Source of the DNA: Isoetes taiwanensis
Taxonomy: Eukaryota > Streptophyta > Lycopodiopsida > Isoetales > Isoetaceae
Length of the DNA stretch: 64,000 bases
Assembly (NCBI GenBank): GCA_021234155.1
Contig: JAJEKV010000010.1
Span: 18,447,418-18,511,417, forward strand
Reading direction: 5' to 3'
Positions 1 to 64,000 of the stretch are shown here, in pieces. Numbering within the stretch: the first letter of the stretch is position 1; the number at the start of each line of letters is the position of its first letter. Under the pieces are notes generated by a model. The model was not told the DNA's origin and did no database searches. It worked only from the letters and a program-made list of their open reading frames with translations. The position numbers and the translations under genes were made by a program.

Positions 1-883
1 TGAAACAACTGCTGCCAGGCTTAGGGAGTTCATATATCCTAGGGGAATGTCCAGAGTGGCATCTGTTTTTGGTTTTCAAAGGGTATTGAGTGAGAAAGTG
101 AAGATAAGAAAATTACAAGTGAGAAACATGTTGAGAATGAGGCAAGGATTGAGCCCAATTAGAGCAGTCATTATAAGCATTCAGACGTCCCCTGTGAGAG
201 AGCTAATGCATCAACCTGTTAGTCCTTTACATAGTTCCCGTGTAGATCTTAACTCTCAGGTCTTGGAACATGTTGATGATGTGCAAGTCATATGCAGTTT
301 AAATGACACACACATCTGCTCGAGTGATGCTGGAGTGGGGCAGGAAGCCGCAGGATGTAAGCATTGAGGGTTGCATACCTATATTTAGACCTGTAGTAAA
401 TCCAATCCGCACACTCAATTCACCAATGAGGAGGTGGAACTTGGTAGCATCATAGCAACATGATGACATTGGCCATGGCAATTCATTAAGGTTGGACACA
501 TAGGGCTGGGTACTATGCTGCAGCCAATTCAGAACCCCAACATGACTAGGATGTGGCAATAGATAAGGCAAGGATTATAAGGCAGATGGTGGAAATTGGA
601 GTGCTCTGCAATTCTTAATCGTGCGAGGGGCATGGATGTTGGATTTGCAAGTATATGGAGGGCTGAGATGGCTCGTGAAACCCAGCTGACTCCAAGGTTT
701 GGGGAGGGACCTCATTCATAGCAACACCCACTGATAGTCAGGTATCTGGCCTAACAATCATGATTTTACGTATACATTCTATTTGGCATATTCCCTAACA
801 GTTACCGTGCACAGATATCTGAAGACTCTGATGAAACTCAAGAATATTAAGGTACTTAATAAGACTCTAAATTAAGTGCCTGC
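1..883. other. no recognised gene
   Basis: Short open frames occur on both strands but none carries a motif, a convincing splice structure or codon bias. I see nothing that can be annotated here. The segment flanks the 3' end of the minus-strand LINE that starts at about 884. Confidence 0.4.
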
Positions 884-907
884 ATTAAATTAAATTAAAT
901 TAAATTG
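884..907. repeat. pentanucleotide tail of the LINE
   Basis: About four and a half units of ATTAA/AAATT lie just past the 3' end of the minus-strand LINE. Several LINE clades end in a short tandem repeat rather than poly(A), so I read this as the element's tail. It could also be a chance A/T repeat. Confidence 0.5.
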
Positions 908-960
908 ATTCACACTTCATGAAACCCAAAGGGCCATGAAGCGAACTATTACATCATATC

Positions 961-3900
961 TCAAAGTTTGAGCAAGAAATTTTTGTGTGATTCCACTTCT
1001 TTGAGATAACTGCCAAGTTTTTGTGGGCTCAATTGGTGTATGGAGTAATAGCGAATATAATCTATCCTGTGTTTCTCCATTATTTCTTTGTAACAACTAC
1101 AATGTAAGAACATATGTAATTCGTCTTCTATATCATCGGCCTCACATAGCGTACATTTCCTTTTTTGTGTGATTCCACTTCTTTGAGATAACTGCCAAGT
1201 TTTTGTGGGCTCAATTGGTGTATGGAGTAATAGCCAGTATAATCTATCCTGTGTTTCTCCCTTATTTCTTTGTAACAACTGCAATGTAAGAACACATGTA
1301 ATTCATCTTCTATATCATCTGCCTCATAGCGTACATTTCCTTTCTTCCCTTGGTATTCTTTGCCATCTGCATGTCTCCACTCTGAGCCAATGAGATCCAA
1401 TTCTATATCGCACTATAATTCTCCGCATGCTTCTGGATATCAGGGCATTCGAGTAACTCTAAGCTGTATATATCATCATTGGATTTAGTTCCTTCTTATA
1501 AAACTCAATCCTGGATCCTTGCATCTGACAAATTTTGTCCACATATTTTGTTTGTACCATATCTCTGATGGCTATATCTGTATCCGGCCAGTCTGCTTCT
1601 TCAATCCCCCATTTGCGCCCCCATTCTATCACATCGTGATACCATCCTTTTCTTTCCGAACATGAGGCATCAAGACATTTCAATCTAACTACAAAATTGA
1701 GGGCTAAGCTAAGCCTTCAACCTCAAGGGGTAGCAGCCCTGTCTCAGCCAAAAGAAGAAAAGGGATTTGCTGCCGGACTCCAAGCTCCTCCTAAGAAATA
1801 GCTAGACCCCATATTTGAACTCCATAGAGAAGAACTGTTTGCACCAAGGTCTTAAACAACATGCATTTCATATGCCAATCATGAAGATCAATTCGGTTAC
1901 AGTTTCTAAGCATCTGAAACATTGCCCGCTTGCCACCTGTGATCCTTTTTCTGATGCATTCTTTCCAAGAGTAGTTTGAACACTAAATATTTATATGTCT
2001 CAACAACTTCAACATGAATCCCTTTGTTGCTGAATTTTGGTCTTTGTATGGTCCTTTTAACCATGATTTTTGTTTTAGATAGATTTACTGTCATGCCTTC
2101 CACATCGCAAAAGGTGGTCAACTTATTCAAATGCTCCTCTAACCCACTCGCATCCTCCGAGATCAAAAGGATGACGTCTGCATACAACAAGAGTTGTATC
2201 ACATAATGCCCCAAACACGTACCCGCATGACCTCGGTCTCTCAACCAATGCTCCAGTTCGTCTATAAACAATCCAAATAGGGTTGGGGACAACGGACAGC
2301 CTTGTTTCACACCTATAGTGCTAGGAATTTCTTCAGGAATGTCCACTACCAATTTTGCAGTCACTTCTTCATAGCATCGTGACACTGTGCCTTTTAATAA
2401 ATTCGGAACTCCGAGTTTCTCAAGCCGCTCTCCTAAACTGCTTCGCGACGTTGAGTCGAACGCTTTCACAAAGTCAATGAATGCTAGAAACAATTTTTTC
2501 TTTAGAGCTTTAACTCTTTCTATCAAACTCCAGAGTGTGAGTAGGTGGTCTAATGTATTATGTTTTTTTCTGAAGCCAGTCTGCCCTATTGCTCACTTCT
2601 CCATTGCTTTCGACCAGCTACTCAACTTGGCCTCCAAAAGCCTACCAAACAGTTTTGCACACTCCCTATCATAATTGTTCGATAATTTCTCACATTCAAT
2701 CTATTCCCTGATTTATAGATAGGCACAACCTTGCAATACTTCCATTTTGTGGGCAATCCATCCTTCGATGCATGATTCAAAAGCGCTGTGAGGATTGGTA
2801 TCAAACTTTCCCCTCCCCATTTCAGTAACTCCACTATGATCCCCTTTAAATCCCATGCTTTCCCATTTGCCATCTTCTTTAGTTGATTCTCAACATCTAG
2901 TTAAATAATTTCTCATTCACTGCGTGAGAGGTCATGGAACCTGCAGTGGGTACGAAATATAGTCTACGAACTAGCTGCAAGAGATCATCGATATCCAACA
3001 GGAGACTATCTTTCTTGCCCTGGAAGCGTGACCAAAAAGATTTCAGATTGTCTTCCAACTGATGGTCCAGCCTGGATTGCATGCCTTTGGAATAATCTCT
3101 TTTCTTCTTTCTAACTAGCTTCTTATACCATCCTGATTTTGTCTTGTGTCCCTTTCCCAGCAAGTCCCTAGCCTGCGCACACCCTGCATCCCACCATGAA
3201 TTACATGGCCCTCTCTTCTTCTGCTTAGTCCCACCAAAGGAGGTCTTTGCAGCTAATACCAATATATCAAAAAGCATTTGGGCGTCTTGCTCTTTGTTAC
3301 CAGTCCGCCTATACTCCACCAAGATACTTGACAATCATTTTTCATACTCCGATCGTTTCTTTGGATTCAATTGATTTTCTGTTGGAAGTTTTGAGCTGGC
3401 CTATTCTTACTATCTGTCCGAAACTTGAGTTCAAACCAAATGGGTGCATGATCACTGTCTGGGAGCTAGCACTTGGAAGTTTGTAACCAGATCCGATTTA
3501 TCCGATGCAAGCAGATAGTCCACTGTGCTTTCTCCATTCCAGGAAAAGCATATCAAAACACAAGATGCTAGGAGTTGCAGAATCCCATTCATGATTTTCA
3601 AGCCACAACAACTACAAAATTCAAGCAGGAACCCATATTATTTACAGTTCTATCTTGTGATTGCCTCTCGTATGTTGGATAATTTAGTTCTTCCATTCTG
3701 GAGGTAAGAGATTGTTTGCTGCCCTCTTGTTCGTGCATTGAAGTCTCCGATAATAAGTACCTCTCCCTTATCCTGTAATTCCAATGCTTACATACTTAGT
3801 TCATGCAATGGCCCATCTCTAGAAAACCCATCTGATCATATAAAGGCATGTCGAGTGGAGCATAATAAAAAGCTCCAATGTAAGTTGTTTTAACTCACCC

Positions 3901-4090
3901 TTTACTTTGATCCAGGTATGTTGACGATTGGCATGCTTCAATTCTAATGTCATTTTAAGTGAGAGGTTAGATCGCATATAAATGCCGATTCCCTTGTATC
4001 CTCTCACCATGCCTGGATCTTTGAAATTCCAGACTGAGTCCAAAATTTCATAGCCCTCTAAACGTGGTAGACCATTCAATTGGTGTTCCC
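961..4090 (-). pseudogene. LINE ORF2: endonuclease, reverse transcriptase, zinc finger (broken)
   Basis: This ORF would nick target DNA and copy the element's RNA into it. Endonuclease motifs are legible across frames: GDFNART near 3740 and SDHAPIWFEL near 3440. The RT begins with the finger motif TKWKYCKVVPIYKSG (about 2760). It continues with AFIDFVKAFDS (about 2470), GVKQGCPLSPTLFGLFIDE (about 2280) and LLYADVILLI (about 2180). The second catalytic aspartate of YxDD is replaced by valine. The C-terminus has the usual basic stretch, GSHWLRVET, and a zinc finger with DELHxFLHC near 1300. At least four frameshifts or stops separate the parts. A plain pseudogene of an L1-like element is the simplest reading. 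Confidence 0.85.
980..1346 (-). repeat. 182-bp tandem duplication inside LINE ORF2
   Basis: The segment 980-1161 is repeated with few differences at 1162-1346. It covers the zinc-finger end of ORF2 (Cys-x2-Cys, DELH, a following His/Cys, then KEIxEKHRIDY). The LINE therefore has two copies of its terminal zinc-finger module, one in each repeat. It looks like a post-insertion tandem duplication. Confidence 0.8.
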
Positions 4091-4164
4091 ATGTTTCTAG
4101 CCTGCACCTTAGCCTTGTTTATTCCATGTATATTCCATACTAGGACCCTCAAGATCTCGTCTCC

Positions 4165-4825
4165 CTAATCATTGCGGCATCTTTTCATGATCACTGCTCG
4201 CCCATTGTGATTTAGAAAAGCAACAAATCCTTTATCTCTAGCTTCCTTCACCTTGGCCAGTTCTTGCTTCTTCAATGCTAATTGTGCAGGTGTGAGATCA
4301 AAACCTAACCAGATTTTGTGTCCTTTTAGAGCACCAGGATTTTGTAGCATCCTGTCTCTTTCTGCTCTATCTCTGAATTTCACCAAGATAGGTCGTGAAC
4401 TGCTCGGACGCCCAATCCTTCTACAGTTCACCACATGGACCCAATAAGTGCATTGTCTCTCTGAAAAAGTGCTCAATCACCAAATTTACATCCTCGTTCT
4501 TTCTCATCCTTTTTGAGACCAAAAATCTTGAGATTCTTTGCCCTCATTTCCTGATCCATCTGTTCACTGGAAAATCGTTCAAAATATTTATTCAATCGAT
4601 TGTGATTGTGCTAAGACTTCCCTCAATTCCTTGTTTTGCATCTGTAGTTCCTGGTTTTGGCAGACAACTTGCTCAACCATCTTCTGCAGGTTTCCGAGTT
4701 CTGCCTTGTTTTGCCCCTGTAGCTCTTTGACCAGCTTCTGCAATCGCACAATTTCAGTTTTCATCTCCTATAGAGCAGAAAGAATCGTTGAATCTTCATC
4801 ATAATCTTTGACTGGCATCCTATTC
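4165..4825 (-). pseudogene. LINE ORF1: coiled coil plus RRM/C-terminal RNA-binding domain
   Basis: The upstream half (4825-4480) encodes a heptad-rich coiled coil with pieces such as EIVRLQKLVKELQGQNKAEL and NQELQMQNKELREVL. The downstream half (4476-4165, 103 aa) has RPILVKFRDRAERDRMLQN followed by LKGHKIWLGFDLTPAQLALK. That resembles the RNA-binding and C-terminal domains of the trimeric ORF1p of vertebrate-type L1 elements. Most angiosperm L1 ORF1 proteins carry a CCHC knuckle instead; none is visible here. ORF1p is an RNA-packaging and chaperone protein acting with ORF2. The two halves are out of frame with each other. Confidence 0.65.
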
Positions 4826-4860
4826 TTCCCCATAGGAGAGGAATGGAATCAAGTAGGGGG

Positions 4861-5364
4861 GGATACCCATGGTGCTCCTTGCTGTTTTCATATTTGCCCT
4901 AAACCTCTGTAGGCGTTAGGCGCTCCTGCAAAAACTACAAAAACTTCTATCATTGTACATTAGGTCATTGTTTGCAACTGGATTCTCAATGCAATAGTGA
5001 TTTTGCCATGTCTCATCTGGGTATAGTGGATAATAGTGCAACTCTAAGTACAATCATTTAGCTACACAAATATGCAAAATAAACCTGGTGGCTGGAGCCT
5101 CCTTTGTCTGTTTAAGACTCTATTATGGATAGAATTAATGTCATTCACACAACTAAACAAATGATATAACCAAACAAGGGACACAATACACAACTTTGCA
5201 ATGCCTAGCTCTTCCTGATTACACAAAATTTTGTCCTAAGGCTGTTACAAAAGAAGCCTATGGCCGGTATCAATTGTGGCATAATGGCCAACAGATAACA
5301 TAAAAGAAAAGGAAGGGAAGGAGGGGATCGTCTAGTATAGGCCTTCTGTACAAAGAGGTTGTAG
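4861..5364. other. no recognised gene
   Basis: About 500 bp between the 5' end of the LINE and the hypothetical ORF at 5365. It could be LINE 5' untranslated sequence or an intron of the upstream gene. A pyrimidine-rich AG that could be a minus-strand acceptor lies near 4930. Nothing codes clearly. Confidence 0.35.
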
Positions 5365-5718
5365 TCAATAACCAATCAGGCTCTGGAAGAGCACATTATC
5401 TCCTTTTATAACCACAATCTGGCAATGTATCAGATTGGATTCAGACTTTGCACGCTCAACCTGGGACACAATCTCAGGGGAAACCTCCACGTTCAGAGAT
5501 GACCCAACGGCAGTTGTGACCTCGGCTGGGGTGATCATGCAATTCCGGATGGAGAAGCAGTTAGGAGTCCTCGAAGTAAAGGAGCTCGGAGGCAATGGCG
5601 GATTGCTCGGCCCAGAACGAGGCCTTTTGTTGGAGTCGGGGCCGGCACCCCGACCACCTCTAACAACATCCCAATGAGAACCTGATCCAGGAAAGCTTGT
5701 TCTTCTCGGAAAATCCAT
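5365..5718 (-). CDS. hypothetical protein, first coding exon(s)
   Basis: About 117 residues beginning MDFPRRTSFPGSGSHW, then a Gly/Arg/Pro-rich stretch (residues 18-50), then a more structured tail (NVEVSPEIVSQVERAKSE, HCQIVVIKGDN). I do not recognise a family. A likely 5' untranslated exon ends with CCCACAG|GTACGCG near 5803, followed by a short intron ending TTTGGCAG just upstream of the ATG, which is a normal plant 5' gene layout. The G+C content is higher than around it. The frame closes at 5365, so either the protein is small or a splice donor lies before the stop and the rest of the gene was displaced by the neighbouring LINE. No function is proposed. Confidence 0.35.
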   Translation of the reverse strand: MDFPRRTSFPGSGSHWDVVRGGRGAGPDSNKRPRSGPSNPPLPPSSFTSRTPNCFSIRNCMITPAEVTTAVGSSLNVEVSPEIVSQVERAKSESNLIHCQIVVIKGDNVLFQSLIGY

Positions 5719-5804
5719 AGCTGATCCTTCTGATCTGCCAAAGAGAAAGCATGAATTCAGCGGCGATTGAAGACTAAGGACATGACAAAACATGGGCGCG
5801 TACC

Positions 5805-7079
5805 TGTGGGACTTGGCGTCCCTAGAGGATTGATCGGAATGGAAGAGAGGAAGCTCGAACACTCAATTCAAACCCATAACTGGAATGATGCCACTGTCCC
5901 ATACCTGGTGGTTCCGGATTTCCAAAAATTCGGGCTTTAATGGCAAATTGCCTTTCCTGCGGTTGGGGAGAGAATGTTCGGGCCAATTTGGATGTTCTGG
6001 ATGCGGAATTGGGAATGTCTTAGGAATATCGGCTCGTATTTTGGCAAAGGCTGGTCAAATTGGCAATGGTGACTGTTGGCGAGTACCTCGATAGCTGGCG
6101 GCATAGGTCTTGTAGGTGGCATCCAGGCTCGTGACCACGATATAGATGTGAAGCCGATATTAATGGGATGTTCGTGAGAGACAGTCAGGCATGCAGTACC
6201 ATTCAGGTGCGCGACAGGAGCCACTTATAGCGTGTCTGCAAGGCAATAAACCCCGCGAACCCTGGCCTCGGTTACCAGGACGTGTGGTTAGGGGCATGGC
6301 CACGGTGGACGCTAGGCCCCCCCCCCCAAAAAAAAAAAACTTTGAGTTGCATTAACTTGTTAATCTCGTATATTTTGGTAGTAGTTTCTTTTACAAAATT
6401 GTTGTATCCAATATTAGGTATTCAAAATAGCCGGCGGATCAAGGGACGCATGAAATTCGGCTACCTTGGGACAATTTGCCTATTAAGTGCACCAAACATG
6501 GCGACCATACCCTATATAAATTTACATGTTAGAAAGATTGCACACCCACACTGAGCTTCTTAAAATACTTCTACTACGGTAATGGAAATTTCAATCTTTG
6601 CTTAGCTAAGTTAGCACGTAAATATACCAAGAACCTCAAAACAAAGAGAAGTTGATTACCTTGGAGAAAAGGGAATATAAAAGATTGCACACGGTTTTGC
6701 AAACCCTTAGTGCTTTGTGACGAGAGAAAATGTAAGGCTCTCATGTGAAAAGACCTATGTGGCTGCAAAAGAAAGTAAACATGTGTCTTGACTATATGAT
6801 TGATCATAGAAATCTAAAAGGCCCAATGCAATTTACTCAAATTCATGCCATCTTCATCTTCTGTATGATGTTTGTGGCCAAAAAAGCATGCCATCATGAA
6901 CAACCCAAAAGGGTGGGGGCCGGGGGGACACTTAAAAGGGAGAGGGGGGCAACCCTCATCGATGTATGAGGGTATGCCAGTAGTAGTTTTGGAATGCTGA
7001 AGTATTTCTAGTTACTTTGCACTTAAAACCTATGGTTTTGGCATGCTTACGTGCATGCATTACATGCACACAACGCATG
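5805..7079. other. no recognised gene; contains a C11-A12 homopolymer pair
   Basis: Apart from a run of eleven C (6317-6327) directly followed by twelve A (6328-6339), this stretch has only short open frames without motifs. GGGGGCAACCCTC near 6947 resembles half of the hairpin motif seen near 40.59 and 57.14 kb. Confidence 0.35.
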
Positions 7080-7790
7080 CACACAGTGCAACAAGAGATG
7101 CTGGAACTTTGTTCAAGGTATTAAAGAAGGCAAGAAGCTAGTAAGTTCATGCTACAGATTGCTTACCTCCTCAAGTACTTTATCACCTTCTCGAAAATGG
7201 TACTTACAGACTTTGCCTTCTCAATGGCAATCTATCTGGAACCTTGTTTGGTCTAAATATAATCCTCCAAAGGTAAATGTTTTACTTTGGCAGGTGATTC
7301 ATCGCTCATTGAGAGTTAATGAGATGGTTCATCGCTTTAAGCCGGGAGTAAGCCCACTTTGCCCAATGTGTGAGCGGTGCATTGAAACATTGGAGCACTG
7401 TTTATATTTGTGTGCGAGTGAGTAGTCTTAGGTCCCGGCCGCATTCTCTTTTGGAGTATCTTTGGATAGTCAGCACTTTCTTTTGGGTATTTATCCAAAT
7501 CAGTGGACTGCTTCTAAAAGGATTGCATTTCACATGGCAAAGTCTTGGCTAATATGGAGTGTATGGAAGCGAAGGCGAAGAAAGGTCTTTTATGATAAGC
7601 GTATTTCTTCTCAGGTGGTGCTTCAAGAAATTCGTAAGAAGTTGTATGCCTGATCGTATTAAAATTCCAATATAGAGTGATCATCTAAAAGTGATTAATG
7701 CTTCAAGGACATTTCTTACTTCTGGAAGTACTTTGTAATATTTTGAGTGTATAATATGAAGTAAAACACGTTCTTAAAAAAAAAAAAAAA
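7080..7790 (+). mobile_element. 5'-truncated LINE, zinc-finger end with poly(A)
   Basis: The segment encodes the C-terminal zf-RVT region of a plant LINE ORF2: WNLVWSKYNPPKVNVLLWQ, then a Cys-x2-Cys (PLCPMCERC) followed by ETLEHCLYLC. It continues out of frame with WLIWSVWKRRRRKVFYDKR. About 100 bp after the last coding trace there is a 15-nt poly(A) (7776-7790). A 3' fragment with a poly(A) tail is the usual product of incomplete target-primed reverse transcription. It differs from the zinc-finger end of the LINE at 0.9-4.9 kb and so belongs to a different LINE family. Confidence 0.8.
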
Positions 7791-10700
7791 GGGGGTCCAA
7801 AATAACTACATTTGAAATCAGAAAAGATTTTCTGGCAAGACACATGTAGATTATTTAGATGCGCAGGCCTATGGTATTTCTTTGGGGAAGCCGGGCATGG
7901 TGGAGTTTTAGTGACGCAGGGGCTGGTTTAAGAAGGGCAGGGGTCTTAACTAATCCTCTTTATGTCCTTAACTATGGAGTCCGATGTGCCCAAATTCTTT
8001 ACCTTGCCCAGTCCCGTCCCTTTCTGCCATAGCTTCCCGTCCCTCTGAACATTGGTTCTTTCTTCTATTGCATGAGGACTAGATGGTGGGATCCTTTACG
8101 ATCGTGCAGAGCCCATCCTTCTGAACACTAGGTCTTTTCCTTTTCTGCCATAGCTGCCATAAATAACAAAAAATAGGATCGTCCCCCATCTTTTGAAAAT
8201 CTGGGTACTCTTAATTCAAACCAGCAACGTGATGCAACCAGATGGTGCAAACAAAAGCAAGGAAAATTTAATGATTGGATTCGATTTCGCAATAAAAGCA
8301 ATTTTGGCAAATGGAGGCGATTCTGGTCACCACATAACCAAAAGATAAGGTTTTTTACACTGTCCTGAATTTCGTCTACAACATATTTGAATATTCCAGA
8401 TGTATTTCTGCTCTCGCGACTTAGCAAAATCATCACCGAATTTGCAGATAGCATTGGATTAGTTGCAGCTGCAGTGCGCACGTGAAAAAAGGCCTCAGCA
8501 CAGCATTTGGTGGAAATACAAAAGTCCAAATCTCACTCTCTTAATGTTTTCCCAAGTATGCAGTGGGAACATCATTGGAATAATTAGGGGCTTTTCTATG
8601 CATTACAATTGTGTTAAATTCGTCGGATTTTAGACTTTCCAATGATATGGGCCTACTAGAATATGAAGGTCAATATCTGAAAATGGCAATATGTGTTGCA
8701 GAATGCTTAGATAACATGTCAAAGGGCGTTTTCTTTGCATTTTAAATTTACTCACATTCTTTTTTATATCTCTGCTTCATATTCTTTGTCTTACATACTT
8801 TCTCATGCAGAACAAAGTGTGAAAACATTCCTTTCACGCAGCATAGCACGCACGTTGAAGAAACCTAGAAAAACTCGTATGTTGTTTGATTATAATTCAC
8901 TTAGCTTATTACAAATAAATGGTATTACTGCATTCTAATCAAAGTATAACATGTGGTGCACAATCATTTTTTTATTTTGATTTTTAAAGTATTCTTCTGC
9001 ATAATTGCATGTTGTTATGTGCATATGCTTTTATGTTCTAAAATTAGTTTCACTACTCTCTATAGTATAGTATATATATTTGCATATGCATCATTCTATC
9101 ACTACATGAAAGGGATCTATTGTGATTCAGAGAATAGAGCTACTACACAAAAAACTTCCATGTTATGCATATACAGTATCTTAGAAACTTCTATTGAAAG
9201 GGAAAGAAAGATGTTTATATTTTGATGGAAACAATATTTTGCTTCAAAAACAATTGCTGATATAGAAATTGCTTTGATTTAAATCAAAAGTACTAAGTTG
9301 TTCCCTCGTCTTGAATCAGTTCCCTGAGCTAAGAGAAATAACTTGTGCTCCAATGTCTTAGAAGGAAATCGTTTGCATATAAGACACAAACATATTCTCA
9401 GACCTCTTGATTCATGTTTTAAACCTAGACTTATACTTTATGTTGATCTTAATAATTTCCTTATGCTCATTAATTTGTCATGGATGAATAAAAGAAGGTA
9501 CTTCAAGTATCATAGCCATTTTTACATAGCACAGTTATCCAATATAACTGCACAATCTTTTATGTCGCAAACAATATTGCTGTATGATTATAAAGCTTTC
9601 AATCTTTCTCAAATACTGCCATCATCTCTTTAACCCGTTGGGTTCCCGTGGACGTAAAAATTCATCTTATCTTATCTTATCTTTGCTTTAAATTTAACCT
9701 ATGTGATATCCAACAATAAAACAATTGAAAGAGCAAATTCATTTTGTAATTCTTAATCACCTAACATATCATTATATCAATAAGACAAACATTATTCTGA
9801 CAAAATTATTAATAAACATGCATATTCTCCAAAGGAACCATAGCAATATCTTTAAGTTGCCAACCTAGAACAATAGCGCAATCAACATATGCAAAGATAC
9901 TTACATCAATTTGCATAGCCAATGGGAAGGGCCATTGTTCAATAGAGGCTAAAAGGTTAGGCGAAGTTCAATGTGCTCATCTTTCGTGTCAAGCCAACCT
10001 GCAGTCGACAAAGCATTGATTAGAACTTACTTGGGAATTTGACAATAACTTAATGGGGAAATTGACCTGGAGTCTGACCAGATGTTCAAACCAGAACTTG
10101 AAGGAGAGTTTGCCTGGGAATCTGGTAAAGAAAAAAATCAAAGTTTTCACCCCGTATATATCATGATACATGGAGATTGATGCTCCCTCTGCACGTCGCA
10201 TGTTTGGGTTCAATCTCCAAAGGCTGACAAGGCGCCAGCGAATTCTTGTATATTTATATAACGACCCTAGGCTCTGAAGGGACCAAAATATTTTTGGCCC
10301 CATACACACCCTAATATATCTAAATACATTGTATTAATATAATATTGTACATGGCAACCCACATACTAAGAAATTGAACCATTGAGATAAAACCCCCCAG
10401 ACCCCCAATTGTTTTTGTTGATATTCGTACATGGCATTATCATCCTATATTCTGGAGATTCTCCACAGCGACATGCAATATTTTTTGCATCAATATTGTG
10501 TTACGTACAAATGTACATTATACCAAGAAAGTCTATCACATAAGATTTTTCCCACGAAAAACCTTCGAGGTAATCCTAGACACTATGAGCTTGAGGTGCT
10601 CTTTCTTATATTAGGTCCCCCAGATCTTCTGGTCTTTGTGGACAATAAAAGTCAATTCTTTATTCTTTTCTTATTTCTTGTTCAATTGTGTAATTGTTTT

Positions 10701-11323
10701 TTTTTTTAATGCACGTTTAACTTTATAATTCTCTCTTGATTTTTTTTTTATTTTTTATTTTATTTTATTTTTTTTTTATTGCATGTTGCTTGTTGAGCTC
10801 AAATACATACTTGGTATACCCAGTAGATAAGGGTGCAACTGAGCAACTGAGCAAGATAAATATCCACTAGGAGGCATTATGGCAATGATGCAGGTTGTGC
10901 AATTATGATATGCTTGTGCAATTATGATATGCTGTAAACCTGGTCATACATCAGGGAGGTTTAAACAGATTATTTGAGCTCTGCACATAATCTTCAAGGG
11001 CTCATCTTTAGATAATAGCGAGGGCAATGGTCCCATATGAAGTGAATATCTGCAAATGTCAAAATCCATGGTTCATATATATGAAGTGAATATCTGCAAA
11101 TGTCAAAATCCATGGTTCGTATTGCAAATACATTCAGCTTATTAGAAGACTAACATTTAGGGCTTTTTGGGTTGCCCTAAAAAGCATGTCCTTGAGCTGC
11201 TCGAAATACTACCTCTATTCTACCTACTTAAGGAGCCGCTATACACAAAAATACCTAAATTTGCAGATGCTTGGTAAATGGTAAAGCAAATGGCTAAGGC
11301 GATTGACCTGGAAAACTTAGCCG
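7791..11323. other. no recognised gene; A/T-rich
   Basis: Open frames here are short and stop-limited, with no motif I can name. Minor features are a (TCTTA)n run at about 9662-9683, which resembles the tail of some SINE/LINE families, and a T-rich tract at 10697-10780. A 133-codon minus frame at 8529-8128 has no recognisable domain. Confidence 0.35.
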
Positions 11324-11431
11324 ATGCCTTATATAGCAACGATTAATGCAAAAGGCTTGGAAGACTTGGAAGACGGCATGCCTTATGTAGCAACGATTAA
11401 TGCAAAAGGCTTGGAAGACTTGGAAGAAGGC
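11324..11431. repeat. 54-bp tandem duplication
   Basis: Two near-identical copies (11324-11377 and 11378-11431) of a sequence containing CAACGATTAATGCAAAAGG. A plus frame of 78 codons (11400-11636) starts inside the second copy but has no recognised domain. Confidence 0.8.
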
Positions 11432-13539
<2,108 letters not shown>

Positions 13540-15073
13540 ATGCCTGGTTGTAATAAATTAAATAGAACAAGGGTCAGTCATATGTGAAAGCAGTAAAAAG
13601 AAAACTCCATAATCTTATCAATCACGGAGTTAGAAGTTAGCCAAACCCAAGATCTATCAAGAACACTCTATAAGAAATAATAAACCTAAACAAGACCCTA
13701 ATAATAGCAGCTGCTAAGGCATCGACCTCTAACTTAGACAAAATGACCACTTAAGACTACTGCCCAAATACAGAGAAATTCAAATCTGCACCATAGCCGT
13801 AGCTCCAAAAAAACTAATAGTGGAACTGCCAAATTTGATCTACAAACCCTAGTTGTTTGGTAAACGAACTTGTTCCTTGGGCAAAACAAATCCTAGCCGA
13901 GCTTCCAAACCCTAATGTAGGATTCCTGATGCCATGCATGTTGTAATTTATGTTTTTGTATTTTTTGTTGAGAACTACATGGGTTGTAACCATTAGAAAA
14001 TGCTAAGAAAATAATGTGAATCTATGCGCACTCTAGAAATACTATATGTATATTATAGGATATGTCTACTCTAAAGTCATACAAACTTAAAATTTTTGCA
14101 CCACTCAAGAACATTTGAGGTATGTGACTTGGACATTGTCTATCATGACAATCATATACAACTCCTCTCAAAGAAAAGTTTGTAAGTGCACAATATTATT
14201 TTGTGATGAAACCAAATTACCAAATACAACATAACAAACCTAATGGCCAACACCTGTATAGTCTATAGGAACATGAAACCTACCCAAGTGAACTACAAAT
14301 GGATGGTAATAGAAAATCTCACGGATTAAGTTCCTAGCGTTTTCATCCAGTCTTTTATAGGGAATGTTTAGGATGACTAATCAAGATAGTAGCGACATGA
14401 AGCAAACACAGAGAAGGGTTATTGACACCATTAGATAAAATTGGACCAAGGTGTTTCTAGACTTCGAAATGCATATGGGTCACAAGAGTTGTACTTCGAA
14501 GGTATGCAGTTGCATAGTCCTTCCTCTTTTAGTTTGCCTCTTTTCCCATGATTCTTGCTTCCAATTGAGTGTACATCCCAAGATTCTTGCTTCTAATGGA
14601 GTGTACAATGCCATCCCAAGAAGATTTGATGCTTCTTGTGTCAATTTTATAAAGAGAGAACAGTTCACATTACCATCCCAAATGGTTGTCCTCCTTGATA
14701 TCATCTATGCTATTGTTCTCATTCAAAGGATCACGACTCTCCTAGATAACATATGGAAATATGCCCATGGAGAGATCCAGAGAGAGATTTACTAGCATAA
14801 ATTTGAATTTAGAGATTTACTAGTTTTGGTAAAAGTTTGGATTGGAACCAACTAAAAATGTATCTTTTAAAAGTAGACTTAACTCAAAGGTGGGTCCAAA
14901 TGTATCAAAATAATTTCCAATCAAGATGCAAGTGTCACTTCAAAGACAGTATTTTTGTAAAGGACAATGACATGACATGCATTGCATTATTAAAGTGGGA
15001 ATTATAAGAAAAGCTTTTGATGTGTTTGTGTTGGAATGGAGGGGACTAGAGTAATGGCACCAAGGTCACTAGT
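13540..15073. other. no recognised gene
   Basis: A/T-rich sequence with short frames only (for example 14451-14795 plus). No motif or splice structure I can support. Confidence 0.35.
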
Positions 15074-15156
15074 CATTTCTCGATTTATGCATGTCAGCAG
15101 GGGCCATGCTAATCTTCTATGTATCGTTCCAATTTTACAGGATGTCCCAAAGGACC
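15074..15156 (-). pseudogene. U6 spliceosomal snRNA pseudogene
   Basis: Read on the minus strand, the segment matches U6 snRNA. It has a 5' stem like GTCC..TTGGGACATCC, then AAAATTGGAACGATAC, then AGAAGATTAGCATGGCCCC, and ends with TCGAGAAATG. These are the conserved 5' stem, ACAGAGA-adjacent, catalytic-core and 3' regions. About ten bases after the GGCCCC block (around the internal stem-loop) are missing, the ACAGAGA box reads ACATAGA, and no terminal T-run follows. I see no upstream plant USE/TATA pair. U6 transcripts are often retroposed by LINE machinery, so a retropseudogene is likely. Confidence 0.85.
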
Positions 15157-16047
15157 CAAGGTCATTAGACAAGAAACGTGGACTAGTCTCGAGAAATATT
15201 TTCTACGTATTCATTAAGTGGTTGATCAGTAATATATGACCTTGAGTTAATATTGATTGATATAGTATTGATAATTCACCATTTATATGCATTGATTTTT
15301 TGACTCGGTGAAGTGTTCTTGCATTGATGACACAAGATATTTCATAAAGACCAGAATGAGTCCATGAAGGAAGAAAAATAATAATTCAAAGAGCATAAGA
15401 TCATGGTCAAACAAGTTCCCATTAGAATGCATGTTAGGAATGAATGAAAGAGATTTTTGGAGGATTGTCGTCATTGCGGGCGATCATTAGTCTCTATCCA
15501 GGTCATTGATGTTACTGCCATGTGCCTTGATGTTTCAACACTCGCTTTCTTGAAACTAGGATCATTGAAAGCAGTTGAAAGAAAGACAGGGTGACACAAG
15601 CAGAAGACGATGAATTCGACAGAGAAGGCACGACGACAGAAGCAGAAGTCCCGAGGGGCATTGATGGCACTGTAACAATGGACAATTGCCATTGTTTTGT
15701 ACTCTAGAATTCTCTTTGTAAGTGTGTATTGTCTGGAGAGGGAGGAACAAAGTGTCTACTTCTAATGTTGGGGGCACAAGGAAGATTGACATTCTTTCAC
15801 TATTAAAAAAAACAAAGATTAAAACATAACTTGGGCATTGACTAGTTGGTCTAAAGACTACAATACCTAGAAGGACGCCAGTCGTTTTAAAACATGTCAC
15901 CTTCAATGCTTTAAAAAACAAAACCGAGGTAAATCTTTGACCAGATTTTGCCAAAAACAAGCAAAAATAATTCAAAATGGTACATTGTTCGAGATCTAGC
16001 CCTAAATTCGAATTGTTTAACGAAAGAAATTCCCTTTTTTACTGCTT
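15157..16047. other. no recognised gene
   Basis: No domain, RNA gene or repeat recognised. A minus frame of 137 codons (15975-15562) lacks motifs. Confidence 0.3.
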
Positions 16048-16757
16048 TTGATGGTAAAAAGGGCAAGGAACCTTTCGCATGCTAAAGGGAACGTAAAAGC
16101 GCTTGTTTTTACCAGGCCGTATAGTACGGAGCCGTATGGCGATGTGACGCCGGAATACATACTACGTCGAGGGGATCCAACGGGCAGGAAGGTACACGCA
16201 TGCGGGACGGCCAGGATTGGAGGGAGGGTGTACGGTGGTGATGGGGTGATGGGAAGATCGGAGGGCGGAGAATGGGCGATGAGATGGACGGTGGATGCGG
16301 GAGGATGGACGGCTGGGATGAACTGGGTTGTTCTGCTTGTGCACGAGAACAAAGGGCGATTCTTGAGGAGGAGTACTGCAGCGGCGGAGCTTGAATGGGC
16401 TCCATTATTGATTTCAGATCTCTCTGCTTTGATGATTATTCATCGAGCATCCATAAAACGCCTCGGATTCGCTTGATTTTAGTCTGTCTTGTCGCTGCGG
16501 CGTCCCGCTTCTTCCACACAAATCGAAACCGGCTTCCCAAATTTCGCCAAATTTCGACACCAAATTTCGATGTGGTCCATGCTGCAGCGGTGGTTAGACG
16601 TCTCATTTAGTTTGTGCAATTCTCGAGGATACGTAAAAACTGTTTGGTCTTTGTGCTGCAGGATGGATCTTATTTAATGCTGCAGGATGGATTTGTAAAG
16701 AGCTAATCTGATTCTGAAGATGCTTTTGAGAGCAGTTTATTGAGGAAAAGTGGTAAC
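16048..16757. repeat. G+C-rich founder copy of a dispersed repeat
   Basis: This segment carries a 142-codon plus frame (16048-16476) with no recognised domain. Its second half (about 16310-16757) reappears, diverged and A/T-richer, at about 17740-18052 and 24240-24557. The shared landmark is an AACAAAGGGC.ATTCTTGAG block followed by a GAATGGGCTC block. The order with respect to the MITE is the same each time. The first copy is richer in CpG and may be nearer the source. Whether the frame is a real gene is unclear. Confidence 0.5.
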
Positions 16758-16921
16758 GGGAGCTCCCTTGAGTTCAACAAAGGGCGTAATGGAGCCAGAC
16801 CGGCTGCCGACTCATACATTCGGGTGTTCTATCGGCTTTTGATCGATAGAACAACCGTGTGTCTGATGCGGGAGCCGATTCTCGCTTCATTGCGCCCTTC
16901 CTTGGACTGAAGGGAGCTCCC
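16758..16921. mobile_element. 164-bp foldback MITE
   Basis: Both ends carry the palindrome GGGAGCTCCC, extending into imperfect terminal inverted repeats of about 38 bp (left GGGAGCTCCCTTGAGTTCAA; right end, reversed, GGGAGCTCCCTTCAGTCCAA). The interior is also nearly palindromic: GTTCTATCG, a 9-nt loop, CGATAGAAC. The whole element could fold into one long hairpin. No coding capacity. No clear target-site duplication was found. Two copies lacking the right end occur at 18053 and 24558, and an isolated right end at about 23366. Confidence 0.8.
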
Positions 16922-18052
16922 AAAGTCCTTGTTTTTTCAATAAGTCATACTTATCGGGTTGTTGCAATTCTAGCACTGCAACTCTAAGTATACCACACAT
17001 TTGTAGATTGATTTCATGAGCTTTATCATGGCTTGCCTTGGTGCATTGTGTAAACTCTTTTGAGAATGTCATAACTATTCATTTGTCAATGAGTTTTAGC
17101 ATTGCCTTCCAATGATTTACCAACTTTCTTCTGAAAAACTTTAATTTGTATTGTGGATTTATTAGAGTTGAAGGCACTACATTCTATACTTGATGAACAA
17201 AGCATCCAATCCAACACAGCAAATTCGTGGTTTTATGCTGACTGATTTGGCTTGCTTAAGCAAAGCTAATTTCAAATGAAGGTGTTACTTACGTACTTAC
17301 TTGATGAAAGCATCCAATCCAAAACAACAAATTTACAATATTCTGTAGAGAGTTTTTGTTTGTTTAAACATGCTTGAGCCTAGGGTTTGAACCCAGAGAT
17401 CCTGAAGCTTTATGACAAAACCAAGTGATGGCAGAATCTCGGATCCACAATTCCGGCTCTGTCTGTAACCCATTCCGCAAAAAAACCAATCCGGTAAAAA
17501 GAAAGATGACGAGTAACAGAAAAAACATTTTGGTTTTTCCTGTTCCTCTTTCGCTGTGGCCCCGTCCGCTTGTTTTCATCCGCCAAAAAGCAGCGACCAG
17601 AGCTCTGCAATCATTAGCTTACTTAGAAGGTTCTTAGGCGTTAGTTTTTAGATTAGGCTTATTTATCCATAGATTTCTCAAGGTTCGCGAGATATGACCA
17701 GAAAGATGGATCTGGACTGTTGGAAGAGATTGGATGGTTATGATGAACAGGGTTGTTATACACGTATACGATAACAAAGGGCAATTCTTGAGAAGAAGTA
17801 TTGCAATGGAGGTTGAATGGGCTCTTACATTATTGGATTTGGGAATTCTCACACAAATACGAAATAGCTTCTCAAATTTGAAGTTGGTTGATGTTGCAAC
17901 AGTAGTTAGGTATCTAATTTAATTTATGCAATTCTTGAGGACACGTAAAAACCATTTGGCTTGTGTGCTGCAGCGTCGATCTAAATGTTGGATTTGAAAA
18001 GATCTCATTTAAAGATGCTACAGAGAGCAGATGATTGAGCATGTGTGGTTAT

Positions 18053-18190
18053 GGGAGCTCCCATGAGTTCAACAAAGGATGTAATGAAGCTAGATCGGCT
18101 GTCGACTCATACATTCGAATGTTCTATACAGATAGAACAACAACGTGTTTAATGAGGGAGCCGATAGATTGGAACCTTCCTTGAACTATA
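18053..18190. mobile_element. MITE copy lacking the right terminus
   Basis: It begins GGGAGCTCCCATGAGTTCAA, matching the left end of the 164-bp MITE, and keeps the inner GTTCTAT..ATAGAAC pair. It fades after CCTTCCTTGAAC, without the terminal GGGAGCTCCC. It is diverged and immobile. Confidence 0.75.
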
Positions 18191-18257
18191 ATATAATTAA
18201 TGGCTAATCTTAGCCATTTGGTTACATTTTTTGGCCATTCGGGTTTTGATTTTTTTG

Positions 18258-18362
18258 ACAGACAGACAGACAGACAGACATCCATCCATCCATTTGGTTA
18301 CATTTTTTGGCCATTAGGGTTTTGATTTTTTTTACAGACAGACAGACAGGCAGGCAGGCATG
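18258..18362. repeat. tetranucleotide microsatellites
   Basis: A CAGA run followed by CATC units, then after a 40-bp spacer another CAGA run passing into GCAG units. The spacer repeats the sequence just before the first run, so this is a small tandem duplication that includes the microsatellite. Confidence 0.9.
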
Positions 18363-18784
18363 CAGTATTTTTTACGTCATATCATATGGCAGCATCCCAT
18401 ATAGGGACATATGACGGTCCCCTAAATGTCCCACGAGAGACTTGAATACGATGAGACCTCCTAATTTAACCAAAGGACTAGCTACCAACCACAAGGAGAG
18501 GACACATTTTTTAAGAATAGTAAAATCTATTAAATATAAATGAGATTCTCCAAATATTTGAAGGATTCACCAAAGTATGTACATTTTTTTGAGATATTCT
18601 TTGAATTTTTAATTCAATTTCTTGCAATGTTTTCATTAAACTGCCACACTCGAGATCACAGGTTCAAGTATGACCACTACCGATCTAGTAATGGGAATCT
18701 TAAAATCCCTTGCTCCGAGGCCATGGGTTCAAGTATGATCAATCGATCTTGTGGTAGAGACCTTAAAATCTGCCATATGTATTA

Positions 18785-21212
18785 ACATTCGAGAGCAGTA
18801 TCGGGGCCCGCCAGGGATGCCCTCTCTCTCCCACACTATTTAAATTGGTCTGTACATTGTCAGTTAGAGATATGGCTTGCTGATAATGGAGGCAATGGGG
18901 CTCAACTTCTACACCAGATCACCAGGCAGTTAATCTATAGTGATCAGATGTGGACCTCCTAACTCACAGTCAAGCAGACATGCAACGCCATCTCGATGCC
19001 TTGGACACATTTTGCCAGGTGACTGACATGCGCGTCAATTTGGCCAAGACCAGCATGCCAGCCAAGGACCCTAACCTTCACTTACCCTGGACAAAATGTT
19101 GAAGTGGTGCCCGATTACAAATATTTATGGTTGGAGTTCTCGTCTTCCATAAACTGGGGCACATCCGGCTGCGAGCCGCAGCAGGTTGGAAGGCACTCTA
19201 TGCAATGCAGAACAATAGCCACAAGACAGAGTTGTATGATTGGGCTCACCAGTCGCACCTATTCAAGGTGCTAATAGAACCTGTGCTTTTGTGCCTTTTG
19301 TGTGGGGTCGAGGTCTAGGACCCGATGGTTTCCCTTGCCACTTGGAATAAGTTGGAGTAGGTGTAGAAAGCTTCTTGGCACCGCCTTTGGGGGTAAGGTC
19401 CACAATTCCATACCAGATACTGTTGCAGGAGACATGTTTTTTGCCTCTTCAGAGGGGTGCCCTTGATAGATACATCGTCTACTTCCAAAAGGTGGTCAAT
19501 ATGGATGATACTCGTCTCCCTAACCTCGCTTACACTGTGGCAATGGGGCCTCAATGCTTAACGGCCTGCTGGCAAAAAAAGAGAGCTCGGTGGCTGGCCA
19601 GATGGAATGTACATGAGCACAGGTGCATCCGAGTGCAAACGGAGGCAGATCGCCACAGTCTCAGACAAAACCTTGATATGCGCTTCCTCAACAAGCTATG
19701 GGATGCCAGCACCCTTGAACAGGTCAAGACAGCACATTACCAATGCCACATAAACCTCATGTTGGAACGGGGCCCGCAATGGTACCTGCGCACTTATCTA
19801 CCTATGAAAAAGCACGGATCCATTGCCTCTATCTGCACAGGTGCATACCATCTCCGGATTGAGATGGAAGATGGATTGGGGAGCCGCGCTAGGAGAGGCT
19901 TTGTCAACGTTGCCAAGTTGGAGCTGTGCAAGACGAATGCCACAGCCTCCAAAGCTGTACGGCATATAATGACATTTGGATACGCTATGCTGAGCTGGTC
20001 CTCCCTTGCCAGCCCCTGCATAAGATGTTGAGCACGGCCTCAGTACAGATGTTGGGACCATAACTTCAAGAGGTCATGGATCGCCGGGATTAACTGGGTC
20101 CTCGGGCACTTGCCTGATATGTGTGCATATTTCTTCCCCCCTACCCCCGATAGATGTTTGTACATTTTGTTAGAACTAGAAAAACATCTAAATTGATGGA
20201 AAGTTTGCAACTATCTATGGCAGATAAGATTAATGTGGTAGCGAAGTTAGTGCTTCGCAGTACCTATGTATATGCAGACTCGATATTATTGGCACCACAG
20301 AATATCACTGGGCAGTTAACGAATGCAGTAAGGAATTTTGTATGGGGAGGAAACGAAGAGGGCGCGAATATCAAAGTAGCTTGGAATAAGTGTCGTGTGT
20401 CTAAAAAGCATGGTGGTCTGGAGATGTTGGACATCTCCTTACATAGTAAAGTTCTAGTGAGCAAGTTCTTGTGGCCGATACTAAATGAAGATGGAAGTCC
20501 TCCAGGTCTTCAACTGTTGAACCAGTCGTTGCTGCATTCTATTCCATGTGGTAAAGTCTTCATGCAAGCCGCTTTGCCATGGGTGCTCTTTTATAAGTTG
20601 AAGCCTTTTTCCGGCGTGTCACCTTTCTTCAAAGGCTTACTTAAGGCTTGGGAAACCATTAGAAACTTATGGTTGTCACTCAGTTGCAATGCATGTATGC
20701 CATAGAAACTAGTAATAATTCGAAACCCTTATTTTCTGTAATGGATATATGGAGTCAAAGGAGATGGTCATCTCAACTATGCGGGTGATTGGTATTTTCA
20801 AGGCATTTTTCTATCATGGCATGACTTCCAAATCTGGGAGTTCGTAGCTGGAAATATTTCTACTATGCAAGGCCTATGGTGGGAAAGTTTTTGGTAGTTC
20901 ACGAGGTATGGATGAATGTTGCTTTATCTCTAATTGCTATAAGCTTCTCCACTCAAATAATTTATTGCAGTTATCATTGAAATGGTCTATAGAATGAACT
21001 GAAGAGAATCTAGAGACAGAACCAACAAGTCAAGAGTTATGGGAAAATTTCTTCAGGCAATTGTGATGTAAAAATGTATATCTTCGCTATGTGATTACCT
21101 CCACATAAGCGATAAGACTATGCGGTTGGGTTGATATCACATAATTTTAAGTTGTATTGACAAATTTATATGAATAGAAACATCTTTCAAAAAAAGAAAA
21201 AGAAAAAAAAAG
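18785..21212 (+). pseudogene. second LINE family, copy A (RT to poly(A))
   Basis: A 5'-truncated non-LTR element. It opens with the RT motif RQGCPLSPTLFKL. The YSDD active site seen in copy B is broken here by a 2-bp insertion near 18945. Then come a long C-terminal frame (19375-20031, with LPLQRGALDRYIVYFQKV and MLERGPQWYLRTYLPM) and the thumb-like frame at 20154-20705 (VVAKLVLRSTYVYADSILL, NFVWGG, KKHGGLEMLDISLHSKVL). It ends near 21188-21212 in an A-rich tail. Multiple stops make it inactive. Relative to copy B it lacks the zinc-finger segment. Confidence 0.8.
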
Positions 21213-21905
21213 AACTATTGTGGATTTACCGGAGTTGACAACACATACTTCTGCCTCGGCTGGCGGCGCCGCCTCGAGGCCCTACGGGGCGGAATGCCCT
21301 CCCTGCCATCGATTATGTAGTCCTTAATGGAACAAAGCATCCAACACAAGAAGTTCATGATTTTATACGGATTGATATGGCTTGCTTAAGCAAATTTAAT
21401 TTCAAACGAAGGGCATTGGCCATTTTGGCATAGTTTCGATACGTAACATGTGAAATAATCTAAATAATGAAATATTCTCTAGAGAGTTTGTGTTTGTTTT
21501 AAAGATGAATAGAAAGATTGCAATATTCATTAGTTCTCTACTTACTTATAACTTCGCATAATTTTGCATCTAAATTGTGTACATGACTTATTAAATTGGT
21601 TCTCTCCCTTTCTTCCTTTAGTTTTCTAGGTTTATTGATTGGAAAAATCAAGCAAATCCCTATTTTGATAGAATGAAAAAATATCACTTTGCCAAGACGT
21701 AGCAAGACCACAGATGGTAGCATACTTGGATACTCTTCTCCATTATTGAGTGTTATGGTTGATATAATTAAGACCATGCAAGGAAGGCCACATAAATAAT
21801 CCCACACTTGGAACCCCTTCTCCGTTACTAGAGTATTGTACGAAACATATTTTCGTAAGAAATTGGTATTGTTCTTAGTTTAGCCTTTTGAATGCCATTC
21901 ATGTT

Positions 21906-23365
21906 ACATTAATAAGTTGATATCTTCGTTTCAAATAGTAGGAGGGATATTAGTAATTGGAATTTATCGAAGATGGGAAAGTATTTGTAATATATATGAT
22001 GTCAATCGTCCCACTGGAGGTATTGCAAAATGTGATAGAGTAATACCTTTACGAAGTTTCTTGTCAAGCAAAAGGGAAAGCAACGTTATTTCGAAAACAA
22101 AAATTAGTTGTAAAGGAATTGGTTTGCTTTCTGTTTTTGGATGGCTAGAAAATATATGATACTATTATAAGAAGAAAAAAGATTTCAATGAAGAATGGTT
22201 GAAATTGAGAATAATCAATAAAGTATCTGAGCACTAATTATTCTCATGCCAAGCAACAAGGAACGTGAGCACTAACTATTCCCATGCCAAGCAACAAGTC
22301 TTACACTGATCCTCATTGTTGGGCTACACCATTGACATTAAAAATAGAGATAGAAACACCTCACGAAATCCAAACCATCAATATCATTTTCATAGGCCCG
22401 ACTCTACTTTCTCATATGTGAAATAGCTATAATGGCCACCTTTAACTAAAAGACATGTCCTTGTTATCGGAATGGTGTCACCATCCTAAATCTATGCCCT
22501 ATGTATGCATATGATACTAAAGTCTTCTTGCACAAACTTTCTCTCGAAGATTGAGCAACTTGTATACAAGCCAAGGCCGAGCAACTGTAGACATGAGTTG
22601 CTTATATGCATGCTAGCCAGAAAGCTCAATTATGTTATGATTTACATGAGCAACACGATGTCTAACTATTGTACCAAGCTGGCATGAGGCATGGGCCTCT
22701 GAAGTAAACTAGCCCCTTATCATATAACCTAGACGACACCAAGTTTACTGATGAAATATAGAACGATTCTTTAGAACACATATTCATTATGCAACATGAC
22801 CAACACATGCTCTTTAGTACTATTTCTCCATCGACCCCCGAGAAAAAAAAAAAAAAAAAAAAAAAAAACATATATATAGGGACATCATTAATATTGAATG
22901 ACGATGACGACAATATTCAATCTTGCCATTGTCAGGCTAGACCTTATATATACCCAAGATGTCCTTTGAGAGTTCATACCTGTTGAACCATTCATGGGGC
23001 CACACATGCACAGTTTCATCAATCATAAAAAAGAATGGTCATCAATCATAAAAAAGAATGGTAAATGTCGACCAAAACTTTTATAATGGCATTTCATGAC
23101 ACATTTTCACATAAAGAACATAATTGTACATTTACTTAGATATCCTCAATATATCATATGTAAATGTAAGGTGTCAAAAATTCTGACTTATCTTCCAATG
23201 GTATGCTGCCACGTGTACTACATTCTTTTCAGGTATGTTTGGCTTTATTGGTATTTCTGCATTGAGTTTTACTCGACATTCTAAAATCTTTTACCCTACA
23301 TTCTACAAATTTTACTGAACTTTCTGAAAATTTTACTGCACATTCTGAGAATTTTGTTCAAGCCC
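21906..23365. other. no recognised gene between the duplicated units
   Basis: Contains a 26-nt poly(A) at 22843-22868 and a plus frame of 80 codons (21917-22159) with a hydrophobic start (IVGGILVIGIY) that I cannot assign. The right end is A/T-rich with TTTTACTG..CATTCT repeats near 23.27-23.36 kb. Confidence 0.35.
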
Positions 23366-24557
23366 TTCCTTGGACTGAAGGGAGCTCCCAAAGTCCTTGT
23401 CTTTTCAATAAGTCATACTTATCGGTTTTTTGCAATTCTAGCACTGCAACTCTAAGTTCCACACATTTGTAGATTGATTTCATGAGCTTTATCATCGCTT
23501 GCCTTGGTGCATTGTGTAAACTCTTTTCAGGATATTATATTCCAGATTTGTCAATGAGTTTTAGCATTGCCTTCGAATAATTTACCAACTTTCTTTTGAA
23601 AAGCTTTAATTCGTATTGTGGATTTATTAGAGTTGAAGGCACTACATACTATACTTGATGAAAGCATCCAATCCAACACAGCAAATTCGTGGTTTTATGC
23701 TGACTGATATGGCTTGCTTAAGCAAAGCTAATTTCAAATGAAGGTATTACGTACTTACTTGATGAAAGCATCCAATCCAATACAACAAATTTTTGTTTGT
23801 TTTAAACATGAATAGAAAGATTGCAATATCCTCTACTTACTTATGATTTCATATAATTATGCATCTAAATTGTTAAACCAGAAGCTTGAGCCTAGGGTTT
23901 GAACCCAGAGATCCTGAAGTTTTATGACAAAACCAAGTGATGGCAGAATCTCGGATCCACAATTCCGGCTCTGTTTGTACCCATTCCGGCAAAAAAACCA
24001 ATCCGGTAAAAAGAAAGATGACGAGTAACAGAAAAAACATTTTGGTATTTCCTGTTCCTCTTTCGTTGTGGCCCCGTCCGCTTGTTTTCATCACGCCAAA
24101 AAGCAGCGACTAGAGCTCTGCAATCATTAGCTTACTTAGAAGGTTCCTAGGCTTTAGTTTTTAGATTAAGCTTATTTATCCATAGATTTCTCAAGGTTCG
24201 CGAGATATGACCAGAAAGATGGATCTGGACTGTTGGAAGAGATTGGATGGTTATGATGAACATGGTTGTTATACGATAACAAAGGGCAATTCTTGAGAAG
24301 AAGTATTGCAATGGAGCTTGAATGGGCTCTTACATTATTGGATTTGGGAGTTCTCACACAAATACGAAATGGCTTCTCAAATTTAAAGTTGGTTGACGTT
24401 GCAACAGTAGTTAGGTATCTAATTTAATTTATGCAATTCTTGAGGAAACGTAAAAACCATTTGGCTTGTGTGCTGCAGCGTCGATTTAAATGTTGGATTT
24501 GAAAATATCTTATTTGAAGATGCTACAGAGAGCAGATGATCGCACATGTGTGGTTAT

Positions 24558-24695
24558 GGGAGCTCCCATGGGTTCAACAAAGGATGTAATGGAGCTAGAT
24601 CGGCTGCCGACTCATACATTCGAATGTTCTATACAGATAGAAGAACAATGTGTTTAATGAGGGAGCCGATAGCTTCATTGGAACCTTCCTTGAAG
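24558..24695. mobile_element. MITE copy lacking the right terminus (in copy II)
   Basis: Same truncated form as at 18053, beginning GGGAGCTCCCATGGGTTCAA. The truncation predates the duplication, because both copies end at the same point. Confidence 0.75.
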
Positions 24696-24774
24696 TATAA
24701 TATAATTAGTGGCTAATCTTAGCCATTTGGTTACATTTTTTACCTGACCATTAGGGTTTTGATTTTTTTAACAT

Positions 24775-24834
24775 ACAGACAGACAGACAGGCAAGCAGGC
24801 ATGCAAGCAGGCAGGCAGGCAGGCAGACAGATAG
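24775..24834. repeat. CAGA/GCAG microsatellite
   Basis: CAGA units passing into GCAG/GCAA units, equivalent to the run at 18.34 kb but longer. Confidence 0.9.
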
Positions 24835-25261
24835 TACTTTTTACGTCATATCATATGACAGCATCCCATAGGGACATATGACGGTTCCCTAAATGTCCCA
24901 CGAGAGACTTGAACACGATGAGACCTCCTAATTTAACCAAAGGACTACCAACCACAAGGAGAGGACACATTTCTTAAGAATAGTAAAATTTATTAAATAT
25001 AAATGAAATTCTCCAAATATTTGAAGGATTCACCAAAGTATGTACAATTTTTTGAGATATTCTTCGTACTTTCACTAGGTTTTAGAATTTATAATTCAAT
25101 TTCTTGCAATGTTTTCATTAAACTTCCACACCCGAGATCACAGGTTCAAGTATGACCACTACCAGTCTAGTAATGGGGATCTTAAAATCCCTTGCTCCGA
25201 GGTCATGGGTTCAAGTCTGATCAATCGATCTTGTGGTAGAGACCTTAATATCTGCCATATG

Positions 25262-26545
25262 TATTAACATTCGAGAGCAGTATCGGGGCCCCCCAGGGAT
25301 GCCCTCTGTCTCCCACACTATTTAAATTGGCATGTACATTAATCAATTGGAGATATGGCTTGCTGATAATGGAGGCAATGGTGCTCAACTTCTACACCAG
25401 ATCACCAGGCAGTTAATCTATAGTGATGATGTGGACCTCCTAGCTCACAGTCAAGTGGACATGCAACGCCATCTCGATGCCTTGGACACATTTTGCCAGG
25501 TGACTGACATGCACGTCAACTTGGCCAAGACCAAGGTGGTCCTCATATCGTCAGCATATCAGCCAAGGACCCCAACCCTCACTTACCCTGGACAAAATGT
25601 TGAAGTGGTGTCCGCTTACAAATATTTGTGGTTGGAGTTCTCGTCTGCCATAAACTGGGGCAATTCCATCCGGCTACGAGCCGCAGCAGATTGGAAGGCA
25701 CTCTATGCAATGTAGAACAATAGCCACAAGACGGAGTTGTATGATTGGGCTCACCAGTCGCACCTATTCAAGGTGCTAGTAGACTCTGTGCTTTTGTGCC
25801 CTTTGTGTGGGGTCGAGGTCTAGGGCCCGATGGTTTCCCTTGCCACTTAGAATGAATTGGAGCAGGTGCGGAAAGCTTTCTTGGCACCGTCCTTGGGGGT
25901 AAGGTCCACAATTCCATACCAGATACTGTTGCAAGAGACATGTTTCTTGCCTCTTCAAAGGGGTGCCCTTGATAGATACATCGTCTACTTCCAAAAGGTG
26001 GTCAGTATGGATGATACTCGTCTCCCTAACCTCACTTACACTGTGGCAATGGGGCCTCAATGCTTAATGGCTTGCTGACAGAAAAAGAGAGCTCAGTGGC
26101 TGGCCAGATGGAATGTACATGAGGACAGGTGCATCTGAGTGCAAATGGAGGCAGATCGCCACAGTCTCAGACAAAACCTTGATATGTGCTTCTTCAACAA
26201 GCTATGGGATGCCAGCACCCATGAACAGGTCAAGAATGCCAGCACCAATGCCACATAAACCTCATGTTGGAATGGGGCCCACAATGCTACATGCACACTC
26301 ATCTACCCATGAAAAAGCGCAGATCCATTGCCTCTATTCGCATAGGTGCACACCATCTCCGAATTGAGATGGGAAATGGATTGGGGAGCCGCGCCAGGAG
26401 AGGCTTTGTCAACGCTGCCAAGTTGGAGCTGTGGAAGACGAATGCCACACCCTCCAGAGCTGTCTGGCATATAATGACATTTGCCATACGCTATGCTGAG
26501 CTGGTCCGCCCTTGCCAGCCCCTGCATGAGATGTTGAGCACCCCA
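25262..26545 (+). pseudogene. second LINE family, copy B, 5' part
   Basis: RT palm with PQGCPLSPTLFKL at about 25290 and an intact YSDDVDLLAHS at about 25420, inside a 127-codon frame (25332-25715) that also has VTDMHVNLAKTKVV and the YKYLWLEFS motif. The following frame (ALDRYIVYFQKVV, then ARWLARW) parallels copy A. The element is cut at 26545 by the gypsy LTR and continues at 37325. It keeps the catalytic aspartates that copy A has lost, but has stops elsewhere. Confidence 0.85.
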
Positions 26546-26847
26546 ATATAGACACTCGACTGATCTCGGTGCCGACTCGAAGGAGGCCTGATTTGCAGGA
26601 ATGTTGGCGGTGCCTCTTTAAATGCTCTAGAATCACGCCGGACGCTGACATCTAGGGCGGTGACGGGTCATCACTTGTCCGAAGCGATTTGCGCCTCTTG
26701 TTGACGGACGCAGCTTTGATCGTGGTGGGTTCGCCGCTTGGTCTTCGGCCGAGCCTTTGATGGCTGACCCGTATCGATCGAGGATCCTTGAGCTTGACCT
26801 GGTCTGTCAGATGCATGAATAGTCCCGCATCGAGGCATTGACTAACA
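26546..26847 (-). repeat. 3' LTR of the gypsy element
   Basis: About 302 bp, roughly 90% like 37022-37324 by eye. On the minus strand it starts TGTTAGTC, directly after a purine tract. It ends at CTATATTGG against LINE sequence, without the CA usual for LTR ends. Confidence 0.8.
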
Positions 26848-26863
26848 CTTCCCCACCAAACCA
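26848..26863 (-). other. polypurine tract (plus-strand primer site)
   Basis: Read on the minus strand, GGTTTGGTGGGGAAG lies immediately before the LTR start TGTTAG. This is the position and composition expected for the tract that primes second-strand synthesis in LTR retrotransposons. Confidence 0.65.
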
Positions 26864-28269
26864 CACTCGAGAGTGAAGAAAAAGGAGGAAGGGTTTCGAG
26901 GGCGGAAGCCATCCGTTCGAAAGTGATCCTCACGGAGTGAGGACGGCACCATTATGGTACCGCCAATGAGATCCCGGGCGGTTTGAAGAGCAGAGGAGTG
27001 TTTTGGCCAAGGGCGTGATCTGCATCAATAAGAAAGCGATCGCACTACATGTCTTCAAGGGCAAATGGGCGCCCCAAGAAATGTACCGACATTCCATGAG
27101 GAGACAGGTCCGAGGCCAAAGGCACCGAATCGCATTCGGATTGGTAAAGGAAAAATGGGACGCCGCCGATTTAAGGAGCTTAGCAAAATGCATTTGAGAG
27201 CAGCAGACAAAACCTCGCTTGAAGATGGATCGGCGATCGTGAGGTGGTGGCATTCCCGCAAGAAGGTGTCAAGACCATGAAGCGCATCCGCCGCCGCTGC
27301 CAACCACGCCATTAGCAATATAGATCCAATTCGTGGGTGGTATCCGTGAGTGGCACCTTCTTCCCAATGTGAGCGGGCGAACAAAACGTGGATCCCACCG
27401 GAGATCCGGCCGAGATCCGAGGTGGAGTCCATCCGCATGACCATCCATGACCTTGGTCCAAAAAGGGAGGCACCAATCGAAGTCAGAACCCGGGGCGGGA
27501 GGTACGCCCAGGAAGCATAGGGAGAAGGAACCATGCCCGCGGGCGGCGGGTTGCCGAAAGCGTCTCCCCAATTGATCGACAAGATCCCATCAAGAGCTTG
27601 ACACCAACGATCCCAAAGAGAAGCAGAGAGTTGAGAGTTGACAGAGGGCTATCCCATCCCGTGGGGACCGCCTTGCTATCCAACGTGAGCTCGAATTGAT
27701 TATAACCGGCGAGGTGTCGCGATATAAATTTGTGCATAGGGAAGATCCTGATGTCCTAGATACTTCCTTATTCATTGCAGCGCTCGCTTGCCGTAGAGAT
27801 AAATGATTGGCAAGCTCGCATGTACCCCTGATGAAGAGTTTGGGTCCGAAAGCAGATCCGCAAGATATGGATTGTTATCCCGGCACCCATTGCACGCTGG
27901 GGTCACCCCGAAAGAGCCGGGCGCGGGCCCATTTCCGAAGTGTTCCCGTGGTATCACCCGTGATAGAAATCATGAAATATGTAAGCCATGGGCTGAACAA
28001 CTCAAGGTGATAAAGTCCGATCGGCACAGCATATGAGATCAAAGACCACAAGGGCACAAAGACAACCCTTTGTCTTCAATGGAGAGTTCGCCAACCAAGA
28101 AAATCTGCAGCGTTGCTCGTGGGAATATCCACAGTCCATCCGCCGCATGCCACTTCGGAAAGGAAGAGGTGGCGGAAAGCAACCACATAATCGTGATAGC
28201 GTGAAGGAACTGGAAGTCAACAGCATTCTCGCTAAGAATGGCGTATGGGCGCCAAGTTTTGCTTGAGCC
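26864..28269. other. gypsy 3' internal region, no recognised domain
   Basis: Frames on both strands (for example 27582-27055 minus) are open for up to 175 codons, but I see no domain. The sequence belongs to the extra region between integrase and the 3' LTR. Confidence 0.4.
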
Positions 28270-29680
28270 TCATCGCCAGATCAATAGCTTGTCAGAGCCG
28301 TTGTTCAAGATCACGATCCGGCTGTCCCTTTCTAGCAAAGAAGCGGATCGGGTCACGACCCGCTTCTCGAAGTGTTGACCTCGGGAGGAGGATTTCCTGA
28401 GTATTGAGACGGCACCTAATCTCCGCCATCCAAGATCTTCTCGCTTCTGCACCTCCGTAGTTTCCATCTTGAAGAGAGGTGAGCCGAGAGGTCTGTAGAA
28501 AGCCGAGCCGGCCAAGGAGGCAATTTGAGCGTCCCGCTCAAAGGTTTTGAACTTGAGTGCTGAAATTTTCACAAAGTTCGAGTACAAGGCGCTGAGCTTA
28601 GCAATATCTCAAGGCCCTTGGTACCTTCGAGAGAGCTGCTTTGGACTTGTTGTGCTCCAATAAATTCTGAATTTCCTCATTGAGCCGAGCCCTGCTGATC
28701 CGCAAGTTGGCTGACTTGATCTTGTGCACTTTTGAGATCCGTATGAGCCCGTAAGAGAGCTTCGCGCTTGTCTTGAAGTTTGGCCTCCAAAGTTGCAACT
28801 TGGGCAAAGGGCAGCTTGAAGGTCCTGTGTACCGCATCGAGGCCTCTAGTGCCCGCTGAACCCCGCCATAAGAGCCGCCTTGGGATTCTTGTAACTTGAG
28901 AGCAAAGCCAGCCTTGAGCATCCCCGGCCGATATCGATACAACAACCCACGAGGGTGTTGTGGTGGTGGAGCCGGCCGCTGCCCGGTTTGTGATGTTTGG
29001 GAAAGATGGTGTGAACCGGATGGTGTAGCTGAGGAGGAGACAAAGGACATGGGTGTGCGGACTTTGGACATGACCAGGGGAAGAAGGGCGGAAGTGCCAA
29101 AATTCGGGTTAGTCATTGGAAGGGACCACCGAGGGAATTATGAGAATTTTGTGGTGTGGGAGGGAAGTAATGACGGATGAGGGCTTGAAAGTGGCCTCCC
29201 ACGTAAACTTTCAAAATGGAAGTGGCACCCGCGGTCCACTTCTTGGAGAAGACGATAGAACATCATTTGGGGCCAATCTATGTGGTGGTTGGAGTGTGTA
29301 GCAAAGATGACCGTGTTATAGAAAGGCTTATTGATATGGGTGTTCTTGATAGAATACCCAAGGAACTTGCCACGAAATTTAACAAAGGTTTCGCGGAGGC
29401 TTGTCGATATTGGTCGACGATGGACATTGGCATGATAAGGAGGTGCACCAAACTATGTGACATCTAGATCCCGTGATGGCGCACCATGATAAACAAGGGG
29501 TGTGCAAGGGAATATGAAATACCTCAAAATCAAATGTTGAGTCAAATAAATGGTGGTGCCATCGACCACGCTGGTGTAGCCATGCGGGTCGTTAACGATA
29601 TTGGCGATGAACTCTTCACCGGTCGATTTGGAGCCGAAGTTCCATTTGAGAGAATTCAGAAAGCTTTTGTCGCTCAAATG
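28270..29680 (-). pseudogene. extra ORF of the gypsy element, plant transposon-protein-like
   Basis: In the minus frame from about 29480 to 29100 there is a continuous reading with FVKFRGKFLGYSIKNTHINK and HHIDWPQMMFYRLLQEVDRG, without stops. I recall this kind of sequence as the 'putative plant transposon protein' domain found between integrase and 3' LTR in large plant gypsy elements. Upstream (29677-29453) is WNFGSKSTGEEFIANIVNDP. Downstream (about 28990-28600) is a Ser/Pro/Gln-rich linker followed by a possible coiled coil. The function of such ORFs is unknown. It is broken by frameshifts. Confidence 0.5.
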
Positions 29681-30829
29681 ACTTCTTTATTTGGGCCAAC
29701 AAGGGCTTCACCGAAAGTGGGCGCCAAGAAGGATACGATGCAAAAAGAGCCGATCCTTGGGAGCAAGAGTTTGAAGTGTAGAAAATCTTGGGGCAGCCAT
29801 GGTAACGATTTGCGTAAACGAAGAGTGATTCAAAGGCGAGGACGAAAAGTCAAGCACGGAGGACAAAGGCGCAGAAGAACGAAAAGGTTTTTAGGGCTTA
29901 ATAACCGGAGGCTTAAGAGGTATGAAGAGGGCTTAAACCGAGCCGCTTGATGGTGCCAAAAATGAAAGATGCCAAGGAGTGTATTGAGAGGCAAAAATTT
30001 GGCTAAGTCCCCAAAAACGTAAGGGAGAAGCAATGAACGGTGAGGGATGAGACGCGGAAAGAAGGATCGGATGTGACAGTGGGCAAAGGACACACATTAA
30101 TGTCCGACGGGCGGAAAAGAAGAAATGGCATTCAATGCCGGGCAACCGGCGGGATATCATTAAAAGGAATGTGTCGAAGGTACCATGGCTAGATATGCGG
30201 CGGAGAAAAGATTCTCATTTTAGAAACAGCCTTTGCATTGCAAACACGCTGGCGATTTGTGTGATTGGTCCACGCCGACAAGGAGTTCCTCGCTTGGCTA
30301 TATAAGACGAACCGAGTAACGGCGGCATCCGATGGCGCCAAAGATGGCCGCCGGGGGGTTTGAACGAGGATCGCACTATGCCCACGAACCGCCGAGTGGA
30401 TTACCCGCAAGATGAATTGTCCGACCTTCGGGCGCCGCCACAATCGCGGCGCGAGAATGGACGGCGGTGTGCCGATGGCTGAACATCCCGACCAAGACCA
30501 ACGGGATGGAGGTGGTTCTCGCGACCTTCACCGGATCCCGAAAGCGTAACCTCTACCACCTCCTCACAAGATCACCTCGCCCAAACCCGAGTAGAGGGTT
30601 TTTCTTCTTAGGACTTAGTAGATAGGGCTCGAGCCCGCTTTTGTATATAGGGCGCGTCTATAGCGAAATAGCCGGGTCAGCCCCACATTTTGTAAAAAAA
30701 TCTCCACTATAATATAATATGCCGCCTTTCTAGTCACTTTCTCGTGGTGTTTGCTTCTTTGAACTGTATCTGCTTGTTGATTTTCGCTTTCAGGTGATGA
30801 AATGTTTTGAGACGAAAACCATTAACCAA
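29681..30829. other. gypsy internal spacer between integrase and extra ORF
   Basis: G+C-rich with no recognised domain. It presumably holds the end of pol and the leader of the extra ORF. Frames on both strands are short. Confidence 0.4.
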
Positions 30830-31870
30830 GGTAGGTAATGGAGTGCCATCTAACTCGCCAGCTTGGAAAACGCTTTGGTCTAACCACTTGAACAATTTGA
30901 TAAGGGCCAAGCCAACGAAACTTGAGTTTACCCGAAAAATTTTTGTACCGAATCATAAAGAAGAACCAAATCGCCTTCTTTAAATGTTTTGTCTTCGACG
31001 CTTGTCATGTAAAGATTTTTGCAACCGTGTCCATGAAGAACACGAATATAAGCATCCCTTCGGTTCATCCAACTGCTTTCTAATTGATAGACCCTTTCTT
31101 TGAGTGCGCAGGGGATTATGAGCAAAGAGCTGCTTGAAAACGGAGTGTTGGAAGGATGTATTCAAATGGCATGAGAGCTTCCCTCGACCATAAACCAATT
31201 TAAAAGGAGGTGACCGTAGCAATCTTGAAACAAGTATTGTAGGCCCAAAGAACAAGAGGGAAGTTTTGTCCGCCAATCTGCGGAATGAAGAAGCGCCACA
31301 AATTTTCTTGAGAATGGTGACCGAGTTTTGTTGGTGCTTTCTCGCCAAACCATTACCTTGAGGATAGTAAGGTGTGCTCTTTGTGATGATGTATCGAGAG
31401 ATAATCCGCCACCTTTGATAGTATGATTGATGAAATGGACACCACGGTCAATGACCCAGCCCGCGGGGCAGCCGAATCGCGCGATAATTTGTTGATAGAG
31501 GACCCTAGCCGCGGCTTGCCGCAGCTGTTGTCCGAAGTGCACAAGCTTCCTACCATTTGGTAGCGTAGTCGCGAGAACTGGGAATGTAACGCACACGGGT
31601 GCCGCCAGAGAGGATCTATAGGTCCCACAAAGTCCATTCCCCATTTGTCGAAGGGAAGTGGCGCGGGCGACCGGGCGGCCAAGGGAAGAGCCGCCACGGG
31701 CCGTAGGGCCCCCCACACCGGCAAGCGCCACACGCGGCGGGCGGCGCGAGCATCTTTGAAGAGCGTGGGCCAATAATACCCAGCCTAGAAGGATTTTGGC
31801 GCGTCGGTGTCACCATGAAAATGACCACCACCTAGCCCTTTGATGAGCTTCTAACAATATCCGAACTTCA
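30830..31870 (-). pseudogene. gypsy integrase (broken)
   Basis: The zinc-binding start is visible as GGHFHGDTDAPKSF and GYYWPTLFKDA (about 31860-31750). The catalytic core shows PFDKWGMDFVGPI (first Asp, about 31640) and RFGCPAGWVIDRGVHFIN (second Asp, about 31440). The expected third acidic residue, after YYPQGNGLA (about 31345), is not clearly preserved. The C-terminal part has EDKTFKEGDLVLLYDS (about 30975) and WLGPYQIV. No chromodomain is apparent. Integrase would insert the element's cDNA. Several frameshifts make this copy inactive. Confidence 0.85.
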
Positions 31871-32263
31871 TGAGGTAGAACACGCCATCGGGCGATGGTG
31901 TCCTTACCCTTTTGTAGAGATGTCCCGCAACCATGGTGTAGTCACGGACCTCTGGAGAAATTGATGGCGACGACGGATTGTCGCCAAGGTGAGAGAGCCG
32001 CCTCGCCTTCCGGGTGGAAGAGCACCCGCGGAGGAGGTACCGCTGAAAATCATGGAACCAATGTGGTGTTGCCGCTACTAAAAAGAGCCGAAAGCATCGT
32101 GAAAGGCGCCCGAGACTCCAGCTTGAGGGATCATCCGTGGTGGATGCGGAAAGATAATCCGATCTACATGAGATTTGGCCGCCTTATGAACGATTTCAAA
32201 AGGAGCAAATTTTGAGAAGAAGGACCCAACGAAAGCAATGCGCCCGTGGGCGGGACTTGTTGA

Positions 32264-33460
32264 TCAAATAGAGGAGTGCTTGGTGGTCCACAAAGAACTT
32301 GATTTGACTGCCCAAAAGGTAATGACGGAAGCGCTGGACACGTAAAATGAGACCCAAAGCTTCACGCCCGCGGCGTAATAGTTGCGCCAGCCAGAATTGA
32401 GTTTTCTACCGGGCGAAGCGATTTGGTTTGTCAAGCAGCGATCATATTCTTGAGAAAGAACAGCCCAATAGCAAACGCCGAGACATCTACATGAACGCGA
32501 AAGGGCTTGTCCCATTGAGGAGGAACAAGAACCGTGCCGAGTAAGCAAAAGCTTCACCGTTGAAAGCAAAGATCCGCCCGGGAATTCCAAGCCCGTGGAT
32601 TCGGCACACCGTGAGTTTATGAATGGGATCCGCAATGGCCGCTAGTCCGTATGAAGGTGGAGTAATAATTGACCTTACCCAGAAAGATCGCGGTCTCCTT
32701 TTGATATTGGCCGGTGCTTGAGCCTTGAGCACAATAACCGATTTTGGCAGTGATCCGTGGTGATACCCGCTTTGGTTAACAACATGGCTCAACAAACACC
32801 GTGAGGTGACGCAAAAGGTGCATTTCTCGTGATTGAGACTAATGCCGACTCATCACATTTCGAAGACGAAGTTCCAATTTATCCAAATGGTCAGCCATGG
32901 AACTCAGAGGGCGAGAAGTCATCTTGAAAAATTTGCAAGAAGGGATTTTCCTTCATGAAATCATGAAAAACCGAGAGCATGATGCGCTGAAACGCTGATG
33001 GAGAGTTTGATAATCCAAAAGGAACCACCTTGTAGGCAAAAGTGCTCCACCTGGTGGTGAAAGTAGTCTTGAGTTGATCGAGATTCTTTGATTGAGATCC
33101 GATTGTAGCCGTAAAAACCATCCATGAAGGAGTACATCTCATGTCCAGCCACCTCTTCCGTAACCCGGTCCGTGAAGGGAAGTGGAAAATGATCACGCCC
33201 GTGGCCCGGATTGAGTTTCCGATAGTCCACACGCACGCCGATCTTACCATTGTGTTTGAGGGCAATGACGATGGGGCTCACCCATTCGTAATGTTTGACC
33301 TCATAGATCAAACCCGCAAAGAAGGAGTTTGTCAATTTCCGCCTTGACGCATCATCACTGTAATTAGGGTTGAGCCGGGTAATCGCCGCTGCTAAACCGG
33401 TCGTCGCATCGATTTGGTAGGAATGGTGAGTTCCCCCAAGCTTTTGTTGATTCCCCAAAG
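32264..33460 (-). pseudogene. gypsy reverse transcriptase and RNase H (broken)
   Basis: RT motifs: RVDYRKLNPGHGRDHFPLPF (about 33240), FAYKVVPFGLSNSPSAFQRI (about 33030) and an active-site region reading FLQIFQDDFS (about 32930), where the usual Y/F-x-DD pair is still recognisable. RNase H begins near 32505 with PFRVHVDVSAFAIG, carrying its first catalytic aspartate. The domains are spread over at least three frames. These enzymes would copy the genomic RNA to DNA and remove the RNA strand. Confidence 0.85.
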
Positions 33461-33867
33461 ATCTCCGTAACTCCGTGCTAAAAATGTGTTTGAATTTTGT
33501 GAACAGCTTGACGGCCCCTCGCTACGATAAGGAGCCGGAAGATTTGCAAAGAATGCGACAAAGTTGATTGTTGCCCACGCCCACAATCTCACTTCGAGTC
33601 CGAATATGGGGTATTACTTCAGATCCCGACAATGTGTGCGGAGGTTGGAGCATAACCGATGCGTGGCACTTTGCGCGGGTGAAAAAGAGGGGTTGCTCGG
33701 GCCATCCAGCCAGGTTGCTTCATGACAAATAAGGTACATCAACAGAGTTGCGTGGAGGTTCAAAGATCCGAAAAGTGATCAACACGCTGATTCGATTGCA
33801 AGGAGCCGTAAGGGTCAAGCAAAGCAGCCACGTACCGTCCCGATCAAGAGTCATTTCTCCCCAAGGA

Positions 33868-34360
33868 TCAAAGATATTCGGGTAGGATGACAGAGGCGCA
33901 CTCAAGCAGTGGAGCCCTCGAACTTGATAAATATTCTCGAGCTTCTTCAGTAATCTGTGGTCCGAGAGAGGGTTCCGCATGTTCAACGTAAATGATCCCG
34001 CCTCGCTTGAAGTCCATGGTGGCATTGAGATGACCATCGCTGATGACTAACCGGTCCGTGGCCCAAGAATGGATACTCTTTGCCCGGCGGAGAAAAGGTC
34101 CGGCCGACCAACATTTCATAGTCACCGGATCTTCGCCAGCCTTTCCAAACTCCAAATTCCATGGGGAAGCCGAGATCACCGATGTTGATGTGAAGAAGAG
34201 GTGTGACGCCTTTGAGGTCGCGGATATGGCCATTAGCCAACTTGATGTCATATGGGGCAATTTAAAGAGTTGTGTGATGCCCATTTGTTTGGCGAGTTTA
34301 TCCGCGATGAGATTGATCAAGCTTACCTCCATCTATTTGAACATGGTTGACTTGCCGATT
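33868..34360 (-). pseudogene. gypsy aspartic protease (broken)
   Basis: Near 34330 one frame reads VQIDGG and the overlapping frame continues NLIADKLAKQMGI. Together this is the DGG-x-NLI..LAKQ..I pattern of plant gypsy proteases, separated by a frameshift. The catalytic Asp-Gly-Gly (instead of DTG/DSG) is typical of Tat/Athila elements. The protease would cleave the Gag-Pol polyprotein. Confidence 0.65.
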
Positions 34361-34399
34361 ACCCACCGTGGCATGGACCGGGTGGGTGTAGAGGTAGCC

Positions 34400-36525
34400 A
34401 CAGCCCCAACTAAAAACAGCTTGGGAGTGGTAACCGGTCCTTGAGAGCGTGACGAAGTTTCAAAATGGCTGCTGCTTAAAGGAATTTTGATCTTGGCTAG
34501 CTCCTCTTGGAGTTCTAGAGGCACATGAGAAAAAGGATCTGGCCGGTTCCACCGGGTGCCGGAGTGCGGGTAGTGAAGCGCCAAACTTCTTTGAGTAAGT
34601 CAACCTCGCAAAGAATATTGGGATACGCCCGAGAGCGTGGAGGTTGAGATGTGGAAGGTGTATCTTGTCTTTGTTGAGCTCGTGGTGGTGGCATGAACAT
34701 TTGCCAATGTGCCCTTCGCCAGCTTGCATGAGGTTCAAAATGCTTTGGCTTAACTTTTTGGCATGACATGTGGCATGAGCTTCCCAAGTCGTGCAAAGTG
34801 AACCTTTTTTCGGCCCTCATGAGGAATGGTGTCAACCGCAAAGGCAAAAGCTGGTTCGCGCCATTCGAATAATGGTCAAGGGACGGATGCCTTGGTCCGG
34901 CGTGAAAACTAAACCAACCCAATTTGACTACCGGACCGGAGGATTAAGTGCCTGAAAATTTTCCTTTGTGCTTGTTGATCCAAAAACAGGTTGATTTGCC
35001 GGAGCTGGTTGATAGCGTGATTGCCGAGGCGCTCTTGGTGGCTTCTAAGAACTGGTCTCGGGCCTTGTTTGCCATTAGCAATCCGTGAGTTGGTAAGCCG
35101 AGGCGGGACCGATGTGGTCTGGATTTGTGCCGTGAAGCCGTACCGAACTTGTGGAAGTTGAGGACACGCCGCGGGTGGTATGACCCCATTCTGACAAAGG
35201 ATAACACCGAGCTTTAGAAGGATCAAAAGGAGGACGGGGTTGGATCCCCGCTGTTGCTCCCCGCTGCTGATAGAGTTGAGTGGGTTGCACCCGGGGGTGG
35301 TCACCGATAGTGCGATTGTTGCCGAGGTGTGGTTTGCACTTGATAAACCATTTTGTTGGCGAACGGGTGGGATGAGTGCGAAGTGCACTCTTCCGCGGGC
35401 ATGATTGCACATGTTGCATCGCTTGCAATGAGGCGGACCATTGGTGGAGTTGCACTCATTTGCCAAATGGCCTTGGTATTTGCAAATATGGCACCGCATC
35501 CGACCGCCGTGGATTAGCGTGTTGAGGCTTAATGTTCGCTTGTGGAACCATGACAGTGGAATGAACGGAGCTCTTGAAGAGCCACCGGAGGAAACATTGA
35601 TCGAAAGTGATTGACAAGGTCGATAGCCTGCTCCAAAGTCTTGGGACGCAAGTATTCAAATAATGAGTCTAATAGCCGGAGGAAGTCCTTGGAGAAACCG
35701 CACCAAAACTGGCTCTGGTGGGTACTCCTTGAGCTTACTTAGCGTAATGTGAAGTCGATCCGCAAAAATCCCTCGCATCTCGCGGGCTCTTGTTGAAGTT
35801 CATTGAGTTGCTTGAGATGAAGTTGATCATCATCCGTGGTCCCATAATGAGACGTAAAAGCGCTTCTCATTTCCGACCAAGCTTGTTTCCAATGGCTTTT
35901 GTTGGACATGAGCCATTGATGAGGAGAGCCACGCAGGTGGTGGAAAAGATGTGGAATTTCAGCTTGAGGTTGCGATGACCATTTAGGACAGCTAGAGCCT
36001 CAAATTCTTCCATGTGGGCCCGGGCACTTTGGTCTAAGGGTTTGCCTTTCGTGTTGCCAAAGGTGGGATAAGTCAGCCGTGTCCGAAAGGTAGATGTGAA
36101 AGTGCTTGGCTGGACAGAAACAAGATAGTGAGGATATTGAGGTTGAGTTGATGTGGCATGGTGCCCGGGCGGACCCCGGATGAAGGGGTGATCGCGGGTT
36201 GAGAAACCGGGCGTAGCCGGAGCATTGGTTTTGAGATCCGTAAGGTTGTAAAACAGGAAGGGCAAAGGGGAAACGTAGGGAAAGGATATTCCCCCCGGTA
36301 GGCGAAAGAGACGACGGTGGATATCCGCTTGCCCACCCCGGAGAGGATGGTTGTGAAGGAAGAGGCGATGGCCCGAAGAATGATGGATGTAGGCATGTTC
36401 AGTGGGTATGAAAGTACGGTTGAGAAGGTTGAGCCCCGATAAGGCCCCCGATAGTGATGAGGGGACCGAGGTTGTGAGCAATGTTTGCACGCTTTGGGGC
36501 GGAACCGGACGGGGCTGACAGACAC
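34400..36525 (-). pseudogene. gypsy gag with CCHC zinc knuckle (broken)
   Basis: The N-terminal half (36525-35700) is basic and Pro/Ser-rich with LTYPTFGNTKGKPLDQSARA, a typical retrotransposon gag segment. A zinc knuckle, CHICKYQGHLANEC, lies at about 35495-35455 (C-x2-C-x4-H-x4-C) and is followed by a second Cys cluster (CKRCNMC). The remainder down to 34400 is low-complexity. Gag would form the particle that packages element RNA. Multiple frameshifts. Confidence 0.75.
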
Positions 36526-37021
36526 GAGGGGTTGGTGGCGCCGGGACTGAGCCCTAGACCCTAAGATGGCCTCCCTCTATGTCATAAGCAGATCCATACA
36601 TGTCGCGGCATCAGCTTCCCGACGCCGATGGCGCCCAAGCGAGAGGCCGCTCGAGAAAGGAGTTCTTCCCGGGCGGAAATTTCTACGCATATGGCGCACG
36701 TAAGAAAGTAGGATGGAATCGCACCCTACCCGGGCCGGCATGTTGTTTGGGGTCTAGGTTCGAACTCCCGAAGACAGCCCTCCGGAGGACCCGTGGATCT
36801 AACAGAGAGTCCTGGGACTATGTCACGGGATTTGCAAGAAGAGAAGAAGAAGAAGAAAACAGAACAAATGAGAGGAAAACGATAAGCTTCCTTGATATCA
36901 ATGATGAACATACATGAGCTCTCGCAATAGAGAGAAAAACTGAAAGGAGACAAGACTCAAAACTCATCTAGCCATCATATGCTAGCTCTACTCATATATA
37001 TAGTACAATGGCCTTGGGCCC

Positions 37022-37324
37022 AATATAGACACTCGACCGATCTACCGCGTGCCGACTCGAAGGGAGGCCCGATTTGCAGGAATGTTGGCGTGCCTCTTTA
37101 AATGCCTAGAATCACGCTGACGCTGACACGGGCGGTGACGGGTCATCACTTGTCTGAGCGGCGCCTCTTGTTGACGGATTGCAGCTTTGACAAGGTGGGT
37201 TCGCCGCTTGGTCTTCTGGCCGAGCCTTTGATGGCTGACCCCGTGGGTCGATCGAGGATCCTTGAGCTTGACCTCAGTCTCGTCAGATGATGAATAGTCC
37301 CGCACGGGAGGCACGTGACTAACA
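37022..37324 (-). repeat. 5' LTR of the gypsy element (shared part)
   Basis: Direct repeat of 26546-26847. The functional 5' LTR may extend further left: GGCCCAAGGCCATTGTACTA and TATATATA at about 36990-37015 look like U3 promoter sequence, and no primer-binding site is evident at 37021. The minus-strand start TGTTAGTC abuts host LINE sequence at 37325. Confidence 0.7.
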
Positions 37325-39542
37325 CACCACCTCAATACACAGATGTTGGGACCATAACTTCAAGAGGTCATGGATCGCCGGATTAACTTCGGTCCTCGGG
37401 CACTTGCCCGATATGTGTACATATCCCCCTCCCCCCACGATAGATGTTTGTATAGTTTGTTGGAGCTAGAAAAACATCTAAATTGGTGGAAAGTTTGCAA
37501 CTATCTATGGCAGATAGGATTGTGGTAGCAATACCTATGTGTATGCAGACTCGGTATTGTTGGCACCATAAAACATCACTGGGCAGTTAACAAATGCAGT
37601 AAGGAATTTTGTATGGGGAGGAAATGAAGAGGGCACGAATGTCAAAGTAGCTTGGAATAAGTGTCGTGTGTCTAAAAAGCATGGCGGTCTGGGGATGTTG
37701 GACATCTCCTTACATAGTAAAGTTCTAGTGAGCAAGTTCTTGGGCCGATACTAAATGAAGATGGAAGTCCTCCAGGTCTTCAACTGTTGAACCAGTCGTT
37801 GCTGCATTCTATTCCATGTGGTAAAGTCTCCCTGCAAGCCGCTTTGCCATGGGTGCTCTTCTATAAGTTGAAGCCTTTTTCCGGCGCCTCACCCTTCTTC
37901 AAATGCTTGGGAAACCGTTAGAAACTTATGGTTGTCACTCAGTTGCAATGCATGTATGGTGGCTAGCCATAGAAACTAGTAATGATTCGAAATCCTTATT
38001 TTCTGTAATGGATATATGGAGTCAAAGGAGATGGTCATTTCTCGGTCTCAACTATGTGGGTGATTGGTATTTTCAAGGCATTTTTCTATCATGGCATGAC
38101 TTCCAAATGAGGTTCAACCTGTGCTAAGAAGATCTGGGAGTTCGTAGCTGGAAATATTTCTACTATGGAAGGCCTATGGTGGGAAAGTTTTTGGTAGTTC
38201 ACAAGGTATGGACGAATGCTGCTCTATCTCTAATTGCTATAAGCTTCTCCACTCAAATGATTTATTGCAGTTATCATTGAAATGGTATATAGAATGAACT
38301 GAAGAGAATCTAGAGACAGGTGTGGAAGAACCCGCTACCGCCAAAAGTACAAACTCTCGTGTGTTAGATCATTCATAGGGAACCAAGAACTAACCATTTG
38401 TTCAGCAATTTGATGCACGTGTTAGTTTTGCATGTCCTATGCGCGATTACGTGGATGAAATAATTGAACACTACTTAATGAGTTGGATTGGCATCCAAAC
38501 CTCTTGGGATCGTGCGAAAGAGGTATCTAATATCCTGTCTCCAATTGTTCGTATTGTGCTTGGACTATACCCTTCTAGGCAATCTACACTAAAGAAGGTG
38601 GCCATACACTTATGTAAGAGTGAGCATTTTCTCAGAAGTACATGCACTCTTCTAGTATTTTGACCTCTCTTAAATTACTTGAGCAAGCAAGTCTCTGCTA
38701 TAGCTGATGAACCAATAAGTCAAGAGTTATGGGAAAATTTCTTTAGGCAATTGTGATGTAAAAATGTATATCTTTGCTATGTGATTACCTCCACATAAGC
38801 GATAAGACTATGCGGTTGGGTTGATATCACATAATTTTAAGTTGTATTGACAAATTTATATGAATAGAAACATCTTTCAAAAAAAGAAAAAGAAAAAAGA
38901 AAGAACTACTATTGTGGATTTACCGGAGTTGACAATACATACTTCCGCCTCGACTGGCGGCGCCGCCTGGTGGCCCTACGGGGCGGAATGCCCTCCCTGC
39001 CGTCCATTACGTAGTCCTTAATGGAACAAAGCATCCAACACAAGAAGTTCGTGATTTTATGCAGATTGATATGGCTTGCTTAAGCAAATTTAATTTCAAA
39101 CGAAGGTCATTGGCCATTTTGGCATAGCTTTGATATGTAACATGTGAAACAATCTAAATAATGAAATATTCTCTAGAGAGTTTGTGTTTGTTTTAAAGAT
39201 GAATCGAAAGATTGCAATATTCATTAGTTCTCTACTTACTTATAACTTCGCATAATTATGCATCTAAATTGTGTACATGGTTCTCTCCCTTTCTTCCTTT
39301 AGTTTTCTAGGTTTATTGATTGGAAAAATCAAGCAAATCCCTATTTTGATAGAATGAAAAAATATCACTTTGCCTAGAGATAGCAAGATTACAGATGGTT
39401 GATATAATCAAGACCATGCAAGGAAGGCCACATAAATAATCCCACAGTTGGAACCCCTTCTCCATTACTAGAGTATTGTACGAAACTTGTTTTCTTAAGA
39501 AATTGGTATTGTTCTTAGTTTAGCCTTTTGAATGCCATTCAT
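37325..39542 (+). repeat. duplicated unit copy II, right part (LINE copy B 3' end and flank)
   Basis: Matches 20040-21905. LINE C-terminal coding traces run from about 37440 (NFVWGG near 37605) to 38700. They include a zinc-finger segment near 38330 (VWKNPLPPKVQTL) that copy I lacks. An A-rich tail at about 38878-38908 ends the LINE. The following G+C-rich block (about 38945-39000) and A/T-rich flank match copy I to about 39540, where similarity stops. Confidence 0.8.
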
Positions 39543-39689
39543 CTTTATATTATAAAGTTTTAGTGTATGTCATGAAGCAAACCCTAATTTGAACAGTTGA
39601 GATCATCTGCTTGCATCCAAAGGCCGAGATGTATCGCACGAATTCCCACCACTGTGATTGGCCATGCTCTAATCTCTGAAGCGGAAAGG

Positions 39690-40575
39690 AAAAAGGAAAA
39701 GGGAGAAGAAAAGGGCAAAGTGAAAGGTAAAAAAGCACGGATAAATGAGAAAGAAGGAAAAGGGAAAAGAGCACGAAACAAGAGAAAGAAAAAGAAAGGG
39801 AGAAAAGAAAGGTAAAAAGGACACTATGAAAAGAAGAAGAGGGAAATGGTGAGGACAAGAGTAAAAGGAAAGGGAAAAAGCGGATGAGAAAAAGGATCGA
39901 GAGAGAAGGGAAGGGAGAAGGAAAAGGAAGGGGGAGAATGAGGGAGTGAAAATGGGTATTGGGAAAGGAGAAGAGGAAAAAGGTGGGGAAAGGAGAAAAA
40001 AGGAAGGGAAAGGGGAAGAGAAAGGGAGGGGAGAAGGGAAAGCGAAAGGGAAAATAAAAAGGTAAGGGGAAAAAATGGCATAAAGAAAACTAGAGGAGGG
40101 AATGGGGGGAAAAGAGAAGGAAAAAAAAAAGGAAGAGGGAAAGTGCTAGGAAAGGGGAAAAGGGAAGGTACGAAAAAAAGGAAAGGGAAAAGAACAAAAG
40201 AGAGGGAAAGGGAAGGAAAAAAGGCACAAAAATAAAGGGAAGGGAAAAAGGGCATTGGAAAAAAGGAGAAAAAAAAGGGGAAGGGATATGGGGAAATAGA
40301 ATAGAATGGGGATATGGGGAAAGGGGAAGGACGAGGGAGCGAAAAGAGACACTGGAAAAGGGGAAGAGACAAAGGGAGGGAAAAAGGGAAAACGAAAGGG
40401 AGAAGAAAAAGGGAGAGGGAAGAAAAAAGGGCATAGAGAAAACTGGAAGAGGAAATGGGGGAAAAGAGAAGGGAAAAAAAGGAAAAGGGAAAGTGTGAGG
40501 AAAGAAGAAAAGGGAAGATGTGGAAAAAATGAAAGTGAAAAGAATAAAGGAGAGGGAAAGGGAAGGAAAAAAACA
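39690..40575. repeat. purine-only tandem repeat, period about 353 bp
   Basis: About 880 bp of G and A with few exceptions on the plus strand. Landmarks such as GAAAACT(A/G)GA(G/A)GAGG recur at 40085 and 40438, and neighbouring landmarks keep the same spacing. This is a higher-order tandem repeat, not random low complexity. Long frames here (up to 255 codons, Phe/Leu/Ser/Pro on the minus strand) arise because purine tracts contain few stop codons. Confidence 0.85.
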
Positions 40576-40590
40576 ACAAGATGCTGCGCA

Positions 40591-40607
40591 CGGAGGGTTG
40601 CCCTCCG
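40591..40607. repeat. 17-bp perfect hairpin
   Basis: CGGAGGGTTGCCCTCCG: a 7-bp stem with a 3-nt loop, followed by GACCCGAGAGTGAA. A near copy with the same 3' flank is at 57138-57153 (stem partly lost). It may be the structured end of a non-autonomous element. Confidence 0.7.
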
Positions 40608-40625
40608 TGACCCGAGAGTGAAATG

Positions 40626-41950
40626 GCTTAAAACACACTTCAAAGTCATGTTTTCGAGCATGTACTGACATATACTTGGAATATACCACAAACCCACATG
40701 GATGAGGGTAAATATAATATAGCTGGCATAGGATTTGTAAGACCACAAGGAAAGCTATACCTCAAAGCCAATCAACTCTCAGTCTCCAGGATGGATGGAT
40801 GGATGGATGGAGCTAAAAAAAGGTAGCAGTTAAAAGAGCAGCCAATCTAGTTGAAACTTTTGGCATAAGATGAAGTTTAAACTTTTTGTGGCATGCGATG
40901 TAGTTCTTGTTTTCCTGGCAGTGGAAATGGCATTAACTATATCTAAAATTTGCCTTTGAAGTACTTGAAGCAATAATCAAATGCTTCAAGTACTTGGTAG
41001 TAGATTGTTCATCTGTGTCAATCATACTATTGTCCAGAAATATTTGGCATCCTAGGAATTGGTGCTCTAGTGGTGCATCGCTCATCTCTCAATAACCAAA
41101 ATCTTTTCCTAGCTGTTGTCATCATTGTTGTTATGGATAAGGTATGTCTGGTTGCTTTTGTGTATTTATGGAAGCCCGTGGTACTCTCTGTGCTGGGTGT
41201 TGCTAATATTTCACAATTGCTAATTGAGCCCATGATATTGTAATAAAAATTATACTTATTTTTCTATGATGTCGAAATGTCACACAAATCCTCTATACAT
41301 CATCACATGTACATATATGCTATCGCATCTACATAGATGCTATGTAGACAAAATGAATTAAACATCATCCACAAGACTAAGGGATATTGCAATCACCACA
41401 ATGAGCAAGGATTTTGCGAATAAAACAATAAGTCTCAATTCAATATGAGCCAGATCTGATCAACCTGTTTTGCATTTTTACATATGTTCACTTTGGGCTT
41501 GTTAATGATGCATTATATTTACAAGAAATTTATCGCGGCGGCCAAGGCCGCCGCGAACATTTCTTTAGTTCAAACCTGTGCAGTTGAACCCACTGTTAAA
41601 GTCCAACGTTTGACAATGCAATGCCTGCTTAGCAAAAAGGAAGCTAACTTTGCCAAGGAACACATTCATTGTTTATACAAAGAAAGTTAGAAGCAAATAA
41701 CAATACATTAAACTAGGGATCTACTAGGTGCCAAGTTTATGGTTTATATATGAACCTTGAGGATTATGAAAAAAAAAATGAATCTTTGTACAACTGCAAA
41801 TGAATCTTTTTACAATTGCAAACCTCCAAAATCAAAGTCCCATGCAACAGCAATGCAAGCAATCTATGTAGAGGAATGTGGAAGAAAAGAATCCTATAAT
41901 ATACACTCTAAATGCTATTATGAATAAAGCTTTATAAATGTATCTTCATG
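40626..41950. other. no recognised gene
   Basis: A short GGAT run lies at about 40790-40810. Open frames are short and without motifs. Confidence 0.35.
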
Positions 41951-42175
41951 CGTCTGGTCGTTTAGTCTAGTGGTAATACACTAGGTCTAGCAACTATAGG
42001 TCTCGAGTTCGAGACCGCCCAGAATTGCACTTTGAACTGTTGGGTGTCAAAACCCACAGACGCAATGTAAAGTGGTTGGGGGCAGGGCCCAACAAAGCAA
42101 TGTAGTGTGGTCACATGTCCAGTTGGATGCTGCCTAGTGGTGTGTCACAGAGAGATATTACCATAGATTCATCCA
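41951..42175 (+). mobile_element. tRNA-derived SINE
   Basis: The first 75 bp resemble a tRNA gene: a box A-like TTAGTCTAGTGG at 41962 and a box B-like GAGTTCGAGACC at 42005, about 40 bp apart as in a type-2 RNA polymerase III promoter. The acceptor ends do not pair well and there is no T-run, and about 150 bp of unrelated sequence follows, so a SINE fits better than a working tRNA gene. No matching second copy was noticed in the window. Confidence 0.6.
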
Positions 42176-42190
42176 TCCATACATAACAAA

Positions 42191-42251
42191 GCATAATCCA
42201 TAATTGAAATATAATCCTAAAGCATAATCCATAATTGAAATATAATCCTAA
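42191..42251. repeat. 30-bp perfect tandem duplication
   Basis: Two identical 30-bp units (GCATAATCCATAATTGAAAT plus ten bases) separated by one A. The second unit overlaps the start of a short frame of no recognised function. Confidence 0.9.
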
Positions 42252-42333
42252 GGATCAAAGAAGGGTTAATCCTATACAAAGACAACCAGAGAAAGGCACT
42301 AGCCCTACAGATATCAAGCTAGTCTATCCACTA

Positions 42334-42447
42334 ACCCGAATTTCTGCTAGATCCATTATCATGTGGCATCTCCATCTTCAGGCAACTACCCGAATTTCTG
42401 CTAGATCCATTATCATTATCATGTGGCATCTCCATCTTCAGGCAACT
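42334..42447. repeat. 54/60-bp tandem duplication
   Basis: ACCCGAATTTCTGCTAGATC through CTTCAGGCAACT occurs twice. The second copy has an extra ATTATC. It is a local slippage duplication. Confidence 0.9.
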
Positions 42448-42803
42448 TGGGCGCTCAGCAGCTCCTCCTCTTGGTTCGATTTGGGGATCCAAATGGGATA
42501 GGAATCCAATTTGATGCCCCAAGTTAGCATTCTCCTACTGGCCAATCGAATTTGGCCAGGTGGCACCCTCCTAATTAATCAATTATCCTAACTTAATTAA
42601 CTCAATTGAGTTAATTAGATAATGCTTCCTTAATTATAGGTAATTAACCTTTAGTGACCCCTTTATTAATTTAGCATAGCTAAATTAATCCCTTTTAGGT
42701 CAATCCCCTAGGTTAAAATACCCCATGATGGCGTATCTTTACTGCGTGACGTAATAGTATATTTATCATTATCTACCGTATAAATACGTGGAACGTCCAC
42801 AAT

Positions 42804-43228
42804 GTTGAACAATGTCGAGAGTGTTATCAAGTAAGCCATTTTTTTCAAGTCTAGAAACTTTAGCCAAGATTGCTCTAATAGAATATTCATAATTTGGATG
42901 TGAATCTACGAAATGCTTTGCACGTTTGATCCAACTCTATTTCTATTCCAAAATTGTATTAATGTTTCTTGTTCATTCAATGTCCAAGCCATTATCTCAA
43001 TATAGCAACACCTCTGGACAAAGCACACATTACAATTTGAACGGTTGAGCTATATTTCTTTAAACTAAATAAAGTAAGACAATGTATAATTGCGCAAGGC
43101 TTACCAATGAAAGTTTCGTCAAATTGGTAATTCTCCAAATTACTCTTATTGTCTAGTTTGCAATGTGACATATGTACTTTGTGAAAGCTGCAAAAATGGA
43201 ACAAAACAAATACATCATTTACCAAAAA
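42804..43228 (-). repeat. partial second copy of the Helitron 5' region
   Basis: About 425 bp matching 49690-50121 with few differences, in the same orientation. It includes the first exon of the Helitron protein (MAWTLNEQET...), minus an internal 9-bp deletion. It lies downstream of the element's 3' side, as expected for head-to-tail tandem Helitrons. Its outer flank (CATTGTGGACGTTCC) differs from the full copy. Confidence 0.85.
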
Positions 43229-43712
43229 GACGCGACATCGGCTTAAAATCTTGAAGAATGAGGGAGTAACCTGGGAAAGGCAAGATGTTTAAGTATTGAA
43301 GAATGAGGGAATAGTCTGGGATTCAATAGATGCATTGGACCCAAACTTAGAATCATATCCATAAAGTTACATCAGATTATACAAATAAAATGGTATAAAT
43401 TCTTAGGCCTGCATATTGTGTTACATATAAAGTGACAGAAATTATTGCACTTTGTTTTCCAAGCATGTAATTAATGTCTCGCGGGTTGTTACAGGTCATT
43501 ATGTGCCCAAGCTAATTATTGCCTTCCAACACATCCTGTATAAAATGAGTTATGTAATTTGATATCCTACACCTGTTTTTGAAACGTGCAACAGAACACT
43601 AAAGTCCACTTTGAACATATGAATGTAAATTTTTGAATTGATTTTTTTGAGATCAAAATTGACAATAACTCTAGCAGTTGATTCCTCTTTGAAGGGATCG
43701 TTATGAAAATTA

Positions 43713-44290
43713 TTAAACTAATCCCAAAACAGCCATACGAGTGGCTTTATTCACATGTTGTTGTAAAGGCACCATTGCATTTTGCAAATTTTGTTGTTGT
43801 AATCCTTGTTGCAACATATCAATATTGAAGTCTCCAACAATAGCAACGTAATTTGTTAAGTCCAAACTTTGAACTATTTTTGATATTTCTTCACAAAACA
43901 AACGCTCTGAGGTACCTGCATTATCAGTTGTGTATAAGTTAACAACTTCCACAGCTTTATTTGAAAAGATAGTATGTGCAATACCTGGAATTCTATGCAA
44001 GTTAACTACCACGATCCTCATGTTGTCTTTGTTTCTGACGAGGTGTGTATGAATGAATGTCATTGTATTGGTTGTTCCTTGCTCATATAATTCAATCAAT
44101 AATGCTCCAAATTTATATAAAGTTGCAAGGCTATTTCTGCTGTTGTTAGTTACAACATGGTATTGTGTTTGATGGCATATGTCTATGCTTGTGATACGTG
44201 CTTCTTGCAAACATAGGATGTCCAAGTCATTAACCGTAATCCGCGAAAATATCGGATGCATGTAGAGTTCTTTGAAGCTTGTGTTAAGTG
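43713..44290 (-). pseudogene. Helentron C-terminal AP-type endonuclease domain (partial)
   Basis: The 182-codon frame starts near the end of the helicase, in another frame, and a one-base shift near 44290 would join them (YTLNTSFKELYMH). It shows LDILCLQEARI (the catalytic Glu strand), MRIVVVNLHRIPG and VAIVGDFNIDML (the Asn/Asp motif) in the order found in endonuclease/exonuclease/phosphatase proteins and LINE endonucleases. The last motif, SDH, is missing because the frame stops at 43713 soon after HVNKATR. In Helentrons this domain may help nick target DNA. This copy looks truncated. An independent LINE fragment is less likely, since the frame follows the helicase directly. Confidence 0.75.
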
Positions 44291-46324
44291 TATGTAAAAT
44301 TGTTTGTACATCTTCGATTTGTTGTTAAGTCATACATTTTCATTTGCCATTGTGCATCTGTCCTTAGCACCGCCATTTCTTCATCCACACTACAATTTGT
44401 TTTGAAATGTGACATTGCCGTGGTTTTAAAAGGTACAATCCATCCATTGTTTTCACTTTCATTGATATCTTGCTTTATATATGTCATGCCCGGTTTGCAC
44501 ATTCCAGTTGGATCAAAAGCAATTTGTTCAAATGTGCCTCCTTGTGCTTGGTGAACTGTTCTCCCTGCTGCTGGTCCTAAAGGGAATTGTTTTCTTGATA
44601 TCTTGTGCCTTTCGTTGCGTGAGACTTGGATAAGTTTTGTAACTTTGTATATTGGTGTGTTGATGTCATCTAATGATCCATCTACATATCTACCTTTTCT
44701 TCTCCTTAATGATTTTCCTGTGTCTTTATCTGAGAATTGTATCCATAATACTTGCTCCCCGTTTGCAATGCTCATTTGTTGAAATGTACCATCTGCACCA
44801 TTTACCAAACCATCTTCCACATCAATATTCATCGTTAGGTCAACTATCATAGATTTCTTTAAGTTGAGTTGCTTATGTAATCCTTGCGTTTTGTGAGGAT
44901 CTGAAGGAAGATGTAATCCATGGGGACATGATGGTTGACGAATATCCTCTGAATCACAAACTATTTCATCACCAATCATCTTTTGGAAAACGTCGAAATT
45001 ATGCTTGTTTTTGTTGTTATTTGTTGCAAAGATGAATGGGATTTGCATGCCTTCACGAGGCCTTCTTACACATATGGAATTCAAGAAGTCTATGTCATCT
45101 TGTGTTTGTTGAGCCAGTCGCATTCTTGATAGAATTGTTGCAAATATTTGATCATCTTGTTAGCGCACTATTTCCTTTAATTCATAGTACTGTATATTAG
45201 ATTTCCATGAATGATAGAGTTCTGGAATTGAGACAGAACCAAGCCTCTTGAGATCCTTTTCTTCAGGATTAGCAAATACCATCTTCTCGCATATAGGGTA
45301 TAAATCGCCACTGACTATTAGGTCTAAACCACCAAAGGGTGAAACGCCCCAGCAATACTTGTACTCACAACATAGATGGTCCAAGTGCATAAAAAGTGGC
45401 ATTCCAATCATAGATATTTCATCTAGAACAAGTAACCTTAAGGCACGATATGTATTCCTTGCTAGTTGCAGTCTTTGTCCGGTAGGTAGACTATATTGTT
45501 TGCCGCCTGCTTCTGTTGGAGTTAATCCAAATGCGGAATGTATTGTTGTTTCTTTTATATTATTTGCAGCTTTTCCAGTCAATGCAGCAACTATGCATGT
45601 CGTATATGGCGCATCATTTGGATATTTGATTTCATAAAACCTCTTTAAGCTTTCTATTAAACATCTTGTCAATCTCGATTTACCAACTCCTAGCACCTCC
45701 CGTAAGGAATAATAAAATTGGCGAAATGTCATCCACAATCTTCCTATACATTATGTCATCATATAACAATCTCTGCTCTTTGTTTAGTGTTCTGACAAAA
45801 TTATAGTATTGATCATTGGGCATAAACTCGTTGTTTGTAATTGTTCGTATGGATGATATTGAGGAACTTGTACTTGGATTTGGATGTACTGCATTATTCA
45901 TGTCCAACCCCACATCGAACTCATTGTTGCCTCCATGTTCTTCATTGTTGCCACAATGGTGTAAGCCTTGTTCATGTAAGTCATCAGCTATTTGCTCTAT
46001 ATGAGTCCATACTTCATCTAATTCAGTAGATGAACTGAATACAAATTTCTTGTGTGCTTCTTCAATTTGTTGTTGACAATGCAAATATGCATTATGGAAT
46101 GTGCTTTGACCACATAAAAGCTCATCTTCATTTCGGAATGGCAAATGCAAAAGCAAACGTTCATATGCCCACGCTTCTATATCTATTGTCATATTGTAGT
46201 TGTTGAAACGAATAACTGCATCTTTTGTTTCATGTCTTCTATTCATTCTTCTCTTGTCTATGTACTTACCCTTTGAGTCGATATATGAGGATACAACTCG
46301 CCAATGATAGTTCTTCAAGTTCAT
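44284..46324 (-). pseudogene. Helitron PIF1-like helicase (frameshifted)
   Basis: Three frames carry the helicase. 46324-45680 is a linker ending in the Walker A start LFLTGGA. 45738-45160 resumes GVGKSRLTRCLIESL and holds AALTGKAANNI, TIHSAFG, Walker B LLVLDEISMIG and VSGDLYPI (motif III, usually GDxxQLPP). 45123-44284 holds DGLVNGADGTF and QFPLGPAAGRTVHQAQGGTF (motifs V/VI). One extra base near 45691 interrupts Walker A, and a stop near 45160 separates the last part. PIF1 helicases unwind DNA 5'-3'. All motifs are still readable, so decay is recent or due to sequencing error. Confidence 0.85.
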
Positions 46325-46348
46325 TCTCCCTGCTCTTATATTTGTCTA

Positions 46349-48440
46349 TCACGTATAGTTTAATATCGCTGCTATCGGGGACGAAGTTGTTTCAACCGTT
46401 TCTTTTGACTTGAGTCGGAAGGTACGTTTGTGTGGTTCACTTGTATCAATATATATTACAGTTCGAGATAATGTTTGTAATCGCATTCCTAATAGAAGGA
46501 ATAGAGCTTGTTGCACAGGAACCTCTTGAGAACGTATAAATGCATTACCCAATTTTCGTATCCTTTGTATTGTATCCACATTATTCACTTTACATTCTTC
46601 TATAATCTTCGATAATGTTGCTGAGATATCAGTTTCGGGATTGGTAATATAAGAAAGACAGTATGCTGCAACGGCATATGGATCAATGATATACTGTAAA
46701 TCAGTGTTTGCTCTCCATAGTCGAGATATAGTAGGATTGAAGGGATTTGTATATGCATCTTTAATTTTTCTCTGCATAAATACTTTAGGCCCAGGAATTG
46801 TTTGGTATAAAACATTAATATATTGCTCCTCTGTAATTTGGAGATTGCTCAACAAATCATCAATCCCTTTGTCACCTTTGTCATAATTGCTTTCTAGGTA
46901 TTTATCAATTAAGACTTTCATCTCACTTGCGGCTCTTTTTTCTTCTGCACTGCTATTGCTTGGGGATAAGATGCATGTCTTTCTCATTGGAGGTTGAGGA
47001 TAGTTGAACCTACATTTGGCGTTTTTTCTTCCCCGCAAGATCTAGAATGGTTATGTGTTTGAATATCACGTAATTCTTCGGGTAATAACATATGATCGAG
47101 TTGTCATGAATTTATCTACAAACTCGATGATCCGTTCTGGTGAATCATAAGGATATTGTGGTGCATTCTTTACCCACAGTAACATGTGATCATGTGGACT
47201 TCCACGATTTTGAAACTGTGTAACACAAACACTATCAACGACCCCACCTACAATTGAAGGATCATTCTCTAGAAGCTTTTTCATTGCATCCATGCGATGC
47301 ACATAATACCTTGCACATGTTAATGAATCTGCCCTTGTCAATTCTAATTCTGATAAGCCTATTGTCCGACCAATTTGCGGTAGTTCCTTCTTCAACAATA
47401 TCAGGATTTAGATGCTTCAATGCCACAATCAAATTTGTCCAATATTTCTCTGCCATACTAAAAGTTACAAACAATGATGCTGGACCAAGGAATCTTAACA
47501 TAGCCATTGCTTCCTTTTTCACATGATTCAACTTATCTGGTGATGTTCTTAATGCCTTTAAATCATTGAAACCCAAATTGTCTTTCAATAAGTTTCTCAA
47601 GTTTGTGGTGTCTAAAACATAAGATGCAATGAGGTTTCTATCTTCTCTTCTTCCTCTTCTTAGCCTGTAGTTTACAGAGCCTTGCACAAAATGAATTTCA
47701 TCCATGATAAATTTGAAAAAAATGTTCTCTATATTCCTTGCAAAATGACGATCTATATTCAAGAGTTCCCATTCACAAATTTGCTTATATGTAAACTTCT
47801 CTGCAATTTGTGGAGGTCTTTTCTTTCCTCCAAATAGAGTTGGAAAACAAGATACCTCTACATTTGAAACCATAAAGAAACCCATTGGATGGTTTCCTTC
47901 TCCAGGAGCTACAATTACCTTTTGATCTTGAAAATCCTGGATATGTTGAGCGCTTAAGAAGTTTTGCACTAATGTGTTACCTTGATGTTCCAAATGTAAT
48001 TCGTCAATTCCTAAGTTTTCAGTATTCACATTTGTGTATCGCATTTGACAGTCAATAGTTGATAGCCAGTTCTCGTTTATTTGAATACCTGATTCTTTAT
48101 ATAAATCTTCATCTTTTAATTCATAAAGTGCATTCATAACATGGCGTGGTCTGATAGAACCTTCCATATACGCATTTGTATCACTTATTCTTCGTCTCAA
48201 CTCAAGTCTAATAGTTGCATCTTCATCAAGAAATCTAGGAAGTGAATCTTGGGTCGTCTTAATGTTTGAAGCAACATGTACAACAACACCTTTGATACGA
48301 TGTTGCCCTATGCCTGCTTGTGAAATAGATATTTGTGCAAAGGGTATTCTCAATGATATTAACCTTTCTTCTAGTGGATGCAGCATAAGAACAGTTGGTG
48401 GTACAACATTCAATTCAATTATACCAAACTTTGTTCAGTA
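46349..48440 (-). pseudogene. Helitron N-like and Rep (HUH) domains (frameshifted)
   Basis: 48413-47262 is a 383-codon frame with the Helitron-like N domain (PLEERLISLRIPFAQIS, GNHPMGFFMVSNVEVSCFPT, DEIHFVQGSVNYRLRRGRR). It shifts frame near 47390 to 47066-47398, which has LTCARYYVHRMDAM and the HUH motif QFQNRGSPHDHMLLWV near 47190. 47038-46349 contains CRFNYPQPP, NPFNPTISRLWRANTDLQYI and the tyrosine motif AAYCLSYITN near 46650, where the usual lysine after the second Tyr is asparagine. HUH coordinates metal and Tyr attacks the DNA strand. Confidence 0.85.
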
Positions 48441-50066
48441 CATTGCTAAGGTTCTTGAAATGTGTCTTTTGTTTCATCATCTGGTAAGAGAATCTTAACC
48501 TCTTGCAAGAAAGACAGGGAATTATTGGAATATCAGCAGACGCCTCTTCAAAATCATAGATACCATTAATACAAATGTCTCCAATATCAGTGTCTACATG
48601 GTTACCATCATCGACGTTGTGTAAAGAATCGACTTGAATGGTGCTAATATTGCTTGCAAATATACCATTGTCCTGTAATCTTAGTAATTTTGATGGATTT
48701 GATTGATCAGAGGTGGATAGTTGTATATCACATTGTGACAAATGTTTTGAACGTGCTCTTTTCTTCCAAGAAGTTGAAGCAATACTGTCTTCTTTAGTGA
48801 CGTTGAGCTCTATATTATTCATGGAGCTTGAACAAACATTTTGATGAGAAATAGCGTCCACGAATTGTACACAACCTTGTAACCTACAAAACCATTAAAT
48901 ATTATAAAATTTGTGCTAAGAAAGTGGAGCAACATAATAAGTGTTAAACCTAAGAAATATTGTACGTGCATTAGAGTTTCATTTAAAGCATACCTGTTAT
49001 GTTTGTTTGCCTCTACACTATGTTGTTCATCACCACGTTGGTGAAGGTTGTTCATGGACATGGAACAAAGATCCACATTGACACCACCATTGACACCACC
49101 AAGAGCATTTATAGATGGTACAACACCTTCATTGTTTTGAACCGAGCCTTCAAAATCATGAATACCATTAATAGAAAAGTCTTCAATATCAGCATCGAGA
49201 TGATTACCATCATTCATGTTATGTATAGAATGGACTTCAATAGTGCTAGTATTACTTGCAAATTCATAAATGTTGCGTGTACTTGACAACGTTGATGGAT
49301 GTGATTGATCAGAGCTGGGCAGTTCAATATGACATTGTGAAGAATGTTTTGAACGTGCTCTCCTCTTCCAAGAACTTGATGCAATATCGTCTTCTGTACT
49401 CATATTGAGCTCAATATTATTGATGGATCTTGGACAAACATTTTGATCATGAGTAGGATCCATGAAGTTTACATGGTCTTGCAAGCTGCAAAAGTATTAA
49501 ACATTGCAAAGTGTGTGAAATCATGAATAGCATCCATGAAGTTTACATGGTCTTGAAAGCTGCAAAAGTATTAAATATTGCATACCTGTTATGTGTATTT
49601 CTATCCACAACATGTTGTTCAAAGACATTGGTGAACGTTCATATCAACATTCACGTCATGAATACCATTTGGTGATGCTACAAGAGGATGTTGAACAATG
49701 TCGAGAGTGTTATCAAGTAAGCCATTTTCTTCAAGTCTAGAAACTTTAGCCAAGATTGCTCTAATAGAATATTCATAATTTGGATGTGAATCTACGAAAT
49801 GCTTTGCACGTGCTTTCTTTGATCCAACTCTATTTCTATTCCAAAATTGTAGTAATGTTTCTTGTTCATGCAATGTCCAAGCCATTATTTCAATATAGCA
49901 ACACCTCTGGACAAAGCACACATTACAATTTGAACCGTTGAGCTATATTTCTTTAAACTAAATAAAGTAAGACAATGTATAATTGCGCAAGGCTTACCAA
50001 TGAAAGTTACGTCAAATTGGTAATTCTCCAAATTACACTTATTGTCTAGTTTGCAATGTGACATAC
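48415..50066 (-). pseudogene. Helitron N-terminal exons, including a duplicated exon
   Basis: Possible exons: 50066-49998, 49904-49586 (start MAWTLHEQETLLQFW at 49885), 49485-48994 and 48883 onward into the Rep frame, each with GT-AG borders. The MAWTL exon has a helix-rich, Trp-containing pattern reminiscent of SANT/trihelix DNA-binding domains. Exons 49485-48994 and 48883-48415 are paralogous: both read NVC.S..NNIELN, EDxIAS.SWKxRARSKH and SDQSxPS. The second ends in a Cys-rich segment (PCLSCKRLRF) leading into the Helitron N domain. A frame break near 49625 interrupts the first exon. Confidence 0.6.
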
Positions 50067-50121
50067 CTACTTTGTGAAAGCTGCAAAAATGGAACAAAAC
50101 AAATACATCATTTACCAAAAA

Positions 50122-52654
50122 TGACGATGTAATAAAAAAAATAATAATACACATAACCTCATTAAATATATATTTTATTATGCAAGTATTATTGGACCCC
50201 TCAAGAGCACATCTCTGTTTGAACATACAAAGGTAGTGTATATTTCTTTGACCTATAAGCAATATTTGGTTCACTAGTCTCCACCTCTCAGATACTTCTG
50301 TTTGAGCATGCAAAGGCAATGTATATGTGTAACTTTTTAAAACCGACCAAAAAGGCAAGTCTTGACAAACAATTTCAATCACGATTTGCTTCAACCTACT
50401 GTGCCAACAACATATTAAGCTACCACAACATCTTATCTACTGGGAATAAGAAGCAGTGGCATAATGACAAATGTAGTTGTTGCATGTCATAATAATTGGT
50501 CATGGCCTCCTCCAATAGAAGTGGGGCTCACCATAACTATGGTGTCCACATTGTTAAAAACACTACACCATGGGCTATAAAGATTGGAGCTTGGTAATAC
50601 TCAACTTTTGTTGTTTTGTGCAAAACAACTGCTTCTCCCTTGCATCTGCCACAGTAAGAATTTTTAATAGAATCATCACCCTTTGTAAATAGCCATTTCC
50701 AGACCAGCCATAGCCAAGAGTTCTTGCATCGGCAGCTCTTCTCTTGACATTAAATTGTTAATGATTATGTCTGAGCTCTCTTTTCTACGATTTCTAGCTT
50801 CATATAAGAGGGCAACCCTCCAATGGCATGGCTTTTTTCATCTCTAAATCAACCCCATAGATACATACAATAAAGAACAGGGTCTCCGGCCTTGATATCC
50901 AGCCTGTTTAACTAATGAATCGGCCCTGTTCAGATATAATATGCCCCCTTATCATCTGCGATCCTAGCCATCGCTAATGTGAAATGCACTAGCAATTGTT
51001 ATAAGCAACGACATTTGGCAGAGCACAAGAATAGACTGCTCAAAAAACCACAGAGCAAACACGCCAAAAAACACATAAGCAATCCAAAGCTTTGGAAACT
51101 GCACCCATTTGAGCTTTGGGCTTCTATTTGCATAATCGGAGTGAATCCTGACTTGCATGAAATTACAATGATGAGTAATCAGTTTGTAGTTCGAGATGCG
51201 CAGCAAATCTATAAAGTTTCTAGACCCGATTGCTGCAAAAGGATTGCCAAAAGGATCGGAACTTTCGAGAGGGTAGGAGGATAGGATATTTAGAGTTAAA
51301 TTTTACATCAATCACACAGACACTACAATGAAACAAGAGAGTTTAGATCTCCATTATACCTAGAGCAGAAACTCTTAAAGTATGAAATCATCCATGAATT
51401 GTCTATAGTTGCGAAAGAGAATGCCATCTTATTGGAGTGGATCTCCAATCGGGTTTGGATTAAATGTTTGTTTTATGAATAACTTTCAAGCATAGCATAC
51501 TTCATGATTTTTCCAATGAAACCACACCACTTTTGCTTTCCGTGAAAAAAATGAAGAAGAGTACGAAGATGTCAAAATGGGGATTGTTAAAGCACATATG
51601 GTATATCCATATGCTAAGGAGTCTAGTTTCTGCATGACTAGGCTACTAACATTGTTTGTCCTATTATTTTCCAGTCTTGCTCGTAACCTGGTGAGAAAGC
51701 CTGTAACATAAATAATAGAGAATAAAACCTTTTTTATTTGCCACGTAACTCTTGTTGGACTGACTGAAAAATGTTATGGAAAAACTAGATGGTGATTTTG
51801 ATTTATTTGGCCAAGAAAACTCAAAAAATAATCCACTCAGCCATACAGACATGGTGCTCCTCTGCTAATGCAGTATCACAGATGTTCCCATTGAATAAAA
51901 AAATATATGGTCTTCAACTACTAAACCTGCACACCAGAGTTGATAAAAATCTGCCATCTCTTTCCCATCTCCATGTCATGCACATCCAGCAATCATTGCA
52001 TCCCAGGAATGCTGTCAAATATCTGCCTGCTCCTCAATGCACCCACATATCAAGCACATATAACCATGTCTAACTCACGCCACGTTCCATATACTATAAT
52101 CTGCATTCCCTGTGCCAGGGCTATGGACCAGCCATATGCATTTGGTGGACCAGAAAAAGTATGATTATCAAAAGCCTTTAATGTATTTGGGGACTTCTTT
52201 GTTATATTCGTGCTGAACATATCCTGAAATCAGTGTATTCAAGGACAAAGGTTTGCGTGCCCATGTTATCAAATAGGTGACAAGCATTATCTAGCCTTCC
52301 AGGATTTGCATACATGCCAACCAGCAAGAAACACACCAGAATCCCACTCAGTCTTTAAATGAACACATTAAAGTCTAAAGCACATTGGATGCATAATCCT
52401 ATAACTAAGTTAAGTCTGTAATCTTCTCTTGCCTTCAAATCATGTTGCATTTGTTGTAAAACTTGGAAGCTTCCTTTTCATCCTCTCACGGCAAACAAAT
52501 CCGGTAAAGCCATCAAGTTCGTTCCATTTGGGTATTTCAAAGAAATGCATGCGATGCATTTTTATGCTTTGACGATTTTCATACATGTTAATAACAACAC
52601 AGCTATTTAATTCACATACATGGATTAAAGCAAAAGGGAAGTTTAAATTTTAAA
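50122..52654. other. no recognised gene
   Basis: Scattered short frames. GAGGGCAACCCTCCA at about 50810 repeats the reverse of the hairpin motif of 40.59 kb. An imperfect 40-bp repeat (TCTGTTTGA.CAT.CAAAGG) lies at 50210-50330. Nothing else supported. Confidence 0.35.
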
Positions 52655-53950
52655 ATGGATGTGCATACGCAAGTGGGGGGAAATATGAGCTAGGCGAGTG
52701 TTAGGAAATGGCACATTTGCAAAGGTTAGATTGGCGAAAATGTAGAAACAGTGAGCATGTGGCGGTGAAAGTGTTAGACAAAGGGAAGGTGCTTGACACA
52801 AAATGGTGGAGCGAGATCAAGCGAGAAATTTCCACCATGAGATTAGTAAGGCATCCCAACATAGTCCATCTCCATGAGGTCCTTGCAAGCGGGACCAAAA
52901 TCTACTTGGTTATGGAGTATGTCACTTTGGAGGTGAGCTCTTCAACAAAATAGTGGAAAAGAACAATCTTTGCCCAAGATAAGGCAAGAAAATATTTCCA
53001 AAGACTCATTGATGCGGTCAAGATCTTGCCATAGCTGCTCTCTTTTTTCCACAGGTCTGAAGGCTTTGAATTTCTTTGTTAGATTCAAAGGGCAATTTAA
53101 AATTTCGACTTGGTCTAAGTGCTCTGCTGAGCAATTACGAGCAGATGGATTGTTACATACTACATGTGGCTCTCAAATTATGTAGCACCGGAGGTGATTT
53201 TGAGCGGGGGTTATGATGGAGCCAAAGGCGGATCTATGGTCATGTGGTGTTATTTTGTTTGTTCTCATGGCTGGCCATATGCCGTTTTATGAGTCAAACA
53301 TGTGTGAGTCAGATAGGAAGATCTTGAGCTGAATTTAAGTTTCCTACATGGTTCCTTCTTGAGGCTCGCCATCTCATCTCTCGTATTTTGCGCACGATCC
53401 GCTTTGCGTATGACCTTTGATCAGATTTTGGAAGATTCTGGTTTAAACAAGGCTATATTCCTTTTAAGTTCTACTTTGAAGAATTTATTGATACTCGGGA
53501 TGTGGAGAATGTCTTCAACCTTAAGCATCTTGTTCTGAGAATCAAGTGACCGCAAACTGTTGTTATTAATGCCTTTGAATTCTTATCCATGTCTCCCAGT
53601 GCGGATCATGTCGGCCTTTTTGAAAAGCGGCCGGGATGAGCCTTTCAAACAAGAAGCTAGATTCACTTTTGTTGCGCCAGATTGGAGAAATCATAACAAA
53701 AATTGAAAAACAGTGAAGGCACTTGGTTTTGTGGTTTATTAGCGTGAGTTCGTGGCTCAAATTGCATGCATCTAAGACTGGAAAAAAGGGTCATCTTTCT
53801 GTGATAACAGAGATTTTTGAGATAGCTCCATCTGTATTTATTTTGGAGTTCAGAAAGGCTAGAGGAAATTTTTTGGAATACAATTCCTTCTATAAAAGCC
53901 TGTCCCTAGGACTGAAGGACATTGTTTCGAATTGGGAAGGTAGCCTTTAA
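52655..53950 (+). pseudogene. CIPK (CBL-interacting, SnRK3-type) protein kinase pseudogene
   Basis: Across frames the segment reads as an intron-free CIPK. It has GKYELGE and the Gly loop LGNGTFAKVRLAK (52670-52730), then HVAVKVLDKGKVL with the ATP-binding Lys, IKREISTMRLVRHPNIV and KIYLVMEYV. GGELFNKIVEKNNLCP follows one base out of frame. LSEQLRADGLLHTTCG-like, [16 protein letters not shown] and MPFYESNMC mark the C-lobe. Near 53560 VVINAFEFLSMS is the NAF motif that binds calcineurin B-like calcium sensors, and a PPI-like tail ends near 53950. The HRDLKPEN catalytic loop is not readable and many stops occur. CIPKs act in calcium signalling for ion transport. Many are naturally intronless, so retroposition is only one possibility. 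Confidence 0.88.
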
Positions 53951-56658
53951 AATGGGTATACCCTTGTAATATTTGTGTAGCATAGTTTTTAGTGTAGTTG
54001 GGCATAAGCTAAGTGTTCGCAGAATTAAATCCTGTAAATGCTTAGCTCAAAATATTTCTCCTCCACCACTGTCTTTTGTAGTTCAAGATTAAAAGGCATT
54101 ACTTAATAGCAAAAGGAAAAGAGATTCGTTGATAGAAATGATCACTTAATATGAGATTGACGAAAGAATATGAATAGAAAACTGATTCATCTGTAAGATT
54201 TGGTGAACAAGAGAAACTCAACAAAATTTCAGGATGTTGAGAAACAGATGAAAGGTTGGAAGAAAATTGTGAATACAGTCTGAAAAAAGGATGTTCCTTG
54301 AACAGAGAAAAGTAAATACATATTCTTAATATGGTATTCAGACAAGAGCAGGTACCTTGTTGATTCACAAGAATTGATAGATGTTTTCTCTTCAGAACAT
54401 GCTACAATAGGCTGAGAGTATCTGTAGCTCATTTTCCTTAAAGGTTGAAGAGACAGGACAAGGCTAAAGAGACAGCATATGCCCCACACACACTTAGGCA
54501 GCATTGCATTTCGATTATACCTGTCTAATCACTGCATTGGCTTCTCATGAACTATGACATTCCATGCGAACGATGTTAATAGTTTTTAAAAAGTCATCAG
54601 AACAAACTTCATAGGCATCGCAAAGTATACACCTTAAGGTACATGTGGATACGGGTTCCAAAGGAAGTAAGGAGCTTCAGCTTTCTTTCCAAAATGTGGC
54701 AGGCACAATTTCTCTTTCTCTAGGAACAGTTTTGCACAATTTTTAGAGAAGACGACAAGTATCAAAGAAGGAACCAACAGTTTATGGAGGCCTTGCATTG
54801 AAATGTGTAGAGTCACTGATGCGTGCAAGATTATGCTTTTCTTTAAGTAAATTCACATAGACAGGCAGTTCTTCTACAAGATTTCATGGCGGAAATACAA
54901 AATGTGCTTAAAAAAGCTAAACGGCATTTGTGCATATTGCAACTGAATCAGCAAGCATTACTCAAATGATGGATGCAATAATAAGATGCAATTTTCTGCT
55001 ACCAAATCCAAGCATTTTCTAAACATTCTTACTCGAGTGTGTTTGTGCAAAGGAAATAACTTTGAATCCACAAGGTCGTTTCCTTACTTGTTTGTTCCAT
55101 CACAAATACCGCAAGCATCAATATTCCCACTATTGCAGCACCATCCATTCTGCAATATATAGCATACAACTAATACAATATTCTTGGGCCCAAGGACGTA
55201 TTACACGGGAAAAAAATGCCATAATTTTCCATGTAGACAAAAAGAAATTATTGAGGTCTCCAGGCGAATTTATTGAATTCTCCAGGTGGATCAGAAAGAG
55301 GTCAATTATATCAGAATATGATAAATAATAACTGGGGGTGGAACAATATGTTTGCAGGACCTGAAGGAGAAGCAAAATGCCCGAGAAGCTACTCAACCAG
55401 ACCTTAGATACTCTAGAGGAAGCAATAAAGTTGCAACAACATGTATTCATGTGCTCAGCACGAGAAATAAGCACTAATGACCTGTTTTAGCAATTTTTTT
55501 CATCAAAATTGGTAGGAGCAATATGATGAAGCTGTAGCCAATAAGAAAGAAGGTGCAATTTTTAAACGAATTCATCTAAATTGGTAGGAGCAATATGATG
55601 AAGCTGTAGCCAATAAGAAAGAAGGTGCAAATTCATACAGTAAAGCTTATGAACAAAGCATTCCAGACATTCGATTTATCAAATGACATTCGATTTATCA
55701 AATGCGAAGAACAATCAAAATGCAGAGAACAATGGCATACCTGTAACTGCATCTGTCTTTTCCATCTGCGCAATGCCCATGTTTAGCAGATGATTAGCAC
55801 CGATATTTAAAGTTCAATCTAGAAAACGTGAAGGGCCTTTTCTATAAATACATTCCAATAAAAAAATAGTTTGTTTTAAAAATAAAAAACCCAAAGATAA
55901 ATTCTAAAAAAAGGAATCTCTAGCCCAAAGGTTAAAAAAACCAATAGTTTTTCAAAAAAAAAAAACGAGTTTTCGATCGCCGGAAAAATAATTTGGCGTC
56001 CAAAACACGGAAAACCTTAGCGTATATTCATACGCAAAAAAACCAAAAAGTTTTTCACCGCCGGAAAAACAATCAGTAATGACGGCCGTCAGATTATCAG
56101 ATATACCCCTGATATGCCAGAATATGCCAAAACCAACCCTCCCCCTAACGAATTGCCCCCTTAACAGGGGCAATCCAAAAACGTTGTTTGAATTTTTCTT
56201 TTTTTATATACCATTGAACATATTTCTCGACATTGCTAAGAGAGATAATAGTTAACTTAGTTTTAGCTTAAATTTCATTCTTATTTCTCCCTTATGTAGT
56301 GCCGGTGAGTTTAAGCTTTTATACAATGGAATTGTCTCCATTCAGCATAAATGGAAGAAAAAATTGGTTAGCAAATACGAAAATGAAATCTGCCATGTAA
56401 CTTACTCATGCTATTCCACAGCATATGTAAATTTTGTAAAATCTCAACTCACGTTGGTGGAAATATAATTTTGGGAACATTCCAAAAATGGAAATGAAGC
56501 CCATGTCCAGTCAAATGGGACAAAAACATTATGGAAATTGACAACTGAGCATGCTAAGGTCACAGCCAGATGCAAGCTTGTTGCAAATGTGGTTACATTC
56601 GATTTTTGTTTATCAACAGCAACAACTTCTCTTTCCAGATAAGCTGTTAGCATAGAAG
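53951..56658. other. no firm gene; one exon-like start
   Basis: On the minus strand a short exon-like piece near 55783-55741 (MGIAQMEKTDAVT, then a CAG|GTATGC donor) has no clear partner. A near-palindrome, TGACGGCCGTCA, is at about 56080. The last 200 bp are probably 3' untranslated sequence of the gene at 56659. Confidence 0.3.
55506..55630. repeat. 72-bp tandem duplication
   Basis: AAATTGGTAGGAGCAATATG through GAAAGAAGGTGCAA occurs at 55506-55558 and 55578-55630. A 19-bp duplication (ACATTCGATTTATCAAATG) follows at about 55668-55705. Confidence 0.9.
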
Positions 56659-56992
56659 TCAGCTTGCTTTCTCAAGCTTGTGAAGATCTGCCACACAGAA
56701 AAGGTTCAAAAAAGGATGTTATGTATATATATACCAGTTTAGACAACTACTAACACATATGGAGCAGTGATTTCCAAACACGCCTAGCTTTGAAAACCAT
56801 GACATCTAAAGTTGGAAAACTTACAGAGCATACCTTCATCATCGCTCTCAGCTTCCTCACCACCCATACCATACTTCTGAAAACCAAAACAACAAAGTTA
56901 AAATTCTGTGAAGAAAGTGGTGCACAAAGGGCCACTTGGGAAGCAACAACTTACTGAAAAATCATCCATGCCCCCCAAGTCAAAATTGTCAA
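56659..56992 (-). CDS. last three exons of a p23-like Hsp90 co-chaperone (partial)
   Basis: Three minus-strand exons with GT-AG borders and matching phases (56992-56955, 56876-56834, 56687-56659) encode the acidic tail DNFDLGGMDDFS, KYGMGGEEAESDDE and DLHKLEKAS, then stop. Gly-Met-Asp repeats followed by an SDDE cluster at the end are typical of plant p23 co-chaperones, which bind ATP-state Hsp90 through an upstream CS domain. No CS-domain exon was found before the candidate transposon at 57.6 kb, so the 5' part is either beyond it, across a long or interrupted intron, or lost. The assignment rests on a short tail; another acidic-tail protein is possible. Splice phases argue for a genuine rather than dead gene end. 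Confidence 0.5.
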
Positions 56993-56999
56993 CTGGCAA

Positions 57000-57600
57000 C
57001 AAGAAGCAATTTCATTAGCCAATTTACCAATGCCAGATGATGATGGTGATAATGATGTTAATGTGCATAATAGCCTCTTCTTTTATGTTTGGTAACCTAG
57101 TTCAACTGTATGTTGACTTAAATGCAAAACTTCCGCACGGAGGGTTGCCCTCTATGGCCCGAGAGTGAACCTCAATATAGAAGGGGCCATATAGACGTAA
57201 ACAATGGAATAAAGCAAGGGCATAGACAATAAAGAAAAAATTATAGAAATACATTGCGATTCTTTTAGTGTAGCTCTCTAGGGCAAAGTGGATACGTGAA
57301 AGGTTAAGGTTTAGCATCTTTTTTAGGAAATTATTCTTAAAAAATAGGCCAATATCAATACTGAAGTCATGAAACCTTTAGACATTGGCCCCAAGGGCTA
57401 TATCATGTTCTATGAGTTGGAATTGCATAGAACCAAGACCTAGTGTTCTAATATTGATTTGTTGCCAAAAGAATTTATGTTGCAATGTTGGAATATTTTA
57501 ATGGTCGGGGCATTGATTTCAAAGAAATCCATTTAAAAAGGTGACTTTTTATTTATTTATCTAAACATGTATAAGGGTCTATTTATGCTTGATATATGCC
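57000..57600. other. no gene; second copy of the hairpin motif
   Basis: CGGAGGGTTGCCCTC at about 57138-57153 and its 3' flank CCGAGAGTGAA match 40591-40625, except that the distal stem has TATGG in place of CGTGA. Otherwise the stretch is A/T-rich and featureless. Confidence 0.5.
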
Positions 57601-57602
57601 AT

Positions 57603-57730
57603 TTTCCGCCCGTCAAGCATTTTTTTAGCAGTTTTGTTCTGTAATATTTAGACGAATTCGCGTGACGGCCTGCAGTCAGATGGCCCGTCAGGCATACATA
57701 TGAAGGCCGCTGACGGTCACTGACGGTCAG
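57603..57730. promoter_or_regulatory. cluster of TGACGG/CCGTCA motifs upstream of the RING-like gene
   Basis: Five copies in about 125 bp: CCCGTCAAG, GTGACGGCC, CCCGTCAGG, and twice CTGACGGTCA in direct repeat, in both orientations. They lie 200-340 bp before the start codon at 57938. They could be subterminal transposase-binding sites of the candidate element, or promoter sites (E2F- or bZIP-like). Sequence alone does not decide. Confidence 0.4.
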
Positions 57731-57937
57731 AGAAGGCCACCAGTCATCAATTCTTTTCTGGCGCGAATCATTTGGAAGAATGATTTTATGCATAATTCTT
57801 CCTCGGGCTCTTCAAAATCCTTAATTTCTTGGACTGTCCGACCGGATTGATCTGTCCTTTGCCTTAATGCGAATGATAATGCTTCATCTTGCTTCAAATT
57901 CTTCTGTTTTTTTAATTCAACACTCGAAGAAGAAAAC

Positions 57938-60301
57938 ATGGCGACCAAAACCAATTCCGGCGAGGTAAGAAGCATTTTTTTTTAGTCCGAGTTTGTTTTT
58001 TTTCTTAATGTAGAATGTTCAATCGGGTTTCCAGGACATGCTTTTCGCAAGAACTCCTCTTGAATTTGCTAAGTATCGCAAGCTTTCTATGGAGGGCAAA
58101 AATCCAAGAAGCATCAAAAAGGGAGATGTTTGGAATCTGAGAATTTCAGCAAGTTTGGCGAAGCCCATGCCCAAGATGGGCAAGATTCATGTAAAAATTT
58201 GATCGGGGCTGAGTTCAAGACATCTCTGACAGACTTGATCGAGAGGGTTTACCAGAAACCCCTTCCAAACAATGAACTTCGAACATTGTTTGCCAGAGCA
58301 TTCGCCTGGTCTCATAGTGCTAAAGCCTTGCAGAATCCTGATGAGTACAAGGTCAATTGGGCGAGTTTAGCAGCAGAGGCTTACTACTGAGTGGGCAAAA
58401 TCTGATTGAACAAAGAGCATGGGAATGCTTTTGAAAAGAACACCAAATCCCTGCTGAACCACATGAGGTCTCTTTCTACAATGTTAGAAGACAGTAAAAA
58501 GGAATTGGTGGAGAAGCAGGCTGATCTGTTGAGGATGGAGGGTTCTGCTAATAGCTCGATGGCATGCTTTAAGGATCTTGAAGATGAAATTAATGAGAAA
58601 AGGCAGAACTGGTTGGCCTTGGAGCTCTTCAACCCTGAAGAAGAGGATGCAATACAGTTAATACAAAAGGAAGAGCAAGCTTTGCAATCATTTTTAGACA
58701 AGCAGAAGTCGAAGACCAACTCCTCAAGTCTGCAAGCACTAAAGTTAAGTATTTCTATCCTTGAGTCTGAAATTGAAGAATATGAAGTTAACTTGAAATA
58801 TTGGCATGCAAAGTGCAAACATGTGGCACATTTGCATCAGAATCATAAGTCAAAGAAGAATCTGCCAAAGATAGGAATGGGAAATTATTTTTTCCCAATG
58901 TCATCAGATGGGGGAAGTACTTGTGAGGGCTGTGGCCTTCTGTTTTCAGAGGAATATGAGTTGCATGTCAAACTCAAAGAATGTGGACACATTTACCATG
59001 TAATTTGCTTCAATGTTGTGCTGGAAAGTATGCAATGTATTGCATCAGGTTGTGAAGCTGAGGTGCCTGCCACCATTTTGGACGAGCTTGGCTTCAAGGA
59101 ACTGAAGCCACCAGTGTCTGATGATGAAGAAGATAGTGATGAATCTGCAGAAGAAGTGGAAAAAATCAGCAAAGAAGATTTCAAGTCCAAAAGCACAAAG
59201 AAGGAGGTAACTCCTAAGAAAAGATTCAAAGATGATGCAAGCTCTAGTACCTCCTTATTCAATGAACCAGCAAGTAAAGACTTTCAGCTAGTCAGACAAG
59301 CAAAGAAAAGATTGACAAGGAGTTCTACAAAAAGTAATGCATCAAAGCCAGTTGAAACAGGTATGAAATTTGCTGATTACTAAATTGTTTAGGTCTGTTA
59401 ACTTAATTGTGTTCATATGTATTCATTATAGATCCAATCGATGTGGACAAAGTTAGTCCTGTAAAGTTTTTACACTTGACTCGTGAAGAGGGTTTTCAGC
59501 TCAGATCTAAGTCAGCATGTATTAACTTACAAGGGACTGGTTCTAAGAAAAAGAAAGTGCATAAACCTACTGGAAGAAAGGAAATTCGGAGAAAGAAAAA
59601 AAGGCGTGGATGATATTCTGGAGAATTTCTTTGCAAAAGAACATCAGTCCCTTAACATGCAAGGTAATAGTATTCCAACATCTCATTCAATGAAGTCTTA
59701 AATATCTTAGAATTGTCTGTTTATGTAGCTGAAGGTAGTTCAAAAGCTGGTAAGAGTTCAACAGAAAAGAGTTCACCAGCTAAACAAGTACCATTGAACA
59801 ATGGTAAGTGAGTTTTGCACATTAATTTAAAACCTACAAATCTCTGACATGAATGTCTATTCTTAACAGAAACTGAGATTGAAGAAAATCACTCCCTCTC
59901 TCCTATGAAGACTCCAGTTAAAAACCGGTAGCGCGCTTTTCAGCAGTTTTCTTCTAACTAGTCCTAATTAACATTATGCAGATAATGAAGTCACTGAAGG
60001 AGATGGTGCTGACACCAGCAAGATTCCAACTCCCCTGAGCACCGATGAGTTAAAATTTCCTGAGGTTCTTTACATAGGGTGTTCTTTACATAGTTTAATT
60101 AGTTAGTTTCTTGCTCATGCAGGTCGAGAACTGAGCATTGTAGTAATATCACCAGTGGGTGTGGTGCTAACTCCATCACAGCGGCAAGTACTCCAAACTC
60201 CAGAAAGCCCAGACAGCCCAATGGAGGAGGAGCTTACCATGGAAGGGTGGTTGAAGAAGAAGGAGCAGATGAAGGGAGTTGTGAAAAATATCTTCAAGTG
60301 A
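57938..60301 (+). CDS. coiled-coil/RING-like zinc-binding protein, multi-exon (frameshifted)
   Basis: Exon 1 (57938-57964, MATKTNSGE) splices to 58035. The main exon runs to about 59360 and is followed by five short exons to the stop at 60301. It begins LFARTPLEFAKYRKLSMEGK. About 160 residues of helical and coiled-coil sequence follow (MLEDSKKELVEKQADLLRME, LESEIEEYEVNLKYW). Next is a RING-like Cys/His cluster, CEGCG...KECGHIYHVICF...CIASGC (about 58920-59055), then an acidic run (DDEEDSDESAEEVE) and a Lys/Ser-rich tail with NLS-like KKKRR. The end reads MEGWLKKKEQMKGVVKNIFK. Single-base shifts near 58130, 58390 and 59605 (an A7 run), and two late exon phases, break the frame. I do not recognise the family. 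It converges on the transposase-like gene at 60801 and may be its accessory protein. Confidence 0.6.
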
Positions 60302-60567
60302 TACTTGTTTTGTTGTCAGAAAAACTTTCAGTTATTTTAACTTCTAAGTTATATTTTCATGTAAAACAGTGAGCACCAATTTTCCCTTTTAGGTGCCAGT
60401 TTTGTAAAGTTTTACATGAATACATATCTCTATTATCTTTTGAGGATACTTGTTTTGGAATATGAAGTTGTTTGCAGTCATAGGAGTGCTAATGTTTTGA
60501 GTTATAGTATTAAAAACATTAACTCCAAGTTTTGAAGATTGGCAACTCGAAGTTTTGAAACTAAACA

Positions 60568-60720
60568 ATGAAACTAAAAACTTAATGTTATAAACAATGA
60601 AACTAAAACAATGAAACTAAACAACAAAACAACAACTAAACAATGAAACTAGAAACTTAATGTTATAAACAATGAAACTAAAACTTCATGAATCAATGAA
60701 AGAATCCATGTTACAATCAA
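60568..60720. repeat. 75-bp tandem repeat between convergent genes
   Basis: AACTTAATGTTATAAACAAT with its AATGAAACTAAA flanks occurs twice, 75 bp apart, in an A-rich spacer separating the stops of the two convergent genes (60301 and 60801). It probably contains both polyadenylation regions. Confidence 0.8.
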
Positions 60721-60800
60721 TGTTACAATTAAAGACTTGGATGCAGACAATTTGATGCAGACTTGGAATTTTTTTTACACTTTGATTCATTATGAACACT

Positions 60801-63800
60801 TCATGTAGGCTGATCTGATTCCTGAGCAAACAAAGCACTGTTTTGTGGCAAGCTGTCCAGTATTTGGTTATGTATGTCTTCTGGCAAATTGAAGCAATTT
60901 CCAATTCCATCACTATTGCTCATCTCAAAACAAACTGAAGTTACCAAATGACTGTAAACATTACACTCTGGTTCATTCACAAGTAGCTCATATCTATTGC
61001 ACCCTAAATACTTGTAGAATAACCCAGTAACAACAACTTCATTTCTGCCAAACTTCTGACCCCATGGATCTTTGAATGCCTTCTCAACAACATGTTTGAC
61101 TTTGGTGCATTTAAGAACATAAAAGTCCACCTTCTCTTTATTGTCAGGCTCTGAAACTACAGCAAAATTATCCCCAACTGCAAGAATATCAGACATCCAT
61201 TGTGGATCACCTTCAAACACAGGACCATCCACAATATCTTCCACATAATTAGCACATGGTCTAAGTTCTGAGTACTGCCATGTACCTATTCTGGCTTTGT
61301 TAGGACACTTGGCATGTTTGCCTAACCAGCAGTTATGGCAGAAACAACTATAATCCATATGAGCTACCTGTGTTGGATCTGTTGTTTGAATTGGCCTGAT
61401 AGAATGAAATTTGCTTGAACCTACTAGTGTAGCACAATCAAACCTCTCTGACCTGTCGACTTCATCCACTCCAATTTCCCAAAAGGAGCTGTAAAAAGAG
61501 GATTATTTCTCATATTGTAAGAAAAAAACAGCACTATTTCAGCATACCTGTATCTGTCCTTTCCCTCGAGTTGGGGGTTGTCACTGAAATGTTTAATTAG
61601 AAATACCACTGCATCATGTGCATTTCTTAAGGGTACTGAGCTCCTCTTCAGCATCTCATGAGTTAAAGCTCGTTTGATGACAGCTCCAAAGACCATCATG
61701 CTCACACCGGTATACAATTTCCATGAGATAACAAGAATACATTACAAACACAAAGAAAAACCATAAAAGTACTTACCCTTTCCATGATATGAGGCAAAGT
61801 AGTTCCAATTTATTGGAATGCCAGTGTTGTGGTAGTTCCTGCCAAGGAAATAGAAGGTTCTTGATCCTTTGAACTGATGAGAACATCCATCAAACCACAT
61901 GATGTGCTTGTTGTATTTCACACCTTTGCTGCTCAAGAATGCAGCATGCTTATTCAAGCAATGCTGCACAATCAATGTATCATGGTCCCTGTCATCTGAT
62001 ATGTAGAAGTGAGTTTCCTTCACAACCCTTCTCTCTTTCTCTCGATTAATGTCATCTAACTTGGTAGCGTGTCTATAAGTAATATGCACCAAGATTGTGC
62101 ATTGGTCATTCCTCCAATGCGGACTTTGTATCTCTTCTTGAATCTTAAAACTATAGTTTTCAGCAAAATCTATGACTGACACAATTGTGTCCTTTGGGAA
62201 TGTTGCCAGGCATTCTCTGAATTGCTTGGCTTGCCATCTCCCTTCATAGTTATGTGGAATAAATTCTTTTAGAATTGTTTTTGCTTCCTGGAAAATGCAA
62301 GCAGCAGTTGTGCATTTGTAAACTAGTTTGGTAATTGGTTTACTACCAACTTTGAACCCTCCTTTCCCATCAGGCTCTAGCTCTCCTGTAGGCTCAAGTA
62401 CCTGCAACAGTAGTGACAAATCATTGACATTAGACATCACAAATAGAAATCATGATACTATTAGGTTGAACTCTTACCTTGTCATAGGTTTTCCACTCGA
62501 TTTTGTGATCTGATCTGTGTTCTAGCTCCTTTGGACATGTAGGTAAATTGGCAGGTCCACATTTCTTGCATTTTAGAGTTAAACACTCATGTGTATGCCA
62601 CTCTTCTGTTTCTTCATCCTTTTGACAGACTAATGACCTCCACAACTCACTAGTAGCTGCATATGTGCATGATTTGGCCATGCAAATAGGTTCTGGACCA
62701 CAAACTAAACATGTGCAATTGCAGCTACTACCATGAATCTTCTCATCATGCCTAACCTTGTTTATTGCTTGTCTTATAAAGTCTGCTTTCATGTGGTAGA
62801 CACAGCAGCAAGTTTCTCTATCCCTAACTTTCCTCACATATGGTGGCTTCAAAGCATGAAACATTGAGAAAGATACCTCAAATTTGGGTATTCTGCTGTA
62901 AACCTCTTGTAGAAACATACCTAGGAGAACATCAAATTGAAGAAACAACAAAAGTAAGTAATTGAATTGAAATAAGAATCACAACTACTTTAGAAAAAAA
63001 ACTGACCTGAGTTTCTTCCAAGAAATGCAAGGGATGCATTACTTTCACTCCTTTGGCTAGTCTGATCTTCATGACATGTTTTTTGCAAGGTGACACTCTA
63101 GTGTTGTTTCTCCAGAAGTCAACCACAAATTTTCTTTGATCATAAGAAAGCTTGTCACATCGAGTGCTCTTCTTAAACATTGACCATGGACCTTTCCCAT
63201 GTTCAGCTGCCAACCTTCTATTGACAGCAACTGATACAATTCTCCTATTCAAGTTCAATTGCTTTGCAAAAGCTCTTCTATTGGTATCGAAATTTCTGAG
63301 AGAAAGCCATAGCAGTACTTCTTGCTCTCCAAATATCCGTATCCTTAGCATACTTGTGAGCTGCAAATGATTTCTTCAAGTTATCCACTATAGCTTTCAT
63401 AGTCTTTACTTCTTTGGTGGATTCAACACCAAGTTGAGGCAACCATTTGGCTGCCCCCCTTAAGATATCTTCCTTGTCCTTTTCACTTGCGTTATCACAA
63501 ATTTCAGTTACAAGTTTGCCAATGTTTTTTGATAGCCTTTTCTTCTTCTTTGTGATGAATTCACCATTGACTTTGGCTTGCTCATCTGCAGCAGCCTCCC
63601 TCTCTCTCTGTTTTTGCCTCTCCTTCCTTCTTTGTTCAGCTCTCTTCTTCCTAAAAAGGACAGCTACATATGCTAACAATAGCTAAATTTCACAAAGCAA
63701 GAGTCATTTAATCAACATAAAGAAATAAACATTTCTTACTTTCAATATCCGTGTCAGCACTTGTATGTTTTGGTATAAATGCAGCCTCTACTTGTTCATT

Positions 63801-64000
63801 GGATAATCCTGCACCTACAGTTGAACAGAAAGCTTTAAAAATGAATTCAGCACCATTTCAGCATAAAAAAAATGACAGCAGTACTTGAAAGTAAATAAGT
63901 TACCTGTTGCCTCAGCCATTGTTTCCTCTTGCAAGTACTCAGCAACTGTTTCTTCTGCAACAAATTCACCATGTACCTCTTCAACACATGTACCAAGACA
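60801..64000 (-). CDS. transposase-like zinc-binding protein, multi-exon, 5' end outside the window
   Basis: Exons by GT-AG: 64000-63904, 63814-63740, 63650-63007, about 62903-62478, 62401-61777, 61700-61548, 61488-60801. In order the protein has a basic coiled coil (KKRAEQRRKERQKQREREAA) and a helical DNA-binding-like part ending DFWRNNTRVSPCKKH. Next is a Cys/His-rich zone (CCCVYH, SCNCTCLVCG, KCKKC), then a core with SVIDFAENYSFKIQEEI, HIMWFDGCSHQFKG and NWNYFASYHGKG. A CFCHNCWLGKHAKCPN cluster and a tail (VGDNFAVVSEP...) end it. The motifs match, from memory, a common uncharacterised family of animal genomes that looks like a DDE-type transposase. A frame break near 63290 and an unresolved phase at the 61777/61700 junction suggest decay or sequence error. 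Confidence 0.65.

Follow-up and report, generated by a model that had tools for sequence, protein, structure and literature searches.

A transposon of Isoetes taiwanensis that encloses a transposase-like gene and a convergent coiled-coil/RING-like gene

DNA transposons that carry two genes are already known, and convergent ones are among them, as in the RAG-like transposons. The two genes of MuDR are also convergent, and to our knowledge few plant transposons have an accessory gene that is kept by selection. In RAG-like transposons, the transposase and its partner converge between terminal inverted repeats (TIRs), and zinc-finger motifs are present in the transposase (PMC7204232, available part). 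In maize MuDR, the second gene, mudrB, has no known function and is apparently needed for integration (PMC6446971, available part). The available part of PMC10741241 describes Sola as a group with a DDD transposase, 4 bp target site duplications (TSDs), a length of mostly 2-9 kb and TIRs from 11 bp, which is found in moss and is uncommon in flowering plants; according to the same text, Ginger elements have TSDs of 4-6 bp and termini of the form 5'-TG...CA-3'. Sola repeats are also listed for the fern Ceratopteris (PMC6890710, available part).

The locus described here occupies the right end of the window, that is, of the whole stretch of 64,000 nucleotides that was analysed (C908:18447418-18511417). 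It very probably represents a cut-and-paste DNA transposon with two genes, present here as a decayed copy. As delimited by the shared ends of other copies, the transposon spans 7386 bp (57575-64960), of which 57575..64000 lie in the window and the last 960 bp beyond it (L012:1-960). The genome searched comprises 1,658,258,908 bp in 1110 contigs, and a query of 1 kb taken from the minus-strand gene yielded at least 41 matches in it, including the window's own, eight of the others being 92-99% identical. These eight and two copies of about 80% identity were compared, together with their flanks, with the window extended by 10 kb. The alignment breaks off at 64960-64963 in all ten other copies and at 57571-57575 in six of the ten, and identity over the aligned pieces is 91-99% within the family to which the window copy belongs. 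An initial annotation had set the left edge at 57603, 28 bp inside the true end at 57575; its expectation that the right end would fall outside the window was borne out, as this end is located at 64960, 960 bp past the edge.

The extension also revealed the inverted repeats and the target duplication that the same annotation had proposed to look for. The left TIR, GGGTCTATTTATGCTTGATATATGCC (57575..57600, plus strand), is 26 bp long and imperfect, and pairs with the right TIR, whose reverse complement is GGGTGTGTTTTTAATTGATATAGGCC (64935-64960), at 20 of 26 positions, a match equalled by none of 20000 random interior pairs. The termini of the element read GGGT...ACCC and, in the reading of the flanks, are bordered by two copies of the TSD ATAA, on the left at 57571..57574 and on the right at L012:961-964 (extended coordinates 64961-64964, beyond the window). 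Fifteen copies were read with their flanks, and all ten that retain both ends, spread over four subfamilies, show a 4 bp TSD: ATAA (window), GGCC, ATGT, TCCA, AGGA, ATAT and TATT in the window and its relatives, and ATTT, ACTA and CAAT in three copies of more divergent families. The left end is absent from the other five, by a contig edge in C337, by truncation in C1018 and, in C1107 and C1034, by its position beyond the fetched stretch; in C1045, a left end with a matching 4 bp was looked for and not found. Nine of the ten two-ended copies measure 6.3-8.4 kb, and the copy on C1088 reaches 10.9 kb and contains an internal insertion. The element thus moves as one unit, with GGGT...ACCC inverted repeats and 4 bp TSDs, a movement that is known from footprints alone.

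Since the exact shared boundaries, 57575 and 64960, enclose both convergent genes, with TIRs and 4 bp TSDs, the proposal that a single transposon carries the two genes is supported within this one genome. The same footprints refute the reading of the locus as two ordinary host genes side by side, to which we assign practically no probability. Introns are present in both genes and the databases return no transposase match, as host genes would have it, but the genome contains 2010 loose first-look candidates for the coil/RING protein and 8279 for the transposase core (of which the best 126 and the best 151, respectively, were scored as matches), next to the exact common ends and the TSDs.

Close to the left terminus, at 57664..57740, lies a stretch rich in GACGG/CCGTC, whose repeats are candidate sites for binding by the transposase. 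In eight copies (the window family and C1089), these motifs occur 1-6 times per 300 bp at the left end and 2-3 times at the right end, and at most 0.09 times per 300 bp inside the elements. The left/right counts are 0/0 in family F2 and 1/0 in family F3, so the motifs are not a feature shared with these families and would be family-specific at most. Five further left transposon ends have neither a listed coil gene nor a listed transposase nearby (C779:101766, C1078:13945627, C941:4886660, C57:764970 and C907:6616433), and these are possibly non-autonomous or internally deleted copies.

The window holds other repeats and mobile sequences as well. A Helitron-like element on the minus strand (43716-49496) presents frames for DUF6570, Helitron_like_N (below cut-off) and PIF1 helicase and, after these, an endonuclease/exonuclease/phosphatase-like frame that falls slightly below cut-off (E 4.5e-5), in what we take to be the order of the Helitron2/Helentron types. 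A direct duplication of about 3 kb joins 17194-20000 and 23652-26500 at 90-97% identity and a spacing of 6.5 kb, further repeat families join 20.3-21.5 kb with 37.5-39.2 kb, and a long, purine-rich block of low complexity extends over 39680-40620. A reverse transcriptase frame on the minus strand (1909-2592; RVT_1, E 1e-25) is read as LINE-like. Elsewhere in the genome, the F2 copy on C423 apparently adjoins LINE-like frames (L032 192-1215, minus strand), so that its empty site may be findable in other LINE copies.

The transposase-like gene lies on the minus strand from its stop codon at 60801-60803 to the window's edge (60801..64000) and continues beyond it, its N-terminal exons lying within L012:1-960. 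In the window, its protein presents a Cys/His-rich part followed by DFAENY, SDDRDHD, FDGCSHQFK and HGKG. The motifs to which the initial annotation had pointed in this frame, DFAENY, FDGCSHQFK and WNYFASYHGKG, are present, as is a Cys-rich N-terminal part. The Cys/His-rich exon N-terminal to the core (62478..62920, minus strand) would bind zinc. The core exon (61777..62401, minus strand) contains, according to an alignment of 16 rows from which 7 of the 20 loci were left out, the motifs D1 (VIDFAENY), SDD..HD, D2 (FDGC/SDGC..Q[FW]K) and HGKG. Its key residues vary little or not at all, and the Asp residues of VID[FY] and of the DGC motif, like the SDD, are the same in all 16 cores. The exon after the core (61548..61707, minus strand, right border approximate) carries in relatives a third conserved Asp motif, HDGAGAVIKR: of 15 copies examined, 13 have the pattern HDGA[GE]AV[IV]KR in frame after HGKG, while it is disrupted in the window copy and was sought and not found in C68. 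A second Cys cluster lies in the C-terminal exon (60804..61488, minus strand). The window copy is decayed, its frame being apparently broken near 63.3 kb, in a part that is a single open frame in the relative L032.

On the reading adopted here, the three Asp motifs would make up a DDD triad; both structure models, each made from a single sequence, are too poor to show an RNase H fold (pLDDT 35 and 43). Searches of Pfam, PHROGs, NCBIfam and PDB gave no significant match for the transposase (Pfam and PDB being searched also from the alignment), its profile matched PDB entries only weakly (E 0.054 upward), and profile scans that used two peptide patterns each detected no relative among prokaryote or viral contigs. 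Three viral-contig matches to one query peptide (L001, L002 and L003) were dropped: L001 resembles an RNA-virus polymerase frame, and L002 and L003 hit the same query stretch as L001 at equal identity. A tblastn search of plasmids returned a single match, which was judged to be due to chance. Within the genome, all but one of the 150 core matches listed have E < 1e-79.

The partner gene (57938..60301, plus strand, stop codon at 60299-60301) converges on the transposase-like gene, the stops at 60301 and 60801 being separated by 500 bp, and both genes contain introns, all as the initial annotation had described. Read by eye, its exons comprise a short first exon (57938-57964), a second one from 58035 and further exons after it; the main open frame encodes 325 aa (58406..59380, plus strand, with the exon end near 59360). 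This copy is also decayed, with a frame break and in-frame stops at about 58.1-58.4 kb and what looks like another break near 59.6 kb; the main exon is open in relatives (L032:2279-3739:+ and L036:2806-3837:+), and there are families in which both proteins have open main exons, e.g. L032, and L033 together with L036 (main exons only). A coiled coil precedes a RING-like finger in the protein, as had been noticed from the first. The finger (58922..59053, plus strand) has, in the protein alignment, ligands in the RING-H2-like order C C C H H C C C, and all eight (C3H2C3) are invariant in the seven aligned partners, which are 24-42% identical to the first one (L059 and L063 having been left out); the last two Cys are spaced C-x4-C in six of the seven. 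Against the Pfam RING models, the finger of the window copy scores 17.5 bits, below the curated cut-off of 27.9, zf-RING_2 matches three of the seven partners, also below its curated cut-off (best E 7.4e-4), and the best PDB match is a weak profile match to the RING of RLIM (E = 0.0035).

The two genes are found together far beyond this locus. Genome searches with three different coil/RING queries returned at least 126, at least 100 and at least 119 matches, and the merged lists comprise at least 278 coil loci and at least 175 transposase loci. A listed transposase lies within 20 kb of 73 of the 278 listed coil loci, the expectation under uniform placement being about 1.2 such pairs in all. 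The window's convergent layout, which the initial annotation suggested searching for elsewhere, recurs at 69 of these 73 paired loci among the matches listed (the remaining four have a different geometry). Neither of the two is a host gene present in a single copy. Also among the matches listed, 54 of 150 transposase cores have a convergent coil gene and 96 do not, and 205 of the 278 coil loci have no transposase within 20 kb; incomplete listing may explain these 205, and single-gene versions of the element may exist in the genome. The layout was used for prediction at one locus, C1108, where a core had no listed partner: a coil gene was found at the predicted place and in the predicted direction, with tblastn matches down to E 7.5e-47. 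Seen from the termini, a coil gene lies within 0.9 kb of 33 of 40 left ends, and 21 paired ends enclose a listed coil gene in 20 cases, a listed transposase in 17 and both in 16.

Both genes have thus been retained together in divergent lineages of one genome, and their sequences bear signs of constraint. In comparisons with the window copy, the coil gene has a dN/dS of 0.16 in the two pairs with 71-73% identity, and six scorable pairs of the transposase core (68-81% identity) give 0.05-0.13, silent sites being saturated in many of the more distant pairs; in close pairs (dS below ~0.25), dN/dS rises to 0.32-0.62, as would be seen in copies decaying once inserted. Transposase and partner distances are correlated over nine elements (r = 0.54, with 313 of 20000 permutations as high). 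RING proteins are frequent in plants, and the coil/RING gene could be a host passenger captured by chance, as in Pack-type elements, which would accord with its rate of evolution, roughly double that of the transposase (mean distance 0.62 vs 0.32 in the nine elements). Nevertheless, we consider this very improbable, given that the gene keeps its position and orientation in families whose partners are only 24% identical, that it is under apparent constraint, and that its distances track those of the transposase.

Taking the locus as a two-gene transposon, its mechanism can be outlined in two parts. The transposase would bind the element ends through its zinc-rich N-terminal part, excise the element by means of cuts made by its DDD RNase H-like core, and join it to target cuts staggered by 4 bp. 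All aspects of the partner's activity are inferred, and more weakly so: it probably dimerises by its coiled coil, and its finger might serve for contacts with proteins or for the transfer of ubiquitin, the protein acting as a RING-type ubiquitin ligase or as a zinc-based assembly factor. Through either the transposase complex or host silencing proteins, it may aid transposition, in a role perhaps analogous to that of mudrB in MuDR or of the RAG2-like protein in RAG-like transposons.

The affiliation of the transposase admits two readings. According to the first, towards which we lean slightly, it belongs to the known superfamily Sola, and nothing is new beyond a lycophyte lineage that carries an accessory gene. 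The description in the available part of PMC10741241 fits every feature that can be compared here, including the size and TIR ranges (6.3-8.4 kb in nine of the ten copies, against mostly 2-9 kb, and 26 bp TIRs, against at least 11 bp), and the fern Ceratopteris has Sola repeats listed (PMC6890710, available part); however, the likeness is one of features, and a TSD of 4 bp also falls within the 4-6 bp given for Ginger (PMC10741241, available part). The transposase may belong to Sola. According to the second reading, which is possible and in our view rather unlikely, it founds a new superfamily of eukaryotic cut-and-paste transposons. This would agree with the lack of significant matches in Pfam, PHROGs, NCBIfam and PDB and of relatives in prokaryote and viral contigs, but the libraries searched may contain few eukaryotic transposases, and hence absence from them says little. 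Similar motifs are presumably also present in unnamed animal proteins.

A bolder proposal, which we judge improbable, unites these threads: a deep cut-and-paste lineage, either a new superfamily or a deep branch of a known one, would have expanded greatly in Isoetes and would depend for its mobility on a self-encoded RING ubiquitin ligase. If true, the element would use its own ubiquitin machinery to free the transpososome or to disarm host silencing. The many families with open main exons, together with this candidate activity, offer a direct test of the use of ubiquitin in transposition. In any case, the element adds a large group of lycophyte transposons that the domain libraries searched do not see, and whose genes annotation could take for host genes.

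Compared with the known systems, the element resembles Sola, as described in the available part of PMC10741241, in the 4 bp TSD, three Asp motifs, the size, short imperfect TIRs and a seed-free plant host, and it differs by its convergent coil/RING partner, which that part does not mention for Sola. Its termini, GGGT...ACCC, set it apart from Ginger, with 5'-TG...CA-3'. With the RAG-like transposons (RAGL/ProtoRAG) it shares the convergent layout of transposase and partner between TIRs and, in the transposase, zinc-finger motifs, which are putative here, whereas the TSD is 4 bp here and 5 bp there, and RAG-like transposons have a kelch-propeller protein as the partner and a RING located within RAG1 (PMC7204232, available part). 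Like MuDR/Mutator, it inhabits a plant genome and combines a transposase gene with a second gene, but the TSD is 4 bp instead of 9-10 bp (PMC6446971, available part), and the transposase has no Pfam match to the MULE transposase domain. The finger resembles those of the RING-H2 E3 ubiquitin ligases RLIM and RNF38 in its eight Cys/His ligands and their order, and departs from them in the last spacing, C-x4-C (six of seven partners), in the long N-terminal coiled coil and in the transposon context. In the papers covered by a literature search, no such transposase paired with a coil/RING partner was found. The architecture that had been called new is therefore known in its general form, convergent transposase and partner, from RAG-like transposons (PMC7204232, available part); what appears to be new is the kind of partner, a coiled coil joined to a RING, and perhaps also the transposase family.
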